DNA from: Chitinophagaceae bacterium
Lineage (GTDB): Bacteria > Bacteroidota > Bacteroidia > Chitinophagales > Chitinophagaceae
Length of the DNA stretch: 64,000 bases
Direction: 5' to 3'
NCBI GenBank assembly: GCA_016786745.1
Contig: JAEUVS010000045.1
Location: 1 to 64,000, forward strand
Positions 1-64,000 of this stretch are shown here, in pieces (within the stretch, counting starts at the first letter, position 1; every line of letters starts with the position of its first letter). Under the pieces are notes generated by a model. That model was not told the origin of the DNA. It saw only the letters and a list, made by a program, of their open reading frames with translations, and made no database searches. Made by a program: the position numbers and the translations under genes.

Positions 1-1
1 T

Positions 2-1015
2 GCCTATCAGAAAACGGGTAACACGGCGAAGGCTAACGCGATGCGTTCTGAACTCGATACAAAATATGCGGAAAACAAATTTCAGAAGCAAATTTATAAC
101 GCAGTAACGGGCGCCGATAAAAAACAGAAGCAAAAAGTTACTGAGGAATATGAGAAGGTTTACAATCTTTTCATTGAAGGAAAATTTGATGAGGCGCTTG
201 CGGAGAAAAAGATAGCAGACAGTTTATATGGTACTTCGTACTGGACGCCGCAACTGTTGTATATCGAATCCATCTATCACGTACATGCAAAGCAGGATGC
301 CGAAGCGATACGATCGCTGAACAGTCTTGTTGAGCTCTATCCCCAGGAGCCGATTGCAGAAAAAGCAAAAACACTTATAGATGTGCTGGGAAGAAGAAAG
401 GAAATTGAAGATTACCTGGCGAAACTTGAAATAAAAAGAGTGGAGGACACGATTGTTGAAGTGGCCAATGCCAGGCCATTGCGACCTGAGCGTGTGGGAA
501 CTCCTTTGGAGCAGGATACAACCCGGCTGTTGCCAAAAAAACTGAATAATCTCGACACAAATACTACGGGCAGAAAACCGGAAGTAAAAGTAGAGGGACC
601 CGTTGTTAAGAAAGACACCGTGAAGGCTGCGGTTCCCACGGCGTTTACTTTCAGGGTGGAGGCTGCACATTCGGTGATTATTGTTATGGATAAGGTGGAC
701 CCTGTATATGTAACAGAAACCAGGAATGCGTTTAACCGGTATAACCAGGCGAACTACTCCCTTCGACCCGTTGAAATTAACAACCAGGTGTTGAATGATA
801 CGACGCGCCTGGTGGTGATGTCGGGCTTTGATAATGCCGCAATGGCGTTAGACTACATGAAAAAAGTGCAGGCTGCGGCTGCCACGCAGATTGTGCCATG
901 GTTGCCGGCGGGAAAGTATTCGTTCCTGGTTATTAGCGGTGAGAACCTGGAAGTGTTGAAAAACCAGCAGAATCTTGCGGAATACAGGCAGTTTCATCAG
1001 CAGTATATGAGGTAG
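2..1015 (+). CDS. sprE: SprE/PorW-like T9SS lipoprotein, C-terminal part (partial)
   Basis: The reading frame is open to the left edge of the window, so the N-terminus is missing. The visible ~338 residues begin with TPR-like helical sequence (an EGKFDEAL unit, then HAKQDAEAIRSLNSLVELYPQ). A charged Pro/Thr-rich linker follows, and then a C-terminal domain containing VIIVMDKVDPVYVTETRNAF. This combination of TPR repeats and a small C-terminal domain resembles SprE/PorW, the tetratricopeptide lipoprotein of the Bacteroidota type IX secretion system and gliding machinery. The lipobox would lie outside the window. A T9SS cargo protein at 16.6 kb fits. A different TPR lipoprotein cannot be excluded. 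Confidence 0.6.
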   Translation, partial: AYQKTGNTAKANAMRSELDTKYAENKFQKQIYNAVTGADKKQKQKVTEEYEKVYNLFIEGKFDEALAEKKIADSLYGTSYWTPQLLYIESIYHVHAKQDAEAIRSLNSLVELYPQEPIAEKAKTLIDVLGRRKEIEDYLAKLEIKRVEDTIVEVANARPLRPERVGTPLEQDTTRLLPKKLNNLDTNTTGRKPEVKVEGPVVKKDTVKAAVPTAFTFRVEAAHSVIIVMDKVDPVYVTETRNAFNRYNQANYSLRPVEINNQVLNDTTRLVVMSGFDNAAMALDYMKKVQAAAATQIVPWLPAGKYSFLVISGENLEVLKNQQNLAEYRQFHQQYMR

Positions 1016-1330
1016 GTAGCCCTATGGGCCTAAATTTGTCCTTTTTTAAAAAAAATAAAAAAGAAAAGATATTTTCTGGTTTGCGGCCGGCTTTTTTCGA
1101 GGAAAATGCCTGCGGCGTGTTTGAGGCGTTTTAGAAAAGAATAGCGCTGCTATGTGAGCTGTCATTCCGAGCGAAGCGAGGAATCTGCGTTGGACGCTGC
1201 TCCGCCGGTCCTTCGCGCTGTGCGCTCAGGACAAGGATTGTGAAACTTTTAATACCTCATTCACCCGCCAGGCTTGCACATTGCCCAGATAAGCCCGATT
1301 TTTGCACTATTCCTTGTCTAAAAAAAACCT
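1016..1330. other. Intergenic region with repeat, no gene
   Basis: This 315-base gap separates the sprE-like gene from the PBP1A gene. It starts with a short GCCC-TAT-GGGC hairpin and an A/T-rich stretch (1036-1075) that could act as a weak terminator. It then has GC-rich repeat debris around 1107-1125, resembling sequence just after 49343, and one copy of the dispersed palindromic repeat at 1161-1189. The short reading frame at 1240-1452 overlaps the start of the PBP1A gene in another frame and has no recognisable features. Confidence 0.6.
1161..1189 (+). repeat. Dispersed palindromic repeat (REP-like), copy 1
   Basis: GTCATTCCGAGCGAAGCGAG followed by GAATCTGCG. This is a variant of the family whose core elsewhere in the window is GTCATCCCGAGCGAAGCGAG-GGATC; both C-to-T changes in the arms are compensated (CATTCC..GGAATC). 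The inner part CGAGCGAAGCGAG is nearly self-complementary and can form a hairpin. Confidence 0.8.
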
Positions 1331-3730
1331 ATGTCCCGCTCCGTCCGAATTTTCTGGAAAATATTTTTATACGGGTTAGCAGCAATCATCCTGATCATCG
1401 TCCTGATCAACCTGGGCGTGTTTGGAAAGATGCCATCTCTTGCGCAGCTTGAGAACCCTTCCATTACCCTCGCCACCGAAGTGTACGGTGACGATGGCAC
1501 CAGCATGGGCAAATTTTTCAGGGAAAAAGGGAACAGGACATATGTTCAATATAACGATATTTCGAAGCACGTTGTAAACGCTCTTGTAGCCACAGAAGAC
1601 GAGCGTTTCTACGACCATTCCGGCATCGATGGCAAAGCAGTGATCCGCGCGGTTGTGCTGATGGGAAAACAGGGCGGCGGATCAACAATCACCCAGCAGC
1701 TTGCGCTCAACATGTTTTCAGAACGCGCCACCAACCCCGTCGAACGTATTCTTCAGAAAGCAAAAGAATGGATCATCGCTGTGAAGCTTGAAAGAAACTT
1801 CACGAAGCAGGAAATTATTTCTCTCTATCTGAATACTGTTTCATTCAGCGACAATGTTTACGGCATCCGCAATGCTTCAAGAACATTCTTCTCAAAAGAG
1901 CCAGACAGGCTTAACGTGGAAGAAGCCGCGGTACTGATCGGTATGCTTAAGGCTAACGGCATCTTCAATCCCCGCACGAATTACAAAGCATCCTTCGATC
2001 GCCGAAACACGGTGATCGATCAGCTTGTTCGCAACGGGTACCTGGCAGCTCAAACAGGCACGGAACTAAAGAAAAAACCCATCAAACTCAACTATAAAAA
2101 GCTCGATCAAAACAATGGCATAGCGCCTTATTTTCTTGAAGTGGTTCGCGACGAATTGAAAAAGTGGGCTGCCGAAAACGAAAAATCAAATGGCGACAAC
2201 TACGACATCTATGAAGATGGATTGCGTGTGTATACGACAATAAATCCGCGCATGCAGTTGTATGCCGAAGAAGCTGTTGCACGAAATATTCCGAATCTGC
2301 AGAAAGTTTTGAGCGCGCAGCGAAGCGTTAAAACAGATGCGGTGTGGAAAGGTCATGACAACATTCTTGAAGCGGCAATGAAGGCGAGCGACCGGTGGAA
2401 AGGCATGAAGGCAGAAGGATTTAGTGAAGAAGATATCCGGAAAAGCTTCAAAGCGAAAACGCAGATGAAAGTTTTCGCATGGAACTCGAACAGGGAGAAA
2501 GATACGGTGATGACGCCGCTCGATTCCATCAGGTACCACCGCGAAATGCTGCAAACAGCATTCATGGTGATGGATCCGCTTACAGGACATGTGAAAGCGT
2601 GGGTCGGCGGAATTGATTTCAAAAACTATAAGTACGACCACGTAAATATTAAAACAAAAAGACAGGTTGGTTCATCTATCAAGCCGTTTCTTTATGCGTT
2701 GGCAGTAGAAGAATTTGGATTCACACCCGAAACAGAATGTGAGGCAGTGGCGCAGTATTTTCCCGGCTCAGGGTGGGTTCCGGCGAACAAGAGAACCGAC
2801 CGTGAAGGAACAAGAACGTTGGCAACGGGACTTACATGGTCAATTAATGAAGTGGCCGCCTACCTTATAAAGCAAACCACACCCGAGCGTTTCGCGGAAT
2901 TTATCAAGCAGATCAATATACCAACGAAGGTTCAGCCTTATCCCTCCATTAGCCTCGGCTCCTGCGACCTGTCGCTCTATGAAATGATGTGGGGATATAC
3001 AATGTTTCCAGGCGGTGGATTTAGTACAAAACCTCTTTACATTACCCGCATCGAAGATAAAAACGGTAACATCCTCGCCCGTTTCGATACGCAACGCAAG
3101 GAAGTAATCAGCCAGAATACTGCCTATACGATGGCGAGAATGTTGCAGGGACCCGTTGATGTTGGTACCGCGGCCGGACTTCGTTCACGGTTAGGGGTAG
3201 CCGAAATGGGCGGAAAAACAGGAACCACCAACGATAACTCCGACGCATGGTTTATTGGGTTTACCCCGCAGCTGTCGGCAGGCGTATGGATTGGTTGCGA
3301 TAACAGGTTCATCAGGCTCGAAGGCGGCCTCGGATATGGCGGACAGGCGGCACGTCCGATCTGGGAATATTTTTTCAAGAAAGTATTTGAAGATAAAACA
3401 CTCGGCCTCGACAAGCAGGCGAAGTTTGTACAGCCGGAAAATATGAGAAGTGAAATGCTGTACGATTGGATGAGGATACAGGACCAGGCACCTCCGGGAG
3501 CGGAAGGTGTTGATGAAGGTATTGGTAAACCGGATGATTTCTTTGGCAACCCTGCTGAGGAAAATGATGTGCCCGTTGAATCGCAGCTTTCGCTTGAAGA
3601 GCAGAAAGTGCTTAAAGAAGCAACAAGCAAAAAAGTAGATACGCCGAAAGCTGTGATGCCGCCAAAAGAAGAAAAGAAAAAGAAAGGATTTTTGCGAAGG
3701 CTTTTTGGCGGAAAGAAAGATAAAGACTAG
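1331..3730 (+). CDS. Penicillin-binding protein 1A (class A PBP)
   Basis: Bifunctional peptidoglycan glycosyltransferase/transpeptidase of 799 residues, a usual length for the family. One N-terminal membrane segment (about residues 7-30) anchors it in the inner membrane. The GT51 domain follows, with the catalytic EDERFYDHSG motif near residue 89 and GGGSTITQQLALN downstream. The penicillin-binding domain has SSIK (SxxK near 448), SIN and KTGTT (near 629). The C-terminus is a Lys-rich basic tail (KEEKKKKGFLRRLFGGKK), typical of Bacteroidota PBP1A. The ATG at 1331 sits just before the hydrophobic segment. Its TAG stop shares a CTAG palindrome with the stop of the convergent gene at 3727. Confidence 0.95.
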   Translation: MSRSVRIFWKIFLYGLAAIILIIVLINLGVFGKMPSLAQLENPSITLATEVYGDDGTSMGKFFREKGNRTYVQYNDISKHVVNALVATEDERFYDHSGIDGKAVIRAVVLMGKQGGGSTITQQLALNMFSERATNPVERILQKAKEWIIAVKLERNFTKQEIISLYLNTVSFSDNVYGIRNASRTFFSKEPDRLNVEEAAVLIGMLKANGIFNPRTNYKASFDRRNTVIDQLVRNGYLAAQTGTELKKKPIKLNYKKLDQNNGIAPYFLEVVRDELKKWAAENEKSNGDNYDIYEDGLRVYTTINPRMQLYAEEAVARNIPNLQKVLSAQRSVKTDAVWKGHDNILEAAMKASDRWKGMKAEGFSEEDIRKSFKAKTQMKVFAWNSNREKDTVMTPLDSIRYHREMLQTAFMVMDPLTGHVKAWVGGIDFKNYKYDHVNIKTKRQVGSSIKPFLYALAVEEFGFTPETECEAVAQYFPGSGWVPANKRTDREGTRTLATGLTWSINEVAAYLIKQTTPERFAEFIKQINIPTKVQPYPSISLGSCDLSLYEMMWGYTMFPGGGFSTKPLYITRIEDKNGNILARFDTQRKEVISQNTAYTMARMLQGPVDVGTAAGLRSRLGVAEMGGKTGTTNDNSDAWFIGFTPQLSAGVWIGCDNRFIRLEGGLGYGGQAARPIWEYFFKKVFEDKTLGLDKQAKFVQPENMRSEMLYDWMRIQDQAPPGAEGVDEGIGKPDDFFGNPAEENDVPVESQLSLEEQKVLKEATSKKVDTPKAVMPPKEEKKKKGFLRRLFGGKKDKD

Positions 3731-4317
3731 GACCTTCTCCCGATATTTCCTACTAAGCCAATGCTATGTATAAAATGATAGTTGGCCGCTTCTGAAACAG
3801 CTATCCTGTATTGCGAATTGATTAGCAAATACGCTTCTCCAAAAAAACTTATTTGGATTCCAACTCCCGCGGGAATGAATGTTCCCCAGTAATCCTGGTA
3901 CTTCGATATGCCAACACCCACCTGTATATAAGGAACAAACCAGTATTTATCAGGTAACATCTTTCCTCTTATAGACGCATCGAGTTCAAGCAACAGGTAA
4001 TCACTACCCGATTCAGGCTTATCCCTGAAAGGATAGGAAAGAAATGATCCCGCAATTGTAGAAGAAAAATCAAAAGTTTCTGAGATACCGTTACCATAAC
4101 TTATCGCAAGACCCTGCGACATATCCTTAAGCTTTCCAAAGCGTTTATCTTTTAATACAGACGAAAGTGAAGATGAACGAATCAGCTGCGCTGTTGCAAA
4201 ATCGTTGAACACAAAGTGAATGCCGAGCGTAGCCGGTTGCTTATATGATTTTTCCTGCCCGAGGCCTGCAACATAAAATTGAAACAATGTAAAAGAAGTG
4301 AGTATGAATCTCTTCAT
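3727..4317 (-). CDS. Hypothetical outer-membrane/periplasmic protein
   Basis: 196 residues starting with a signal-peptide-like stretch (MKRFILTSFTLFQFYVAGLG). The rest is rich in aromatic and alternating polar residues (YWFVPYIQVGVGISKYQDYW, SFFGEAYLLINSQYRIAV), as expected for a small beta-barrel such as the PorT/OmpW-like families. I recognise no named family. It converges on PBP1A, and the two TAG stops overlap in one CTAG. Another exported beta-rich fold is possible. Confidence 0.6.
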   Translation of the reverse strand: MKRFILTSFTLFQFYVAGLGQEKSYKQPATLGIHFVFNDFATAQLIRSSSLSSVLKDKRFGKLKDMSQGLAISYGNGISETFDFSSTIAGSFLSYPFRDKPESGSDYLLLELDASIRGKMLPDKYWFVPYIQVGVGISKYQDYWGTFIPAGVGIQISFFGEAYLLINSQYRIAVSEAANYHFIHSIGLVGNIGRRS

Positions 4318-4365
4318 AAAAGTCGCTTGGATAGGAGCTTAGGTAACTGAATTTCCGAAAATATT

Positions 4366-4770
4366 TCAATCCTTCAAAACTTCTACCCTAACCCTTGTGA
4401 TACCACGTCCTATATAACCAAGTTTAGCTGCTGCTGCTCTGCTCAGGTCAACAAGCCTTGTATTGCGGTGATGCAGCCTGTCGTTCACCCTGACAATTAC
4501 TGACCGTTTGTTGCGAAGATTGGTAACTTTTATTCGTGTTCCGAGAGGAAGGCGGTTATGTGCGGCCGTCATTTTTTCCTGGTCATATTTTTCACCACTT
4601 GCGGTGGGGCGGCCCTGGAATTTAGAATGATAATAGCTTGCCACGCCGGTTTCCGTCGAAGGAACAGGGGTCTTCCGGTGCATTCGCCTGATGCTGTCTG
4701 CAGCTGATTGTGCATGCAAACCGCCCCAGGCCTGCGTTAGCAGGATCAAGGCAAGCAGTGTTCGAATCAT
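4366..4770 (-). CDS. RlpA-like double-psi beta-barrel protein
   Basis: 134 residues: a signal peptide (MIRTLLALILLTQAWGGLHA) followed by one RlpA-like double-psi beta-barrel domain. Family motifs are GVASYYHSKFQGRPTASGE, MTAAHNRLPLGTRIKVTNL and VIVRVNDR, the last carrying the Asp important in RlpA lytic transglycosylases. No SPOR domain is present, so this is the minimal form common in Bacteroidota. It probably acts on peptidoglycan in the periplasm. It lies 3 bases downstream of the L,D-transpeptidase gene, so the two wall enzymes are very likely cotranscribed. Confidence 0.88.
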   Translation of the reverse strand: MIRTLLALILLTQAWGGLHAQSAADSIRRMHRKTPVPSTETGVASYYHSKFQGRPTASGEKYDQEKMTAAHNRLPLGTRIKVTNLRNKRSVIVRVNDRLHHRNTRLVDLSRAAAAKLGYIGRGITRVRVEVLKD

Positions 4771-4773
4771 TGA

Positions 4774-6471
4774 TTAGTTTATGTATCTGGAAAAATACTT
4801 TTCAGCCAGTATTTTATCTTCACCATAAATATCATCATAGAACCTCATCCTTCCGTCTGACCCTTCACAGGTAAAATACCTGATAAACAACGGCACTTTC
4901 TTAAAGCCCGACACCACATGTTTTTCCTGTCGCACGATCCATCTCGCAAGGGTATCGGTATTATATTTTATCGTGTCGTTACGCACCAGGAAATGCGCGA
5001 GATCTCTCCAATCCTGCACACGCACACAACCATGGCTCAGTGCCCTCATCGTTTTTGAGAACATCCACCTCGCGTTGGTATCATGAAGGTACACAGCGTA
5101 TTTGTTTCTGAAATTGAATTTCAGCACACCAAGCGAATTGTTGTCGCCCTCCTTCTGCTTGATCAGGTAGGGAAAGTAATTCTTATTCAGCTTTTTCCAT
5201 TTGATAGTTTTAGGATCAAGAACACTGTCGTTCTTATCTACCACCATCAAATTTTGCCTGGTAAGGTAAGAGGTGTCTTTCAGGTACGACGGAATTATTT
5301 CTTTAAACACAATACTTAGCGGCACCGTCCACTGCGGATAAGTAATAAAGTTTGAAATATCGGATTGCAGTTCAGGTGTTCTCGTTTGTGTTGCACCAAC
5401 AATCACTCTTGAGTCCATCGCAAGCGTATCGTTGTCCATCACTTTGAGATAAAAGGATGGAATGTTCACCCATACATATGTTGTGGGCATTGTGTCGGGC
5501 ATCAGTTTGTATTTGTCGAGATTTAATGCCACACGTTTATACCGTTCCCATTCCGTATCATTCAAACTTTTAACGGTGTTGTCATTGATCCTTCCTGTCT
5601 TCTTCAGTTTCTTCGCCACCTGGTATTTGCTTATCGCTTTCCTGAAGTCGGCAGTATCCATCGACGGTGGAAGCGAATCGAGAATGTTTTCTTCGAACAA
5701 CCTGTTTTTTAACTGCTCAAAAAACTTACCGGAATCAGTATATGGATACTCCAGGTAAGTGTACTTTTTAAGTTCAATTGAATCGAGATAATTCTGCAAT
5801 GCATCGCGCAGCGCCACGTATCCGCGAAGCTGTGGTTCAAGGTCGTTTAAAACAGATTTCACCGTTTTTGTTTCGACCGCCCTGCCGATAGACGCCAGGT
5901 AAATACTGTCGAAGTTGATTGCTGTATCTTTTCTTGATGTACTGTCATATGGCAACCTGCCCCGCTTAAGGTGAGCCGCAATTTTCAGAAACGCATCGGT
6001 CATCAGCACATCCGCCCGCGACCATAATGCCGCGTCTTTGTGAGCAAGTGTATCGGATTTTATCTGCTGGTGAATACCATCCAACTCATTCAGGTGATAC
6101 TCCGCAGGAAACAACCCGTACTGCATCGATCCCTTTATAAAATGATTGAGAGAATCGCCGATGTTGTTCCACCTGCCTTCCGACGACCAGATAGCTGTGT
6201 AGTTATTTTTGTTATATATGTCCTTTACCAGGTTCAGCGAAGTGATAGAAGACGTATCGTTGATCTTACCATTGTTTTCGACGGCATACGACACAAGCGT
6301 ATTCAAATTTTTTGTAAGACGTTCAGGGAAAAGTTCCTGTTGTTTAACGATGTCTTTTTCGTTGGGTTTATCGTCGCTGCCGCACGACCAGGCAAAAAGG
6401 CATGCACATGCGAAAAGGAGTAGCCTGACAGGTATTTTCAATGTCTTTGTGGAACCGAAATTGGATTTCAT
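4774..6471 (-). CDS. L,D-transpeptidase lipoprotein (YcbB-like)
   Basis: 565 residues with a lipoprotein signal (LLLFACACLFAWSC, then GSDDK). A helical scaffold and a peptidoglycan-binding-like region (around 250-310) are followed by a YkuD catalytic domain ending in MRALSHGCVRVQDWRDLAHF, whose Cys is the nucleophile of 3-3 cross-linking L,D-transpeptidases. Size and architecture match the large YcbB/LdtD type rather than the short ErfK type. The gene is 40 bases downstream of aroC on the same strand and 3 bases upstream of the RlpA-like gene, so readthrough from the aromatic cluster is possible. No terminator is evident between aroC and it. Confidence 0.92.
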   Translation of the reverse strand: MKSNFGSTKTLKIPVRLLLFACACLFAWSCGSDDKPNEKDIVKQQELFPERLTKNLNTLVSYAVENNGKINDTSSITSLNLVKDIYNKNNYTAIWSSEGRWNNIGDSLNHFIKGSMQYGLFPAEYHLNELDGIHQQIKSDTLAHKDAALWSRADVLMTDAFLKIAAHLKRGRLPYDSTSRKDTAINFDSIYLASIGRAVETKTVKSVLNDLEPQLRGYVALRDALQNYLDSIELKKYTYLEYPYTDSGKFFEQLKNRLFEENILDSLPPSMDTADFRKAISKYQVAKKLKKTGRINDNTVKSLNDTEWERYKRVALNLDKYKLMPDTMPTTYVWVNIPSFYLKVMDNDTLAMDSRVIVGATQTRTPELQSDISNFITYPQWTVPLSIVFKEIIPSYLKDTSYLTRQNLMVVDKNDSVLDPKTIKWKKLNKNYFPYLIKQKEGDNNSLGVLKFNFRNKYAVYLHDTNARWMFSKTMRALSHGCVRVQDWRDLAHFLVRNDTIKYNTDTLARWIVRQEKHVVSGFKKVPLFIRYFTCEGSDGRMRFYDDIYGEDKILAEKYFSRYIN

Positions 6472-6511
6472 TCCTTCAATTATAGTAAAATGAATTGACT
6501 TTCCTGAATAT

Positions 6512-7516
6512 TTAACTGTTTAATATTCGCGGAATATGCCGTTCAAGCATAAGCAAATCAGCAAGTACGATGGCAGTGACCGCCTCCAGTACCACGGGTA
6601 CTCTCAACGCTATGCAGAGGTCATGCCGTCCTTTAACGGAAAAGGCCTCCACATTATTGGTTTCGAGGTTAAGTGTTTGCTGCTCTTTGGGGGTCGAAGA
6701 TGTAGGTTTTATGGCAATCCTGAATACAAGTTCGTTTCCGTTGGTCAGTCCGCCCACAATGCCACCGGCGTGATTGGTGCGCGTTTTACCGGTAGTGTCC
6801 TCTATGGCATCGTTATGTTCCGATCCAAACATTCGTGCGGCCGCAAAGCCGGTACCGAATTCCACACCTCTTACGGCAGGGATCGCAAATACTGCGTGGG
6901 CGAGCAATGATTCGGCTGAATCGAAAAAGGGCTCTCCGAGTCCTGCTGGCAACCCGCTTACCCGGCACTCCACGATACCTCCTACCGAATCCTTGGCGTC
7001 GATCGCGCGCTGCAGTCCCTTTTCTGTATCTTTTTCACCGGCTACCTCGCTGATAGTAGCTTCTACAGATAATTTTAAAGAAGAAAGCAGTTTTTTCGCT
7101 ATTACTCCCGCTGCTACAAGGCACACTGTAAGCCTTCCGCTGAAATGACCGCCACCCCGAAAGTCTTCAAATCCGCCAAACTTTTGCCTCGCGACCATAT
7201 CCGCATGCCCGGGTCGTGGAACGGCGCGTTGCTTCGAATAATCTGATGATCGCGTGTTGTTGTTTTCGAATAGAATCGTTACCGGGGCACCTGTGGTTGT
7301 GTTATTAAATACGCCACTTTTAAAAAATGGAATGTCGTCTTCCTTTCGCGGCGTGGTTCCCTTTTGAACACCGCCTTTCCTTCTTTCAATATCTACATTA
7401 AAATCTTCAGGTGATAAGGATAATCCGGCAGGGCAACCGTCGATGTTAATACCGACGCTCTCGCCGTGCGACTCGCCGAAAATTGTTACGCGGAAAATGC
7501 GGCCGAATGAATTCAT
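6512..7516 (-). CDS. aroC: Chorismate synthase
   Basis: Last step of the shikimate pathway: EPSP to chorismate, using reduced FMN. The 334 residues begin MNSFGRIFRVTIFGESHGES, the family N-terminal signature. RPGHADMVARQKFGGFEDFRGGGHFSGR follows around residues 100-130 (FMN/substrate site), then GGIVGGLTNGNELVFR. Length is slightly short of the usual ~350-360 but all core motifs are present. The start ATG overlaps the aroA stop as ATGA, indicating translational coupling. Confidence 0.96.
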   Translation of the reverse strand: MNSFGRIFRVTIFGESHGESVGINIDGCPAGLSLSPEDFNVDIERRKGGVQKGTTPRKEDDIPFFKSGVFNNTTTGAPVTILFENNNTRSSDYSKQRAVPRPGHADMVARQKFGGFEDFRGGGHFSGRLTVCLVAAGVIAKKLLSSLKLSVEATISEVAGEKDTEKGLQRAIDAKDSVGGIVECRVSGLPAGLGEPFFDSAESLLAHAVFAIPAVRGVEFGTGFAAARMFGSEHNDAIEDTTGKTRTNHAGGIVGGLTNGNELVFRIAIKPTSSTPKEQQTLNLETNNVEAFSVKGRHDLCIALRVPVVLEAVTAIVLADLLMLERHIPRILNS

Positions 7517-8766
7517 TTGATTTGAATAGAATTTATTTTATCGTAGAAATCAGGGAACGACTTATCTATTGCCTCCGCTTCCTCAATAACAGTTTCTCCT
7601 TCTGCTTTCAGCGCCGCAACTGCGCAAGCCATTGCTATGCGATGATCGTGACGAGAATGCACGCGGGCGCCATTTAATTTACCACCACCATGCACCCGCA
7701 TCAGGTCGCCGGCGAGATCGATAGTAACGCCCATTTTTGAAAACTCTTCCTGCAGCGTAACGCCTCGGTTACTTTCTTTGTGCGCAAGGCGCGTTACACC
7801 TTTTATTTGTGTTGTGCCCTCACAGAAACTCGCAAGCGATACCAGCGGCGGAAACAGGTCTGGACAATCTGTGGCGTCAAATAGAAATCCTTTCAATTCA
7901 CCGGGCCAGACAGTAATCGCATTGGCGCTGTTTCTTATTCCTGCGCCCGAAGCTTCAAGTGCTTTCATGATTGCCCTGTCTGCCTGCGTAGAGGAAGTGC
8001 TCAAACCTTCTACAGTAATCTTGCCCGCAATCGCGCCCGACACAAGCAAAAACGCACCACCACTCCAGTCGCCCTCTACAGTGTAAGTGCCCGGCTTAAA
8101 GCCACCGGCATGGATGAACCGGAATTTTTCGTAATTAATATTTTCTACCTCAATTCCGAATTTTTTCATCACATCAAGTGTGAGATCGATGTATGGTTTG
8201 CTCTTGAGGTTGTTTACTTTTATTTCAACACCGGATGCGCCTGCGGCAGCATAGGCCATTAATAATCCTGTAAGAAACTGTGAACTCAGTGAGCCGTCGA
8301 TTTCGATATTCGCGGGCTCCAGTGGTCCCGTAATCTTTATGGGAAGATGTCCGTTGTTCGATTTTACCTGTATACCGATTTTCGGGAAAATTTCGTCGAA
8401 GAAATGCATTGGTCTTTTTAACAAACTTCCCGAACCGTTTATCGTCAGTTGTTTTTTGCTCAATGCCGCCAATGGTGTGAACATCCTTATACCAAGACCG
8501 CTTTCTCCACAATTGATAGCAGAAGATACCGGGGCGACGCCATCACTTTCTATAACAATCTCATGAGTTGTATTTGAAATAATACGCGCGCCAAGTTTTT
8601 CAATCACATCAAGCGCGGCGAGATCATCATTCGAAGAACCTGGATTTTTGATTGTTGTAGTACCCTTCGATAATAAAGCCGCGGCGCATGCGCGCTGCAT
8701 CGAACTTTTCGAAGCGGGCGCCACAACAGTACCGCTAACACCTGAAGGATTTATTTTTACCACCAT
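7513..8766 (-). CDS. aroA: 3-phosphoshikimate 1-carboxyvinyltransferase (EPSP synthase)
   Basis: Condenses shikimate-3-phosphate with PEP in the cytoplasm. 417 residues with the duplicated inside-out barrel. Motifs are PASKSSMQRACAAALLSKG near the N-terminus (substrate-binding Lys/Ser), NCGESGLGIRMFTPLAAL, DGSLSSQFLTGLLMA, and a C-terminal half with LAHKESNRGVTLQEEFSKMG and RVHSRHDHRIAMACAVAALK. It sits between aroB (2-base gap) and aroC (4-base overlap), in the expected operon order. Confidence 0.96.
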   Translation of the reverse strand: MVVKINPSGVSGTVVAPASKSSMQRACAAALLSKGTTTIKNPGSSNDDLAALDVIEKLGARIISNTTHEIVIESDGVAPVSSAINCGESGLGIRMFTPLAALSKKQLTINGSGSLLKRPMHFFDEIFPKIGIQVKSNNGHLPIKITGPLEPANIEIDGSLSSQFLTGLLMAYAAAGASGVEIKVNNLKSKPYIDLTLDVMKKFGIEVENINYEKFRFIHAGGFKPGTYTVEGDWSGGAFLLVSGAIAGKITVEGLSTSSTQADRAIMKALEASGAGIRNSANAITVWPGELKGFLFDATDCPDLFPPLVSLASFCEGTTQIKGVTRLAHKESNRGVTLQEEFSKMGVTIDLAGDLMRVHGGGKLNGARVHSRHDHRIAMACAVAALKAEGETVIEEAEAIDKSFPDFYDKINSIQIK

Positions 8767-8768
8767 GC

Positions 8769-9788
8769 TTAATAATTATTTACCAGGCTCTCCAGTTTAT
8801 TGAGCTCGATTTTTTTCGTCACGGCTTTACCAATATCGGCAAGCAAAACATAGTTGATAAAAGTGTTTACCTTTTTCTTGTCCATCCGAAGCACTTCAAA
8901 CACTTTCTTCTTATCTACCTTCATATCCACGGGTAAACCATACTTCTGCAGAAGATCGATTACACGCTGCGTCTGCGAAAATTCTGTCAGCTCTTCCGAC
9001 AAACGGCACGCCATCACCATCCCGATAGCCACTGCATTTCCGTGGGGCAGGTTGTAATTCGTTTCGATCGCATGCCCCCAGGTATGACCAAAGTTCAGCA
9101 ACTTTCTTTCTCCCTGCTCAAACTCATCTGTCATCACCACCTTCGATTTGATCATCGCATTACGCTGGATCAGTTTACTGAGCGCGTCTTTATCCTGGCG
9201 GTAGAATTTCAAATCATTCTGCTCAAGTTCTTTGAACAAAGTGGCATCTTTTATACAAGCATGCTTGATGATTTCAGCGAAACCGTTCACCCATTCCCTT
9301 AAGGGCAGGCTTTTGAGAAATGAGCTGTCGTAGAGTAAGAAATCGGGTTGCCTGATGGTTCCTGCAAGATTTTTATAGGGACCGACATCGATGCCGTTCT
9401 TTCCACCTATTGAAGCATCGACCATCGCGAGAAGAGATACCGGGACGAATCCGAATTTTATTCCACGCATGTAAATTGAAGCGGCATAACCGGTAATGTC
9501 GGTTACAACACCACCGCCCACTCCTACTAAAAATGATTTTCTGTCGGCGCCATAGTCAATCAACTGCTGAATGATTGAATCGACAGTAGACTGAATTTTA
9601 TTTTCTTCGCCAGGTTCGAGTACGATCGTTTTCCAGTGGCGGAACTTTCGCCCGTGCGACTGGTAAATATTTTCATCGGTAATAATCACTCCTTTCGAAG
9701 GGTCAACCAACTGATCCAGAACTCCAAACTCTGCGTTGAAATAATAGGCAGTTTTCTTTTCGGAAAATGTGTATGTTTTACGAAGCAT
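8769..9788 (-). CDS. aroB: 3-dehydroquinate synthase
   Basis: Converts DAHP to 3-dehydroquinate, NAD- and metal-dependent. 339 residues. Motifs are FLVGVGGGVVTDITGYAAS (nucleotide site), PVSLLAMVDASIGGKNGID, NGFAEIIKHACIKD and LNFGHTWGHAIE with the metal-binding His residues. The start ATG lies just 6 bases after the aroG-type gene stop. The cluster lacks aroD and aroE, while aroK is present separately at 42.9 kb. Confidence 0.96.
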   Translation of the reverse strand: MLRKTYTFSEKKTAYYFNAEFGVLDQLVDPSKGVIITDENIYQSHGRKFRHWKTIVLEPGEENKIQSTVDSIIQQLIDYGADRKSFLVGVGGGVVTDITGYAASIYMRGIKFGFVPVSLLAMVDASIGGKNGIDVGPYKNLAGTIRQPDFLLYDSSFLKSLPLREWVNGFAEIIKHACIKDATLFKELEQNDLKFYRQDKDALSKLIQRNAMIKSKVVMTDEFEQGERKLLNFGHTWGHAIETNYNLPHGNAVAIGMVMACRLSEELTEFSQTQRVIDLLQKYGLPVDMKVDKKKVFEVLRMDKKKVNTFINYVLLADIGKAVTKKIELNKLESLVNNY

Positions 9789-9794
9789 TAAATC

Positions 9795-10880
9795 CTAGCT
9801 GTTCATTATTCTGTTTTGATGATTGATGCTTTCCATGTGAACGGCATCAAAATACTTTGTGATGAATTCGCGGGTAAGGCCGAGTTTATCACCTTTCTGA
9901 TAAGCTCTTTCCAGTATTTCGTTCCAGCGGTTGGTTTGAAGGATAGTAATGCTGTTGTTCTTTTTGAACTCCCCGATTTTATCGGCAATCTTCATACGTT
10001 GTCCGAGTAATTGCAGCAACTCATCATCGAGGTGGTTGATCTGCTGACGAAGCTTTTCAAGTGCCTGGTGATAGGCTTCAGAATTGATATCTTCTTTCCT
10101 CCACACAATTTCATTGAGCATTTCAGCGAGTCGCTCGGGGGTAACCTGTTGCTTCGCATCGCTCCATGCATTATCAGGGTCGATGTGACTTTCTATCATG
10201 AGTCCGTCGAAGTCGAGGTCTATTGCTTTCTGGGCAACATCCATAAGGATGTCTCTTCTTCCGCAAATGTGCGATGGATCGTTTATTATCATCATGCCGG
10301 GGTTGCGGCGTTTCATTTCGATAGCGAGGTGCCACATAGGTGCGTTACGGTACTCAGTGTTTCCGTACGAAGAAAATCCGCGATGGATCAGGCCGATGTT
10401 TTTAATCCCGGCTTTCGACACTCTTTCAACGGCGCCGATCCACAGTTCGAGATCGGGGTTGATCGGATTTTTAATAAGCACCGGAACATTTGCACCGCGA
10501 AGTGCGTCGGCTACTTCCTGCACACTGAATGGGTTTACTGTTGTTCTTGCGCCAACCCAAAGAATGTCGATGTCGAAATGCAGCGCGTCTTCTACCTGTT
10601 TGCCTGTTGCTACTTCCACTGCAAGGGGAAGTCCTGTAAGTTTCTTCGCTTGCTGCAGCCATGGAAGACCTTTGGTACCGATGCCCTCAAAACTTCCGGG
10701 GCGGGTGCGGGGTTTCCAGATACCTGCGCGTAAAGCATGCACCTTACCGGTTTTAGCGAGTCGCGTAGCGGTTTGCAATACCTGCTCTTCTGTTTCTGCG
10801 CTGCAGGGACCTGAAATTATCAGCGGGCGCTTTTCCCACACTTCTGAGATTGGCGGGGCAGTTTTGAGTGTTTGTTCCAT
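9795..10880 (-). CDS. Bifunctional DAHP synthase / chorismate mutase
   Basis: 361 residues from the ATG at 10880 (MEQTLKTAPPISE). A longer in-frame extension to 10976 is possible but runs into a dispersed repeat and is rejected. Residues ~20-260 are a KDO8P-synthase-like (type I beta) DAHP synthase: IISGPCSAETEEQ, LRAGIWKPRTRPGSFEG, WVGARTTVNPF, and DPSHICGRRD with metal ligands. Residues ~270-361 are an AroQ chorismate mutase domain (LEKLRQQINHLDDELLQLLG, RMKIADKIGEFKK). The fusion joins the entry step and the branch to prephenate, fitting neighbours pheA and tyrA. Confidence 0.93.
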   Translation of the reverse strand: MEQTLKTAPPISEVWEKRPLIISGPCSAETEEQVLQTATRLAKTGKVHALRAGIWKPRTRPGSFEGIGTKGLPWLQQAKKLTGLPLAVEVATGKQVEDALHFDIDILWVGARTTVNPFSVQEVADALRGANVPVLIKNPINPDLELWIGAVERVSKAGIKNIGLIHRGFSSYGNTEYRNAPMWHLAIEMKRRNPGMMIINDPSHICGRRDILMDVAQKAIDLDFDGLMIESHIDPDNAWSDAKQQVTPERLAEMLNEIVWRKEDINSEAYHQALEKLRQQINHLDDELLQLLGQRMKIADKIGEFKKNNSITILQTNRWNEILERAYQKGDKLGLTREFITKYFDAVHMESINHQNRIMNS

Positions 10881-10927
10881 GGTGTTATTAAAAAGTTTTT
10901 GTTTTACTGGTATATGGTTACGTTCTC

Positions 10928-10957
10928 TGCCGTTCCCTCGCTTCGCTCGGGATGACA
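10928..10957 (-). repeat. Dispersed palindromic repeat, copy 2
   Basis: CCCTCGCTTCGCTCGGGATGAC, the minus orientation of the GTCATCCCGAGCGAAGCGAG family. It lies in the gap between the DEAD-box helicase gene and the DAHP synthase gene and is followed 14 bases later by a copy in the opposite orientation. Confidence 0.85.
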
Positions 10958-10971
10958 ACTCCAACTCCAAT

Positions 10972-11045
10972 GTCATCCCGAACCGCGCCCCTTCGGGCTT
11001 AGACCTCAGGGTAAACTCCGGCGCGTGTGAGGGATCAGCGGAGTC
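10972..11045 (+). repeat. Dispersed palindromic repeat, copy 3 (expanded loop)
   Basis: Starts GTCATCCCGAACCGCGCC and ends GTGAGGGATCAGCGGAGTC. The two conserved ends are separated by ~40 bases containing CCCCTTCGGGCTTAGACCTC, so this copy has a longer, different loop. It is inverted relative to copy 2, so the two together can form a large cruciform/hairpin in the helicase-aroG junction. Confidence 0.75.
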
Positions 11046-11051
11046 ATCATG

Positions 11052-12707
11052 TTACCTGTTTGCTTCATTCATTCTTATTCTCCTCCCCTTATAATTCTTC
11101 CCGTCTATCGCCCGGATCATTTTTTGTGCGGCGCCTTTCTCCACTTCTATCCAGCTATTCATCTCCTTCATATCAATTTTACCCAGCACCTCTTTCCTCA
11201 GGTCACTCATATCGAGAATAAACTGTAAAAAGCTCGCCTTATAAAATCCGTCTTTAGTTCCCAGGTTCACAAACAGCTTCGTAGAATTTCCATTTGTACG
11301 ATATTCTCTTCTCCCCTCTCCCCTCTCTCTTTTCCCATTTCCTCCAAATTCCGTCCGTTCCCAGGGTTGGCGCGCTCTTTCTCTCACGTTCAGATCTTCC
11401 GCGTTCTCATAATATTTCAGAAACCGGTCGAACTCCATCGCGGCCACTCTCTTCAGCACTTCCTCCTTGCTCATGTCAGCGAACTTTTCTTCGAGGAAGG
11501 GCACATAGGTTTCATAGTCGCCATGACTGATATCAGCCTCGATTATCTTATCCATGAATTTGAAGAACTGCTTACGGCACACGTCTTTCCCACTCGGAAT
11601 TTCGAGTTTATGAAAAGGGGCCTGCACCATCCTTTCTATCTGCTTCAGCTTTCCGATTTCGCGGCTGTGAATAATAGACATACATATGCCCGTTAAACCC
11701 GCCCGTCCCGTTCTTCCGCTTCTATGAGTGTACACTTCAACATCATCCGGCAATTCATAATTAATTACGTGGGTGATGCCCTGCACATCGATACCGCGCG
11801 CCGCAACGTCGGTCGCGATCAAAAGTTGAAGGGTTTTATCCCTGAAATCGCCCATTACCTTGTCACGCTGCTGCTGTGTCAGGTCGCCATGAAGTGCATC
11901 AATATCATATCCCTCGCGGGTCAGCTTTTCAGCGATGCTTTGCGCGTCTGCCTTTGTACGGGTAAAGATGATACCATATATACCCGGATTAAAATCAATC
12001 AACCTTTTCAACGCACCATACCTGTGCTGCGCCTGCGTGATATAGTATTGATGGTCTATGTTCTTGTTACCGGTGTTCACCTTGCCCACCGTAATCTCAA
12101 CAGGCGAGTTCATGTACTTCCTGCTCACTCTCCTGATTTCAGGCGGCATCGTGGCGCTGAACAGCCAGGTTGATTCGCGTTGAGGCGTATTCTGCAATAT
12201 GAACTCGATGTCGTCCTGGAAACCCATGTTCAGCATTTCATCCGCTTCATCCAACACTACATATTGTATCTGCCCGAGGTCAATCGCTTTTCGTTCTATC
12301 AGGTCTATTAACCGGCCCGGTGTGGCCACCACTATCTGCACGCCTTTTTTCAGTTCGCGTATTTGCGAACCGATCGGTGTGCCCCCGTAAACAGCGAGCA
12401 CATTCATTTTTGAAAGGAACTTCTTGAAACCTTCCATTTCATTTACTATCTGTATGCAGAGCTCCCGGGTGGGGCAAACAATTAGCGCCTGCGGGTATCT
12501 TTTATCAGGATCAACAAGGTGCAGTAAAGGCAATCCAAAAGCTGCTGTTTTGCCCGTACCTGTCTGAGCCAATCCAACCAGATCTTTTGTGCCGCTGATC
12601 AGGACCGGAATAGCCTGTTCCTGGATGGGTGTAGGTTGCGTAAATCCCAGAGCGTCAGTGGCCTGCACCAACTTCGCGTCTAAACCTAACCCTTCAAAAG
12701 TCGCCAT
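11052..12707 (-). CDS. DEAD-box RNA helicase with DbpA-type RNA-binding domain
   Basis: ATP-dependent RNA helicase of 551 residues. Q motif FTQPTPIQEQAIP, Walker A AQTGTGKTAAFG, DEAD box VLDEADEMLNMGF, SAT, then helicase C with ATDVAARGIDVQGITHVINY and HRSGRTGRAG. After a basic Arg/Gly-rich linker (~440-475) comes a DbpA-type RNA-binding domain (TKLFVNLGTKDGFYKASFLQ). This is the DeaD/CsdA-like architecture linked to ribosome assembly and cold adaptation. It sits inside the aromatic operon, 27 bases after tyrA, but has its own -7 motif TACCTTTG at 12732-12725. The linker is encoded by a low-complexity C/T tract shared with 34759-34778. Confidence 0.95.
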   Translation of the reverse strand: MATFEGLGLDAKLVQATDALGFTQPTPIQEQAIPVLISGTKDLVGLAQTGTGKTAAFGLPLLHLVDPDKRYPQALIVCPTRELCIQIVNEMEGFKKFLSKMNVLAVYGGTPIGSQIRELKKGVQIVVATPGRLIDLIERKAIDLGQIQYVVLDEADEMLNMGFQDDIEFILQNTPQRESTWLFSATMPPEIRRVSRKYMNSPVEITVGKVNTGNKNIDHQYYITQAQHRYGALKRLIDFNPGIYGIIFTRTKADAQSIAEKLTREGYDIDALHGDLTQQQRDKVMGDFRDKTLQLLIATDVAARGIDVQGITHVINYELPDDVEVYTHRSGRTGRAGLTGICMSIIHSREIGKLKQIERMVQAPFHKLEIPSGKDVCRKQFFKFMDKIIEADISHGDYETYVPFLEEKFADMSKEEVLKRVAAMEFDRFLKYYENAEDLNVRERARQPWERTEFGGNGKRERGEGRREYRTNGNSTKLFVNLGTKDGFYKASFLQFILDMSDLRKEVLGKIDMKEMNSWIEVEKGAAQKMIRAIDGKNYKGRRIRMNEANR

Positions 12708-12724
12708 AAAATCAAAAATTTTTG

Positions 12725-12732
12725 CAAAGGTA
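12725..12732 (-). promoter_or_regulatory. Bacteroidota -7 promoter motif (TACCTTTG) before the DEAD-box gene
   Basis: On the minus strand TACCTTTG matches the TAnnTTTG consensus of the Bacteroidota housekeeping sigma factor exactly. It lies 17 bases before the helicase ATG and a few bases beyond the tyrA stop. I see no convincing -33 TTG. It implies the helicase and downstream aro genes can be transcribed independently of the attenuated pheA promoter. Confidence 0.5.
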
Positions 12733-12734
12733 CC

Positions 12735-13574
12735 TCATTTCAATATCTTCCTTATTTTATTCGCCTGCTCCATGAGATGCTTCAATTCCTTCTCGTCTCC
12801 TTTTTTTATATAGGTCTCAAATTTTTTCAGCTGCGAAATATGCTCCTTTAATACATCCAGGATGTTTTCCCTGTTCTGCATAAATATCTGGAGCCACATG
12901 GTCGGATTACTTTTTGCCAATCGCACAGTACTCTCAAAACCGGCGCTCGCCAGGTCGAAAATCGCGTTTTTCTCTTTTTCCTTTTCCAGCACCGTGTTTG
13001 CCAACGCAAAAGACGTTATATGCGAAATATGACTTATATAAGCGGTATGAAGATCGTGGTCGGTAGCATCCATATAAACGATTTTCATTTCAAACGCCCT
13101 GTAAATATTTTCTACCATTTCTATGGCATCGCTATCCGATTTATCCCTGTCGGAAATCACGGTTACCTTACCCTTAAACGCACCTTTCTGGGCCGCTTTC
13201 GGACCGCTGTATTCCGTACCCCACATCGGATGCGATCCCACAAACCGCGACCTCTTCGGATGATCCGCAATCGCTTCTAAAATTTGCCTTTTCGTGGAAC
13301 CCACATCCATTACCACCTGCGTTGTTACACGGTCAAGAATGCGCGGTATCACTTTCGTCGCCGCATCAACAGGTATCGCCACCACTATCAGGTCCGATTT
13401 TTTAATCGCGTACGACAACGTGCCCGATTCATCTATTAGGCCCAATTGTTTCGCCTCGTTCAAATGATTTTTGCTCGCATCAACCCCGATCACTTTTTTC
13501 GCAATGCCATGTTCCTTCAACGCAATAGCCATTGATCCACCAATTAATCCAACGCCAACGACCGTTACAATCAT
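12735..13574 (-). CDS. tyrA: Prephenate dehydrogenase
   Basis: NAD(P)-dependent oxidative decarboxylation of prephenate to 4-hydroxyphenylpyruvate, the Tyr branch. 279 residues: Rossmann motif VTVVGVGLIGGSMAIALKEHG at the N-terminus, then VMDVGSTKRQIL, GSHPMWGTEYSGPKAA (catalytic His region) and HDLHTAYISHISHITSFALA. No ACT or chorismate-mutase domain is attached; the mutase is on the DAHP synthase. Its ATG overlaps the aminotransferase stop by 4 bases (ATGA). Confidence 0.95.
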   Translation of the reverse strand: MIVTVVGVGLIGGSMAIALKEHGIAKKVIGVDASKNHLNEAKQLGLIDESGTLSYAIKKSDLIVVAIPVDAATKVIPRILDRVTTQVVMDVGSTKRQILEAIADHPKRSRFVGSHPMWGTEYSGPKAAQKGAFKGKVTVISDRDKSDSDAIEMVENIYRAFEMKIVYMDATDHDLHTAYISHISHITSFALANTVLEKEKEKNAIFDLASAGFESTVRLAKSNPTMWLQIFMQNRENILDVLKEHISQLKKFETYIKKGDEKELKHLMEQANKIRKILK

Positions 13575-14734
13575 GCTTCTATTTTTTGTATGCGGCGGAT
13601 GGCCTGTTTAAGTTTTTCCTCGGTGCTGCACAAACTGACCCTTATATGTCTTTCACCAGCGGAACCGAAAATTCCACCGGGAGTAATAAACACATTTGAT
13701 CCGTAAAGTATTTCATCGCTGAGCTCGTAGGAATTTTTATAGGAAGATGGAATGGCCGCCCAAACAAACATACCTGCCTGGTTGTCGGCTGCTTTACAAC
13801 CGATGGAGCCCAAAAGTTCGAGCGCGAGCAATTTTCTGCGCCCGTAATGTTTGTTTAATTCATCGTGCCATTCTTTTCCAAGCTGCAGCGCTTTTGCGGC
13901 GGCCAGTTGCACAGGAAGAAACATACCACTGTCCATGTTCGATTTAAACCGCAGCACTTCATCAATTCTTTCTTTCGCCCCGCATAACACACCCACTCTC
14001 CATCCTGCCATATTGTGCGATTTGCTTAACGAGTTTAATTCAACGGCTGCATCCTTTGCATTTTCAACCGAAAGAATACTCATCTGGTTTTCGTTCAAAA
14101 TAAAGCTGTACGGATTGTCGTGAACGATGAGAATATTATTTTTTCGCCCGAACGCAATGATATTCTCAAATAATTTTTTATCCGGCAACTGACCCGTGGG
14201 CATTTGCGGATAGTTTACAAACATCAATTTGACATTATTGTATTTTTTGAGTTCGTTTTCTATCGCATTAAAATCGGGTTGCCAGTTTGTTTCCTCTTTC
14301 AATTCATAATTGATACAGTTGCCTCCTGAAAGTTTTACCGCGCTGCTGTAAGTAGGATAACCGGGATCAGGAACAAGCGCATTGTCCCCGGCGTTCAGAT
14401 ACGTCATGCACACATGCATGATGCCTTCCTTCGACCCTATCAATGGAAGGATTTCTGTTTCAGCGTCGAGTGAAACGTTGTACCATTTTTTATACCACGA
14501 TGAAAAGGCATTTCTCAATTCGGGTACGCCTTTATAGCCCTGGTACGCATGCACATTCGGCTTTGCGGATTCATCCTGCAATACTTTTATCACATCAGGA
14601 TGCGGAGGCATATCGGGGCTCCCGATGCCGAGATTGATGATGTTTTTTCCGTCGGCGTTCAGCCTTGCTATTTCTCTTAATTTTTGAGAGAAGTAGTATT
14701 CGCCGATTCCGTCGAGTCGTTTTGATGTGATCAT
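13571..14734 (-). CDS. PLP-dependent class I/II aminotransferase (probable aromatic aminotransferase)
   Basis: 387 residues of fold type I: NLGIGSPDMPPHPDV near the N-terminus, PLIGSKEGIMHVCMTYLNAGD, DPGYPTYSSAV, VNYPQMPTGQLPD, HDNPYSFI, SLSKSHNMAGWRVGVLCG (PLP Lys in SLSKS) and a C-terminal RVSLCSTEEKLKQA. By sequence it resembles LL-diaminopimelate/aspartate aminotransferases. Its place between pheA and tyrA, with a 4-base overlap with tyrA, suggests it transaminates phenylpyruvate and 4-hydroxyphenylpyruvate. That substrate assignment is inference from context. Confidence 0.85.
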   Translation of the reverse strand: MITSKRLDGIGEYYFSQKLREIARLNADGKNIINLGIGSPDMPPHPDVIKVLQDESAKPNVHAYQGYKGVPELRNAFSSWYKKWYNVSLDAETEILPLIGSKEGIMHVCMTYLNAGDNALVPDPGYPTYSSAVKLSGGNCINYELKEETNWQPDFNAIENELKKYNNVKLMFVNYPQMPTGQLPDKKLFENIIAFGRKNNILIVHDNPYSFILNENQMSILSVENAKDAAVELNSLSKSHNMAGWRVGVLCGAKERIDEVLRFKSNMDSGMFLPVQLAAAKALQLGKEWHDELNKHYGRRKLLALELLGSIGCKAADNQAGMFVWAAIPSSYKNSYELSDEILYGSNVFITPGGIFGSAGERHIRVSLCSTEEKLKQAIRRIQKIEA

Positions 14735-14754
14735 AATTTTTTTACTTTGATTTT

Positions 14755-14788
14755 CCGCCGATCCCTCGCCCTTCGGGCTCGGGATGAC
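14755..14788 (-). repeat. Dispersed palindromic repeat, copy 4
   Basis: CCGCCGATCCCTCGCCCTTCGGGCTCGGGATGAC, minus orientation, with a CCCTTCGGG loop variant. It pairs with the opposite copy at 14803-14835 in the pheA-aminotransferase gap. Confidence 0.85.
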
Positions 14789-14802
14789 ATTCGGGTTTCT
14801 GT

Positions 14803-14835
14803 TGTCATCCCGAGCGTAGCGAGGGATCGACGGAA
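14803..14835 (+). repeat. Dispersed palindromic repeat, copy 5
   Basis: GTCATCCCGAGCGTAGCGAG then GGATCGACGG, plus orientation. Together with copy 4 it forms an ~80-base inverted repeat between pheA and the aminotransferase gene, which transcripts of this operon must cross. Confidence 0.85.
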
Positions 14836-14848
14836 AAAGTTATTCAGG

Positions 14849-15718
14849 TCAAAACGTTTCTCCTTTTTTATACACTCCATACACTTTAAGCCCTTCCGTT
14901 ACCGGCCTGATCTTCTCAATCACTTTTTCAAACTGCTGCACATTATCAAATTCCATATCCGCGTGAAACGAATACTGCCAGTCACTACCAGGTATCGGGA
15001 AGCTCTGCAACTTGCTCAGGTTAATACCTTCGTCGGCAATTTTCGTTAACACGCGCGCAAGGCTGCCTTTCGAATGATCCGTATGAAAATTAACCGACGC
15101 CTTGTTCGCGTCGTCCGCCACGTCACTCTCTTTAGCGGGCTCCAGCACCAAAAACCTCGTGTAATTATTTTTCATCGTATGAATATTCGGACCGATTATA
15201 TCGAGCCCGAACAATTCTGCCGCCAGCCTGCTTGCTATCGCCGCGATATGTTTGCTTTTGTGCTGGTGAACCAGCTTCGCACTTAGCGCCGTATCCTCTG
15301 TTTCCACCAGCTTCCAGTTGAATTTATCAAGATACTCAAGACACTGCTGGATGGCCATGTGATGCGAATGCACCTCTCGTATATCCTCCAACGTTACTCC
15401 CGGGTTTACCAGCAAATGCTGCCGGATATGTAAATACACTTCGCCTACGATTGTGAGGTTGCTCTTCTGCAACAGGTTGTAATTGGGAAGAATGCTTCCC
15501 GCGATCGAATTTTCAATCGCCATTACGCCACCGTTACTTTCTTTCGGGTTCGCGGCTATTTTCACCACCTCCCTGAAAGTGGCGCATGGAATCACTTCAA
15601 CCTGCTTTCCGAAAAAATGCAGCGCTGCTGCCTGGTGAAAGCTGCCTTCATATCCCTGGATGGAAACTTTTACCGGCTGCTCCGTTTTTTTCTGTTGCGG
15701 GTTTGGTTCCTTTTTCAT
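14849..15718 (-). CDS. pheA: Prephenate dehydratase
   Basis: Prephenate to phenylpyruvate, the committed Phe step. 289 residues: a charged Gln/Lys-rich N-terminal extension (~20 aa), then the PDT domain (VSIQGYEGSFHQAAALHFFG, GGVMAIENSIAGSILPNYNL, EVHSHHMAIQQCLEYL) and NNYTRFLVLEPA. A C-terminal ACT domain (~200-289) holds GSLARVLTKIADEGINLSKLQSFPIPG, the ESRP-like region for Phe feedback, here LQSFPIPG. No chorismate mutase domain is fused. It is the first structural gene after the Phe/Tyr leader peptide and attenuator. Confidence 0.96.
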   Translation of the reverse strand: MKKEPNPQQKKTEQPVKVSIQGYEGSFHQAAALHFFGKQVEVIPCATFREVVKIAANPKESNGGVMAIENSIAGSILPNYNLLQKSNLTIVGEVYLHIRQHLLVNPGVTLEDIREVHSHHMAIQQCLEYLDKFNWKLVETEDTALSAKLVHQHKSKHIAAIASRLAAELFGLDIIGPNIHTMKNNYTRFLVLEPAKESDVADDANKASVNFHTDHSKGSLARVLTKIADEGINLSKLQSFPIPGSDWQYSFHADMEFDNVQQFEKVIEKIRPVTEGLKVYGVYKKGETF

Positions 15719-15739
15719 TTACAGTTTTGGTTATAAACA

Positions 15740-15767
15740 AGAATCCCGGCTTCTCGGCCGGGACTCT
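15740..15767 (-). terminator. Attenuator terminator hairpin upstream of pheA
   Basis: On the minus strand AGAGTCCCGGC-CGAGAA-GCCGGGATTCT forms an 11-bp stem (one G-U) with a 6-base loop, followed by TGTTTATAA (a weak, interrupted U-tract). The 5' arm (TCCCGGC, 15763-15757) can instead pair with GCCGGGA inside the leader ORF (15812-15806), so terminator and antiterminator are mutually exclusive. It lies between the leader ORF stop (15793) and the pheA start (15718). Confidence 0.75.
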
Positions 15768-15792
15768 CTATTGTTATTATTCTATTTCAGTT

Positions 15793-15867
15793 TTAACAAA
15801 AGCTATCCCGGCTCCCTTTAAAGTAGAAGTAAAAATAAAAGAATGGGAATGCTTTTGCGATGTTCAT
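15793..15867 (-). CDS. Phe/Tyr-rich leader peptide of the pheA-tyrA operon
   Basis: A 24-codon ORF from ATG (15867) to TAA (15793). Residues 7-16 are FPFFYFYFYF, that is six Phe and three Tyr in ten codons. An in-frame TGA lies 6 bases before the ATG, so this is the first start. The 3' part of the ORF (codons GGG AGC CGG GAT) supplies the antiterminator arm GCCGGGA. The design equals the classical pheL-type attenuator: ribosomes stalling on Phe or Tyr codons would favour the antiterminator and allow pheA-AT-tyrA transcription. No Shine-Dalgarno is visible, as is usual in this phylum. Function is inferred from composition, position and hairpins. Confidence 0.85.
   Translation of the reverse strand: MNIAKAFPFFYFYFYFKGSRDSFC
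15806..15812 (-). promoter_or_regulatory. Antiterminator arm within the pheA leader
   Basis: GCCGGGA on the minus strand is identical to the 3' arm of the terminator hairpin and so competes for its 5' arm TCCCGGC at 15763-15757. It starts 7 bases after the last codon of the Phe/Tyr run, so a ribosome stalled early in the run leaves it free while a ribosome reaching the stop codon covers it. Confidence 0.7.
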
Positions 15868-15874
15868 TACGGAT

Positions 15875-15882
15875 CAAAAATA
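15875..15882 (-). promoter_or_regulatory. Candidate -7 motif (TATTTTTG) for the pheA leader
   Basis: TATTTTTG on the minus strand fits TAnnTTTG and ends 7 bases before the leader ATG, which would give an almost leaderless leader-peptide mRNA. The region is AT-rich, so a chance match is quite possible, and no clear -33 element is seen. Confidence 0.3.
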
Positions 15883-15912
15883 AATGAGAAATTCTAAAGT
15901 ATCAAAAAAATT

Positions 15913-15949
15913 CTCCGCAGATCCTTCGGCCTGCGGCCCCAGGATGACA
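15913..15949 (-). repeat. Dispersed palindromic repeat, copy 6 (degenerate)
   Basis: CTCCGCAGATCCTTCGGCCTGCGGCCCCAGGATGAC carries the conserved ends (CCGCAGATC..GGATGAC) around a different loop. It is followed by AGCTTCGCTGTCAT, another fragment typical of this family. It separates the pheA leader from the hypothetical gene ending at 15959. Confidence 0.7.
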
Positions 15950-15958
15950 GCTTCGCTG

Positions 15959-16522
15959 TCATTCGAGCCGGTGAACAATGGCTTCATTTATCTTTTTAAA
16001 GAGGTGAAACGGCTTGTATACCCGCCAGTTCTCAATAGTCATCAATTCAATATACCGGTTAAGCTTCGCCCTTGTAAAATCGTATTGGGTCTGTTCGGGC
16101 GTGTTCAGGAAAACGATCCAGCCATCCTCATCGGCCACATCATCATACCACTCAACGTAATAATCCTTATCACCACTGTGAAAATTGAGCACGTTTTCGC
16201 CGATCAGTATAAACTTATAAATGCCATGCGACATAAACTTGTCGGCTACCTCGCGTTTCAGGTTCATGACATCATTCTCGATCGCGTCGTTCCATTCTCC
16301 GATAAGCTCGATAACAATATACTTTTCGTCGTAGTCGGCGATCAGCACTTTGAGATACAGCGTTCGGGAATCGAACTCATCCCATTGCGGGTGTATGTAA
16401 TAGTTGTAAATGGTTTGTGAAAATTCAAATTCCGAATACACTCTTCCATAAAAGGGTGACCGTTCATCCTCCTCACTCACATACAAATGGCGCCAGTTAT
16501 AGAAAGGTTCGATATCATGCAT
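15959..16522 (-). CDS. Conserved-looking hypothetical cytoplasmic protein
   Basis: 187 residues, acidic and rich in Tyr, Trp and Phe (FYNWRHLYVSEEDERSPFYG, YYVEWYDDVADEDGWIVFL). No signal peptide or membrane segment and no recognised family; it reads like a Bacteroidota-specific cytoplasmic protein. Its stop codon (TGA, bases 15961-15959) lies inside the GTCAT end of repeat copy 6, so the repeat insertion may have defined the present C-terminus. Confidence 0.65.
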   Translation of the reverse strand: MHDIEPFYNWRHLYVSEEDERSPFYGRVYSEFEFSQTIYNYYIHPQWDEFDSRTLYLKVLIADYDEKYIVIELIGEWNDAIENDVMNLKREVADKFMSHGIYKFILIGENVLNFHSGDKDYYVEWYDDVADEDGWIVFLNTPEQTQYDFTRAKLNRYIELMTIENWRVYKPFHLFKKINEAIVHRLE

Positions 16523-16542
16523 GCACTACCATTTAAATAAAA

Positions 16543-16567
16543 AAGGCTGTAAGCAATTTACAGCCTT
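16543..16567 (-). terminator. Rho-independent terminator
   Basis: AAGGCTGTAA / TTACAGCCTT, a perfect 10-bp stem with a 5-base loop. On the minus strand it is followed by TTTTTTATTT (counting the paired T's). It lies downstream of the T9SS cargo gene (ends 16638) and upstream of the hypothetical gene starting at 16522. Confidence 0.85.
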
Positions 16568-16597
16568 CATAAAAGCGATTCCAAATATTTTTTTCTG

Positions 16598-16631
16598 CTC
16601 CGCCGATCCCTCGCTTCGCTCGGGATGACAG
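16598..16631 (-). repeat. Dispersed palindromic repeat, copy 7
   Basis: CTCCGCCGATCCCTCGCTTCGCTCGGGATGACAG, a full-length minus-orientation copy placed 6 bases after the stop of the T9SS cargo gene and before its terminator. Confidence 0.9.
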
Positions 16632-16637
16632 TGAAAT

Positions 16638-17867
16638 CTAATCCAGGATGATCTTGCGGGTATAAATTTCCCTGTTTTGGTGATTCAGTACCTTCACCAT
16701 GTAAACGCCCCTTGTCAGGTTATCTTTTAACCTCACTTCACTTACCTGGGCACCCCTGTAAACGCTCACCGACTTATCGGTCACAATTCTTCCTGATATG
16801 TCAACCAGTTGAATATTGTACTCACCAGCTTCTTTATTGTCGAAGCTCACTTTAAATGTTTTCGACCTTACGGGATTAGGATATACTGATATCTTCTCCG
16901 TCACAAAAACATTGTCGGTTGTTGCGAGATTGGTTTGAAAAAGGAGATTGTTATTTGCGAGATCAGATGTATTGAAAACATTTTTTCCTGTTGCAATTTC
17001 TTTTGCCTCCCAGGTTGAAGGGTCAACTTTGTAATAAGAGATAATCGAGTTGGCGCTGCTGATGATCACTTTGCCCTCACTGTCCACCACGGCGCCATTT
17101 GTAGTGAAGCCTTCAGGCACGCCCTTTATTTTTTGAATGTAGGTTGCTGTTCTTGTTTGCACATCTACCCTGAACACATGATTATGCCTTGTGATCACAT
17201 ACAGGTAACCGCTCACATCAGCGAGCATGTCGCCACCCCAGCTGGTTGAAGATTCATTGATCTTCATATCGCCGTTCGCCGGAGCGTCGTTGAGAGGGCC
17301 AAGATCGGTGATTTGCGGATTTTCTCCTGTAGTGAACCGAACGAGATGGTTTCCGCCATTATCCAGCGCATAACCATTACCGTCAGAACCGATCACCATG
17401 CGTGTAACCTGGTTTTCTTCCGCTTCCATTCCATCGGCGTTGCTCAGATTTTCATTTCTGAAAAGATAAACGGACGGAGCATTTGTATTGAGATCGATAT
17501 ATCGAAGCTGGTTGCTGAAGAGTGGTGCGTAGTACAGCCTGTTCTTCTTCGCATCAAGCGCGCAGGCAGCAGAAAAATCTGAAAACGGACGCAGTTCACG
17601 GGCGGCGAGCGATGTATCACTCTTCCTGATGGTTATCTGTTTCGACGAACGCGCGTCGAAGAGCGTAAAATCATTTTTGCTGTCTTCGTATACGTTTTTA
17701 ATCACCTGTCCGCTGGTGAGGTCTATCAACTTCACTTCGGTCCAAACTGTTGATCCTATACTTGAACTGGTAATAGCGTAAGCGTGATTCGAAGCCTCCT
17801 GGGCGAAGGTTTGGAACGGATTTAAAACAAATAGCATTGCTGCCGCAGTTAGTAGCCTTAACATCAT
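16638..17867 (-). CDS. Secreted protein with T9SS type A sorting domain
   Basis: 409 residues. An N-terminal signal peptide (LRLLTAAAMLFVLNPFQTFA) is followed by a region with beta-propeller-like repeats (DGNGYALDNGGNHLVRFTTG, DVSGYLYVITRHNHVFRVD, DSEGKVIISSANSIISYYKV). The last ~80 residues are the conserved Por/T9SS C-terminal sorting domain: ISVYPNPVRSKTFKVSF, IQLVDISGRIV and RGVYMVKVLN ending KIILD. It is therefore expected to cross the outer membrane by T9SS and be released or anchored at the surface. The ligand of the propeller part is unknown. A strong terminator follows. Confidence 0.9.
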   Translation of the reverse strand: MMLRLLTAAAMLFVLNPFQTFAQEASNHAYAITSSSIGSTVWTEVKLIDLTSGQVIKNVYEDSKNDFTLFDARSSKQITIRKSDTSLAARELRPFSDFSAACALDAKKNRLYYAPLFSNQLRYIDLNTNAPSVYLFRNENLSNADGMEAEENQVTRMVIGSDGNGYALDNGGNHLVRFTTGENPQITDLGPLNDAPANGDMKINESSTSWGGDMLADVSGYLYVITRHNHVFRVDVQTRTATYIQKIKGVPEGFTTNGAVVDSEGKVIISSANSIISYYKVDPSTWEAKEIATGKNVFNTSDLANNNLLFQTNLATTDNVFVTEKISVYPNPVRSKTFKVSFDNKEAGEYNIQLVDISGRIVTDKSVSVYRGAQVSEVRLKDNLTRGVYMVKVLNHQNREIYTRKIILD

Positions 17868-17960
17868 AAGCAGGGTTTAGGAAAGATTCGGAATTTAAAA
17901 ATCACCAATCAAAATAACGTGTAAGGTCATTTCAAATTATATTGGTTGTTTAGTTTTCAT

Positions 17961-18776
17961 CTAACGGTAAGTGGAATCTATTGCCTTTTTTACGCTACCA
18001 TACTTAAGCAATAACTGGCGGGCTGTTTCGTGATCGCTGATACCTGTTCTCATCATCACCATCTGGGTTCCTCTCTCTATCAGCTTACTGTTGGTTAACT
18101 GCATGTTAACCATCCGGTTGCCCTCCACTCTTCCAATCAAAATCATCACCGAGGTAGAAATCATGTTCAGCACAAGTTTCTGGGCCGTTCCACTTTTCAT
18201 CCGGGTACTTCCAGTCACAAATTCCGGGCCGACAATCAATTCTATTCCGAAATCTGCATAATTTAATAACGGGCTTCCCGGATTGGAACAAATTCCCGCT
18301 GTTGTAATATTATTTTCCCTGCATTTCTTAAGGGCGCCGACCACATAAGGTGTTCTTCCACTCGACGCGATTCCAACCACCACATCTTTGTCGCTGATAT
18401 TATGCGCCTGGAGATCTTTCCATCCCTGTTCGGTATCGTCTTCAGCATTTTCCACCGCGTACTGTATCGCGGTTTGCCCCCCCGCGATCACACCAATTAC
18501 CACACCGTATTCCATTCCGTAGGTCGGTGGAATTTCACTGGCGTCGAGAATGCCGAGCCTGCCACTTGTTCCCGCTCCGATGTAAAACAGGCGCCCGCCT
18601 GCCAGGATTTTGTCTGCCGCCACCACTACCAGCGCCTCTATCGCAGGAATCGCTTTTTCAACGGCGTACGGAACCTTTTTGTCTTCGTTGTTCATCTTCA
18701 CCAGCAGGTCATGAACCGACATTTTTTCAAGGTCGTTGTAGTCTGACGATTGTTCGGTAATGTTTTGAAAGCTCAA
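17961..18776 (-). CDS. murQ: N-acetylmuramic acid 6-phosphate etherase
   Basis: Cleaves the lactyl ether of MurNAc-6-P to GlcNAc-6-P and D-lactate in peptidoglycan recycling. 271 residues of SIS fold: TEQSSDYNDLEKMSVHDLL at the N-terminus, FYIGAGTSGRLGILDASEIPPTYG (catalytic Glu in DASE), VVGIASSGRTPYVVGAL and GSTRMKSGTAQKLVLNM. The start is a TTG at 18776: no in-frame ATG gives the conserved N-terminus, and homologues begin with the same TEQSS motif. Next to a BadF-type sugar kinase gene, as in MurNAc-use clusters. Confidence 0.94.
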   Translation of the reverse strand: MSFQNITEQSSDYNDLEKMSVHDLLVKMNNEDKKVPYAVEKAIPAIEALVVVAADKILAGGRLFYIGAGTSGRLGILDASEIPPTYGMEYGVVIGVIAGGQTAIQYAVENAEDDTEQGWKDLQAHNISDKDVVVGIASSGRTPYVVGALKKCRENNITTAGICSNPGSPLLNYADFGIELIVGPEFVTGSTRMKSGTAQKLVLNMISTSVMILIGRVEGNRMVNMQLTNSKLIERGTQMVMMRTGISDHETARQLLLKYGSVKKAIDSTYR

Positions 18777-18799
18777 TTTTATAGTATTTATTTTTCTCT

Positions 18800-18833
18800 C
18801 TCCGCAGATCCCTCGCTTCGCTCGGGATGACAG
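18800..18833 (-). repeat. Dispersed palindromic repeat, copy 8
   Basis: CTCCGCAGATCCCTCGCTTCGCTCGGGATGACAG, minus orientation, just upstream of murQ. It is paired with an opposite copy 5 bases further on. Confidence 0.9.
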
Positions 18834-18838
18834 TCTCG

Positions 18839-18886
18839 TGTCATCCCGAACCGAGGCGTGCGCCTCGTGTGAGGGATCAGCCGGGA
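18839..18886 (+). repeat. Dispersed palindromic repeat, copy 9
   Basis: TGTCATCCCGAACCGAGGCG through GTGAGGGATCAGCCGGGA. The loop GAGGCGTGCGCCTC is itself a hairpin. With copy 8 it forms an inverted pair filling the murQ-kinase gap. Confidence 0.85.
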
Positions 18887-18893
18887 AATATGT

Positions 18894-19733
18894 TTACCTT
18901 CTATGATATTCCACCAGGCCATCTATCGGGCTCTTCAAAATTTTCCCTGCCCTCAATCCATAAGCCTCGCAAAGTGAAAGCACGACATCCCGAAAATAAT
19001 ATCCGATACTACCCACAAAATGAACAGGATGCTTCGCACTCTCAGGGTATCTGCTTACATGATAATAGAGAAAATCATTTAATCCATCTTCCAAAATATT
19101 CTCAATCATGTAGTGGCCCCTGTTCTCCGATAAAAACATCGTGAACGATGCCAGGTACCTGTTCGGCAACGGCTGTTTGTACACATGGTCCAGAATGTCG
19201 GCAGCGTCAACTTTATATTTCCTGTGGAATTTTTCCTTTAAATCCTTTTCGAATATATCGTACAGGTAATACTGAATCACTTTCCTTCCGAGGTACGCAC
19301 CGGATCCTTCGTCGCCAAGTACATAGCCGAGGCCGGGACTGTTCTTCACTATTTTCTTCCCATTATAAAAACACGAATTGCTTCCGGTACCCAGGATGCA
19401 GGCGATGCCCGGCTCGTGCTGGCAGCTGGCGCGTGTAATACCCAGCAGATCGTGGTTAACGGTTACTTCCGCGCCAGGAAAAGTTTTTTCCAGTATTTTT
19501 TTTGTGCGCTTCGCGTTTCGCGGATCCTTATTACCCGTGCCATAAAAATGTATGGCGTCGGGATTGGTACGCTTCATCTGGCTCTTCAATTCGGTATTAA
19601 TTACCTCCTCCATTTTCTCCGGCGTAAGAAAGTAAGGGCTCATCCCCTGCGTAAAAATTGATGCATTTTTCCGGCCATCCACCCATCGCCACTCGCATTT
19701 TGTTGAGCCACTGTCTGCTATAAGTACCGCCAT
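18894..19733 (-). CDS. BadF/BadG-family N-acetylhexosamine kinase (GlcNAc or MurNAc kinase)
   Basis: 279 residues from the ATG at 19733 (MAVLIADSGSTKCEWRWVDG); a longer frame upstream lacks homologous features. ASKHA kinase motifs: ADSGSTK (phosphate 1), CILGTGSNSCFYNGK and GYVLGDEGSGAYLGRKV (phosphate 2/adenosine). The family includes N-acetylglucosamine kinase and MurK of Tannerella. Adjacency to murQ suggests it makes MurNAc-6-P, the MurQ substrate, or GlcNAc-6-P. The exact sugar cannot be decided from sequence. Confidence 0.88.
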   Translation of the reverse strand: MAVLIADSGSTKCEWRWVDGRKNASIFTQGMSPYFLTPEKMEEVINTELKSQMKRTNPDAIHFYGTGNKDPRNAKRTKKILEKTFPGAEVTVNHDLLGITRASCQHEPGIACILGTGSNSCFYNGKKIVKNSPGLGYVLGDEGSGAYLGRKVIQYYLYDIFEKDLKEKFHRKYKVDAADILDHVYKQPLPNRYLASFTMFLSENRGHYMIENILEDGLNDFLYYHVSRYPESAKHPVHFVGSIGYYFRDVVLSLCEAYGLRAGKILKSPIDGLVEYHRR

Positions 19734-19808
19734 GCCCGCGAAGGTAAAGGATAGATAAATAAGGAAGCGTACCTTCGTTGCACAACAAAGCATAGTATCT
19801 TTCGGACG

Positions 19809-21389
19809 ATGAAGAAATCACAGGCCTGGTTACCATTGGTGTTCGCGTTACTGCTGATCCTTGGAATGATAACAGGATATAAACTCAGGGAGAGAGTTCC
19901 GTTTACGCAGGGCTTTTTCCAGAACAGCAAAAGAACCTCGCTCCAGGAAACGATAGACTTAATCCGCCTCAATTATGTTGACCCCGTTTCTACCGACAGC
20001 CTAACCGACGACGCCATAGAGGCGATGCTCAGCCACCTCGACCCACATTCTATTTTTATTCCTGCTAAATACCTCCAGGAAGTAAATGAAGACCTTGCCG
20101 GAAATTTTGAAGGGATAGGTGTTGAGTTTCAAATTATACAGGACACTGTTCATGTAGTAAATGTTTTTCCAGGCGGACCAAGCGCCAGGGCAGGAATGAT
20201 GATCGGCGACAAATTTCTAAAAGTAGGCGATTCTGTTGTGGCGGGAACGGGCATCACTTCTCAACGCATAAAAAAATTGCTTCGCGGTCCCGGGGCTACT
20301 TCGGTGCCGATTACCGTTTTGTCGGGTACTACTGAAAAACTAGTAACAGTAATACGCGGCACTATTCCACTATATTCCGTTGACGCGTCGTATATGATCA
20401 ACGATACCACGGGCTTCATTCACCTGAATAAGTTTTCGGGAACAAGTTACGAGGAGTGCATGAGGGCGTTTGAAAACCTGAAGGCGAAGGGTATGAAAAA
20501 ACTCATCTTCGATCTGCGCGATAACGGTGGAGGTATATTAGAAGAAGCGGTAGACATCGCCGACGAATTTCTAAGCGACAATAAGCTGATTGTTTATACA
20601 CAGGGCTTGCAGGAGCCGAAGATGGAATACCGTTGTAAACGGCCAGGACAATTTGAAAACGGCCAACTTGTGATTATAGTAGACGAGGGCTCGGCTTCGG
20701 CGAGCGAAGTAATAGCCGGCGCAATCCAGGACTGGGATCGTGGTGTTATCGTTGGCCGGCGAACTTTCGGCAAAGGGCTCGTGCAAAAGCAATTTGGTTT
20801 AAGTGGGGGCGGCGCACTGCGACTTACAGTTGCCCGTTACTATACACCCACAGGACGAAGCATCCAAAAATCGTATGCAAAAGGTCGCGATGCTTATAAT
20901 GACGAGGTGATCGAGAGGTTTCACAATGGTGAGGTTAGTCACGCCGATACTATTAAACTCTCGCAGGGAGTGGCATTTAAAACAAAGGGTGGCAGAACTG
21001 TTTATGCTGGCGGAGGGATAACACCCGATATTTTTGTGCCGATAGATACTACGGGGTTCATCACCGATGTAACGCCTCTTTTCGAAGATCAGCATTTTGG
21101 AAAGTTTATTTACCAGTACTACATCAGTAATAAACCTCAATTCGACGAGTACAAATCAGCGGCTGAGTTTTCTTTGCGGTTCAATGCGGGGCAAAAAGCG
21201 TTGAACAGCCTGATGGAATACGTGAAAGCGAACCAGATAAAACTCCCGGCATTACCCGAAAAAGACCGCGCGGAGATGGCTAAAAGAATAAAAACCTGGA
21301 TGGCCAGACAAATCTGGGGCATGCCAGGTTATTATGAAGTAAGTAACGTTTACGATCTTACAGTTGCGAAGGCATTGGAGGCAAAGTAG
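19809..21389 (+). CDS. S41 family C-terminal processing peptidase
   Basis: 526 residues. An N-terminal membrane/signal segment (WLPLVFALLLILGMITGYKL), a helical region, a PDZ domain (~90-180, GGPSARAGMMIGDKFLKVGD) and the S41 catalytic core with FDLRDNGGGILEEAVDIADEF, VDEGSASASEVIAGAI (nucleophile Ser) and FGKGLVQ (catalytic Lys). A C-terminal helical tail follows. It acts in the periplasm. It is divergent from the kinase gene (75-base gap) and overlaps the opposite gene's end by 32 bases. Confidence 0.94.
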   Translation: MKKSQAWLPLVFALLLILGMITGYKLRERVPFTQGFFQNSKRTSLQETIDLIRLNYVDPVSTDSLTDDAIEAMLSHLDPHSIFIPAKYLQEVNEDLAGNFEGIGVEFQIIQDTVHVVNVFPGGPSARAGMMIGDKFLKVGDSVVAGTGITSQRIKKLLRGPGATSVPITVLSGTTEKLVTVIRGTIPLYSVDASYMINDTTGFIHLNKFSGTSYEECMRAFENLKAKGMKKLIFDLRDNGGGILEEAVDIADEFLSDNKLIVYTQGLQEPKMEYRCKRPGQFENGQLVIIVDEGSASASEVIAGAIQDWDRGVIVGRRTFGKGLVQKQFGLSGGGALRLTVARYYTPTGRSIQKSYAKGRDAYNDEVIERFHNGEVSHADTIKLSQGVAFKTKGGRTVYAGGGITPDIFVPIDTTGFITDVTPLFEDQHFGKFIYQYYISNKPQFDEYKSAAEFSLRFNAGQKALNSLMEYVKANQIKLPALPEKDRAEMAKRIKTWMARQIWGMPGYYEVSNVYDLTVAKALEAK

Positions 21390-21738
21390 AGTTGCCTTTG
21401 GCCTTGAGCTCTTTCATTTCCATTCTATAAGAAATAATAAGTCCTATTCCTCCCCCGATCGCTATCAACGCGAAATACAATGGCTCGCTGTCGTAATTGT
21501 CCCTGTATATCATGTTATCCATAATGAAGGCGGCTAACAGGCCTACACCGGCGCCTACCAGGAGAAGTCCCCACTTCAGGTTCTTGAATGGTTCGGGGCC
21601 TCTTGTGGCGCCCAACTTCGGGTTCATCCCCTTGTCGATCATTGCCAGGTTCTCTTTTTTATTCATATATACGATACCGAATATCAAAGCGAAAAAGCCG
21701 AGAGGTACGAGTATGGGGATTAATAATTCACCGTTCAT
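21358..21738 (-). CDS. Small membrane protein (DUF6249-like)
   Basis: 126 residues with three hydrophobic segments: ILVPLGFFALIFGIVYM, WGLLLVGAGVGLLAAFIM and LYFALIAIGGGIGLIISY. Between them is a conserved-looking NKKENLAMIDKGMNP motif. This matches DUF6249-type membrane proteins found near ECF sigma genes in Bacteroidota; the name is from memory. Its last 32 bases overlap the 3' end of the S41 peptidase gene on the other strand. Confidence 0.75.
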   Translation of the reverse strand: MNGELLIPILVPLGFFALIFGIVYMNKKENLAMIDKGMNPKLGATRGPEPFKNLKWGLLLVGAGVGLLAAFIMDNMIYRDNYDSEPLYFALIAIGGGIGLIISYRMEMKELKAKGNSTLPPMPSQL

Positions 21739-21846
21739 AAATTCATTTTTTATTTTTCAAGATTATTTTCTGAAATATCAGACTACACAAGTTTCGGCAA
21801 GGTTACAGAGAATTTAAAAAATGTTTATTTTTTGTCAGTCGGCTAT

Positions 21847-21900
21847 GTCCTCCCGAACCGAGTTCCGCGCAGCGGAAGGAGCGTGAGGGACCGGCCGCGA
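21847..21900 (+). repeat. Dispersed palindromic repeat, copy 10 (diverged)
   Basis: GTCCTCCCGAACCGAGTTCC through GCGTGAGGGACCGGCCGCG. The conserved outer CCTCCCGAAC / GTGAGGGACCG parts surround an internal TTCCGCGCAGCGGAA hairpin. It lies upstream of the ECF sigma gene. Confidence 0.7.
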
Positions 21901-21981
21901 AACCCTTTACGAACCTTCCTCAAAAAAACCCATCTTTGTTCTGTAACCTTCCTGCCCGAAATGTTGTCTTATATATAAGTA

Positions 21982-22566
21982 ATGGATGCCCGAACGACTG
22001 ATAATGAAATAATTACCAGGGTTTTACGCGGCGAGCATCAGCTCTATGCCGAGTTGGTAAAACGGTATCAGAATTTCGTTTTCACTTTGGCTCTCCGTTA
22101 CACCCCGGGAAGAGAAGACGCTGAGGAAATCGCCCAGGACGTTTTTGTAAAGGCGTATAAGGCTTTGAAAGATTTCAGAGGGGAGTCGAAATTCAGTACG
22201 TGGCTTTATTCTATAGTGAATTCGACCAGTATAACGTTTTTGAGAAAGAAGAAGCTGGACACACATTCGCTGGATAGCGAACATGTAATGGAGGTTGCGG
22301 ATAGTAAAGAATCGGGAATGAGTGCGAACCAGGTGGAAGTGAAATCGAAAGTGGAGATGGTTACGAAAGCGATACAGCTGCTTAGCCCCGACGATGCGAA
22401 ACTGATAACGTTATTTTATAAAGCGGAGCAGTCTTTGGAAGAGATAGCGAAGATATTGGGAATGGAAACGAATACGGTTAAAGTGAAACTTCATCGCGCG
22501 CGAACGCGGTTGAAGGAGAAAATGGAAAAGTATTTTACACAGGAAGTTAGAGATTTGAGTTATTAA
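21982..22566 (+). CDS. ECF-type RNA polymerase sigma factor
   Basis: 194 residues. Region 2 holds LVKRYQNFVFTLALRYTPGREDAEEIAQDVFVKAYKAL and RGESKFSTWLYSIVNSTSITFLRKKK. Region 4 near the C-terminus holds LSPDDAKLITLFYKAEQSLEEIAKILGMETNTVKVKLHRARTRL. It belongs to the SigW/RpoE-like ECF group. The next gene, a one- or two-TM protein with a Zn-finger-like helical N-terminus, is the likely anti-sigma partner, although a repeat element sits in the 54-base gap between them. Confidence 0.94.
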   Translation: MDARTTDNEIITRVLRGEHQLYAELVKRYQNFVFTLALRYTPGREDAEEIAQDVFVKAYKALKDFRGESKFSTWLYSIVNSTSITFLRKKKLDTHSLDSEHVMEVADSKESGMSANQVEVKSKVEMVTKAIQLLSPDDAKLITLFYKAEQSLEEIAKILGMETNTVKVKLHRARTRLKEKMEKYFTQEVRDLSY

Positions 22567-22574
22567 ACACCGAA

Positions 22575-22608
22575 GTCATCCCGAGCGAAGCGAGGGATCG
22601 GCGGAGAA
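22575..22608 (+). repeat. Dispersed palindromic repeat, copy 11
   Basis: GTCATCCCGAGCGAAGCGAG then GGATCGGCGGAGAA, a full-length copy filling most of the sigma/anti-sigma gap, 9 bases after the sigma stop and 12 before the next ATG. Confidence 0.95.
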
Positions 22609-22620
22609 ACAAACTTGTAA

Positions 22621-23145
22621 ATGCACATACCTCAAAACATAGAAGAAAAACTCTGGAGCTACATCGACGGTTCTTTAGAAAAAAAAGAACTCGATACCGT
22701 AGAAGAACTTCTTCGCAGCAATAACGAGTGGAAGAATAAATACGCGGAGTTGATGGAAGTTCACCAGCTCATGAAAAACAACATGGATCTTGAACATCCG
22801 TCGCTGAGGTTTACCCAGAACGTGATGGAAGAGATCTCAAGGTTATACATTACCCCCGCCACAAGAAATTATATCAACAAGAATGTGATCTGGGGCATCG
22901 GCATATTTTTTCTCACCACTATCATCGGTTTACTCATTTATGGATTCGGGCAGATAGACTGGTCGCAGACCGGCGGAATCGATTCTCCGCAACTCCAGGA
23001 AATTAATAACATCAACTGGTCGCGGGTGTTCAGCGGAACATACGTGAATGTGTTTATCATGGTAAACATATTACTCGGGCTTATGCTGCTCGACATGTAT
23101 CTCACCAGGAAGAAGAATGAGAGGATACGGGAGCGGAACGCATAA
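22621..23145 (+). CDS. Putative anti-sigma factor (membrane protein)
   Basis: 174 residues. The N-terminal ~80 residues are helical with an anti-sigma-like pattern (EEKLWSYIDGSLEKKELDTVEELLRSNNEWKNKYAELME), but without the His-x3-Cys-x2-Cys zinc motif. Two membrane segments follow: VIWGIGIFFLTTIIGLLIYG and VFIMVNILLGLMLLDMYL. Position directly after the ECF sigma gene supports an anti-sigma role. This is inference; sequence alone gives only the topology. Confidence 0.7.
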   Translation: MHIPQNIEEKLWSYIDGSLEKKELDTVEELLRSNNEWKNKYAELMEVHQLMKNNMDLEHPSLRFTQNVMEEISRLYITPATRNYINKNVIWGIGIFFLTTIIGLLIYGFGQIDWSQTGGIDSPQLQEINNINWSRVFSGTYVNVFIMVNILLGLMLLDMYLTRKKNERIRERNA

Positions 23146-23239
23146 GTATTTCCCCTTAAACAGTTATTAAAGGCGATCGGTTATTCGTTCAATCGCACGG
23201 ACAGGCATTATCTTGAGGCGCCCCTTTAAAAACCTTTAA

Positions 23240-24511
23240 ATGAAAAAGCTTATCCTGTTCTTTGCCGCAGTCCTGGTCGGCCTATGCTCATTCTCCCAAA
23301 ATTTTCAACCTGCAACACTCGTAACAAGTGATGGCAAATCACTGGAAGGCGAGATAAACTATAAGAACTGGAAAAAAAATCCTGCAAAGATTCAATTCAG
23401 GCGGCACGCCGCTTCAAGTTCCGCAACACAGGAAACGTATACCGCCAAAGACCTGAAATCATTTACAGTGAGTGGCGACTATTATGCGGCGGCGATTGTA
23501 GAAGTGGATTACCGCAGCGACAATCCAGGAAGCTTGACAAGCGAGTCGAACATAATCGTGCGTCGTGACACTGTTTTTCTGCGGGCATTGGTGAGGGGCA
23601 CTAAGTCCTTATATCACTTCTACGATATTGCTGATCACTTTTACATCCTTAAAGATGAAACCTTCGAATTGCTTAGGTATAAAAAATATATTTCTGCCAG
23701 TGATGGACAGGGCCGGGTTTATAGGTATAACCGAACGTTCGCCATGCAGCTTCTGCGATATTTTGAAGGTTGCGAATCGCTGAGTCCTGCTCTCGAAAAA
23801 GTAAAATATAGTGCAGACCACCTCACAGCTGCATTCAATAACTACTATAAATGCACCTCCCAAACTCCTGACTTTATGCAGGTACGTGAGTCAGAAAAAC
23901 TTGAATTTGGAGTGCTGGCTGGTGTGTCGAACACAACTTTCAAAGTACACAACTCTTCACCTAGCAATGTGATGTCTGTGATGTCGAAAACAAAATTCTC
24001 AACTTCGATGAATTTTGCCGGTGGTATTTTCATGGATATTGTATTTCCCCGCCAGCGCGGACGACTAAGCTTGAACAATGAACTCACCTATTCATCTTAT
24101 GAGACGTCCGGCACGTACCGACTCACGCAATCGCCAACGCGTTTCGAGGAGCATTCTTTTGAGTTTGCTTACTCTTACGTGAAACTGAACAATATGCTTC
24201 GTTATAAATTTCTTCTGGATAAGTCGGCCATTTTTATAAACGGGGGCGTATCGACTGGTTTCTTATTGACGAACCACAGCAAGCTCACGAAATTTCGCAA
24301 ATTCGACGCTACTGAAAACAGAGCTGTAGATAATGCATTTAATCTCAACGAAGGGAAATATGAACTGGGCTATCTTGCTGGAGTTGGTTTTAGAAAAAGT
24401 CGGGCATCGCTCGAGCTGCGTGCTGAAAGAGGTTCTGGCCCCATACGCGAAATGCAAACAGCAGCACGTGTGTACCGCTACTATGCGTTGCTGGGTTACA
24501 GGATTAAATAA
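23240..24511 (+). CDS. Hypothetical outer-membrane beta-barrel protein
   Basis: 423 residues with a signal peptide (MKKLILFFAAVLVGLCSFSQ). The N-terminal half has the pattern VTSDGKSLEGEINYKNWKK...IQFRR...TYTAKDLKSF, common in Bacteroidota OM proteins of unknown role. The C-terminal half (~215-423) alternates in strands with aromatic girdle residues (FGVLAGVSNTTF, LNNELTYSSYETS, FINGGVSTGFLL, YELGYLAGVGFRK, YYALLGYRIK) and ends in the way OM barrels do. No specific function can be named. A weak -7-like TATCTTGA precedes it. Confidence 0.65.
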   Translation: MKKLILFFAAVLVGLCSFSQNFQPATLVTSDGKSLEGEINYKNWKKNPAKIQFRRHAASSSATQETYTAKDLKSFTVSGDYYAAAIVEVDYRSDNPGSLTSESNIIVRRDTVFLRALVRGTKSLYHFYDIADHFYILKDETFELLRYKKYISASDGQGRVYRYNRTFAMQLLRYFEGCESLSPALEKVKYSADHLTAAFNNYYKCTSQTPDFMQVRESEKLEFGVLAGVSNTTFKVHNSSPSNVMSVMSKTKFSTSMNFAGGIFMDIVFPRQRGRLSLNNELTYSSYETSGTYRLTQSPTRFEEHSFEFAYSYVKLNNMLRYKFLLDKSAIFINGGVSTGFLLTNHSKLTKFRKFDATENRAVDNAFNLNEGKYELGYLAGVGFRKSRASLELRAERGSGPIREMQTAARVYRYYALLGYRIK

Positions 24512-24527
24512 GAGACAAGTTGTTAAT

Positions 24528-24902
24528 TTAAGCTCCGCTTATATCCTGGCCGAAAGCCAGTTCATAACCATTATTGTCGAATATTGAAAAGTCGCGCATA
24601 AGATACTGCCTGTCGGCGATGGCAGATTTTACCATCGCCCGGTCTTTCACCTGGCCCCAAAGATCATCCACGTTCTCAGTAAAAATGTAAATACTGCCGG
24701 TTAAGCTGGCCTTAGGAAATTCTTCGCCTTCCTCGAGAGTCGGAACAATCATCATTAATTCAACATCGTCCCTGTACAATGATGCAAAGCCTGGAAAATT
24801 GCTTCGGGTCTTAAATCCTAAAACATCAACGTAGAATGAAATTGTTTCGTCGAGGTTTTTCGTCCATAAAATCGGACTTAAATGTTGCAACTTATTACTC
24901 AT
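24528..24902 (-). CDS. VOC superfamily (glyoxalase/bleomycin-resistance-like) protein
   Basis: 124 residues from the ATG at 24902 (MSNKLQHLSPILWTKNLDET); the longer frame extends into the neighbouring gene and is rejected. Single beta-alpha-beta-beta-beta repeats typical of VOC: LSPILWTKNLDETISFYVDV, LGFKTRSNFPGFASLYRDDV, SIYIFTENVDDLWGQVKD and FSIFDNNGYELAFGQD (metal-ligand-like Glu in YELAF). Metal-dependent activity is possible but the substrate is unknown. Confidence 0.85.
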   Translation of the reverse strand: MSNKLQHLSPILWTKNLDETISFYVDVLGFKTRSNFPGFASLYRDDVELMMIVPTLEEGEEFPKASLTGSIYIFTENVDDLWGQVKDRAMVKSAIADRQYLMRDFSIFDNNGYELAFGQDISGA

Positions 24903-24948
24903 AACATTTGTATTAAGCTTAAACTTGCCAGTAGCAAAAACCGCCAGG

Positions 24949-27174
24949 TTACTTTGACCCGAGTAACTCCTCCCATGTCCACGGCGCGGTGCGCGTTGCG
25001 TATTGCTTCCGCACCTCAGCAACTTCTTCGGGAGTAATCATAAGTGAATTGAGATAATCGTTCGGCAACTCAGGAAAACTCGCCATGCTCATATCGAAAC
25101 GCACGTAGTTCAACACAGAAGCGATCCATTCGTCATCGTAACTTTTCATCGACATCATCACTTCAGGGTAGTTAACGCCATCAACAGGACCCTTCAATCC
25201 ATGCAACAGAATTTTTATCAATGGTGTTCTGTTGTTAAGCAATTTAATCTTGCCCATTAACGGTGGTGCAATCCTGGCAGGCAATCCTACTCCGCCAGGC
25301 CCATGACATGTAGAACAAAGCTGCTCAAAAATTTCCGAACCTCTCATTACTCTTTTCCTTGCCGCTTCATTTAGCGATACCAGCTTCGATCCGAATTTCA
25401 TTTTCTCTTCGTTCGATGCGAACATTTGTTTGATGGCGGCAAGCAGGGGATGACTTTTATATTTGATAAAAATGTTTTCAATAGCGCCGCGCGCTGAAGA
25501 AACACCTGATTTATTCAACGAAAGCACGAGTTGCCCCAACACTTCCTTACTTTCATCATCACTCAACGACAATAATTTTTCTAAAACTTTCTCATCCGGG
25601 ATAAATTTTTCACTGATACGGATTGCCGCCTTTTTTATTTGAACATCTTCATCGCTCAAAGCAGTCAACAAAACTTTTTTATCAATTTTTTCCAAACCAT
25701 CAATTGTCCATAATGCATGCAGGCGTGCCAGGGATGAACCGTTTGCGAAAAGCTTTTCCAGCAAAGGCAACACCGACATATCATTTCTTACAACCAACTC
25801 TTTTTGTGCATTATCCCGCCACCATCCATTCGGGTGCGATAAATAACTAACAAGCTTTTCGGAAGATTCATCCAGCATACGCGGCTGCGGTACACGCTCC
25901 GTGGTTTCATGCACCAGCCTGTAAATCCTTCCGCGGCGCACGTGCTTATCAAGACCTTTACTCCTCACCTGGTCGTAAATGCGCATACCCGGTTTTACCC
26001 ACTCAGATTCCTGGATAATTCCCCTGTACATGTCTACCAGGTAAAGACATCCATCAGGGCCCGTATAAGTATTTACGGGACGAAAATTAAAATCGCTCGT
26101 CGTGATAAATTCGTCAGCATCGTACACATTCTTCACTTTAATTACGTCATCGGTTTCAGAAATTTTTGCGCGACGCACAAGACGGCCCACAGGTTCGCAG
26201 GCAAAGTAATCGCCCTGGATAGACTTCGGCAACTGGTCGCCACGGTAAACCGCCTGCCCGCAACTCGAAGTAAACACAATGAGTGTACTGTCTTCTTTGC
26301 GCACATTGGCATTCGCATCAGGAGTTTTTACACCGGGCCATACCTGCCTGAAAACCGATTCTTCTTTTTCATCAAACAAATCAAATTGTCCATACGCAGG
26401 ATTTACGTGAAATCCACTCGCTGCAACGCTTGAAGCGGCCCTGCTGAAATATATTCTTCCGTAATCGTCGTGCGTTAATCCCCACTGGCCGTTGTTACCA
26501 TATGCAAGCGAGTCGGCCAGCAACATTTTATCTTTATACCGGTACTTTTGAAGATCCGTCGTTACATAGATGTTGTTATCGATATTCCAGTCTAACCCGC
26601 TTCGTTGATGCTCCACATTTCCATAAGCCCGTACAGGTTTACTATACACGGTTCTTTTTGTATCTGCTACGCCATCGCCATTTTCGTCCTTATACGCGTG
26701 GATATCGAATGTATTGGTTTCGTTCACCAATAATTCATTGCCTACGCATAAAATCATTCTTGGCGACAGAAGGCTATCTATGAAAACTGTGCTCTTATCC
26801 ATTCTGCCGTCGTTGTCGGTGTCTTCCAAACGCATGATACGACTGATGGGTGCATCCTGTCCTTTCGCATCTATTGTTTGCATGTATGTTTCCATTTGTG
26901 CAACATACATCCGGCCGTTGCCATCCCACGCGATGGCCGCGGGCTCGGATATCATTGGTTCCGCGGCAACTATTTCGAGGCGATAACCTCCAGGCAATCT
27001 GAATCGTTTCAAGCTTTCTTCTACTGGCAGCGGTTCATAAGATGGATTCATCTCCACGCTGCGCGGCGTCTTAAAGCCAGGTTCAGCGGCTTCTTCTGCG
27101 ATGGGTTGTTTGTTGTTACAGGCAGCGAGAATAAAAACAGGAATTAATAGCAGCAGCCGGCGTTTATTTGTCAT
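24949..27174 (-). CDS. PVC-type heme-binding membrane-bound dehydrogenase lipoprotein
   Basis: 741 residues from the ATG at 27174, giving a lipoprotein signal LLLLIPVFILAAC. A beta-propeller dehydrogenase-like domain (~45-420: AIAWDGNGRMYVAQMETYM, DTDNDGRMDKSTVF, GPDGCLYLVDMYRG) is followed by HEAT-like helical repeats (~450-600). A C-terminal c-type cytochrome domain has FEQLCSTCHGPGGVGLPARI (CxxCH heme site) and a possible axial Met in MMSMKSY. Such proteins are thought to oxidise sugars or alcohols at the periplasmic face, passing electrons to heme. The substrate is unknown. Confidence 0.88.
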   Translation of the reverse strand: MTNKRRLLLLIPVFILAACNNKQPIAEEAAEPGFKTPRSVEMNPSYEPLPVEESLKRFRLPGGYRLEIVAAEPMISEPAAIAWDGNGRMYVAQMETYMQTIDAKGQDAPISRIMRLEDTDNDGRMDKSTVFIDSLLSPRMILCVGNELLVNETNTFDIHAYKDENGDGVADTKRTVYSKPVRAYGNVEHQRSGLDWNIDNNIYVTTDLQKYRYKDKMLLADSLAYGNNGQWGLTHDDYGRIYFSRAASSVAASGFHVNPAYGQFDLFDEKEESVFRQVWPGVKTPDANANVRKEDSTLIVFTSSCGQAVYRGDQLPKSIQGDYFACEPVGRLVRRAKISETDDVIKVKNVYDADEFITTSDFNFRPVNTYTGPDGCLYLVDMYRGIIQESEWVKPGMRIYDQVRSKGLDKHVRRGRIYRLVHETTERVPQPRMLDESSEKLVSYLSHPNGWWRDNAQKELVVRNDMSVLPLLEKLFANGSSLARLHALWTIDGLEKIDKKVLLTALSDEDVQIKKAAIRISEKFIPDEKVLEKLLSLSDDESKEVLGQLVLSLNKSGVSSARGAIENIFIKYKSHPLLAAIKQMFASNEEKMKFGSKLVSLNEAARKRVMRGSEIFEQLCSTCHGPGGVGLPARIAPPLMGKIKLLNNRTPLIKILLHGLKGPVDGVNYPEVMMSMKSYDDEWIASVLNYVRFDMSMASFPELPNDYLNSLMITPEEVAEVRKQYATRTAPWTWEELLGSK

Positions 27175-27262
27175 GTCGGGATTCAATCTTTTATTAAGAT
27201 ACAAAGCAAGATTGAAATTACCGGGTGGGCCGCCCCGTGATGAATTGCTGCGGTCGCGTACG

Positions 27263-27538
27263 TTATTGTGAAATTTTGATCAGTTTCTTTCGGGAGTGAG
27301 TTCCGCCGATAATCAAAATAGATGATTTTGCCAGGCCAAGTTCCTTTGCGAGAAGTTCAATTACAGCTTTGTTGGCCTTACCGTCTTCAGGCGCGGCGGT
27401 TACATATATTTTTAAGTGAAGTGCGTTACCTGTGATTTCAGCTTTTATCTTGTTGAATGATGCTTTAGGAGTAACCGTTACTTCCATTTTATCGGTAACG
27501 AGTTTCTTCCAACTGTCATCTTCTTGTTTTTTCGCCAT
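27263..27538 (-). CDS. DUF167 (YggU) family protein
   Basis: 91 residues from the ATG at 27538. The DUF167 core is visible: VTVTPKASFNKIKAEITG, LKIYVTAAPEDGKANKAVIELLAKELGLAKSSILIIGGTHSRKKLIKI. The PEDGKAN motif is the family hallmark. Biochemical role unknown. It lies 37 bases after the tex gene on the same strand and is probably cotranscribed. Confidence 0.9.
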   Translation of the reverse strand: MAKKQEDDSWKKLVTDKMEVTVTPKASFNKIKAEITGNALHLKIYVTAAPEDGKANKAVIELLAKELGLAKSSILIIGGTHSRKKLIKISQ

Positions 27539-27575
27539 AGTAGTGTCAATACAAAAGAGCAAATCAAACAAACAA

Positions 27576-29801
27576 TTAACTGAACTTCTTCCTCAACTCA
27601 CTCAACTTACTTTGAAAATCATTTACCGGGGGCTTCTTATCCACTTTCGCCGCTGCAGGCTTTGATTTCTTTTCATCCTTAATGCTCAAAGAAATTCTTT
27701 TTCTCGTCACATCCACTTCCGTAACAGTAACCATCAATTGCTGCTGAAGCTTAACCACCTGGTTGGGATCGGAAATGTAAGTGCTGCTCATCTGTGAGAT
27801 ATGCAGCAAACCGTCCTGCTTCACACCAATATCCACAAACGCACCAAAGTTCGTGATATTCGTTACGATGCCCGGCACCCTCATGCCGGGTTTAACATCC
27901 TCAATGGTTTTTATGGTATCATCAAACCGGAACTCCTCCGCAACCGCCCGCGGATCGCGACCAGGCTTTTCAAGCTCCTTCAGGATATCATTGATAGTAA
28001 ACTCACCAATATTTTCCGAAATATACTTTTTGGGATTGATTTGTTTTTTTAGTGAAGGATCTTTTATCAGCTCGTTCACTGAACAGTTAAGATCCTTCGA
28101 CATAGCATGAACTATATGATAACTTTCAGGATGCACCGCGCTGTTATCAAGGGGATCCGCGGCGCCGGGAATTCTCATAAAGCCCGCACTCTGTTCAAAA
28201 CTCTTCGGCCCCATCATCGCAACATTTTTAATTTCACTCCGCGATTTAAACGGACCATTTTTCGCGCGGTAGTCAACAATATTCTTAGCCAGTGTCGCGC
28301 TCAAACCTGAAACATAGCCCAACAAATGCCGGCTCGCCGTGTTGATGTCAACGCCAACATGGTTCACACAACTTTCAACCACTTTATCCAATTGTTCCTT
28401 TAGCCGCGTTTGATTTACATCGTGCTGGTATTGTCCAACGCCAATAGATTTAGCGTCAATTTTTACAAGCTCACTTAACGGATCAAGAAGGCGACGGCCT
28501 ATACTGATCGCGCCACGCACGGTTACATCTTCATCAGGAAATTCCTCACGTGCCACTTCCGAAGCCGAATAAATGGAAGCGCCACTTTCGTTCACCATAA
28601 ATACACTTACCGGCTTGCCAAAATCAATTCCACGCACCAGCTGTTCTGTTTCGCGTCCCGCAGTGCCGTTACCTATGCCAATTGCATCGATGCCATGCCT
28701 TTCAACAAGTTTTTTTAATTCAGTAACCGCGCCCGCTTTCTCCGATTGAGGGGGATGCGGGAAAATAGTTGAATAGTGTTTGAAATTTCCCTGCGCGTCG
28801 AGGCACACTACCTTACACCCCGTTCTGAAACCGGGGTCTATGGCCATGACCCTTTTCGAACCTAACGGCGAAGCCAGCAACAGCTGCCTAAGGTTTTCCG
28901 CGAAAACTCTGATCGCTTCTTCATCAGCTGCATTTTTCGCTATGAGCCTGAATTCATTTTCTATCGAGGGCTTCAATAAACGTCCATGGCAGTCTTCAAC
29001 CGCTTCGGCAACCTGCGCGGATGCCCCCGTTTTCTTCTTTATAAATATGCCCTTTAGTTGCTCCTTCGCTTCCGACTCATCAATCGTAATATCCATCAAC
29101 AAAAATCCTTCCTTCTCTCCTCGTCTTATAGCCAGCATCCTGTGCGAAGGACACGCGGACAGCGGTTCACTAAATTCGAAGTAATCGCGGTACTTCTGAG
29201 CCTCTTCTGTCTCTTTTTTTGATTTCAACACTTTGGAACTGACGGTCGCATATTTTGTAAACAATTGCCTGACGGCGTTTCGTGCCTGCTCATTTTCAGC
29301 TATCCATTCAGCAATAATATCGCGCGCACCCTGCAGCGCATCTTCAACAGAAGTCACCTGCTCATTGACAAATTTCGCAGCCTCAGCCCGCACATCAACA
29401 TCAGTTTGCCCGAATATTGTCTTAGCAAGGGATTCGAGACCTTTTTCTATGGCTGTCGTCGCGCGCGTTTTTCTCTTTGGCTTGAAGGGCAGGTAAATAT
29501 CTTCGACTTCAGTTGCTTCGAAACTATTTTCTATGCGCGCCTTCAGTTCGGGAGTCAGCTTTCCTGCTGCTTCAATTGTTTTGATCACCGTTTCCTTCCG
29601 CTTATGCAGCTCGTCGAAATATTTTATTTTTTCTACGATATCATTGATACGTACTTCATCGAGGTTGCCGGTCGCCTCTTTACGGTAACGCGCCATAAAT
29701 GGTATTGTGGCGCCTTCCTGGTTTAAATTATAAACATTCTCTACCTGTCCCGCACGCACGGTCAACAGCTCCGCTATCTTTTGAATATATCTTTTTTCCA
29801 T
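27576..29801 (-). CDS. tex: Tex family RNA-binding transcription accessory protein
   Basis: 741 residues from the ATG at 29801 (MEKRYIQKIAELLTV). Tex architecture: N-terminal helical region (GATIPFMARYRKEATGNLDE), YqgF/RNase H-like domain (VMAIDPGFRTGCKVVCLD), helix-hairpin-helix (NQTRLKEQLDKVVESCVNHVGV, HLLGYVSGLSATLAKNIVDY), and a C-terminal S1 domain (PGMRVPGIVTNITNFGAFVDIG, DGLLHISQMS). A Lys-rich tail follows. It binds nucleic acid and affects transcription. Divergent from the cysteine synthase gene across a 54-base gap holding a GAGGGG/CCCCTC dyad. Confidence 0.95.
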   Translation of the reverse strand: MEKRYIQKIAELLTVRAGQVENVYNLNQEGATIPFMARYRKEATGNLDEVRINDIVEKIKYFDELHKRKETVIKTIEAAGKLTPELKARIENSFEATEVEDIYLPFKPKRKTRATTAIEKGLESLAKTIFGQTDVDVRAEAAKFVNEQVTSVEDALQGARDIIAEWIAENEQARNAVRQLFTKYATVSSKVLKSKKETEEAQKYRDYFEFSEPLSACPSHRMLAIRRGEKEGFLLMDITIDESEAKEQLKGIFIKKKTGASAQVAEAVEDCHGRLLKPSIENEFRLIAKNAADEEAIRVFAENLRQLLLASPLGSKRVMAIDPGFRTGCKVVCLDAQGNFKHYSTIFPHPPQSEKAGAVTELKKLVERHGIDAIGIGNGTAGRETEQLVRGIDFGKPVSVFMVNESGASIYSASEVAREEFPDEDVTVRGAISIGRRLLDPLSELVKIDAKSIGVGQYQHDVNQTRLKEQLDKVVESCVNHVGVDINTASRHLLGYVSGLSATLAKNIVDYRAKNGPFKSRSEIKNVAMMGPKSFEQSAGFMRIPGAADPLDNSAVHPESYHIVHAMSKDLNCSVNELIKDPSLKKQINPKKYISENIGEFTINDILKELEKPGRDPRAVAEEFRFDDTIKTIEDVKPGMRVPGIVTNITNFGAFVDIGVKQDGLLHISQMSSTYISDPNQVVKLQQQLMVTVTEVDVTRKRISLSIKDEKKSKPAAAKVDKKPPVNDFQSKLSELRKKFS

Positions 29802-29833
29802 CGAGGGGCGAATGTACAAAATTCAACCCCTCG
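29802..29833. promoter_or_regulatory. Dyad in the tex-cysK divergent promoter region
   Basis: CGAGGGG (29802-29808) and CCCCTCG (29827-29833) form an inverted repeat with an inner GAAT/ATTC. It lies between the divergent starts of tex (29801) and the cysteine synthase gene (29856), where an operator could control both. It could equally be a 5' UTR hairpin. No exact -7 motif was found here. Confidence 0.3.
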
Positions 29834-29855
29834 GTTTTTCACTAAATTGCACCCG

Positions 29856-30842
29856 ATGGAAATTAAAAACAGCATCCTCGAAACTATAGGAAACACGCCG
29901 CTGATCAGGCTCAATAAAATCACAAAAGATTTTCCATGCACTGTTGCGGCTAAAGTCGAATATTTCAATCCCGGCCATTCCGCGAAAGACCGCATGGCAA
30001 TAAAAATGGTGGAAGTCGCCGAGAAAGAAGGCAAGCTAAAACCCGGCGGAACAATCATAGAATGCACTTCGGGCAACACAGGCATGGGCCTCGCACTTGC
30101 AGCGTGTGTGAAAGGATATAAATGTATTTTCACTACCACCGACAAACAATCAAAAGAAAAACTCGACATCCTTCGCGCGTTGGGCGCTGAAGTTGTAGTT
30201 TGTCCAACCAACGTAGATCCAAAAGATCCGCGCTCCTATTATTCTGTGGCGAGAAAACTCGCATCAGAAATTCCAAACTCATTTCATGCAAACCAATACG
30301 ATAATCTCGCGAACCGTCTCGCACATTACGAAACAACAGGTCCTGAAATATGGAGGCAGACAGATGGAAAAGTAACACACCTTGTTGTGGCTACCGGAAC
30401 TGGAGGCACAATTACCGGCACAGCGAAATATCTGAAAGAACAAAATCCGAATATAAAAGCGTGGGCGATGGATCCTTATGGATCACTGCTCACGAAATAT
30501 TTTAGAACGGGTGAAGTAGATATGAACGAAGTTTTTCCTTACATCACCGAAGGCATCGGCGAAGATTTTGTTCCTGGTAATTACGACATGAAATACATTG
30601 ACGCGTTCGAACAGGTAACTGATAAAGACGCGGCATTGATGACAAGACGACTTGCAAAAGAAGAAGGATTATTCTGCGGATATAGCGCAGGCACTGCAAT
30701 ACAGGGATTAATACAAATGAAAGATCAATTGAAAAAAGATGATCTTGTTGTTGTGATTCTTCATGATCATGGCAGTCGTTACGTCGCAAAAATTTACAAT
30801 GAGGATTGGCTTGTGGATAAAGGGTTCGTAAATAAAAAATAA
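29856..30842 (+). CDS. Cysteine synthase / cystathionine beta-synthase-type PLP enzyme
   Basis: 328 residues from the ATG at 29856. Fold type II PLP enzyme: IGNTPLIRLNKITKDFP, PGHSAKDRMAIKMVE (PLP Lys in SAKDR), IIECTSGNTGMGLALAA and ATGTGGTITGTAKYLKEQ. The C-terminal part AMDPYGSLLTKYFR...ITEGIGEDFVP is more like the cystathionine beta-synthase core than O-acetylserine sulfhydrylase, and no CBS domains follow. Whether it makes cysteine from O-acetylserine or cystathionine from homocysteine cannot be settled here. Confidence 0.88.
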   Translation: MEIKNSILETIGNTPLIRLNKITKDFPCTVAAKVEYFNPGHSAKDRMAIKMVEVAEKEGKLKPGGTIIECTSGNTGMGLALAACVKGYKCIFTTTDKQSKEKLDILRALGAEVVVCPTNVDPKDPRSYYSVARKLASEIPNSFHANQYDNLANRLAHYETTGPEIWRQTDGKVTHLVVATGTGGTITGTAKYLKEQNPNIKAWAMDPYGSLLTKYFRTGEVDMNEVFPYITEGIGEDFVPGNYDMKYIDAFEQVTDKDAALMTRRLAKEEGLFCGYSAGTAIQGLIQMKDQLKKDDLVVVILHDHGSRYVAKIYNEDWLVDKGFVNKK

Positions 30843-30966
30843 GCCCTCTGAAATCGCGGTTTTTCGTGCTTTTACTACACTTTTTTGCGACACTTTCTAT
30901 ATGCGATTCGATAATCTACTATTTCAACAGTAAATACCGAACGAAAATAATAGGGCAATTATGCTC

Positions 30967-30997
30967 TTGTTAACATTCGTATGTGGATATACATTTG
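30967..30997 (+). promoter_or_regulatory. Full-consensus Bacteroidota promoter (TTG-N20-TACATTTG)
   Basis: TTG at 30967-30969 and TACATTTG at 30990-30997 are separated by 20 bases, matching the -33 TTG / -7 TAnnTTTG arrangement of Bacteroidota. Transcription would start around 31001-31003, exactly where the long inverted repeat begins, and no ORF starts nearby on this strand. Confidence 0.5.
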
Positions 30998-31001
30998 TCT
31001 C

Positions 31002-31114
31002 AGAAGTTGATTGATATTCTATCAATCTTTAGTCTTATATCCGTCCGAAAATCCTTTTACGTCCAATATCCAAGGAATTTCCAAAAGTCCAGTATCAGTC
31101 AACTTCTTTTTTTT
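31002..31114 (+). ncRNA. Candidate small RNA, about 110 nt
   Basis: Bases 31002-31018 pair with 31091-31107 in 17 consecutive pairs (two G-U), followed by eight T's (31107-31114), then CTTTTT. A consensus promoter ends 4 bases upstream. The 5' arm also contains GATTGATA, which can pair with TATCAATC directly after it (31009-31016 with 31020-31027), so two folds compete. The layout of promoter, closed terminal stem and U-run is that of a discrete small RNA. No Rfam family is recognised. A diverged transposon relic with terminal inverted repeats is the main alternative. Confidence 0.4.
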
Positions 31115-31290
31115 CTTTTTCCGCCCTAGAGAAAACATATCATAAGAAATTATAATAAGTTCGTATCCGGTCCTGGTTTTACTTCTATCCCGTGAAAAAA
31201 ATTGGTCAACCTGAGAACACGCCGTTTTTAATTCCAACGTCCAAACCCGTTATCCGATCCACCTGAAAAACCCTTATTAACTCCTGGGAC

Positions 31291-31322
31291 CCTCCTGCCG
31301 AATACTATTGTTTGGCAGGAGG
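31291..31322. other. 9-bp hairpin upstream of the kinase-like gene
   Basis: CCTCCTGCC (31291-31299) and GGCAGGAGG (31314-31322), perfect stem, 14-base loop. It lies 43 bases before the ATG at 31365. No U-run follows on the plus strand, so it is unlikely to be a simple terminator; it may be a 5' UTR structure or an operator. Confidence 0.4.
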
Positions 31323-31364
31323 CAAAAACGGATTCATTTTCTGTTACTTGGCGTAATTTGGATA

Positions 31365-32438
31365 ATGGATCTCAACGACAAACCTTCCCGCAAAAAGGAT
31401 ATTTACCCCATCAATGAAGATTTCCGAAACTACCTGCGAACGCACGGCAGGGAGGTAAAGCTTCCTGTGTCGTACCGCGACCTCCTCCGCATCACCTTCA
31501 GCGTTCCCCTTCTCGACAATTCCGGAAAAGATACCCTTTGGGAAAAGGTGACGTACGACATGAAGGAATGGGAATTTATCAGGGATGGCCTCGTAAAAAT
31601 CTACGCGATATTAAAAACGGAAGGCGATTTGTCGTTCAGCAAACATCTTGATGTAGCGCGGATAGACTACTGCACGTTTGGAAACTCGCATCCGTTTCGC
31701 ATCCGCATCGTTAACAAATTCAACGATAACTACGATTATTATTACATTAAGCAAGCCGATGCATCGAGAGTGTACGGGCTCGAACTCGAACACATTCTTT
31801 CGCCGAACAGGATTACTTTTCTAACAAGCAACGCAACGCTTGTCGAGGAACACATCCCGGGAATACCCGGCGATCTTTTTGTAAAAAATCAGTTACACGA
31901 ACCAACTACCAACCAGATACGATTTGCAAAAGAGTTCGTGAAATTTAATGAAAGATGTTTTGTAAGATTACTTGGCGACATGCGGTCGTACAACTTTGTG
32001 GTTGACATTACACCCGACGTTGAAGACTTTCAATATCGCATACGTGCGATAGATTTCGATCAGCAATCGTATGAAGGAAGAAGGAATTTATACCTGCCTC
32101 AGTTTTTTAAGGAAAATCTCGAACTCGTTGAACTATCAAAAAGAATTTTGAATAAAGATTCCATTGAGCAATACCAGGCCGAAGAACGCACGCTGATCGC
32201 GTTCAGGGTGGCATCATCGAGACGGCGTACAATGGATCTCCTTTCGATCATGAGCAGGGACAATATTTCGAAAACGGAAAAAATCGAGCAGTTGAAAAGA
32301 GAATTGGGTGAATATTTCAAATCACGGGCTTTTCAGCGGTGTCATTCCATGGGTCAGATTGTTAAAACACATCTCAAACAAAATCTCAAAAAGCATTTTA
32401 TGCTCATTCAGAAGTCGCTCGGCAAAACGGGCGACTGA
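31365..32438 (+). CDS. Hypothetical protein with kinase-like motif pattern
   Basis: 357 residues from the ATG at 31365 (MDLNDKPSRKKDIYPINEDF); an upstream in-frame start is less likely. No signal peptide. In order, the middle of the protein shows YDYYYIKQAD (beta3-Lys-like), GLELEHILSP (alphaC-Glu-like), ATLVEEHIPG (hinge-like), RLLGDMRSYNFVVD (similar to the HGDxxxxN catalytic loop) and RIRAIDFDQQSYEGR (similar to the metal-binding IDFxx). That order is the one found in aminoglycoside phosphotransferase/kinase-like folds. I recognise no named family; the kinase idea is inference. The last ~80 residues are basic and helical. Confidence 0.6.
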   Translation: MDLNDKPSRKKDIYPINEDFRNYLRTHGREVKLPVSYRDLLRITFSVPLLDNSGKDTLWEKVTYDMKEWEFIRDGLVKIYAILKTEGDLSFSKHLDVARIDYCTFGNSHPFRIRIVNKFNDNYDYYYIKQADASRVYGLELEHILSPNRITFLTSNATLVEEHIPGIPGDLFVKNQLHEPTTNQIRFAKEFVKFNERCFVRLLGDMRSYNFVVDITPDVEDFQYRIRAIDFDQQSYEGRRNLYLPQFFKENLELVELSKRILNKDSIEQYQAEERTLIAFRVASSRRRTMDLLSIMSRDNISKTEKIEQLKRELGEYFKSRAFQRCHSMGQIVKTHLKQNLKKHFMLIQKSLGKTGD

Positions 32439-32457
32439 CACTGCACTCTTTCTCTTT

Positions 32458-32491
32458 CTGTTTCTCTTTCTCTGCTCAGAACGAGAAACAG
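32458..32491 (+). other. Hairpin in the gap before fbaA
   Basis: CTGTTTCTC (32458-32466) and GAGAAACAG (32483-32491), a 9-bp stem with a 16-base pyrimidine-rich loop, within a C/T-rich stretch just after the kinase-like gene. It could end that transcript, but no U-run follows. Confidence 0.35.
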
Positions 32492-32588
32492 AGCGGAGAG
32501 CGGTAAGGTAGGATGACACAGTGGAATAACGTACCTTAGCGGCTCCTTAAAACAGGAAGACATTCATTAATAAACACTTAGCAGAAAA

Positions 32589-33656
32589 ATGAAAAAATAC
32601 CAGGCCGGAGTTCTTTATGGTGAAGAACTTGAATCACTTTACAAAGACGCCAAAGAGAACCAGTTTGCAATGCCGGCGGTTAACACAATAGGTACCAATA
32701 CGATCAACGCTGCGCTTGAAGCGGCCGCGAGAGTAAATTCTCCCATTATCATACAATTTTCTAACGGCGGGGCACAGTTCATCGCCGGTAAGGGAATGCC
32801 GAACGACCATCTGCAGGCGAATATTTCGGGTGGCGTTTCAGGAGCGCTTCATATCCATAATGTGGCAAAATATTATGGGGTGCCCGTAATACTTCACACG
32901 GATCATGCGGCAAAGAAATGGTTGCCATGGATCAGTGGACTTGTTGATGCGGGAGAACAATATTATAAAGAACACAAGCGCCCCCTCTTCAGCTCTCACA
33001 TGCTCGATTTATCTGAGGAACCGCTCGAGGAAAATATAGCGACATCAGTAGCGTATTTTAAACGCATGCACCCGCTTGGCATGGCGATAGAAATTGAACT
33101 GGGAGTGACCGGGGGCGAGGAAGATGGTGTGGATAACAGCGGAATCGAGAATGAGAAACTTTATACCCAACCGCAACACGTAGCTTATGCGTATAAAGAG
33201 TTGAGCAAAATAGGCCGCCTGTTCAGCGTTGCCGCTGCGTTTGGCAATGTGCATGGTGTTTATAGTCCGGGTAATGTGGAGCTGCGTCCTGAAATTTTGA
33301 GAAACAGCCAGACTTACATCGAGAATGAGTTGCAAACGGTGGCCAAACCGGTATATTTTGTGTTTCATGGTGGTAGTGGATCGCCGCAACATCAGATTCG
33401 TGAAGCTATCGGATACGGCGCAATAAAAATGAACATTGATACCGATCTGCAATGGGCTTTCTGGGAAGGCGTTCACGAATACTACAAAAAGAACCAGGAT
33501 TTTCTGCAGGGACAATTAGGAAATCCCGGCGGTCCTGAAAAACCGAATAAGAAATATTATGACCCGCGTGCCTGGTTGAGAAAGGGTGAAGAAACTTTCA
33601 TCAAGCGTCTCGAAATGGCTTTTGAAGATCTGAACTGCATCAACAGGAACGCGTAA
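32589..33656 (+). CDS. Class II fructose-bisphosphate aldolase
   Basis: Zn-dependent aldolase: fructose-1,6-bisphosphate to GAP and DHAP. 355 residues, the length of the long FbaA type (~359). Motifs: QFSNGGAQFIAGKGMPND, VILHTDHAAKKWLPW (catalytic Asp and Zn-His), EIELGVTGGEEDGVDNSG, FGNVHGVYSPGNVELRPE (Zn-His), YFVFHGGSGSP (Zn-His) and IKMNIDTDLQWAFW. A near-consensus TACCTTAG (32532-32539) precedes it. A class I aldolase gene starts 12 bases downstream. Confidence 0.96.
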   Translation: MKKYQAGVLYGEELESLYKDAKENQFAMPAVNTIGTNTINAALEAAARVNSPIIIQFSNGGAQFIAGKGMPNDHLQANISGGVSGALHIHNVAKYYGVPVILHTDHAAKKWLPWISGLVDAGEQYYKEHKRPLFSSHMLDLSEEPLEENIATSVAYFKRMHPLGMAIEIELGVTGGEEDGVDNSGIENEKLYTQPQHVAYAYKELSKIGRLFSVAAAFGNVHGVYSPGNVELRPEILRNSQTYIENELQTVAKPVYFVFHGGSGSPQHQIREAIGYGAIKMNIDTDLQWAFWEGVHEYYKKNQDFLQGQLGNPGGPEKPNKKYYDPRAWLRKGEETFIKRLEMAFEDLNCINRNA

Positions 33657-33668
33657 AAAATTTTTGCT

Positions 33669-34727
33669 ATGGCCTCCAACAGGATTGTTGAATTGTTGGG
33701 TGATAAGGCTTCATACCTGCTTGAACACACCAGCAAAACGGTAGATAAGTCATCGCTTACGCTGCCTTCGCCGAATCATGTAGAAGAGATTTGGATGAAT
33801 TCGGACAGAAACAACCAGGTGTTGAGAAGTTTACAGATCCTGATCGGTACGGGCAGGCTGGCGAACACGGGTTACATTTCCATTTTTCCTGTTGACCAGG
33901 GCATAGAACATAGTGCGGGTGCGGCATTCGCGCCAAACCCGATTTATTTTGATCCCGGGAACATAGTAAAGTTGGCCATCGAGGCAGGTTGTAATTCTGT
34001 GGCTTCGACTTTTGGCGTGCTTGGCATTCTAAGTAGAAAATATGCGCATCGCATTCCTTTTGTTGTGAAGTTAAACCACAACGAATTTCTAAGCTATCCT
34101 AACAGGTATGACCAAACGATGTTTGGTTCGGTAAAAACCGCATGGAATATGGGCGCGGTGGCAGTGGGTGCGACGGTTTATTGGGGATCGCAGGAGAGTT
34201 CCAGGCAACTGAAAGAAGTTGCAGAAGCATTTGAACTCGCGCACGAGTTAGGCATGGCAACGATACTGTGGTGTTACACGAGAAACAGCGCATTTAAAGT
34301 AGATGGCGTGGATTATCATACTGCCGCAGATTTTACAGGGCAGGCAAACCATCTTGGAGTAACCATCCAGGCCGATATTATCAAGCAAAAAATTCCTACC
34401 AATAATGGTGGCTATCTCGCCACAAAACATGGAAAAACTTCGAAGCTGGTATATGAAAAACTGACCAGCGACCACCCGATTGACCTGTGCCGCTACCAGG
34501 TGCTGAATTGCTACAGCGGTCGCGTGGGGTTGATAAATAGTGGTGGTGAAAGTAAAGGCGATTCTGACCTTGTTGAATCTGTTACCACTGCGGTTATTAA
34601 TAAACGCGCGGGTGGAATGGGTTTAATTTTAGGTAGAAAAGCGTTTCAACGGCCATTCAAAGAAGGTATTGAGTTGCTAAACGCTACGCAGGATGTGTAT
34701 TTGGATCGGTCTATTACTATTGCATAG
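33669..34727 (+). CDS. Class I fructose-bisphosphate aldolase (FbaB/DhnA type)
   Basis: Schiff-base aldolase, unrelated in mechanism to the preceding class II enzyme. 352 residues, the E. coli FbaB length. Motifs: [88 protein letters not shown] (Schiff-base Lys region) and [14 protein letters not shown]. It lies 12 bases behind the class II gene, so both aldolases are made from one mRNA. A 12-bp hairpin with C/T tract follows the stop. Confidence 0.94.
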
Positions 34728-34729
34728 CA

Positions 34730-34769
34730 GAGGGGAGAAGGGAAAAGGGAGACGTGTACTTCTCCCCTC
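34730..34769 (+). terminator. Hairpin with pyrimidine tract after the class I aldolase gene
   Basis: GAGGGGAGAAG (34730-34740) pairs perfectly with CTTCTCCCCTC (34759-34769), starting 2 bases after the class I aldolase stop codon. A CTCCCCTCTCCCCTTT tract follows. Position fits a terminator, but the tail is C/T rather than T, so function is uncertain. Confidence 0.45.
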
Positions 34770-34819
34770 TCCCCTCTCCCCTTTCCCCCCTTGGCATAAG
34801 TTTTTTATCTCATCTATCC

Positions 34820-35080
34820 ATGGCGAATAAATCTTCAAAATCCCCGAGCGGGGAAGCGAGAGAAGAGCCTAATGAGCACATTCGCAGGCAGGAAATTGAA
34901 AAACAGGATATTAAAGCTAATTCCGGAACCCCGGGGTCCATGCCCGTTCCAAAGCAGGAAAACCTGCAAAACAGGGGCTTCCAGGAAGACCAGCCTGGAA
35001 ATCCTGTACGAACAACCGGCTCTACGAAAAAAGACCAGGAAAGTCCCCCAACAGGGGAACCTGACCCTCATGAACGCTGA
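34820..35080 (+). CDS. Small disordered hydrophilic protein
   Basis: 86 residues from the ATG at 34820 (MANKSSKSPSGEAREEPNEH). Composition is Lys, Glu, Pro, Gly, Asn and Gln with no hydrophobic core, signal peptide or Cys. It looks intrinsically disordered. No family recognised. A second, similarly composed small gene follows 24 bases later, so the pair may be a stress-related unit. That is only a suggestion from composition. Confidence 0.55.
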   Translation: MANKSSKSPSGEAREEPNEHIRRQEIEKQDIKANSGTPGSMPVPKQENLQNRGFQEDQPGNPVRTTGSTKKDQESPPTGEPDPHER

Positions 35081-35104
35081 TTATTCACTATTAAAAAGTA
35101 AACT

Positions 35105-35401
35105 ATGGCTAAGAAAGATATGTCAGATCAAAAAGGAACAGACAGAGACGTACGTCCTCAAAAGGGACAACAGTCGAACGAAAATTGGGATGATAATAAT
35201 ACCGAGCGCTCTTCCGGAACAACTTCCGGCAGAGGAAGCGACGCAAGACGAATAGATGATGAAACGAACACCACAGGAGTAGGCTCAAGTCAACAAAGCG
35301 AAGATGAGAACGTCGGACCTCTTGAATCCGACCTGGAACAACTACCCAGCGACAAAAAAAGGGATCGTGGAGAAAACCTTACCGGTCCTGGTTTAGGGTA
35401 A
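35105..35401 (+). CDS. Small disordered acidic protein
   Basis: 98 residues (MAKKDMSDQKGTDRDVRPQK...), rich in Asp, Ser, Gly, Gln, Asn and Arg, with almost no hydrophobic residues apart from VGPLESDLEQLP. Likely disordered in the cytoplasm. No family is recognised. It follows the 86-residue disordered protein in the same orientation and ends 21 bases before a strong hairpin terminator. Confidence 0.6.
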   Translation: MAKKDMSDQKGTDRDVRPQKGQQSNENWDDNNTERSSGTTSGRGSDARRIDDETNTTGVGSSQQSEDENVGPLESDLEQLPSDKKRDRGENLTGPGLG

Positions 35402-35422
35402 AGAGCTCTATGATTATTTGCG

Positions 35423-35458
35423 AATTCCCCGTTTCTGATTTTTTAGTAACGGGGAATT
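35423..35458. terminator. Bidirectional terminator
   Basis: AATTCCCCGTT (35423-35433) and AACGGGGAATT (35448-35458) form a perfect 11-bp stem with a T-rich 14-base loop; TGCGTTTTTGG follows on the plus strand. It lies between convergent genes (35401 and 35507) and can serve both. Confidence 0.8.
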
Positions 35459-35506
35459 TGCGTTTTTGGATTTGCCCGCAACTCGTTGCCTGCCGCAAGC
35501 CAAAAA

Positions 35507-37147
35507 TTATTTAAACACTTCCTCAATAACCTCTCCCACACATCCACTCGGCATTTGTATTCGCAGCATCGCAGCAATCGTAGGGGCCACATCAGTCATA
35601 TGCGTTTCGCGATTAGTTTTTCCGGGTTTCACATTCCACCCGTACCACAACAACGGAATATGGGAATCATAAGGATTCCATGAACCATGCGACGTGCCCG
35701 TATAACCTCCGTGCATATAACCCGGCTTAAGCATAATTTGAATATCTCCACTCCTCTTCGCATTGTATCCGTTCGCCGCCTGTTTAGCAATAAACTCCGG
35801 AAGCGGAACATTCTGAAGATCTTCATACGCGAAAGCCCTTTCCACCTCGGGCAACGTTAACAGGAAATCCGTTGCGGTTTTAAATACTTCCTTTTTATCA
35901 AGCCTCAACGAATCAATTAAATGATGGCTGATATAAAGCTGATAGTTATCCGACGCAACAAGAAATTTATAATTGCCGTACTTTTTCTGCAAAACAGAAT
36001 CAACACCGTTCTCAATTCTTTCATACCTGAAACCACCTCCGGGAAGATTATACTCCATAGAGAAACCTCCCGAATGTGCAGCTCCGTGATCAGCAGAAAG
36101 AAAAACGAGGTACTGCCCTGCGCCAACTTTTTTATCCAGGAAAGAAAACAACTCACCCAACTCTTTGTCGAGCCTTAAATATCCATCTTCAGATTCAATC
36201 GAATTCGGGCCGAATGTATGACCAATATAATCGGGCGATGAAAAGCTCACCGTAAGAAAATCAGCGATGCTGTCCTTACCCAATTGTTCGTTGTCTACAG
36301 CTGCCATTGCCATTTGCTTTGTAAGCGTATTTCCAAATGGCGTGGCCGTTAACGTACCGTAGCTTGTGCCACCGATAAATTTTTCCAGTTTATAAGGAAA
36401 CGCTTTCTGGTCCTGCCCAAACGGTTTTCCTTCCCACGGCATATCATCCCTGGTGCTTTGCGTGTATGTTTCTATTGGATATAAAGTGTTCCATCCTTTT
36501 TTAAAATACTGGTCAGGATATTTCCTGCTGTTGAATTCGGTTACCCATTGGGGTAAGTTCTGCATGTAGTATGTAGAAGAAATGAAGTTGCCGGTTTCAG
36601 GGTCGTACCAGTATGCCGCGTTAGCGATGTGACCCGCAGGTAATATCGCTCCGCGATCTTTGAATGCAACGCCAACAACTTTGCTTCTGAAATTCGTCGC
36701 GAGTTTCAATTCATCGGCGATGGAAGTAACGATCATATTACGCGGACTCATTTTTCCCGCATCGCGGGTAGTGCCTACTCCATTGACGGTACTGTCGCCC
36801 GCGCAGTAAACAAACTTTCCGGTCGTTCTGTCGTACCAGTCGTTACCCGCAATTCCGTGAATCGCGGGAACGGATCCGGTGAACAGGCATGTATGTCCGC
36901 ATGCCGTTACAGTGGGAATATAGTTGATGAAAGTATTCTCGCAGCTGAAGCCGCGGTTGATCATTCTCTTGAATCCGCCATCGGCAGCATAGCGATCATA
37001 GTAACGGTAGAGGTAGTCCCACCGCATCTGGTCAACCACGATACCTACAACAAGTTTAGGACGGGAAACGGGATTTTTAGCTGTTTTAACCTGCGAAAAA
37101 GAGAAGTGTGAAATCAGGATCAACAACAACAACGATAAGGTGCGCAT
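35507..37147 (-). CDS. PafA-type alkaline phosphatase
   Basis: 546 residues from the ATG at 37147, with signal peptide MRTLSLLLLILISHFSFSQV. Alkaline phosphatase superfamily, phosphate-irrepressible PafA type: VGIVVDQMRWDYLYRYYDR (metal Asp), YIPTVTACGHTCLFTG (nucleophile Thr region), HGIAGNDWYDR (Asn), VAFKDRGAILPAGH (Lys-x-Arg), FSSPDYIGHTFGPNS and FLSADHGAAH (metal ligands). PafA monoesterases act in the periplasm and are common in Bacteroidota. Converges with the disordered-protein pair across a terminator. Confidence 0.93.
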   Translation of the reverse strand: MRTLSLLLLILISHFSFSQVKTAKNPVSRPKLVVGIVVDQMRWDYLYRYYDRYAADGGFKRMINRGFSCENTFINYIPTVTACGHTCLFTGSVPAIHGIAGNDWYDRTTGKFVYCAGDSTVNGVGTTRDAGKMSPRNMIVTSIADELKLATNFRSKVVGVAFKDRGAILPAGHIANAAYWYDPETGNFISSTYYMQNLPQWVTEFNSRKYPDQYFKKGWNTLYPIETYTQSTRDDMPWEGKPFGQDQKAFPYKLEKFIGGTSYGTLTATPFGNTLTKQMAMAAVDNEQLGKDSIADFLTVSFSSPDYIGHTFGPNSIESEDGYLRLDKELGELFSFLDKKVGAGQYLVFLSADHGAAHSGGFSMEYNLPGGGFRYERIENGVDSVLQKKYGNYKFLVASDNYQLYISHHLIDSLRLDKKEVFKTATDFLLTLPEVERAFAYEDLQNVPLPEFIAKQAANGYNAKRSGDIQIMLKPGYMHGGYTGTSHGSWNPYDSHIPLLWYGWNVKPGKTNRETHMTDVAPTIAAMLRIQMPSGCVGEVIEEVFK

Positions 37148-37236
37148 TAACAAACGATTTTATTTCAAAGGGTTAAAAGTAAACATTTATGCGGTTGGAT
37201 AATACAATCAAAAGCTCGTCACAAATTATTAATAGT

Positions 37237-37244
37237 TACCTTTG
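37237..37244 (+). promoter_or_regulatory. -7 motif (TACCTTTG) of the SPT gene
   Basis: TACCTTTGCGGC matches TAnnTTTG exactly with the CGG extension seen at other promoters in this window, 23 bases before the ATG at 37268 in an intergenic gap between divergent genes. Confidence 0.6.
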
Positions 37245-37267
37245 CGGCATTTAAAATCTTCTACTTT

Positions 37268-38524
37268 ATGGCAGATATCTTCGAGAAGCTTCTCAGAAAT
37301 TATGGTCCCATTGGTCAGCACCGCGAAAGAGCGCATGGTTATTTTGCTTTCCCGAAACTTGAAGGCGAAATATCTAACAGGATGAAGTTTCGCGGAAAAG
37401 AAATGATCGTATGGAGCCTTAACAATTACCTCGGGCTTGCCAATCATCCCGAAGTAAGAAAAACTGACGCTGAAGCGGCGAAGGAATATGGCCTCGCGCT
37501 CCCTATGGGGGCACGCATGATGAGTGGAAACAGTAATCACCATGAAAAACTGGAAGCTGAACTCGCCGCCTTTGAAGGCAAGGAAGATGCTATCCTTGTA
37601 AACTTCGGCTACCAGGGTATGGTAAGTCTCATAGACGTTATCTGCGGCCGTCACGATGTAATAGTGTACGACGCCGAGAGCCACGCCTGCATCATAGATG
37701 GGCTGCGACTTCATCCTGGCCACCGTTATGTTTTCAAGCACAACGATGTTGAGGATTGTGAAAAACAATTGCAGCGCGCTACATCGCTCATAGAAAAACA
37801 AAAGGCAGGAGGCATACTCGTAATCACCGAAGGAGTATTCGGTATGGCCGGCGACCAGGGTAAGCTGAAAGAAATCGCCGCGTTGAAAGACAAGTATGAA
37901 TTCAGGTTACTGGTTGACGATGCACATGGGTTCGGAACGCTTGGAAAAACAGGCGCAGGCGCAGGAGAAGAGCAGGGTGTGCAGCATAAAATAGATTTAT
38001 ACTTTTCAACCTTCGCGAAATCCATGGCATCCATCGGAGCATTTATCGCGGGAGATAAAAACATTATAGACTACGTTCGCTACAATATCCGTTCGCAAAT
38101 ATTCGCCAAAAGTTTGCCTATGCCGCTTGTGATAGGAAACCTGAAACGCCTCGAGCTGCTTCGGACACAACCGCAACTCAAGCAAAAATTGTGGGACAAT
38201 GCAAAAAAATTACAGAACGGTCTGAAGGAACGCGGATTCGACATCGGTAAAACCGATTCGGTAGTTACACCCGTGTATATGAAAGGTGGTGTGGAAGAAG
38301 CGACGGCAATGGTGATGGACATACGTGAAAACTATCGCATCTTCTGTTCGATAGTTGTTTACCCTGTAATACCAAAGGGACATATCATCTACCGCCTCAT
38401 ACCTACAGCAGCGCATACCGACCAGGATATCAAAGAAACACTTGAAGCATTTTCAGCCACAAAGAAAAAACTCGACGCAGGAGAATATAAAGTAGAAGCG
38501 ATTCCCGATATGGCTAATGCGTAA
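37268..38524 (+). CDS. Serine palmitoyltransferase
   Basis: Alpha-oxoamine synthase: L-serine plus fatty acyl-CoA to 3-ketosphinganine, first step of sphingolipid synthesis, a hallmark of Bacteroidota. 418 residues with VWSLNNYLGLANHPEVRK, GARMMSGNSNHHEKLEAELA, NFGYQGMVSLIDVI, YDAESHACIIDGLRL, DDAHGFGTLGKTGAG and FSTFAKSMASIGAF (PLP Lys). The C-terminus has YPVIPKGHIIYRLIPTAAHT. A relative such as 2-amino-3-ketobutyrate CoA ligase is possible but the motifs and length favour SPT. Confidence 0.87.
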   Translation: MADIFEKLLRNYGPIGQHRERAHGYFAFPKLEGEISNRMKFRGKEMIVWSLNNYLGLANHPEVRKTDAEAAKEYGLALPMGARMMSGNSNHHEKLEAELAAFEGKEDAILVNFGYQGMVSLIDVICGRHDVIVYDAESHACIIDGLRLHPGHRYVFKHNDVEDCEKQLQRATSLIEKQKAGGILVITEGVFGMAGDQGKLKEIAALKDKYEFRLLVDDAHGFGTLGKTGAGAGEEQGVQHKIDLYFSTFAKSMASIGAFIAGDKNIIDYVRYNIRSQIFAKSLPMPLVIGNLKRLELLRTQPQLKQKLWDNAKKLQNGLKERGFDIGKTDSVVTPVYMKGGVEEATAMVMDIRENYRIFCSIVVYPVIPKGHIIYRLIPTAAHTDQDIKETLEAFSATKKKLDAGEYKVEAIPDMANA

Positions 38525-38712
38525 ACGAAAAATGCCTCCGGAGAGGAGGCACGTTCTAATCGAATACCGTTAACCATTAAACCTTATCCTATGAAAGCAA
38601 CAAATTTAAGGGCATAAAAGCTATATATAGAGTTTTTGCTAATTTGTTTTTTCTGAATTTCAAATATTGATGTGTATCAAGACTAAGAAATATCCCTTAT
38701 TAAAACCGGGTC
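38525..38712 (+). other. Structured intergenic segment after the SPT gene
   Basis: Starts with a GCCTCC-GGAGA-GGAGGC hairpin (38535-38551), then AACCATTAAACCTTATCCT and an 8-codon ORF (ATG at 38591, MKATNLRA), then AT-rich sequence. On the minus strand the hairpin is followed by ATTTTTCG and could terminate transcription from that side. No known RNA family recognised. Confidence 0.35.
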
Positions 38713-39279
38713 ATGCAGAATAAGATTCTTCTTGCCATTACAGGGGCGAGTGGATCGATTTATGCAAGGCTCCTCATAGAAAAAATTCTCGGCCTGACGT
38801 CGCAGGTGGAGGAATTTTCGGTGGTAATGACAGAGAACGCGAAGACAGTTTGGGAAACGGAGCTTGGCGACAGGTCGTTTGAGAAATATGCAGTGAAATA
38901 TTACAGCACGCAGGATTTTTCGGCACCGTTTGCGTCGGGTTCGGGGCAGTATAATATCATGATCATAGCGCCATGTTCTATGGGCACACTCGGAAGAATT
39001 GCCTCCGGCGTTTCATCTGATCTCATTACCCGATCTGCTGATGTAATATTGAAAGAAAGGAGAAAGTTGATCTGTATGGTGAGAGATACACCATATAATC
39101 TCATTCACATCCGCAATATGGAAACCGTTACCCTCGCAGGGGGAATAATTTGCCCGGCCACTCCATCATTCTACAGCAAGCCCAAAACAATAGACGAAGT
39201 AGCGGCAACGGTAGCCGACAGAGCCCTTGATCTCGCCGGTTTAGATATAAAGGCGTTCCGGTGGGGAAGCTCACTTTAA
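38713..39279 (+). CDS. UbiX-family flavin prenyltransferase
   Basis: Makes prenylated FMN, the cofactor of UbiD decarboxylases. 188 residues: ITGASGSIYARLLIEKIL (FMN-binding), VVMTENAKTVWETELGD, MIIAPCSMGTLGRIASGVSSDLITRSADVILKERRKL (signature) and TPYNLIHIRNMETVTLAGG. No UbiD-like gene is in the window. In Bacteroidota the partner is usually a UbiD homologue in menaquinone synthesis. Confidence 0.94.
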   Translation: MQNKILLAITGASGSIYARLLIEKILGLTSQVEEFSVVMTENAKTVWETELGDRSFEKYAVKYYSTQDFSAPFASGSGQYNIMIIAPCSMGTLGRIASGVSSDLITRSADVILKERRKLICMVRDTPYNLIHIRNMETVTLAGGIICPATPSFYSKPKTIDEVAATVADRALDLAGLDIKAFRWGSSL

Positions 39280-39347
39280 CATTAAAATTGAATTAATCCT
39301 GCAAACCATTCATATACAATTGCGGTCTAAGGATTGCTGCATTACGA

Positions 39348-39355
39348 TATATTTG
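39348..39355 (+). promoter_or_regulatory. -7 motif (TATATTTG) of lolA
   Basis: TATATTTGCGGC matches TAnnTTTG and carries the CGG extension; it lies 40 bases before the lolA ATG at 39396. No properly spaced -33 TTG was identified. Confidence 0.5.
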
Positions 39356-39395
39356 CGGCTCTATAAAAAAGGCTTTGATAACTAATACCTAAGAA

Positions 39396-40043
39396 ATGAG
39401 AAAAATAATTTTACTGTTGGGATTGGCGATTAGTGTGTTAACGGCGTTTACGCAGGGCAATGATCCCGCGGCTAAAAAGGTGCTCGACGGGGTAAGTAAA
39501 AAGTTCAAATCGTATAAGGCAGTTCAATCCACATTTACCCTCCAGATAGAAGACGCGAACGGCAAAGTGCAGGGAACGAAAAAAGGGACCGTTTATATGA
39601 AGGGTCCAAAGTACAGGGTGAATATAACAGGACAGGAAATTTACAGCGATGGAAAGAATGTGTGGACATACGACAAGGCTGCGAACGAGGTTACGATTAC
39701 CCAGCTTGATCCTTCAGGCAGCGGCATAACTCCACAGAAATTATTTACTTCTTTTTACGATAACGATTTTCTCTATAAGCTGAATGGAGAGAAGAAAGAA
39801 GGCACGAAAACTCTACAGGAAATCGAGATGACGCCGGTTGATAAAACGAAGTCGTTTCATAAGGTTTACCTGCTGGTAGATAAAAAGAATCAAACGATTT
39901 ATTCTACGAGAGTGCTGGAGAAGAATGGGAACAAGTATTCTTATACTGTGAATTCGATGAATGGAAAAGCGCCGGTGGCGGATGAGGTGTTCGTATTTAA
40001 TAAAGCGAAGTTTCCTGGCGTTGAGGAAGTGGATTTAAGGTAG
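39396..40043 (+). CDS. lolA: Outer-membrane lipoprotein carrier LolA
   Basis: Periplasmic chaperone moving lipoproteins from the inner to the outer membrane. 215 residues with signal peptide MRKIILLLGLAISVLTAFTQ. The LolA fold is recognisable from VLDGVSKKFKSYKAVQSTFTLQI, KGTVYMKGPKYRVNITGQEI, YSDGKNVWTYDKAANEVTI and the C-terminal VFNKAKFPGVEEVDLR. It converges on ftsK; lolA and ftsK are often neighbours in Bacteroidota, though here in opposite orientation. Confidence 0.9.
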   Translation: MRKIILLLGLAISVLTAFTQGNDPAAKKVLDGVSKKFKSYKAVQSTFTLQIEDANGKVQGTKKGTVYMKGPKYRVNITGQEIYSDGKNVWTYDKAANEVTITQLDPSGSGITPQKLFTSFYDNDFLYKLNGEKKEGTKTLQEIEMTPVDKTKSFHKVYLLVDKKNQTIYSTRVLEKNGNKYSYTVNSMNGKAPVADEVFVFNKAKFPGVEEVDLR

Positions 40044-40044
40044 T

Positions 40045-40080
40045 GGCCGCGACTGCGTCGCTTTGGCCTGCGGCCTGCTT
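40045..40080 (+). terminator. Nested GC-rich hairpin between lolA and ftsK
   Basis: GGCCGC (40045-40050) pairs with GCGGCC (40070-40075) around an inner GCGAC-TGC-GTCGC hairpin. TGCTTTTA follows, running into the ftsK stop. Likely terminator for lolA, and partly similar to repeat debris elsewhere (GGCCTGCGGCC). Confidence 0.5.
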
Positions 40081-42558
40081 TTATAAAATTACTTTCAAGT
40101 GATTATCCAACTCAGCTTCAGTCTTAATCAACACATCCCTTGCTTTCGACCCCTGGTTCACTCCTACTACACCTGCAGCTTCCAGCTGATCCATTAAGCG
40201 CCCTGCACGGTTATAGCCGAGCTTCATTCTTCTTTGAATAAGTGAAGTAGAACCTACCTGGTTCTGAACAATCAACCGCGCAGCTTCTTCAAACAAAGGA
40301 TCCCTGTCGAGCAGGCTGAAATCCTTTCCATCCATATCCTTCTCATCAATATATTCAGGGAGGTAAAACGCCTGCGGATACCCACGCTGGTCGCCGATGA
40401 AATCGCAGATTTTATCTACTTCCGGGGTATCAACAAATGCGCATTGCAGCCGTGTAATTTCGCCGTTATATGATACAAGCATATCTCCTTTACCAATGAG
40501 TTGCTCGGCACCGCCTGTATCGAGAATAGTGCGCGAATCAATTTTAGAAGACACTTTAAACGCGATACGCGCAGGGAAGTTCGCCTTGATTGTACCGGTA
40601 ATAATATTCACCGACGGACGCTGGGTTGCGATAACCAGGTGTATACCCACCGCACGCGCCAGCTGCGCAAGACGCGCAATAGGCATTTCAATTTCCTTTC
40701 CCGCGGTCATGATCAGGTCAGCGAACTCGTCGATGATAAGAACAATGAACGGAAGGAACTGGTGACCCTTCTGGGGATTCAACCGGCGCTTTACAAACTT
40801 CTCATTGTATTCCCTGATGTTCCTCGCTCCAGCTTCCTTAAGAAGGTCGTACCGGTTATCCATTTCAATACACAACGCGTTCAGTGTATTGATCACCTTC
40901 TTTGTGTCTGTGATAATGGCTTCTTCTTCGCCGGGCAGCTTTGCGAGAAAATGTTTTTCGATCGTGCGGTACAAACTCAATTCCACTTTCTTTGGATCCA
41001 CCAGCACGAGTTTCAGTTGCGACGGATGTTTTTTGTACAACAACGAAACGAGTATCGCGTTCACACCAACCGATTTGCCCTGGCCGGTTGCACCCGCCAT
41101 CAACAGGTGCGGCATGGTGGTGAGGTCGACAATGAAATTTTCGTTGTCTATCTTTTTACCAATGGCTATTGGCAAACTGTAATTATTATGCTGAAACTTA
41201 TCAGATGCAAGCAGCGTGCGCATGCTCACGATTGTTTTCTTTACGTTAGGTACTTCGATACCTATCGTTCCTTTTCCGGGAATAGGTGCGATGATGCGTA
41301 TTCCGAGCGCGGCTAGACTAAGCGCTATATCGTCTTCAAGATTTTTAATTCTTGAGATGCGCACCCCTGCTGCAGGCACTATTTCATACAGGGTTACAGT
41401 TGGTCCTACAGTAGCGCTGATTTTTTGAATATTAATATCATAGTTTCTCAGGGTAGCGATAATCTGGTTTTTATTTGCTTCCAGCTCATTTGGATCCTGG
41501 ATGATTCTTTCGCTGCCATGCGCTTCGAGCAGGTCGAGTGCTGGATACCGGTAGTCGCGCAGGTCGAGGGTGGGTTCGTAGGGCTCGGAATCAATTGGAA
41601 CAACCGGTTCATCTGACTCTTCTTCCTCTTCCTGCGATTCGTTAATAACGAGTTCCGGCTCAGGAACATTCTTTTTTGATTTCTTTGATTCAGGCAGCGC
41701 CGGTTCAGCTTTCGGTTCATCCACTACGTTCATGCCCGCGGCAGTAATCGGATCAAGAGGCGGAAAATTTTCTTCTTCGGGTTCTTTTTCCACCAGTTTG
41801 AAATCGAGTGGCGCTTCTTCTTCTATTTGTTTTGGGGGAACGAGCCGGTTGCCCTCTTTTTTCAAACCATTTTTTTTCGGTTTCTCAATTAATTCTTCGA
41901 CTATTGGCTGGTCGATGGGTATAAACTCTTTCTGTTTGTCTTTCTTCGGAAGTTTAAATGCAGGGTTGAAGCGCCAGATAATGTATGCCAACCCCACTCC
42001 GAATAACAACGCCGCGGTGCCGAAAGTGCCGAGAAAGCTGTGCAGCCAACCCACGCACATATTTCCAAAAGCGCCGCCCCATGGAAATGCGCCGTTCTGG
42101 CCTATGAACGCGAGCAGTACGCTGAAATAAACTACTCCGGCGATCACATAGCGCAGATGGCGTTTGAAAGAAAAAACTTTCCTTCCCGTAAAAATATTTG
42201 CGCCGCCGGTAAAAAGTAAAATGCAGAACAGGTATGATGGCAGTCCGAATCCATTGTAAAAAAACTGGTGCGAAACCCAGGCGCCAAACATGCCGAGGAT
42301 GTTGGCGATCTTCGAATTCTCGCCGGGAAAAAATAAAGAGCCGTTTCTTACAGCGCTCTGATCTTCTTCCCATGTAAAAAGATATGAAGTGAAACTGGTG
42401 AATAGAAAAACGCAGGCGAGCAGCAGAAGTACCCCGACAATTTTGTGGGTACGTTCATCCTTAACAAGTTCCTTTACGCTTACCCTTTCTTCTTTTTCAG
42501 GTTTTAACGTTCCCGGATAGGATTTCTGGCTTTTGGAAGATTTTATTCGGTTCGCCAT
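40081..42558 (-). CDS. ftsK: DNA translocase FtsK
   Basis: Chromosome segregation ATPase at the division septum. 825 residues from the ATG at 42558 (MANRIKSSKSQKSYPG). Four N-terminal membrane segments (about 40-205: IVGVLLLLACVFLFTSFTSY, FGLPSYLFCILLFTG, YVIAGVVYFSVLLAFIG, ALLFGVGLAYIIW), a Pro/Glu-rich linker (~210-340), a motor domain with Walker A MAGATGQGKSVGVNA and FIVLIIDEFADLIM, and a C-terminal gamma domain (STSLIQRRMKLGYNRAGRLMDQLEAAG) that reads KOPS sites. Its start overlaps the DUF423 gene by 16 bases. Confidence 0.96.
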   Translation of the reverse strand: MANRIKSSKSQKSYPGTLKPEKEERVSVKELVKDERTHKIVGVLLLLACVFLFTSFTSYLFTWEEDQSAVRNGSLFFPGENSKIANILGMFGAWVSHQFFYNGFGLPSYLFCILLFTGGANIFTGRKVFSFKRHLRYVIAGVVYFSVLLAFIGQNGAFPWGGAFGNMCVGWLHSFLGTFGTAALLFGVGLAYIIWRFNPAFKLPKKDKQKEFIPIDQPIVEELIEKPKKNGLKKEGNRLVPPKQIEEEAPLDFKLVEKEPEEENFPPLDPITAAGMNVVDEPKAEPALPESKKSKKNVPEPELVINESQEEEEESDEPVVPIDSEPYEPTLDLRDYRYPALDLLEAHGSERIIQDPNELEANKNQIIATLRNYDINIQKISATVGPTVTLYEIVPAAGVRISRIKNLEDDIALSLAALGIRIIAPIPGKGTIGIEVPNVKKTIVSMRTLLASDKFQHNNYSLPIAIGKKIDNENFIVDLTTMPHLLMAGATGQGKSVGVNAILVSLLYKKHPSQLKLVLVDPKKVELSLYRTIEKHFLAKLPGEEEAIITDTKKVINTLNALCIEMDNRYDLLKEAGARNIREYNEKFVKRRLNPQKGHQFLPFIVLIIDEFADLIMTAGKEIEMPIARLAQLARAVGIHLVIATQRPSVNIITGTIKANFPARIAFKVSSKIDSRTILDTGGAEQLIGKGDMLVSYNGEITRLQCAFVDTPEVDKICDFIGDQRGYPQAFYLPEYIDEKDMDGKDFSLLDRDPLFEEAARLIVQNQVGSTSLIQRRMKLGYNRAGRLMDQLEAAGVVGVNQGSKARDVLIKTEAELDNHLKVIL

Positions 42559-42944
42559 GGCCTCAAAGATACGGCGATTGCAAGAGCTATCCATCCTGCG
42601 ATAAAAAACAATCCGCCGAATGGAGTGATAATACCGATGCCCCTTAAACCCGCAGTTTCCGTAGCTTTTAAAAGTGTTAACAGGTAGAGTGATCCGGAGA
42701 ATAAAGCAATACCGAGAATAAAAGCAATACCCGCGAATTTTACCCAGCCTTTCCGGTACCGCTCATAAAGAATACCGGCAGCAAATAATGCCAGCGAATG
42801 ATAAAAATGATAACGTACACCCGTTTCAAAGGTAGAAATGGTGTCGGGCGGAACAATTTGTTTCAAACCATGTGCACCGAATGCTCCCAGTATCACGGCA
42901 AGTGCGGCAAGTAAAGCTGCGGTAATCAAAAATCCTCTATGCAT
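42543..42944 (-). CDS. DUF423 family membrane protein
   Basis: 133 residues from the ATG at 42944 (MHRGFLITAALLAALAVILG). Four membrane segments; the DUF423 signature GAFGAHGLK near residue 20 and VRYHFYHSLALFAAGIL are present, with GGLFFIAGWIALAIAV at the end. Role unknown. It overlaps aroK by 8 bases and ftsK by 16, so the three are translated from one compact mRNA. Confidence 0.92.
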   Translation of the reverse strand: MHRGFLITAALLAALAVILGAFGAHGLKQIVPPDTISTFETGVRYHFYHSLALFAAGILYERYRKGWVKFAGIAFILGIALFSGSLYLLTLLKATETAGLRGIGIITPFGGLFFIAGWIALAIAVSLRPWRTE

Positions 42945-43446
42945 GCAGTATCGTTTGAATAAATTCGTTTGCAGAAATGCTGTTCTCGTTATCAATAATC
43001 ACGTCAGCCTGTTCATAATACATGCGGCGCTCATTCAGCTTCCGCACAATGTACGACCGCATGTCGTCGTCACTGATATTTTTTATGAGTGGTCTTGTTG
43101 CCTTTTCCTTCATCAGTCTTGAAAGTAATATTTCAACATGTGTATTCAACCACACCACTACTCCGTATTTTTTCATCCGCTCGATGTTATTGAAAAAACA
43201 GGGCGTTCCGCCACCGCACGACAATACCATCGATGCGTTCTCATCAATCAGCGATTCAAGCACTTCACGTTCTTTTACGCGGAATGCTTCTTCACCCGAC
43301 TGGGCGAATATTTCGCTTACTGTTTTACCTTCTCTTCCTGATATCACTTCGTCGAGATCATAAAAAGGAATTTTCATCTGTGCGGCGAGTTGCCTGGCCC
43401 AGTGCGTTTTTCCTGATCCCATAAAACCTATCAGAAATATTCTCAT
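42937..43446 (-). CDS. aroK: Shikimate kinase
   Basis: Shikimate to shikimate-3-phosphate, the substrate of AroA at 7.5 kb. 169 residues from the ATG at 43446; an adjacent GTG at 43449 is less likely. Walker A LIGFMGSGKTHWARQLA, FYDLDEVISGREGKTVSEIF (shikimate-binding Asp, Arg), VLSCGGGTPCF and a lid region around RLMKEKATRPLI. The ATG shares its A with the TGA stop of the acyl-CoA dehydrogenase gene (TGATG), giving translational coupling. Confidence 0.94.
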   Translation of the reverse strand: MRIFLIGFMGSGKTHWARQLAAQMKIPFYDLDEVISGREGKTVSEIFAQSGEEAFRVKEREVLESLIDENASMVLSCGGGTPCFFNNIERMKKYGVVVWLNTHVEILLSRLMKEKATRPLIKNISDDDMRSYIVRKLNERRMYYEQADVIIDNENSISANEFIQTILHA

Positions 43447-44630
43447 CACTTAAATGCATTTATACCGGTGATGTCCATCCCGGTAATCAGGAGATGCACA
43501 TCATGCGTTCCTTCGTAGGTGATCACACTTTCGAGGTTCATCATATGGCGCATCACGGAATATTCTCCTGTAATGCCCATTGCACCTAATATCTGTCTTG
43601 CTTCGCGGGTAATATTCGCGGCGATCTCACACCCGTTCCGCTTGGCCATCGACACCTGCGGCGGTGTGGCTTTTCCTTCATTCATCAATACACCGATACG
43701 CCAGTTGAGCAATTGTGCTTTGGTGATTTCGGTGATCATCTCGGCTAGTTTCTTTTGCTGCAATTGAAAACCTGCGATTGGTTTATCAAACTGCTGCCTT
43801 TCCTTACTGTATCGCAAAGCAGTGTCGTAGCAATCCATTGCTGCACCAATAGTGCCCCATGCAATGCCATAACGCGCTTTTGTAAGACAGCTCAACGGCG
43901 CTTTCAGGCCCTTTGCTTTGGGAAAAATATTTTCTTTTGGAACTTTTACATTGTCGAAAACGAGCTCACCGGTTGCGCTGGCGCGCAGGCTCCATTTGTT
44001 ATGCGTAAGCGGGGTGGTAAATCCTTCCATGCCGCGTTCCACAACAAGACCCCTTACTTCGCCTTCTTCATCTTTCGCCCATACCACCGCTACCTGCGCG
44101 AAAGGTGCATTGCTGATCCACATCTTCGCGCCGTTCAAAACAACATGGTCGCCGTTGTCTTTGAAGTTGGTGGTCATGCTTCCGGGATCGGAGCCGTGAT
44201 TAGGCTCTGTAAGGCCAAAACAGCCCAGGTATTCGCCCGTCGCGAGCCTGGGCAGATATTTCATGCGCTGTTCTTCGCTGCCGTATTCGTAAATAGGGAA
44301 CATTACAAGCGATCCCTGTACAGAAGCCGTGGATCGGATACCACTGTCACCTCGTTCGAGTTCCTGCATCATCAACCCGTATGCAATGTAATCAAGACCA
44401 CCGCCACCATATTTTGTGGGGATGGTAGGACCATAACAGCCGAGTTCGCCCAACTGTTTAACTACCTGCTGTGGAAATTCGGCTTTCTGCGCATAGTCCT
44501 CAATGATAGGAGATATTTCTTTCTTAACGTAGGCACGCACGGCGTCTCTCACCAGCTTCTGCTCATCCGTAAATAATTCATCTGTCAGATAGTAATCAGG
44601 CGCGGTAAAAAGATCGCTACGTACAGCCAT
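43446..44630 (-). CDS. Acyl-CoA dehydrogenase, glutaryl-CoA dehydrogenase type
   Basis: FAD-dependent; oxidises and, if the GCDH assignment is right, decarboxylates glutaryl-CoA to crotonyl-CoA in lysine/tryptophan breakdown. 394 residues: SVQGSLVMFPIYEYGSEEQ, CFGLTEPNHGSDPGSMTTNF, GAKMWISNAPFAQVAVVWAK, GELVFDNVKVPKEN, KARYGIAWGTIGAAMDCYDT, RQQFDKPIAGFQLQQKKLAEM and ESVITYEGTHDVHLLI with the catalytic Glu. A crotonyl-CoA-level partner (3-hydroxyacyl-CoA dehydrogenase) is encoded at 49.5 kb. First gene of the aroK-DUF423-ftsK operon. Confidence 0.88.
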   Translation of the reverse strand: MAVRSDLFTAPDYYLTDELFTDEQKLVRDAVRAYVKKEISPIIEDYAQKAEFPQQVVKQLGELGCYGPTIPTKYGGGGLDYIAYGLMMQELERGDSGIRSTASVQGSLVMFPIYEYGSEEQRMKYLPRLATGEYLGCFGLTEPNHGSDPGSMTTNFKDNGDHVVLNGAKMWISNAPFAQVAVVWAKDEEGEVRGLVVERGMEGFTTPLTHNKWSLRASATGELVFDNVKVPKENIFPKAKGLKAPLSCLTKARYGIAWGTIGAAMDCYDTALRYSKERQQFDKPIAGFQLQQKKLAEMITEITKAQLLNWRIGVLMNEGKATPPQVSMAKRNGCEIAANITREARQILGAMGITGEYSVMRHMMNLESVITYEGTHDVHLLITGMDITGINAFK

Positions 44631-44635
44631 GCGTA

Positions 44636-44643
44636 CAAAAGTA
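44636..44643 (-). promoter_or_regulatory. Candidate -7 motif (TACTTTTG), near-leaderless
   Basis: TACTTTTG on the minus strand ends 6 bases before the acyl-CoA dehydrogenase ATG (44630). If used, the mRNA would be almost leaderless. The preceding gene ends at 44652, so readthrough from it is the alternative. Confidence 0.35.
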
Positions 44644-44651
44644 CGGATATC

Positions 44652-46595
44652 TTATAACGCTACATTCCGTTTGTAGAAACTGATAATGTTCCAGGCGGTG
44701 CCATCACTTTTTACGGTCATAGCGCCTCTTGCAGGAATTATCGCTTCGTCACTCGCGGAAATTCCGATCACCTGCGTCGTGTATTTCGTCATCATGTTTT
44801 TGATAACGATAACCCGTCCGGGCCAGCTTGCAGCAGCAGGAAGTGTGCAGGATGAATTATTATAAGGATTGTTTACGTAGTGCGTTTCTATTCCATCTGC
44901 AATATTATAGGTCGGTCCGGTTTGAGTAAATGTTCTGAACTCCGCACCGATTTTCGAAACTTTGAACTGACCACCTACCCAGAGGCACCTGTATGTTCCT
45001 CCTGAAGGGAAATTGGTAGCAGCAATCACAGTAGCATTGTTGTCCGACCGCGTGAACGTGATAGGAAATTTCGGTGTGAGGTATTCAACAATGAAATTTT
45101 CCCCGTCTCTTGCCAGGTCGCCGGCATCTATTTTATAAGTTTTCGCCTGCGTTGCTTCAATTCTCAACACACCGATATTCGGCGGCAATGTAACAGGGTT
45201 CGCAGTTGTTGAAGAAGTAACCGACATGAACGTGCTCTTGAACGGTACCGAACGAATTACGCCGTTAATGCGGTACATCATCGCCTGTATCGTTGGAAAT
45301 TCTCCCGTCTGGCTGATCAGGTCGTGGGTTTTATTTACAAGAAAATTTGTTGGCGTGTATTTGTTAGTTAGTATAAGAAGTTTATTAGGAGTGATTGATT
45401 GCATCGCAGAATTACCTCCCACAACAACGTTTGGATATGGACCTGTCCAGATAGGTGTTCCCTCAATAACAGTATTTACTCCCATTCGTCCGGATACAAA
45501 CATCGTTTCAGTTAACATCATCAACCCTATGAACTTATTACCAACGCAGCTTACCGGATCAAGATCAATGCCCTGCCGAACACCGAAATTTTCGAAGCCG
45601 CCGCCAATGAAAGTGTTATGTTCCGCAAACGCAGCCTTTATACCTATTTCAAGTCCTTCGAAACCTATATCGTGAAACACATGGCCATTCATCGCACTTG
45701 TTGAATTGCTGGTGCTTTCTTTTGCGAACACTATACCAAACCATCCGCCCTTTCCATACGTAACATTGGGTGTTCCCCTTCCCAGCTGACCACCATACCA
45801 GTAGCTTCTGTTTGTCCAGTTACCCGAACCGCTTGAAGTGCCTTTCGTGGAAATTCTGATCTGCATATAGTTACTATGAATGGCACGGAAATAAATTTTA
45901 TTGTATTGTGAACCATTCGCGGTACCACCGCTCTGATCACCTGACTGTTCGATACCGTACTTGAAATTTTTTATTTCGTTTACGTGGATGTATGAGTTAT
46001 ACAGATTTTTAAGATAGACACCTGTACCGGTATAAGCCGCGAAGCCAGCTTCTGTTGTTGCACCGGAATTGCCTCCGATAATGCTTCCATAGCATTTGAA
46101 TTCCTGGTTCATTCCCGATATGATAAATCCGAACCCTTTTCCGAAATAGATGTCTCCGTAAATGAGGAAGTTCACCTTTTTCGTGGGCCCGGTGGGCATT
46201 TCAATGTTACTGTTTACATAATACTGGCCGGCTGGCACCAACAATACTTCATCCTTCTTGGCGGCTGCAATAGCTGCCTTGAAAGCCGCACTGTTTTCGG
46301 TACCGGATGTACCGTTATAGTCACCTTTCATACCGAACCACCTCGTGTCGAGGGGGCCGGAGTATTGGCGCTTAAAACGTCGTGTACCGTTTACTATAAC
46401 GGTACCATTGTTATCTGCGCTGGTAACATCTTTTGAGTCGTAATAAAATACACCTTCTTTACCTTGATCATTTACGAAGTAAGTGGTCGTTGTAGAGACC
46501 GAAGTCGAGGTACGAAGTGTTGCAATTGAAATAGTTGTCTGTGAAAATGCGGATACTGAAAAAACGGTAAACGCGATCAGAGTAAAAAGTTTCAT
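44652..46595 (-). CDS. Secreted right-handed beta-helix (pectate-lyase-like) protein
   Basis: 647 residues with signal peptide MKLFTLIAFTVFSVSAFSQ. The region after ~90 opens with RWFGMKGDYNGTSGTENSAAFKAAIAAAKK and LLVPAGQYYVNSNIEMP, the pectate-lyase-superfamily (GH28/tailspike-like) start motif, followed by parallel beta-helix rungs (YSIIGGNSG-like turns: YGSIIGGNSGATTEAGF, NSYIHVNEIKNFKYGIEQSG, HNTFIGGGFENFGVRQGI). A C-terminal region of small beta domains follows. No sorting domain is seen. Could bind or cleave polysaccharide; catalytic residues cannot be identified. Confidence 0.8.
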   Translation of the reverse strand: MKLFTLIAFTVFSVSAFSQTTISIATLRTSTSVSTTTTYFVNDQGKEGVFYYDSKDVTSADNNGTVIVNGTRRFKRQYSGPLDTRWFGMKGDYNGTSGTENSAAFKAAIAAAKKDEVLLVPAGQYYVNSNIEMPTGPTKKVNFLIYGDIYFGKGFGFIISGMNQEFKCYGSIIGGNSGATTEAGFAAYTGTGVYLKNLYNSYIHVNEIKNFKYGIEQSGDQSGGTANGSQYNKIYFRAIHSNYMQIRISTKGTSSGSGNWTNRSYWYGGQLGRGTPNVTYGKGGWFGIVFAKESTSNSTSAMNGHVFHDIGFEGLEIGIKAAFAEHNTFIGGGFENFGVRQGIDLDPVSCVGNKFIGLMMLTETMFVSGRMGVNTVIEGTPIWTGPYPNVVVGGNSAMQSITPNKLLILTNKYTPTNFLVNKTHDLISQTGEFPTIQAMMYRINGVIRSVPFKSTFMSVTSSTTANPVTLPPNIGVLRIEATQAKTYKIDAGDLARDGENFIVEYLTPKFPITFTRSDNNATVIAATNFPSGGTYRCLWVGGQFKVSKIGAEFRTFTQTGPTYNIADGIETHYVNNPYNNSSCTLPAAASWPGRVIVIKNMMTKYTTQVIGISASDEAIIPARGAMTVKSDGTAWNIISFYKRNVAL

Positions 46596-46661
46596 ACACG
46601 TCAGGATTTAAGGGATCAACACAATAACAAAAACTGAACCAAACAGCCTTTGTTATATTAA

Positions 46662-47483
46662 TTATTTCACCTTAGCATAACGGTCAAGAAACACTTTCAT
46701 TTCTTCGTGATATTTCCGTGCTGAGAGTCTTGCGGCTGATGCAAAATTTTCTCCTTGCGATGAAAAGATCACCGCCCTGCTCGCATTAACGAGTAGGCCG
46801 CAATCGCTGTTCATTCCGCTGGCAGATATCTCGGAAAGACTGCCGCCCTGGGCTCCAACGCCCGGAACAAGGAAGAAATGGTCAGGATACGCCATCCTGA
46901 TGTTTCTCACCATTTCATGCTTAGTGGCACCGATAACGAACATCAACTTGTCGGGATTGCCCCAGCCGGACGTTTTTTTGAGAACCTTTTCGAATAAATA
47001 AGTGTTTTCCGATACTATCATCTCAAAATCAGCGGATCCCGGGTTCGACGTAAGTCCGAGAACAATCGTCCATTTCCCTTCATAATCGAGGAATGGACTG
47101 ATGCTGTCTTCGCCCATGTAAGGAGCCACGGTGATAGCGTCGAAGTTCATAGTTTCGAAAAATGCCTTCGCATATTGCGCCGATGTGTTGCCGATATCGC
47201 CTCTTTTGGCATCGGCTATAGTAAAGTGTGAGGAAGGAATATAACTGATTGTTTTCTCGAGGCTTTGCCAGCCTTTTACGCCCTGCGACTCGTAAAAAGC
47301 AGTATTTATTTTATAGCCGACACAATGGTCGAGAGTGGCATCTATAATCTGTTTGTTGAACTCAAATTGAGCATCATCAAGTCTTAGAAGATGGCGGGGA
47401 AGTTTTTCGATATCGGAATCGAGACCCACACAGAGGTAGGTTTTCTTTTTCCTGATATGTTCAACCAGTTCGTGTCTCGTCAT
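46662..47483 (-). CDS. pyrF: Orotidine 5'-phosphate decarboxylase (type 2)
   Basis: Last step of UMP synthesis. 273 residues, the length of the longer type 2 subfamily. Motifs: YLCVGLDSDIEKLPRHLL, IDATLDHCVGYKINTAFYES, FTIADAKRGDIGNTSAQYAKAFF (catalytic Asp/Lys in DAKRGD), TVAPYMGEDSISPFLDY and FLVPGVGAQGGSLSEIS. Overlaps the mrp stop by ATGA on the minus strand. Confidence 0.95.
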   Translation of the reverse strand: MTRHELVEHIRKKKTYLCVGLDSDIEKLPRHLLRLDDAQFEFNKQIIDATLDHCVGYKINTAFYESQGVKGWQSLEKTISYIPSSHFTIADAKRGDIGNTSAQYAKAFFETMNFDAITVAPYMGEDSISPFLDYEGKWTIVLGLTSNPGSADFEMIVSENTYLFEKVLKKTSGWGNPDKLMFVIGATKHEMVRNIRMAYPDHFFLVPGVGAQGGSLSEISASGMNSDCGLLVNASRAVIFSSQGENFASAARLSARKYHEEMKVFLDRYAKVK

Positions 47484-48577
47484 GCCGGTATTTTGTCGGG
47501 GCTAACGTCGGCGTTGCGTTTGGAAATGTTCCGCGCGGCAACTCCGGCGAAGGAAAGAAAGGCGTTTTTAGAAAGCTCATCGTCACCCACCATGGCTGGT
47601 ACGCCGCTATCACCGCCTTCACGGATCGTTTGTACAAGTGGGATTTCGCCCAGAAATGGTATTTCGTATTCTTCGGCCAACTTTTTACCTCCCTGTTTTC
47701 CAAAGATATAATGCCGGTTGTGCATATCGTTCCCGGCCCCTGGCGCCACGAAATAGCTCATATTTTCTACCAGGCCAATGATCGGAACCTTTATTTGCGA
47801 CTGCCCGAACATGGCGATGGCTTTTTTCGCGTCGGCGAGTGCAACTTCCTGGGGAGTGGTCACCACAACGATACCTGTAACCGGTACTGTTTGTAATAAT
47901 GTGAGGTGGATATCACCGGTGCCGGGAGGCATGTCGACAACAAGGTAATCGAGTTCGTCCCAATGCACATCTGTTACAAACTGCCTGATGGCGCTGCTGG
48001 CCATTGGTCCGCGCCATACGACCGCATTTTTATCATCAACGAGTAAGCCGATGCTCATCAGTTTGATCCCGTATTTCTCGATCGGCACTATCATTCCCTT
48101 ATCGCCTTTGCCCGGGATCATCATGGGCCGTTCGCCGCGAACGCCGAACATAATGGGAACGCTGGGTCCGTAGATGTCGGCATCCATCAGTCCCACCTTA
48201 GCGCCATCTTTTGCAAATGCGAGCGCGAGGTTTGCTGCAACAGTGCTTTTACCGACTCCGCCTTTGCCGCTCACCACGGCGATGATGTTGCGTACTTTCG
48301 GGAGTACTGTATGTGGATCCTGCCGGTGGCTGGTTGTATTGGCGGTGAAGTTTACCGTAACCTGCGCTTCTTTATCCACGAGAAGTTTTACTGCATTTAT
48401 GCAGGCGTTTTTGATATGGTCTTTCAACGGACAGGCGGGCGTAGTGAGCACGACAGTGAACGACACATGCCTGCCGTCTATCCGGATATCTTTAACCATG
48501 TTGAGTGTAACTATATCCTTACCGAGGTCCGGTTCCTGCACATTTCCTAACGCTTCAAGTACTTTCTGCTCCGTCAT
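47480..48577 (-). CDS. Mrp/NBP35-family P-loop ATPase (Fe-S carrier)
   Basis: Scaffold/carrier ATPase of iron-sulfur cluster assembly. 365 residues: an N-terminal MIP18/DUF59 domain (VLEALGNVQEPDLGKDIVTL, VVLTTPACPLKDHIKNACI) and a deviant Walker A VVSGKGGVGKSTVAANLAL, then VGLMDADIYGPSVP, DYLVVDMPPGTGDIHLTLLQ and VVVTTPQEVALADAKKAI. The C-terminal CPxC cluster-binding motif of many Mrp proteins is absent here (MSYFVAPGAGNDMHNRHYIFG). Cotranscribed with pyrF. Confidence 0.94.
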   Translation of the reverse strand: MTEQKVLEALGNVQEPDLGKDIVTLNMVKDIRIDGRHVSFTVVLTTPACPLKDHIKNACINAVKLLVDKEAQVTVNFTANTTSHRQDPHTVLPKVRNIIAVVSGKGGVGKSTVAANLALAFAKDGAKVGLMDADIYGPSVPIMFGVRGERPMMIPGKGDKGMIVPIEKYGIKLMSIGLLVDDKNAVVWRGPMASSAIRQFVTDVHWDELDYLVVDMPPGTGDIHLTLLQTVPVTGIVVVTTPQEVALADAKKAIAMFGQSQIKVPIIGLVENMSYFVAPGAGNDMHNRHYIFGKQGGKKLAEEYEIPFLGEIPLVQTIREGGDSGVPAMVGDDELSKNAFLSFAGVAARNISKRNADVSPDKIPA

Positions 48578-48609
48578 ATTATTTTTAAAATCGATTAATT
48601 TTCAGGGCA

Positions 48610-48617
48610 CAAAATTA
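48610..48617 (-). promoter_or_regulatory. -7 motif (TAATTTTG) of mrp-pyrF
   Basis: TAATTTTG on the minus strand fits TAnnTTTG, 32 bases before the mrp ATG at 48577, in the gap to the divergent gene at 48701. Confidence 0.45.
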
Positions 48618-48700
48618 GTCTATTTGCATGGTGTCACCACACTTGTTAAAATTTGTGGTGCCCTAACCCTATTAAACAAAAAAACGTAGGTTTGAACAAG

Positions 48701-49342
48701 ATGAAAAGAGTTATACCCGGACTGGTATTGTTGTGTGTGTTATCTCCCCTTTTTTCGAGGGCCCAGTTTGAAAAGCTCAAAGATTCTGTGGTGCAGTTTT
48801 ATGGCGTGGTGATGACGGCCGACAGCCTCGAAGGCCTGCCCGCGGTAAGTATCATGGTAAAAGGCGAAAACCGGGGAACCTTATCAAATGACGAGGGCGT
48901 GTTTTCAATTGTCGTAGACAAGGGCGCCCAGGTAGAGTTCACCTCGATTGGTTTTAAGCCCAAGCTGGTTACTATTCCGCGCGATTTAGAAGGTAACCAG
49001 TTTAGTATGATTCAGCTAATGATTACGGATACGCAGTATCTTCCCGCGACGATCATCCGGCCGCGACCTACACGCGAGCAGTTTGAAAGGGATTTCATGA
49101 ATACGGATATTCCCGCTGACCAGTATGAAATAGCCCGGCAGAATACTGAAGAAACAAAACGACGCATTCTTGAAAAAGCGCTCCCGCGCGATGGAAGTGA
49201 GGCGTCTAATTATAACCTCCGGAATGTGGCTGCACGGCAGTATTATTATGGTCAGGCCCCTCCGCAGAATATTTTTAATCCCTTTGCGTGGAATGAGTTT
49301 ATAAAGGCGTGGAAAAGAGGGGATTTCAAGAAGAAGAAATAG
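48701..49342 (+). CDS. Secreted protein with carboxypeptidase-regulatory-like domain
   Basis: 213 residues from the ATG at 48701 with signal peptide (MKRVIPGLVLLCVLSPLFSRA). The N-terminal half is a CarboxypepD_reg-like beta-sandwich, seen in VQFYGVVMTADSLEGLPAVS, IMVKGENRGTLSNDEGVFSI and FTSIGFKPKLVTIP, the same domain found at the N-terminus of SusC proteins. The C-terminal half (ATIIRPRPTREQFERDFMNT onward) is helical with many Asn, Gln and Tyr residues. A stand-alone periplasmic protein of unknown role, common in Bacteroidota. Confidence 0.82.
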   Translation: MKRVIPGLVLLCVLSPLFSRAQFEKLKDSVVQFYGVVMTADSLEGLPAVSIMVKGENRGTLSNDEGVFSIVVDKGAQVEFTSIGFKPKLVTIPRDLEGNQFSMIQLMITDTQYLPATIIRPRPTREQFERDFMNTDIPADQYEIARQNTEETKRRILEKALPRDGSEASNYNLRNVAARQYYYGQAPPQNIFNPFAWNEFIKAWKRGDFKKKK

Positions 49343-49362
49343 TGCCTGCGGCGCGTGTGTTT

Positions 49363-49434
49363 GAGAACAAAGACAGTTGTTCTCCGGAGTCGCCTACGAG
49401 TGCCGAAGGCAATCGTCAGCGGCGGAGGAGAACA
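49363..49434 (+). other. Mutually exclusive hairpins upstream of the hydroxyacyl-CoA dehydrogenase gene
   Basis: GAGAACAA (49363-49370) pairs with TTGTTCTC (49377-49384) over a 6-base loop. TGTTCTCC (49378-49385) pairs alternatively with GGAGAACA (49427-49434). The middle strand can only be in one of them. The stretch is GC-rich and includes GTGCCTGCGGCG repeat debris, so it may be a repeat-derived element rather than a regulatory leader. The gene start is 39 bases further on. Confidence 0.35.
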
Positions 49435-49472
49435 CTGAGTGCAGTTCAAAACACAAAAAATTTAAAAAACCA

Positions 49473-50324
49473 ATGTTACAAAAGATCGCTGTAATCGGCG
49501 CAGGAACCATGGGCAACGGCATCGCCCACACATTCGCGCAGGCCGGCTTTACCGTGCACCTCGCCGACGTTAACCCCGCACAGCTCGACAAAGCCCTGCA
49601 AACCATTTCAAAAAACTTCGACAGGCAAATTTCAAAAAACGCCACAACAGAAGAAACGAAGTTAAAAGCACTAAGCAATATCAAAACATTCAATTCAATT
49701 TCAGCCGGCATAAAAGGCGTTCAACTGGTAGTAGAAGCCGCCACCGAAAACACTGAATTGAAATTAAAAATTTTCAGAGAGCTCGACTCCCACGCCGACA
49801 ACGATTGTATACTCGCCACCAATACCTCTTCTATTTCGATCACAAAAATCGCATCGGTAACAAAACGGCCGCAACATGTAATCGGCATGCACTTCATGAA
49901 CCCCGTGCCCGTGATGAAACTTGTAGAGATCATCAACGGATATGGAACCGGTAAACAAGTTACCGACAGCATTGTTGAACTGTCGAAGCAGTTAGGCAAA
50001 ACACCATGCGTTGTGAACGACTATCCCGGCTTTATTTCCAACCGCATACTGATGCCGATGATCAATGAAGCGATTTACAGTCTTTACGAAGGAGTGGCTG
50101 GCGTGGAAGAAATAGACACGATCATGAAACTCGGAATGGCACACCCGATGGGACCGCTGCAACTCGCCGATTTTATCGGGTTGGATGTTTGCCATGCTAT
50201 CCTTAACGTTTTGCATGAGGGCCTCGGAAAAACGCATTATGTTCCGTGTCCCTTGCTGACAAATATGGTCGCCGCAGGGCAGTTAGGAGTGAAGACGGGT
50301 AAGGGATTTTACAGTTATTCGTGA
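49473..50324 (+). CDS. 3-hydroxybutyryl-CoA (3-hydroxyacyl-CoA) dehydrogenase
   Basis: NAD-dependent oxidation of 3-hydroxyacyl-CoA. 283 residues from the ATG at 49473 (MLQKIAVIGAGTMGNGIAHTF); the in-frame upstream extension is repeat sequence. Rossmann GAGTMGNGIAHTFAQAG, VVEAATENTELKLKIFRELD, ILATNTSSISITKIASV, IGMHFMNPVPVMKLVEII (catalytic His/Glu region) and GYPGF-like DYPGFISNRILMPMINEA. The stop lies in a short tandem repeat it shares with the convergent prmC end. Confidence 0.94.
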   Translation: MLQKIAVIGAGTMGNGIAHTFAQAGFTVHLADVNPAQLDKALQTISKNFDRQISKNATTEETKLKALSNIKTFNSISAGIKGVQLVVEAATENTELKLKIFRELDSHADNDCILATNTSSISITKIASVTKRPQHVIGMHFMNPVPVMKLVEIINGYGTGKQVTDSIVELSKQLGKTPCVVNDYPGFISNRILMPMINEAIYSLYEGVAGVEEIDTIMKLGMAHPMGPLQLADFIGLDVCHAILNVLHEGLGKTHYVPCPLLTNMVAAGQLGVKTGKGFYSYS

Positions 50325-50354
50325 ATCGTCAATCGTCAATCGTGAGTCGTGAAT
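50320..50354. repeat. Short tandem repeat (CGTGAATCGTCAATCGTCAA type)
   Basis: GTGAATCGTCAATCGTCAAT followed by CGTGAGTCGTGAAT: imperfect repeats of ATCGT(C/G)A units. It contains the TGA of the dehydrogenase gene (50322-50324) and the minus-strand TGA of prmC (50331-50329). A similar element in inverted orientation is at 52284-52312. Confidence 0.7.
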
Positions 50355-51186
50355 AAATCATTCGGGGATTATTATTAATATCCTTCCTGATAATTGTTTC
50401 CGAAAAACCTTGCTTCAAAAAAATATCCCTGGTTTCATCCGGGAAACGATCGCTTATTTCAACAAAAATTTTTTCTCCCTTATTTTTTGCAAGGCCCGCC
50501 AACGTTTTATAAAATATCAAAGGATCATTATCAGGCACAAATAAAGCGAGGTGTGGTTCAAAGCGAGCTACGTTGTCATGCATCGTATTCTTATCTTCTT
50601 CAGGAACGTAAGGAGGATTGCTGACAATGACGTCAAACTCACGTAATTCTTTCCATTTGTTATCATCCAGGATATTCATTTGAATGAACGTAATGTCTGC
50701 ATTATTCTGAAGTGCATTTTTTTTCGCTACCGCCAGCGCTTTTTCGCTAATATCGATTGCATATACGTTCAAGTGTGGCAATTTTTTCTTAAGCGCAATA
50801 GCAATACATCCACTGCCTGTGCCGACATCAAGCAGCGACAGATTTTTTGTTTCGGATTTTACTTCTTCAATTACCCATTCCACAAGCTCTTCTGTTTCGG
50901 GACGCGGTATCAGAACGTTCTCATCAACATACAACTTCATTCCTGCAAACCACGTTTCATTTAAAACATATTGTACGGGCTTGCTCGTCAACAATTCCGA
51001 AGTATATTTTTCGAGTAGTTCCTGATCGCTGCCCGATATTTTTTCATTAAGACCCGCGAGGCGGTCTACGCGGCTTTTCCCGGTGATTTTTTCCATTATA
51101 AGGTCTGCGATATGCATGGCCTCACCAGGATCGTAGATTTTTTTCAGCTGCCGGATAAGATGCTGGTTCGCTTCATGCCTTGTCAT
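50329..51186 (-). CDS. prmC: Peptide chain release factor N5-glutamine methyltransferase
   Basis: Methylates the GGQ glutamine of release factors using SAM. 285 residues from the ATG at 51186 (MTRHEANQHLIRQLKKIYDP), which matches the usual PrmC start; ATGs at 51198 and 51216 are alternatives. Motifs: VLIPRPETEELVEWVI, SLLDVGTGSGCIAIALKKK (SAM site) and FDVIVSNPPYVPEEDK (catalytic NPPY). The PrmC N-terminal helical domain occupies residues 1-80. Divergent from ribD over ~53 bases. Confidence 0.93.
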   Translation of the reverse strand: MTRHEANQHLIRQLKKIYDPGEAMHIADLIMEKITGKSRVDRLAGLNEKISGSDQELLEKYTSELLTSKPVQYVLNETWFAGMKLYVDENVLIPRPETEELVEWVIEEVKSETKNLSLLDVGTGSGCIAIALKKKLPHLNVYAIDISEKALAVAKKNALQNNADITFIQMNILDDNKWKELREFDVIVSNPPYVPEEDKNTMHDNVARFEPHLALFVPDNDPLIFYKTLAGLAKNKGEKIFVEISDRFPDETRDIFLKQGFSETIIRKDINNNPRMIYSRLTIDD

Positions 51187-51191
51187 GCAGA

Positions 51192-51199
51192 CAAACATA
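51192..51199 (-). promoter_or_regulatory. Candidate -7 motif (TATGTTTG) of prmC
   Basis: TATGTTTG on the minus strand matches TAnnTTTG and ends 6 bases before the ATG at 51186. This would give a near-leaderless mRNA and supports 51186 over the upstream starts. Confidence 0.35.
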
Positions 51200-51215
51200 A
51201 TTGATTTTGGTTTCA

Positions 51216-51223
51216 TACATTTG
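51216..51223 (+). promoter_or_regulatory. -7 motif (TACATTTG) of ribD
   Basis: TACATTTG matches the TAnnTTTG consensus 17 bases before the TTG start of ribD, in the short divergent gap with prmC. Confidence 0.5.
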
Positions 51224-51239
51224 AAAGCAACCGTTTGTA

Positions 51240-52283
51240 TTGGACATTCATGAATCATATATGCATCGTTGTCTCGACCTTGCGCTACAGGCCGCAGGCA
51301 ATGTCGCTCCAAATCCTATGGTCGGAGCGGTGCTGGTGCATGGAGGTCGTATTATTGGTGAGGGTTACCACTGCGTATTTGGTGGCCCACACGCTGAGGT
51401 AAATTGTATAAATTCAGTTTTGGAAAGCGATCGTCATCTTATCCGGGCTTCATCATTGTATGTTTCGCTTGAACCCTGCGCGCATTATGGCAAAACGCCG
51501 CCATGCGCCGACCTGATAATTAAGTATCAAATTAAAAAAGTGATCATTGGCTGTCGCGATCCCTTTCCGGAAGTAAATGGAAAAGGAATAGAAAAATTGC
51601 GTGCAGCGGGAGTAGATGTTACTGTAGGGGTTCTCGAACAGGAATGCAGGAACATCAATAAACGGTTTTTTACTTTTCACACAAAACATCGCCCGTACAT
51701 TATTTTGAAATGGGCCGAAACTGCAGATAAGAAAATAGGAAACGCCGGTGATAACCGGTTACTGATCACGAACGAAATCACCAACCGCACAGTTCATAAG
51801 TGGAGAAGCGAAGAAGCAACTGTGATGGCAGGAACCAATACCGTGATGCTCGATGATCCACAGCTCACCAACAGATTATGGCACGGTCATCAGCCGGTGC
51901 GTGTGGTTATTGATATGGACCTTCGCCTCCCGACGTCGCTTAGAGTTTTTGATGGTTCTGTGCGTACCATCGTATTTAACGCTTTAAAACATGAGGAGAA
52001 CGATAGTCTGCTCTTTTACCAGGTTACACGCGATGTAAACCTTGTGCATCAAATTATTCACGGGCTGTATCAATTGAAGATTTTAAGTGTGATGATTGAA
52101 GGCGGCGCCCGTTTAATTCAGTCTTTTATTGACGATGGAATGTGGGATGAAGTCCGTATTCTTACCAATACAAAGCTTGTGTATGGCGAAGGTGGAATTT
52201 TATCTCCGATACTCGAAGATGCGAAATTGCACAATGAATTTTTGATTGATGATGATCTCGTCAGAATTTATCACCCGCGGTAA
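51240..52283 (+). CDS. ribD: Bifunctional riboflavin deaminase/reductase
   Basis: Second and third steps of riboflavin synthesis. 347 residues from a TTG at 51240 (DIHESYMHRCLDLALQAAG follows); the next ATG at 51261 would cut the conserved HExYMxRCLxLA start. Deaminase domain ~1-145: GAVLVHGGRIIGEGYH, GGPHAEVNCINSV (Zn His, catalytic Glu), SLEPCAHYGKTPPCADL (Zn Cys). Reductase domain ~150-347: RPYIILKWAETADKKIG, WRSEEATVMAGTNTVMLDDP and MIEGGARLIQSFIDDGMWDE. Confidence 0.94.
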   Translation: MDIHESYMHRCLDLALQAAGNVAPNPMVGAVLVHGGRIIGEGYHCVFGGPHAEVNCINSVLESDRHLIRASSLYVSLEPCAHYGKTPPCADLIIKYQIKKVIIGCRDPFPEVNGKGIEKLRAAGVDVTVGVLEQECRNINKRFFTFHTKHRPYIILKWAETADKKIGNAGDNRLLITNEITNRTVHKWRSEEATVMAGTNTVMLDDPQLTNRLWHGHQPVRVVIDMDLRLPTSLRVFDGSVRTIVFNALKHEENDSLLFYQVTRDVNLVHQIIHGLYQLKILSVMIEGGARLIQSFIDDGMWDEVRILTNTKLVYGEGGILSPILEDAKLHNEFLIDDDLVRIYHPR

Positions 52284-52312
52284 ACTCACGCCTCACGATT
52301 CACGATTCACGC
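52284..52312. repeat. Short tandem repeat (TCACGATTCACGATTCACGC type)
   Basis: ACTCACGCCTCACGATTCACGATTCACGCC, units related to the reverse complement of the repeat at 50320-50354. The two elements flank the prmC-ribD pair in inverted orientation. It fills the gap between ribD and the end of exbD. Confidence 0.65.
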
Positions 52313-52717
52313 CTATTGCACTCCCGTTTTATCTACCATCAACACTGTCCTTGCGCCAAGTTCTCTCGCCACGCGCATTACAGCGACCACTTCATCAACG
52401 GGCACCATTTTATCTGCATTGATAGCCACTGTAGCATTCACAGAATCTTTCATAATCAGTGGCTCGAGCGAGCTTCGGAGATTTTCGAGCGGAACCTGTT
52501 TCCCGTTGATGATGAAATGTTTTTTAAGATCAATATTCACCACCACATTCTGCTTGGTTTTTGTATCGCCCTTTGCTTTTGGATTAGACAGCTTGATCAC
52601 GTTCGGATTCGCGAGCGTGGAGGCGATCAGGAAGAACATCAACAGTATGAACAGGATATCGTTCAGCGGGCCTGTGTGCACTTCTGCATGGGATCGGAAT
52701 TTTTTCCTGATGTTCAT
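52313..52717 (-). CDS. ExbD/TolR family biopolymer transport protein
   Basis: 134 residues: one membrane segment (LNDILFILLMFFLIASTLAN) with the functional Asp in the HTGPLND region, then a periplasmic domain (VVNIDLKKHFIINGKQVPLE, ATVAINADKMVPVDEVVAVM) as in ExbD/TolR. It couples proton flow to TonB-dependent or Tol-Pal functions together with the ExbB homologue encoded 11 bases upstream. Confidence 0.92.
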   Translation of the reverse strand: MNIRKKFRSHAEVHTGPLNDILFILLMFFLIASTLANPNVIKLSNPKAKGDTKTKQNVVVNIDLKKHFIINGKQVPLENLRSSLEPLIMKDSVNATVAINADKMVPVDEVVAVMRVARELGARTVLMVDKTGVQ

Positions 52718-52728
52718 TGTTCAGATGT

Positions 52729-53421
52729 TTAACGTGTGGGTTCCTGGAGGATGTCTACAAATTCTGCACTGGCCACTTCCATCCTGTTTCCGGTTTTGTC
52801 TATCTGAGTATTCAGGTAATTATATGCGATGTAGGCGAGGAGACCGATGATAAGACCGACTGCCGAGGAAATAAGTTTTGTGTAAATACCATCGGCCATC
52901 GATTGAATTGTGAATTCACCGGTTGATGCAAGCCTGAAAAACAACTGGAACATCCCGATGATGGTTCCGAGAAATCCGAACATCGGCGCGATACCTGCTA
53001 TGAGTGAAAGAATATTCAGGTTTCGTTCCATTTTATACATCTCAAGCCTGCCGACATTCTCCATACTTTTCTCGATGGCATCAATTGGTTTGCCGATGCG
53101 CTGAATACCCTTATCGATGATCCGCGCAACCGGGTTGTTCGTATTTTTTGCCATCGACCTCGCAGCGGTAACGTTACCAGAAACGATATTGTCGCGGATA
53201 ATATTCATAAAATTATCCTCGATCTTGGAAGCCTTGCGGATGTACAACAGTCTCTCTATAAATACAAAAATCGCCACCACGAGGAGAAGCGCCAGCGGAA
53301 TCATTAACACGCCGCCTTTTGAAAGGAGGTCCATGATGCTGATCTGTTGCGCGGGTTCGGTATTTACTGTCTGACTTAACGCGGCTGTTGAATCAACAAC
53401 CTGAAGAAAGAACCAATTCAT
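52729..53421 (-). CDS. MotA/TolQ/ExbB proton channel family protein
   Basis: 230 residues with three membrane segments: GGVLMIPLALLLVVAIFVFI, ILSLIAGIAPMFGFLGTIIG and LISSAVGLIIGLLAYIAYNY. The conserved GLLGTVxGM-type motif (here MFGFLGTIIGMFQLF) and SAVGLIIG channel residues identify the ExbB/TolQ family. Inner-membrane partner of the following ExbD; the pair powers outer-membrane transport. Confidence 0.93.
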   Translation of the reverse strand: MNWFFLQVVDSTAALSQTVNTEPAQQISIMDLLSKGGVLMIPLALLLVVAIFVFIERLLYIRKASKIEDNFMNIIRDNIVSGNVTAARSMAKNTNNPVARIIDKGIQRIGKPIDAIEKSMENVGRLEMYKMERNLNILSLIAGIAPMFGFLGTIIGMFQLFFRLASTGEFTIQSMADGIYTKLISSAVGLIIGLLAYIAYNYLNTQIDKTGNRMEVASAEFVDILQEPTR

Positions 53422-53522
53422 TTAACGGGCTATTTTTTTGAAAGTGTAAAGATTATAAAAAAATCTTGGGAAAATTGTTAATATATTTCATATATTTAAG
53501 AACATCACATCTGTTAGATCCA

Positions 53523-54053
53523 ATGAAGAAAGCCATCATTACAGGATTCATTACCGGGGTGATCATTTCAGGAATAATGATCGGTGGCACATACCTGCGT
53601 CGCTTTCTTCCGCACACGTTCACAGCCAACCTGCTTTTCATCACATTTTTCTTCGGCAGCATCGTTTCAATTTTATGGCTCTCGCTGAATTACTATTGCA
53701 AAAATTCAGTGGTAAGAATGAAATCACTGAGCGTAACGGGCATCATTTCGAGCGTGATCGCCGCGTTGCTCGTTAGCCTTCACAGTTTCATGTACAGCCG
53801 CTTCAACGATCCTGGCTACATCGACGAAATCCTACAGTTCTCAAAACAGAAATGGCAAAAGACTAACGCCGCCGCAGAATCATTCATCGGCAACTGGACG
53901 TGGCTCGCTCCGAACTTTGTTTGGAATAATTTCCGCGACCTCGTTATTCTTCTTGTCATCACTACCCTTTTCATCGTGGTGATCTATTATCTCCGCAACA
54001 AGAACCGGATCCCTTATTCACGTAAGAAAGAAAACCACGAGTTAATCTACTAA
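53523..54053 (+). CDS. DUF4199-like membrane protein
   Basis: 176 residues from the ATG at 53523 (MKKAIITGFITGVIISGIMI). Four membrane segments: the N-terminal one, ANLLFITFFFGSIVSILWLS, LSVTGIISSVIAALLVSLHS and DLVILLVITTLFIVVIYYL. The pattern, with a helical loop FSKQKWQKTNAAAES before the last segment, fits the Bacteroidota-wide DUF4199 family. Role unknown. Its TAA overlaps the stop of the convergent SPFH gene by 4 bases. Confidence 0.75.
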   Translation: MKKAIITGFITGVIISGIMIGGTYLRRFLPHTFTANLLFITFFFGSIVSILWLSLNYYCKNSVVRMKSLSVTGIISSVIAALLVSLHSFMYSRFNDPGYIDEILQFSKQKWQKTNAAAESFIGNWTWLAPNFVWNNFRDLVILLVITTLFIVVIYYLRNKNRIPYSRKKENHELIY

Positions 54054-54985
54054 GCTTTTATTGTTCCGCTCTGCTTAACCATCATAGCCTGGATTTGCTT
54101 CATCGTATGTTCCATGCCATCAGGACTTCCATCCAGGAATATCACGTTACCTTTCCCGTACTCCGCGAAGTTCTTGATTGCTTCGGTCCACATGCTGAAC
54201 AAAATTACATTCGTATCGAGGTTCGCCTGTTTCATCTGCTCCGCAGCTTCCGTCATACCTCTTGCCACTTCCTGCCTGAACAGCGCAACACCCTGACCTC
54301 TTAAACGAGCGGCCTCACGTTCGGCCTCCGCAGCGATCTTGATTGAATTACCATCGGCTTCGGCTGCCTTTGTTTTAGTAATGAGCAACGCCTGGCCCTC
54401 GTTTTCCGCAGCGGCCTTCAGGTTGTTACTGGCAACCACCCTGCTCATTGATTCAATGATTGCTTTGTCGAATGTAATATCGTTGATCTGCAGGTCAAGA
54501 AGATGATACCCCCAGTCTTCGAGCAACGTGTCGATCTGTTCCTTTACATATTCAACTATTTCTCTCCTGAGGGCGAGTATTTCGGCCTGGCGTTTGGTAG
54601 CCACGAACGACCGCACTGTGCCTTCAATGGTGCGCGTAAGCGCCTGCATCAGTTCGCGCTCATTGATAAATTTGAACGCCACTTTTTTTATCGTGTCTTC
54701 ATTCGCGTTCTGTACGGCAAACAAAAGCATGTTCTTGAAATACACGTTTGCCTGGTCGGCAGTAACGGCCTGGAACTCTATTTCAATTGAGCGGTTCTGA
54801 ATACTGATCCGTTTGTATATCTGTTCGATGAAGGGAATGATGAGTCGTAATCCCGGCAATAGAACACGCTGGTATCTTCCGAAGATGGTGATTACGCCAA
54901 CAGTGCCCTGGTTAATTGTTTTCAAACCCGCGAAAAGTATAATCACGAGAAGGATAATCCACCAATAATCTGCAATCCAATTCAT
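54050..54985 (-). CDS. SPFH/band 7 domain protein (stomatin/QmcA-like)
   Basis: 311 residues. One N-terminal membrane segment (YWWIILLVIILFAGLKTINQ), then a band 7 domain (QGTVGVITIFGRYQRVLLPG, IQNRSIEIEFQAVTADQANV, RTIEGTVRSFVATKRQAEIL, VEYVKEQIDTLLEDWGYHLLDLQI), a coiled-coil region (ALLITKTKAAEADGNSIKIA, AEREAARLRGQGVALFRQEV) and a hydrophobic C-terminal part. Membrane-scaffold protein that may organise lipid domains or regulate proteases. No NfeD partner is adjacent. Confidence 0.93.
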   Translation of the reverse strand: MNWIADYWWIILLVIILFAGLKTINQGTVGVITIFGRYQRVLLPGLRLIIPFIEQIYKRISIQNRSIEIEFQAVTADQANVYFKNMLLFAVQNANEDTIKKVAFKFINERELMQALTRTIEGTVRSFVATKRQAEILALRREIVEYVKEQIDTLLEDWGYHLLDLQINDITFDKAIIESMSRVVASNNLKAAAENEGQALLITKTKAAEADGNSIKIAAEAEREAARLRGQGVALFRQEVARGMTEAAEQMKQANLDTNVILFSMWTEAIKNFAEYGKGNVIFLDGSPDGMEHTMKQIQAMMVKQSGTIKA

Positions 54986-55010
54986 GGCAGTAGTTTTGAT
55001 GAAAGTACTA

Positions 55011-55018
55011 TTAACTTT
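55011..55018 (+). promoter_or_regulatory. -7 motif (TAACTTTG) of the YpdA gene
   Basis: TAACTTTG matches TAnnTTTG, 26 bases before the ATG at 55045, in the gap between divergent SPFH and YpdA genes. Confidence 0.5.
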
Positions 55019-55044
55019 GATATCTTACAACTGGAGAGTTTTAC

Positions 55045-56022
55045 ATGGAAAATAGTTTTTACGACCTGGTCATCATCGGTGGTGGTCCGATTGGAATCGC
55101 CTGTGGATTGGAGGCACAAAAAGCGGGAATTAAATTTGCGATCGTCGAAAAGGGCTGCATTGTCAATTCGCTGTACAACTATCCTTTGAACATGACTTTC
55201 TTCTCCACGTCAGAGAAACTGGAAATCGGCAATATCCCGTTTGTGTCCAACAACGTCAAACCCACACGGCCCGAAGCGCTCGAATATTACCGGCGTGTGG
55301 CAGTATCCAATCACCTTCCTATTCACCTCGACGAAAAAGTTTTTCATTTTACCCCACTGAATGGAGGATATGAAGTGCATACGTCGAAAAATATTTACTC
55401 CTGTAAGTATGTGATCATCGCCACCGGCTTCTACGACATCCCCGTGCTGATGGAAATTCCCGGCGAGGATCTGAAAAAAGTAACACACTATTATAAGGAC
55501 CCGCACTTCTACGCGATGCACAAGGTGCTTGTAGTGGGAGCAAATAATTCGGCTGTTGACGCTGCGCTTGAAACTTTCCGCAAAGGCGCTGAGGTAACAC
55601 TCGTGACAAGAGGTGAGGGCATCGGCAAGCGTGTAAAATACTGGGTGCGACCCGATATAGAAAACAGGATTAAAGAAGGAAGCATTAAAGCATATTTTAA
55701 TTCATGCGTTACCGAAATCCGCGAGAAAGAAGTTGATATTTCCACGCCCGACGGAAAAATAACTTTAGCGAACGACTATGTAATCGCGGCTACAGGTTAT
55801 AAACCTGATTTTAATTTTCTTTCAGGTTCAGGCATTGAATTATCTGGCGATGAGTTAAGGCAGCCTACTTATAATCCGGAAACGATGGAATCAAACCTTC
55901 CGAATGTGTTTCTTGCAGGAGTGGTATGCGGCGGAATGAATACTCATGTGTGGTTTATCGAGAACTCGAGGGAGCATGCGGTTAAAATTGTCGATTCAAT
56001 CCTGAGTAAAGAACACAGGTAA
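55045..56022 (+). CDS. ypdA: YpdA-type bacillithiol disulfide reductase
   Basis: FAD/NADPH-dependent reductase of 325 residues related to thioredoxin reductase but lacking its CxxC. Dinucleotide motif VIIGGGPIGIACGLEAQKAG at the N-terminus, KGCIVNSLYNYPLNMTFFS (YpdA-specific Cys near 37), VIIATGFYDIPVLMEIPGE, VVGANNSAVDAALETFRKGA (NADPH site) and AATGYKPDFNFLSGSGI with the FAD motif VFLAGVVCGGMNTHVW. In bacillithiol-producing Bacteroidota it would reduce BSSB. Whether this strain makes bacillithiol cannot be judged here. Confidence 0.9.
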   Translation: MENSFYDLVIIGGGPIGIACGLEAQKAGIKFAIVEKGCIVNSLYNYPLNMTFFSTSEKLEIGNIPFVSNNVKPTRPEALEYYRRVAVSNHLPIHLDEKVFHFTPLNGGYEVHTSKNIYSCKYVIIATGFYDIPVLMEIPGEDLKKVTHYYKDPHFYAMHKVLVVGANNSAVDAALETFRKGAEVTLVTRGEGIGKRVKYWVRPDIENRIKEGSIKAYFNSCVTEIREKEVDISTPDGKITLANDYVIAATGYKPDFNFLSGSGIELSGDELRQPTYNPETMESNLPNVFLAGVVCGGMNTHVWFIENSREHAVKIVDSILSKEHR

Positions 56023-56040
56023 TTCAAAAAACTCTCTGTT

Positions 56041-56091
<51 letters not shown>

Positions 56092-56113
56092 GCCGGCCGT
56101 CAGGCCAGGAAAA

Positions 56114-57361
56114 TCAACTTTTCTCTTCCCATATTTTAACCAGTTCCACGCACATATCCACGCTCTTCTCCAGGTCCTGCACACTCACATACTCATGCTT
56201 CCCGTGATACGCCATCTCGCCTGTAAAAAGATTCGGACACGGCAAACCCATAAACGACAACCGTGATCCGTCAGTACCACCACGTGCGCTGCTGCGCCTT
56301 ACCGTCATACCCGCGCGCCCGATCGCCTCGGCTGCATATTCCGACACCTGCGGATGCTGGTCGAGAATTTCTTTCATATTCCTGTACTGCTCATGAATGG
56401 TGAACGTTGCAGTAGCGCCTGCATAGCGCGAAACAGTTTCATTGAGCCGGTCGCGCATAAAGTTTTCGTACTGGGCAAGCTTGTGTGTATGAAAATCGCG
56501 AACGATGAGGTCCACACTCGCGTGCTCAACAGTACCAATCAATTTTACAGGATGAAAAAAACCTTCCCGGTCAGCTGTACTTTCCGGTGAATAAGAATCT
56601 TTGGGCAGTGAGTCAATAAATTCCGCCACAATCTTTAACGCACTTGCCATTTTACCTTTTGCATATCCCGGATGCGCGCTTACGCCGTGTACCTCGATAT
56701 GCACACTATCGGCCGAAAATGTTTCATCCTCAAGCGAACCTCTTTCTGCGCCATCGAGTGTGTACCCGAAGTCGGCGCCGAGTTTATTCATATCCACTTT
56801 ATCAACTCCACGTCCAATTTCCTCATCCGGTGTAAAAAGAATTTTAATCGCTCCATGCCTTACTTCCGGATTTTCCCTGAGATAGTTGGCGAGGTCCATA
56901 ATCACTGCGATGCCAGCTTTGTCGTCCGCACCGAGCAGCGTGGTGCCAGACGCTGTGATAATGTCTTCGCCGATTTTTTCCAGCAGGTAAGGATGTTCTT
57001 CTGTCGTGATAATTTGCGTGGGATCGTCGGGCAGAACGATGGGTTGTCCATCGTATTTTTCATGGACAATGGGTTTCACATTGGTTCCGGAACAATCGAA
57101 CGAAGTATCCATGTGAGCGCAGAAACAGATTACGGGTACCTTTTTCGTTGTGTTCGAGGGGATGGTTGCATACACATATCCATACTCATCAAGTTGAGCG
57201 TCATCAATTTCTAACTCTTTCAATTCTTTTACCAACACCCGTGCAAGGTCGAGCTGCCTCCCGGTAGAAGGTTGCCTTTTCGACTCAGGATCGCTCTGGG
57301 TGTCGATTTGCACGTATTGCAAAAACCGCGAAGCCGCAGTATATTTATACAGGTCCCCCAT
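56114..57361 (-). CDS. pepT: Peptidase T (tripeptide aminopeptidase)
   Basis: Cytosolic Zn aminopeptidase of tripeptides, M20 family. 415 residues (typical ~410). Motifs: VPVICFCAHMDTSFDCSGTN (metal His/Asp), TTLLGADDKAGIAVIMDLAN (bridging Asp), LFTPDEEIGRGVDKVDM (catalytic Glu and metal Glu), VHGVSAHPGYAKGKM, SSARGGTDGSRLSFMGLPCP and FTGEMAYHGKHEYVSVQD (metal His). The 33-base gap to the divergent CPBP gene holds a -7 motif for that gene and a near match TATCTTTC for pepT. Confidence 0.96.
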   Translation of the reverse strand: MGDLYKYTAASRFLQYVQIDTQSDPESKRQPSTGRQLDLARVLVKELKELEIDDAQLDEYGYVYATIPSNTTKKVPVICFCAHMDTSFDCSGTNVKPIVHEKYDGQPIVLPDDPTQIITTEEHPYLLEKIGEDIITASGTTLLGADDKAGIAVIMDLANYLRENPEVRHGAIKILFTPDEEIGRGVDKVDMNKLGADFGYTLDGAERGSLEDETFSADSVHIEVHGVSAHPGYAKGKMASALKIVAEFIDSLPKDSYSPESTADREGFFHPVKLIGTVEHASVDLIVRDFHTHKLAQYENFMRDRLNETVSRYAGATATFTIHEQYRNMKEILDQHPQVSEYAAEAIGRAGMTVRRSSARGGTDGSRLSFMGLPCPNLFTGEMAYHGKHEYVSVQDLEKSVDMCVELVKIWEEKS

Positions 57362-57369
57362 CTATTAAG

Positions 57370-57377
57370 TACTTTTG
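57370..57377 (+). promoter_or_regulatory. -7 motif (TACTTTTG) of the CPBP protease gene
   Basis: TACTTTTGCGAA matches TAnnTTTG with the CG extension, 17 bases before the ATG at 57395. It supports that start over an ORF opening at 57272 inside pepT. Confidence 0.55.
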
Positions 57378-57394
57378 CGAAAGATAAATATTCT

Positions 57395-58204
57395 ATGTCA
57401 TTAAACCGGCACAGCCCTGCCCTTATAGAACAAGGATGGATACGAGCCATAATCCTTGTGATAGTGTATACGGGTTTATCGTTGCTATGGGGATACTATG
57501 TCTGGTCGCCGGAATTATGGTTCACTGTTTCTTTTGTATTATCATTTCTCCTGGTTTTTCTTTTCAGAAAAGTTCTCGACAGGAGATCTTTTGAAAGCCT
57601 TGGCTTCAATCCCGCACACTTTTATCCCGATGCGGTGATCGGCTTCGCGATAGGCACTTTCCTTGTTTGCATTGGAGCGCTCGCTTTATACTACCTCAAT
57701 TACCTACGCTGGCTCGACGTGGTGTATGAATCAAGCGATTTTTTTATCAGCCTCGCGGTACTTGCGATGATCGCATTTTCAGAAGAGCTGATATTTCGCG
57801 GATATGTGTTGCGTAATCTTATGAAATCGTTTGGCAAGTGGACGGCTTTAGTCATCAGCGCGGTACTATTTTCGATAGTTCATTATTCCAATCTTGGCAT
57901 TCCGGCGCTTGGCCTTATCAACACATTGTTAGGAGGATTGGTATTAGGTATAACGTATATCGTGACTCGTTCGCTGTGGATGCCGATATTTTTGCACCTG
58001 AGCTGGAACTTCATCCAGGGACCGGTATTAGGATTCCGGGTTAGCGGGCTCACTTTTGAAAGCGTACTCTCGATAGAATCATCGGGGCCGGCATTGCTTA
58101 CCGGTGGCGCATATGGGTTTGAAGGATCCGTTGTGTGCACCATCATCCTGGCGTTAGCGTTTGTTGCTGGCTGTTACCTCGAGTCGAGCAAAACTTATGA
58201 GTAG
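57395..58204 (+). CDS. CPBP family intramembrane glutamic endopeptidase
   Basis: 269 residues from the ATG at 57395. Multi-pass membrane protein (about 7-8 segments) with the CPBP/Abi motifs: AFSEELIFRGYVLRNL (EExxxR catalytic), FSIVHYSNLGIPAL (FxxxH) and PIFLHLSWNFIQGPVLG (HxxxN). This family includes CAAX-type prenyl endopeptidases and bacteriocin-immunity proteins; the substrate is unknown. Confidence 0.92.
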   Translation: MSLNRHSPALIEQGWIRAIILVIVYTGLSLLWGYYVWSPELWFTVSFVLSFLLVFLFRKVLDRRSFESLGFNPAHFYPDAVIGFAIGTFLVCIGALALYYLNYLRWLDVVYESSDFFISLAVLAMIAFSEELIFRGYVLRNLMKSFGKWTALVISAVLFSIVHYSNLGIPALGLINTLLGGLVLGITYIVTRSLWMPIFLHLSWNFIQGPVLGFRVSGLTFESVLSIESSGPALLTGGAYGFEGSVVCTIILALAFVAGCYLESSKTYE

Positions 58205-58249
58205 CGATTGAAAAAATCTCTTTAACTTTTATTATAAAACTAACGGTTT

Positions 58250-58813
58250 ATGAAAAAAATCATAGTCGGCGCAATCGTCGGTGGAATTCTCATATTCATC
58301 TGGCAATTCCTTTCATGGACAATCCTCGATCTTCATCGTCCGGCAAACCAGTACACTCCAAAGCAAAATGAAATCATGACATTTTTGAACAGCCAGTTCT
58401 CAGAAGATGGCTCGTTTTTTTTGCCAACATACCCTCCTGATGCATCGAACGAAGTAATGCAACAGCATATGAAAGAAGCCGCAGGCAAACCATGGGCGGT
58501 GATCGCTTATCACAAAAACCTGGAATTGGGAATGGGTATGAATATTTTCAGGGGATTGGCGGTTGACATCATCCTTGCCGGTTTGCTATGCTGGATCATT
58601 TCGGGTTTCGCAAATCCGAGATTCGGTAACGTGTTTATTGCGAGCCTGCTGGTTGGGTTAATCGCGTTTCTCAATTTTCCCTATACCATTCATATCTGGT
58701 TCGAAACGTTCGACCTTACTGCAAGTCTTATAGATGCGCTGGTGGCGTGGGGTCTTGTTGGCTTATGGCTTGGCTGGTGGTATGGTAGAAAACAACCTCG
58801 CGCTGCGGTATAA
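58250..58813 (+). CDS. Hypothetical membrane protein
   Basis: 187 residues: an N-terminal hydrophobic segment (IVGAIVGGILIFIWQFLSW), a soluble stretch (~30-85), then three membrane segments (LAVDIILAGLLCWIISGFAN, VFIASLLVGLIAFLNF, IDALVAWGLVGLWLGWWYGR). Not assigned to a family. Its last 86 bases overlap the 3' end of the opposite-strand gene at 58728-59291, an unusually long convergent overlap. Confidence 0.7.
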   Translation: MKKIIVGAIVGGILIFIWQFLSWTILDLHRPANQYTPKQNEIMTFLNSQFSEDGSFFLPTYPPDASNEVMQQHMKEAAGKPWAVIAYHKNLELGMGMNIFRGLAVDIILAGLLCWIISGFANPRFGNVFIASLLVGLIAFLNFPYTIHIWFETFDLTASLIDALVAWGLVGLWLGWWYGRKQPRAAV

Positions 58814-59291
58814 CAAGAGTGGTAAAAATATCGGGCATGATATAAGCGGCGTTGCTTACTGAATTGTATGCTACGTCGAAGAATTTCCAGGTTTCTCCTT
58901 TATCAACTGATTGACCCACGAGGTAGGTGGTGATCAACGCTTTGTTATTATCAATTGTGCCCTTGTGCGTTTTTTGAATTACGCACTGCCATTCGTTTGT
59001 GTTGTTAAGAAGCTGAACCAACCGCACCTGGTCGGGAGATTCATCGGAGTTGACTGCTTTCGCCCTCCTCAGGTATTCTTCAAAATTCTTTTTTCCGCCA
59101 TAGTATTCTACAATGCCGGGATAAGAAAGTTCAGTGTATAAACTTAGATTATTGGTACGGAAAGAATTGAGAAGACTGTCGGCAAATAACAATGCCCGCC
59201 TGGAAGCGAATGACGAGTCGGATTGCGCAATAGCGCTTCCGAATGAAAAAATTACCGCGGTAAGGATTACCAGGTTTTTCATGGTCTTCAT
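58728..59291 (-). CDS. Hypothetical secreted protein
   Basis: 187 residues with a signal peptide (MKNLVILTAVIFSFGSAIAQ). The mature part has the pattern of small Bacteroidota periplasmic proteins (LYTELSYPGIVEYYGGKKNF, GETWKFFDVAYN, MPDIFTTLVIPQREVVF), without Cys or membrane segments; no family recognised. Its C-terminus overlaps the convergent membrane-protein gene by 86 bases. Both frames have reasonable protein character outside the overlap, so both are likely genes. Confidence 0.65.
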   Translation of the reverse strand: MKTMKNLVILTAVIFSFGSAIAQSDSSFASRRALLFADSLLNSFRTNNLSLYTELSYPGIVEYYGGKKNFEEYLRRAKAVNSDESPDQVRLVQLLNNTNEWQCVIQKTHKGTIDNNKALITTYLVGQSVDKGETWKFFDVAYNSVSNAAYIMPDIFTTLVIPQREVVFYHTTSQAISQQDPTPPAHL

Positions 59292-59418
59292 AGGTTCATT
59301 AGTACGGGTAAGATAGAAACTTATCAGCCGTAACTCAAACGCATCAAATGCTATTTTTTATTGTGCCGAGGAGATAATTTTTTTATTTTTAACCCTTGAC
59401 CCTGAATACAATATCATC

Positions 59419-60666
59419 ATGAAAGTAACATTGTCCCTGTTCATCTTTATCGCAGCTTTTATAACGGCCTGTGGCCAACCCGTTAGCGTTCAGGATGCCC
59501 CGGCGAGCGGACCAACGCCAGCCGATGCACCCATTGCACCCGCCGCCGAAAGAATTGACACCTATCTCCCACTTCTGAAAAATAAACGCGTGGCCGTTTT
59601 TGCCAACAACACCTCGATGGTAAACGATGTACATCTTGTCGATACGCTGTCGCGACTGGGAGTAGACATTAAAAAAATCTTTGCGCCTGAGCATGGTTTC
59701 AGGGGCACCGCGGATGCCGGCGAAAAAGTAGGGAACTCAAAAGATCCTGCGACAGGTATTACCATCGTTTCCCTATATGGCAGTAAAAGAAAACCCGGTG
59801 CCGCCGAACTGACAGATGTAGACGTGATATTGTTCGACATACAGGATGTTGGCGTGAGATTCTATACTTATATTTCGTCACTTGAATATTTGGCAGAAGC
59901 CTGCATGGAGCATAATAAACAGCTTATCGTTCTCGACAGGCCCAATCCAAATGGTTTTTATGTAGATGGCCCGGTGCGGCAGGATGGATTTAAGTCTTTT
60001 TTGGGCATGCAGAAAATTCCTGTTGTTTATGGTATGACGATCGGCGAATATGCGATGATGCTTAAAGGAGAAAAATGGATAGACTCTGCGATCAGAAAAA
60101 AATCCACAAACGATCTCGACCTTAAAGTAATTCCCTGCGGCAACTATACTCACTCATCAAAATATATTCTTCCCGTAAAGCCGTCTCCGAATTTGCCGGA
60201 TATGGCCTCTATTTATTTGTATCCTTCCACATGTTTTTTCGAAGGTACCGTGATGAGTGAGGGCCGCGCGACAGAAAGACCGTTTCAATTGATAGGGCAC
60301 CCAAAACTTCCCGATACGCTTTTCAGTTTTACTCCTCGTGCCCGCGAAGGAGCAATGAACACGAAATTGCTGAACCAGCTTTGCTACGGCTGGGATTTGG
60401 GAGGAAGCAATGAAGAGGTGTTGAAAAAAATAAATAGCAGGCTCCAGTTTAAATGGATGCGCGAAGCATACCGGTTGTTCCTAGGAAAAGACACCTTCTT
60501 CCTGAACAAAGGAAAAAATTTTGACAGGCTCGCCGGAAACAGTGAATTGCGTCCGCAGATAGTAAAAGGTTTAAGCGATGATGAGATAAGGAAATCGTGG
60601 AAACCGGAACTGGACAAATTCAAAGCGATCCGCAAGAAGTACCTTCTCTATAAAGATTTTGAATGA
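59419..60666 (+). CDS. DUF1343 exo-N-acetylmuramidase (NamZ-like) lipoprotein
   Basis: 415 residues with lipoprotein signal (LSLFIFIAAFITAC, then GQPV). DUF1343 core: KIFAPEHGFRGTADAGEKV (proposed catalytic Glu in PEHGFRG), SLYGSKRKPGAAELTDVDVILFDIQDVGVRFYTYISSLEY, VLDRPNPNGFYVDGPV and LYPSTCFFEGTVMSEGRATE. Characterised NamZ enzymes release MurNAc from glycan chain ends, feeding MurK/MurQ recycling, and both types of gene are at 18-19.7 kb. Ends with an ATGA overlap into fmt. Confidence 0.9.
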   Translation: MKVTLSLFIFIAAFITACGQPVSVQDAPASGPTPADAPIAPAAERIDTYLPLLKNKRVAVFANNTSMVNDVHLVDTLSRLGVDIKKIFAPEHGFRGTADAGEKVGNSKDPATGITIVSLYGSKRKPGAAELTDVDVILFDIQDVGVRFYTYISSLEYLAEACMEHNKQLIVLDRPNPNGFYVDGPVRQDGFKSFLGMQKIPVVYGMTIGEYAMMLKGEKWIDSAIRKKSTNDLDLKVIPCGNYTHSSKYILPVKPSPNLPDMASIYLYPSTCFFEGTVMSEGRATERPFQLIGHPKLPDTLFSFTPRAREGAMNTKLLNQLCYGWDLGGSNEEVLKKINSRLQFKWMREAYRLFLGKDTFFLNKGKNFDRLAGNSELRPQIVKGLSDDEIRKSWKPELDKFKAIRKKYLLYKDFE

Positions 60667-61574
60667 TGAAGCCGCGAATTGTATTCATGGGTACGCCAGA
60701 ATTTGCCGTGGCCTCTCTCGATGCGCTTGTTAAAGCGGGACATAACATTGTTGGCGTGATCACCGCTCCCGATAAACCGGCAGGCAGGGGCATGAAGATG
60801 AATACGAGTGCGGTAAAAAAGTATGCGGCAGAACATTCACTTCATGTGCTTCAGCCGGAGAAATTAAAGAATCCCGAATTTTTGGAACAATTAAGAGAAC
60901 TGGGAGCCGACCTGCAGATCGTGGTAGCCTTCCGCATGTTGCCAGAAGTGGTGTGGAGCATGCCACCGATGGGAACAGTAAATGTTCATGCATCGTTGCT
61001 TCCTGCATATCGTGGCGCCGCGCCGATTAACTGGGCGATTATTAATGGGGAAACAGAAACCGGCGTTACTACTTTTAAACTCACTCATGAAATAGATACG
61101 GGCAATATTCTTTTACAGGAGAAAGTTCAGATAGCTGAAGATGATTCGGCTGGTGATCTTCATGATAAACTGAAAGAAGCCGGGGCGCGATTGCTGTTAG
61201 AAACAGTGTCGGGGTTAGCCGATGGCAGCATTAAAGAACGTCCGCAACAGGGTACCTCCGCAACGCACGCACCAAAACTTTCTACAGAAACGGCACGGAT
61301 CAATTGGAGTGACAGGGCGGTGAAAATTCATAACCTCATCAGGGGTCTCTCGCCCTATCCGGGCGCCTTTACTTCGCTGAGAGGCAATGTGTTTAAAATT
61401 TATAAATCAGCTTATACAAACGAATCAACCGGCTCCCAACCCGGTGAGTTTGAAACAGATAACAGAAAATACCTGCGATTTTCCGCATCTGACGGTTATA
61501 TCTATGCGAAAGAAATTCAGATGGAAGGTAAAAAGCGTATGAGCATTGAGGAATTTCTCCGGGGCTTCAGGTAA
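60663..61574 (+). CDS. fmt: Methionyl-tRNA formyltransferase
   Basis: Formylates initiator Met-tRNA using 10-formyl-THF. 303 residues: RIVFMGTPEFAVASLDALVK, VITAPDKPAGRGMKMN, GTVNVHASLLPAYRGAAPINWAIINGE (catalytic Asn/His), GVTTFKLTHEIDTGNILLQE and a C-terminal OB-like domain with WSDRAVKIHNLIRGLSPYPGAFT. Start ATG overlaps the NamZ-like stop. Confidence 0.96.
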   Translation: MMKPRIVFMGTPEFAVASLDALVKAGHNIVGVITAPDKPAGRGMKMNTSAVKKYAAEHSLHVLQPEKLKNPEFLEQLRELGADLQIVVAFRMLPEVVWSMPPMGTVNVHASLLPAYRGAAPINWAIINGETETGVTTFKLTHEIDTGNILLQEKVQIAEDDSAGDLHDKLKEAGARLLLETVSGLADGSIKERPQQGTSATHAPKLSTETARINWSDRAVKIHNLIRGLSPYPGAFTSLRGNVFKIYKSAYTNESTGSQPGEFETDNRKYLRFSASDGYIYAKEIQMEGKKRMSIEEFLRGFR

Positions 61575-61652
61575 AGCTTTCACATTTTGTCGTTTTTTTC
61601 GTATATTCCATTTTACGATTTTGACGGAATCAAAACCTAAATTGCTCTGCAT

Positions 61653-62087
61653 ATGAAAAAAGTGGCCGACGTTATCGCCCGCAAAGGGAAAAATGTTACT
61701 AACGTACAACCAGACACCACCGTACTTGAAGCCCTGAAGATTATGGCCGACCAGAATATTGGTTCCGTGCTGATCCTCGAAAATGGAGAATACAGGGGAA
61801 TTATGACTGAAAGAGATTACTCGCGCAAGGTTATCCTTAACGGTAAATCATCTACCGATACGAGGGTTTCAGAAATTATGTCTTCCGATTTTCCGCGCGT
61901 TACTCCTTCCGATTCGATTGACTACTGCATGCAGCTGATGTCGGATAAAAATATCCGTTATCTGCCTGTTTTTGAAGGTGACAAGCTCAGTGGGATTTTA
62001 TCTATCAATGATGTGGTGAAGGAAACGATTATGGCGCAACAGGAAACAATTTCACAACTGAAAGATTACCTGCACCAGAGTTTATGA
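61653..62087 (+). CDS. Two-CBS-domain protein
   Basis: 144 residues made of a tandem CBS pair: VTNVQPDTTVLEALKIMADQNIGSVLI with GIMTERDYSRKVI, then PRVTPSDSIDYCMQLMSDKNIRYLPVF with GILSINDVVKETI. Such stand-alone Bateman modules bind adenine nucleotides and sense energy status; no effector domain is attached. A cluster of dispersed repeats begins 24 bases after its stop. Confidence 0.92.
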   Translation: MKKVADVIARKGKNVTNVQPDTTVLEALKIMADQNIGSVLILENGEYRGIMTERDYSRKVILNGKSSTDTRVSEIMSSDFPRVTPSDSIDYCMQLMSDKNIRYLPVFEGDKLSGILSINDVVKETIMAQQETISQLKDYLHQSL

Positions 62088-62111
62088 CCGTAATAATCAC
62101 TGAGAGTGTCT

Positions 62112-62281
62112 GTCATCCCGAGCCCAGCGATCGACGTATTGTCTGTCATCCCGAGCATAGCGAGGGATCGACGGAGAAGGTTTGTCCGCAGATCCCTCAC
62201 ACCGCCTTCGGCGGGTTCGGGATGACTGCGAAGCTATCATTCTTCGGCGGGTTCGGGATGACTGCGAAGCTGTCATTTTTC
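62112..62281. repeat. Cluster of dispersed palindromic repeats with a 36-base tandem duplication
   Basis: Contains a truncated plus copy (62112-62135), a full plus copy (62144-62178, GTCATCCCGAGCATAGCGAG-GGATCGACGG), a minus copy (62185-62225) and a 36-base direct repeat (62207-62242 and 62243-62278) beginning TTCGGCGGGTTCGGGATGAC and differing at two positions. An ORF of 82 codons across it (62084-62332) is translation of the repeat, not a gene. The mutS2 stop lies in the last unit. Confidence 0.85.
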
Positions 62282-64000
62282 AGCAACCACGGTAAGGTCT
62301 TCAAGTTCTACAGTAATAGGCATCATGCCTAATTGTATTACTGCCTTCCTGCCTTTTATTTCGCGCACCTCGCCCACCTGGTGATTCTTTTTCATCAGTA
62401 CCTTCTGCCCTATTTTAATATCTCCGCCGATCACCTCGTACCTGGAGCTGATTTTCTTTTTCACCTTTTCATCTTTCTGCCTCACATTCTGCTTAAACAG
62501 CAAGTCCCTCATCTGTTTAATCAGTTCGTTTTTATTTTCAGCATTCTCCGCCTTTTTCCAATCGAATACTACCTGTTTCAGCTTTCGCTCCATGTCTTTC
62601 AGGTAAGCGATTCTTTCTTCGGTAATTTTATTCTGCTGCTTAAGCAGTTCAACCTGCTGACTGTGCTTTTCCTTTTTGATCAACGCATCCATCTCCTTCC
62701 TCATGCGCTCATTATCCTTAATCAGCTGCTGAAGTTCTTTTTTCTCTTTTTCAATGATGTGAAGGTCCTGTTCGGTGCGGTTAAGCAATTTGTCGAGCCT
62801 GAAATGTCCTTCATCTACCAGTTGTCTCGCCCGTTCGATTATTCTGCGTTCTAACCCGATGCGTTCTGCAATTGAAAACGTATAGGAACTTCCTGGTTTG
62901 CCCACAATAAGGCGGTACAGCGGCAACAGGTTCTTTTCGTCGAACGCCATCGCGCCGTTAATAATACCCGGCGTTTTATTCGCCATTATTTTCAGGTTGA
63001 GATAGTGCGTCGTAACAATCCCGAGAGAATGTTTCTTCACCAGTTCTTCGAGGATAACCTCAGCGAAGGCGCCACCCAGGTTGGGATCGCTACCGCTACC
63101 CAATTCATCAATAAAGAATAACGTTTTACCGTTCGCGTTCTCCATGAAATACTTCATGTTCTTGAGATGCGAACTATAAGTGCTCAAATCAAATTCCAGG
63201 CTCTGCGTGTCGCCAATATGAATCATCAGTTGTTTAAAGATGCCCATTTCAGAATCGGGATGCACAGGAACCAGCAAACCGCTTTGCATCATCAACTGGA
63301 GAAGGCCAACCGTTTTTAACGTAACCGTTTTACCGCCTGCGTTCGGCCCCGAGATAAGCAATATTCTTGTCTTCTCATTCAGCGTAAGGTTTACAGGGTA
63401 AACAGGTTTTTGAGATTTTTGATTATACAGAAATAATAACGGATGATATGCCTCTACCAGGTGCACGTGCGACCTGTCGACAACCATCGGATGGTTTGCG
63501 TTCAGAATAACCGCGAGCCTTGCTTTTCCCCGGACGAAATCGTATTCGCCGAGTATCGCGTGATAAGCTCCAAGCAAACCTGAATAAGCAGAAATCCGGC
63601 TCGTTAACTCGCGCAGTATCCGGTACACTTCCCTGCCTTCCTCGTGTTCGAGAGCAAATACTTCGTTGTTAAGCTCGATGGTTTCTTCGGGCTCAACAAA
63701 ACTTGTTTTTCGTGTATCACTTTCGCCATGAAGAATTCCTTTCACCTGTCGCTTGTGTTCCGCAAAAAGCGCTACCACTCTTCTTCCGTTTAAAAAAGCT
63801 TCGCCAGTGTCGTTAACAAGTCCCTGCTTCGAGAGTTTCTGAACGATCCTGTCGAAAACGCGGCGAAGTTCGTTTCGCTTGCCGGATAGTTGCTGACGGA
63901 TACGCAATAATTCATTCGAGGCGTTATCCTTTACCTTTCCGGTGTCGTCGATCACATCGTCAATCAGTGAGATGATCGCTTTTTCGTAATATGTTGTTTT
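62273..64000 (-). CDS. mutS2: Endonuclease MutS2 (partial, C-terminal part)
   Basis: Frame open to the right window edge; 575 residues visible. MutS core helices (TGKVKDNASNELLRIRQQLS), Walker A RILLISGPNAGGKTVTLKTVG, FIDELGSGSDPNLGGAFAEV (Walker B), STH-type TTHYLNLKIMANKTPG, then a long coiled coil (~370-500) and a C-terminal KOW-like segment (KVLMKKNHQVGEVREIKGRK, QLGMMPITVELEDLTVVAEK). MutS2 acts in rescue of collided ribosomes and suppresses recombination. The Smr nuclease domain that usually follows is not present: the frame stops inside a repeat unit. Confidence 0.93.
   Translation of the reverse strand, partial: KTTYYEKAIISLIDDVIDDTGKVKDNASNELLRIRQQLSGKRNELRRVFDRIVQKLSKQGLVNDTGEAFLNGRRVVALFAEHKRQVKGILHGESDTRKTSFVEPEETIELNNEVFALEHEEGREVYRILRELTSRISAYSGLLGAYHAILGEYDFVRGKARLAVILNANHPMVVDRSHVHLVEAYHPLLFLYNQKSQKPVYPVNLTLNEKTRILLISGPNAGGKTVTLKTVGLLQLMMQSGLLVPVHPDSEMGIFKQLMIHIGDTQSLEFDLSTYSSHLKNMKYFMENANGKTLFFIDELGSGSDPNLGGAFAEVILEELVKKHSLGIVTTHYLNLKIMANKTPGIINGAMAFDEKNLLPLYRLIVGKPGSSYTFSIAERIGLERRIIERARQLVDEGHFRLDKLLNRTEQDLHIIEKEKKELQQLIKDNERMRKEMDALIKKEKHSQQVELLKQQNKITEERIAYLKDMERKLKQVVFDWKKAENAENKNELIKQMRDLLFKQNVRQKDEKVKKKISSRYEVIGGDIKIGQKVLMKKNHQVGEVREIKGRKAVIQLGMMPITVELEDLTVVAEK

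Follow-up and report, generated by a model that had tools for sequence, protein, structure and literature searches.

A leader peptide rich in Phe and Tyr codons, probably an attenuator of aromatic amino acid genes in the Bacteroidia

Introduction

Leader-peptide attenuation is a textbook form of gene control. Escherichia coli PheL contains Phe codons, is not known to contain Tyr codons, and controls pheA alone. A single leader carries codons for more than one product of a branched pathway in the enterobacterial thrL (Thr/Ile) and ilvL (Ile/Val/Leu). The transcript of the Sinorhizobium meliloti trpL leader reportedly begins at the leader AUG. That system concerns Trp only, and a role in trans has been reported for the trpL peptide (PMC7298713). 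Here, we describe a leader from a bacterium of the Chitinophagaceae. The window, meaning the whole stretch of DNA analysed, comprises 64,000 nucleotides of contig JAEUVS010000045.1 (assembly GCA_016786745.1). Like the enterobacterial pheL-pheA attenuator (RF01859, Phe_leader), the locus has a Phe-rich open reading frame (ORF), alternative 1:2, 2:3 and 3:4 stems, and a terminator before pheA. Unlike at pheL, Phe and Tyr codons alternate, tyrA is part of the operon, and the transcript is predicted to be near-leaderless. The leader is multivalent, as are thrL and ilvL, but the amino acids, operons and phylum differ.

Vitreschak et al. 2004 and Lopatovskaya et al. 2010 are also said to have dealt with attenuators in Bacteroidetes/Chlorobi. 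Our search of the open literature, outside which those two papers fall, found no described Phe/Tyr leader. The main text of PMC9723704 reports a conserved structured element upstream of pheA and hisG; the one at pheA, in Flavobacterium psychrophilum and other Flavobacteriaceae, has no Rfam match. It also speaks of strong clues for leader-peptide attenuation before amino acid operons in Bacteroidota. The pheA element is very probably the one described here; that main text gives no peptide, Tyr codons, switch model or class-wide survey. According to PMC7366714, there are also small ORFs reminiscent of leader peptides. A preliminary description of our locus knew of no dual Phe/Tyr version in the phylum. 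We found no paper on the dual form either; attenuation by leader peptides ahead of amino acid operons, pheA with its structured element included, had been hinted at for the Flavobacteriaceae (PMC9723704). In short, leader-peptide attenuation is known, and the conserved dual Phe/Tyr form appears to be new.

Results

A Phe/Tyr-rich ORF ahead of pheA

The leader is a 24-codon ORF on the minus strand (15793..15867) that encodes MNIAKAFPFFYFYFYFKGSRDSFC. Residues 7-16 read FPFFYFYFYF, with six Phe and three Tyr codons (15820..15849), as the preliminary description had it. A short ORF with putative control codons for the end products is what would be expected of an attenuator. The first gene under predicted control is pheA, for prephenate dehydratase (14849..15718, minus strand; PF00800). 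The same strand encodes a class I/II aminotransferase (13571..14734; PF00155), presumably aromatic, judging by its operon, and the prephenate dehydrogenase TyrA (12735..13574; PF02153, and NF006307 above the cut-off). A DEAD-box RNA helicase gene (11052-12707) lies between tyrA and the gene for DAHP synthase/chorismate mutase (9795..10976, minus strand); aroB is at 8769-9788 and aroA at 7513-8766. Possibly, the latter three belong to the same transcript, beyond the helicase gene. Note that the aromatic genes, split by the helicase gene here, are directly adjacent in many relatives.

We collected 200 loci by PheA, from relatives, named GTDB genomes and the phylum; 196 had enough upstream sequence. 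Homologous leaders, scored as a short ORF with at least six Phe/Tyr per 10 residues, precede pheA at 161 of these 196 loci. Dinucleotide shuffles gave 32 in 3920, so that about 1.6 would be expected. The run cannot be ascribed to chance, since at least seven Phe/Tyr in 10 were found at 156 of 196 loci and in 6 of 3920 shuffled controls. The Phe/Tyr run is also confined to the frame of the leader ORF (156/162, compared to 0/162 for the other two frames). The runner-up amino acid pair was Phe/Ser, at 37 loci, Phe being common to both pairs. Folding of the 162 nt leader RNA gave a z-score of -4.3 against its shuffles.

Could the ORF be spurious, or an unrelated F/Y-rich non-coding stretch, beside the terminator of the gene that lies upstream (15959-16522)? 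This part of the window is rich in A and T, and a single chance ORF per genome is conceivable. Such an accident would not be expected to recur, in frame and with covarying stems, at 161 of 196 loci, and there is a promoter between the upstream gene and the leader (both described below). We give this explanation practically no weight.

Leaders are present in Chitinophagaceae, Hymenobacter, Rikenellaceae, Faecalibacter, Saprospiraceae, Marinilabiliaceae and others. In a separate sample, from the order around Labilibaculum (Bacteroidales-type), all 30 of 30 pheA loci have a Phe/Tyr leader. None was found at L176-L200, the most distant 25 loci, all of them outside the window's class. Cases of pheA-aminotransferase-tyrA with no leader also occur (L047, L119 and L167-L170). 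Note that the class name, Bacteroidia, is taken from named relatives and kinship labels. We conclude that the Phe/Tyr leader recurs across the class, beyond the Chitinophagaceae, at almost every pheA gene sampled there.

A promoter motif close to the leader start codon

Upstream of the ORF, on the same strand, the sequence TATTTTTG (15875..15882) matches the -7 element TAnnTTTG of the primary sigma factor of Bacteroidota. A -33 element, TTTG (15903..15906), is separated from it by 20 nt, in agreement with the Bacteroidota promoter. Among 154 single or first leaders, 76 have TAnnTTTG between 2 and 20 nt 5' of the leader ATG, mostly at 4-9 nt, where 4.1 were expected. In 59 of these 76, TTG is found at the -33 spacing. 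The Bacteroidota -7 box is described as occupying -12 to -5 relative to the start (PMC9723704). Hence, transcription is predicted to begin about 3 nt before the AUG, at about 15870, making the mRNA near-leaderless. Few mRNAs of the phylum have a 5' UTR this short. Reported values are about 3.7% for 5' UTRs of less than 10 nt in B. thetaiotaomicron (PMC7366714) and 5.5% for leaderless mRNAs in F. psychrophilum (PMC9723704).

Three further features of the window were seen. The sequence CGAAGGATCT occurs twice (15919-15928 and 28090-28099; 0.1 expected by chance), the first copy being just 5' of the leader promoter; the pair resembles one end of an interspersed repeat. Upstream of the leader, on the same strand, the ORF at 15959-16522 encodes 187 amino acids with no Pfam or NCBIfam match. 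Finally, about 47 T in a row on the plus strand (56043-56089) are possibly an assembly feature.

Mutually exclusive stems are kept in relatives

Four RNA segments of the leader, all read from the minus strand, can form alternative stems. Segment 1 (GCAAAAGC, 15851..15858) pairs with GCTTTTGT of segment 2 (15803-15796), in a 1:2 hairpin derived from folding and from relatives. Segment 2 (GCCGGGATAGCTTTTGTTA, 15794..15812) consists of the last leader codons. Segment 3 (TAACAATAGAGAGTCCCGGC, 15757..15776) can pair with segment 2, as antiterminator, or with segment 4, as terminator. The terminator hairpin, 3:4 (15739..15768), has arms GAGAGTCCCGGC and GCCGGGATTCTT either side of CGAGAA and is followed by a U-rich tail. 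Thus, there is an intrinsic terminator ahead of the first structural gene.

The preliminary description had derived a switch from two copies of GCCGGGA. These are indeed present, one inside the ORF (15812-15806) and one in the terminator 3' arm (15750-15744, previously given as the 15746 region), and both can pair with TCCCGGC at 15763-15757. Its account of the switch, correct for this 7-mer pairing, was incomplete. The antiterminator is longer, being two helices (GCCGGGA with TCCCGGC, and TGTTGA with TCAACA), and the third element, the 1:2 hairpin, was missing.

We scored three helices for paired cells in 39 relatives (alignment A2), compared to 500 shuffles. For the antiterminator, 86.6% of cells are paired and 24 are changed on both sides; no shuffle of the 500 scored as high. 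Sliding the partner by one base lowered pairing to 42-46%. The terminator has 96.6% of cells paired and 34 changed on both sides, again with 0/500 shuffles as high. The 1:2 hairpin (CAAAAGCAT with ATGCTTTTG) has 75% of cells paired, and 4/500 shuffles reached this, so its support is weaker. At two loci (L016 and L060) segments 2, 3 and 4 have changed jointly. Hence, the F/Y run and both stems of the preliminary description are kept in relatives, with compensatory changes that preserve the mutually exclusive pairings. This exclusivity of 2:3 and 3:4, evident from covariation and from the window sequence, and, more weakly, the 1:2 hairpin, are features of the attenuator class.

The arrangement extends to the larger set of 178 leaders, of which 152 have an identified terminator. 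In 88% of terminator-bearing leaders, pairing between an upstream partner and the segment-3 region beats 95% of shuffles. The median distance from leader stop codon to terminator arm is 25 nt. Folded alone, the stems of the window have energies of -17.8 (2:3), -20.3 (1:2) and -21.0 (3:4) kcal/mol. At equilibrium, the terminator would beat the antiterminator, so that switching has to take place while the RNA is being made, in line with the usual picture of attenuators.

Despite the likeness to pheL, the leader does not belong to RF01859. The window scored 21.4 bits, where the gathering cut-off is 55 bits, and 0/39 related genomes had a match over the cut-off (best 43.6 bits). In two relatives, the top sub-threshold matches are the Phe/Tyr leaders themselves, and the position, immediately upstream of pheA, is that of RF01859.

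Both Phe and Tyr codons appear to be maintained

At least two Phe and at least two Tyr codons are present in 176 of 178 leaders. Since UUY and UAY are one base apart, the Tyr codons might be neutral filler in a Phe-only attenuator. Phe codons do outnumber Tyr codons (1081 to 714), and the first gene, pheA, serves Phe alone. However, if Phe and Tyr were interchangeable, 17.4 of 197 distinct leaders should contain less than two Phe or less than two Tyr codons, and 3 do. After thinning of similar leaders, 3 were observed and 8.5 expected (P = 0.027). Alternation of Phe and Tyr is also more frequent than at random (61% compared to 48%).

Genomes with split operons also bear on this. In Labilibaculum, pheA is a lone gene behind MKTVFFNSWFFIFFFFSGEKNRIPMK, and aminotransferase-tyrA-DAHP synthase-aroB are at another site, behind MKSFSTFFYYFWYFYYPQR and MNNSGLAFRYYYFYFWHNNNRAGCLIPNFK. 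A family search found the split between pheA and the tyrA operon in 12 genomes around Labilibaculum, probably reflecting one evolutionary event. In all 12, the leader of the lone pheA is essentially Phe-only, its block nearest the gene containing no more than one Tyr. The leaders of the split-off aminotransferase-tyrA-DAHP synthase operons (L342-L353) are all Tyr-rich, with Phe and Trp, and possibly sense all three aromatic amino acids. Relatives with linked pheA and tyrA retain mixed Phe/Tyr leaders. A second, independent, case is a Tyr-less leader in a MAG labelled Verrucomicrobiota (L102), where neither tyrA nor Phe hydroxylase was detected. Hence, Tyr codons are gone exactly where pheA stands alone, and present before the split-off tyrA operon. 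A Phe-only attenuator is, on this evidence, improbable.

The proposal, in the preliminary description, that one leader may sense both Phe and Tyr gains independent support from these split operons. By all appearances, the leaders keep both codon types in connection with genes of the Phe and Tyr branches alike, and the codons have changed to match the genes downstream. In one Sphingobacteriaceae-like family, Tyr codons are kept before pheA-DAHP synthase-aroA, and tyrA does not adjoin pheA. This speaks against dual sensing, unless DAHP synthase or Phe hydroxylase links pheA to the supply of Tyr in this family. All seven genomes tested (7/7) encode a Phe-hydroxylase-like protein, which suggests that pheA may feed Tyr there. 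Two other codon patterns were sought. Trp codons, as a sign of sensing DAHP synthase demand, occur in 52 of 178 leaders, with no clean link to operon content. Among multi-gene operons, the Tyr fraction had no clear trend with operon class, and only lone pheA stands out.

Stalling need not depend on charged tRNA. Control could instead involve the nascent peptide (TnaC-like arrest), Rho or pheA translation, and the 1:2 hairpin and long leader leave room for such modes. In the Chitinophagaceae, the C-terminal codons (PGxLLL) are conserved. These codons also form segment 2 of the RNA, for which covariation with segment 3 was seen, and the C-terminal peptide varies by lineage (VVFAKA, DSFC, PGMLLL). 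Furthermore, the leader ends in an intrinsic terminator, and its codon identity tracks the pathway genes. We therefore consider this alternative very improbable, and favour stalling at Phe and Tyr codons.

Tandem leaders, and other leaders in the same genome

At 17 of 161 loci, two Phe/Tyr leaders occur in series; both have a terminator in six, by a strict scan. Tandem loci (L025, L080, L082, L085, L087-L091, L103-L105, L108, L120, L122 and L142) are from Chitinophaga, Hymenobacter and others, and the first Chitinophaga leader also contains a Trp codon. Of the second leaders, 1/16 has the TAnnTTTG promoter motif. Since most lack it, both leaders are probably on one transcript.

In the window's genome, no second Phe/Tyr leader was found. 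Other 7-codon F/Y runs were rejected as leaders, being in a poly-T tract, or within or opposite longer genes. The genome does have a His-rich leader, MIFTLHIHHHHTSLAG (HIHHHH), ahead of hisG (L372:2206-2256, minus strand, genome contig C16). It also has a Trp-rich leader, MKFITQLWWWHTFSNRGR (WWW), ahead of trpE (L379:2063-2119, minus strand, same contig). Similar His leaders occur in 7/9 other relatives with hisG, and Trp counterparts in 6/8 with trpE. The Rfam Trp_leader model scored MKFITQLWWWHTFSNRGR at 32.8 bits, below the 41-bit cut-off. These leaders each concern one amino acid, compared to two for the pheA leader, and their presence indicates that the lineage uses attenuation.

Discussion

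We propose a ribosome-mediated transcription attenuator in which one leader peptide senses charged tRNA-Phe and tRNA-Tyr, and assign this a probability of roughly 0.87. Sequence comparison provided the leader, its codon content, the alternative stems, the promoter motif and the operon content. From these, we infer that the ribosome stalls and that transcription terminates or reads through in the cell, and also that Tyr shortage alone would suffice. The transcript would begin about 3 nt ahead of the leader AUG. When charged tRNA-Phe and tRNA-Tyr are both abundant, the ribosome would reach the stop codon and cover segment 2, allowing the 3:4 hairpin to end transcription before pheA. If charged tRNA for either Phe or Tyr were scarce, the ribosome would stall in the Phe/Tyr block and displace segment 1. 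Segment 2, left free, would pair with nascent segment 3, and the terminator would be blocked. Transcription of pheA-aminotransferase-tyrA, and perhaps of genes beyond, would follow. Were the leader untranslated, 1:2 would form and 3:4 would terminate. Very probably, this leader RNA switches the three genes on and off.

More tentatively, and at slightly less than even odds, we suggest that the ancestor of the Bacteroidia already had an attenuator working as a Phe/Tyr OR gate. Its codons would have been re-tuned where operons split: to Phe only for lone pheA, and to Tyr/Phe/Trp for aminotransferase-tyrA-DAHP synthase. Lineages with serial leaders (Chitinophaga, Hymenobacter and parts of Bacteroidales) would combine signals from several aromatic tRNAs by means of attenuators stacked on one near-leaderless mRNA.

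Our data indicate that, in a large bacterial class with members in the environment and the gut, aromatic amino acid synthesis is under leader-peptide attenuation, with two amino acids per leader. The split-operon genomes already provide a test case for the joint evolution of control codons and gene content. Leaders in tandem, and transcripts that begin so close to the AUG, are uncommon, and could be tested in culturable strains such as Chitinophaga, Flavobacterium and Hymenobacter.
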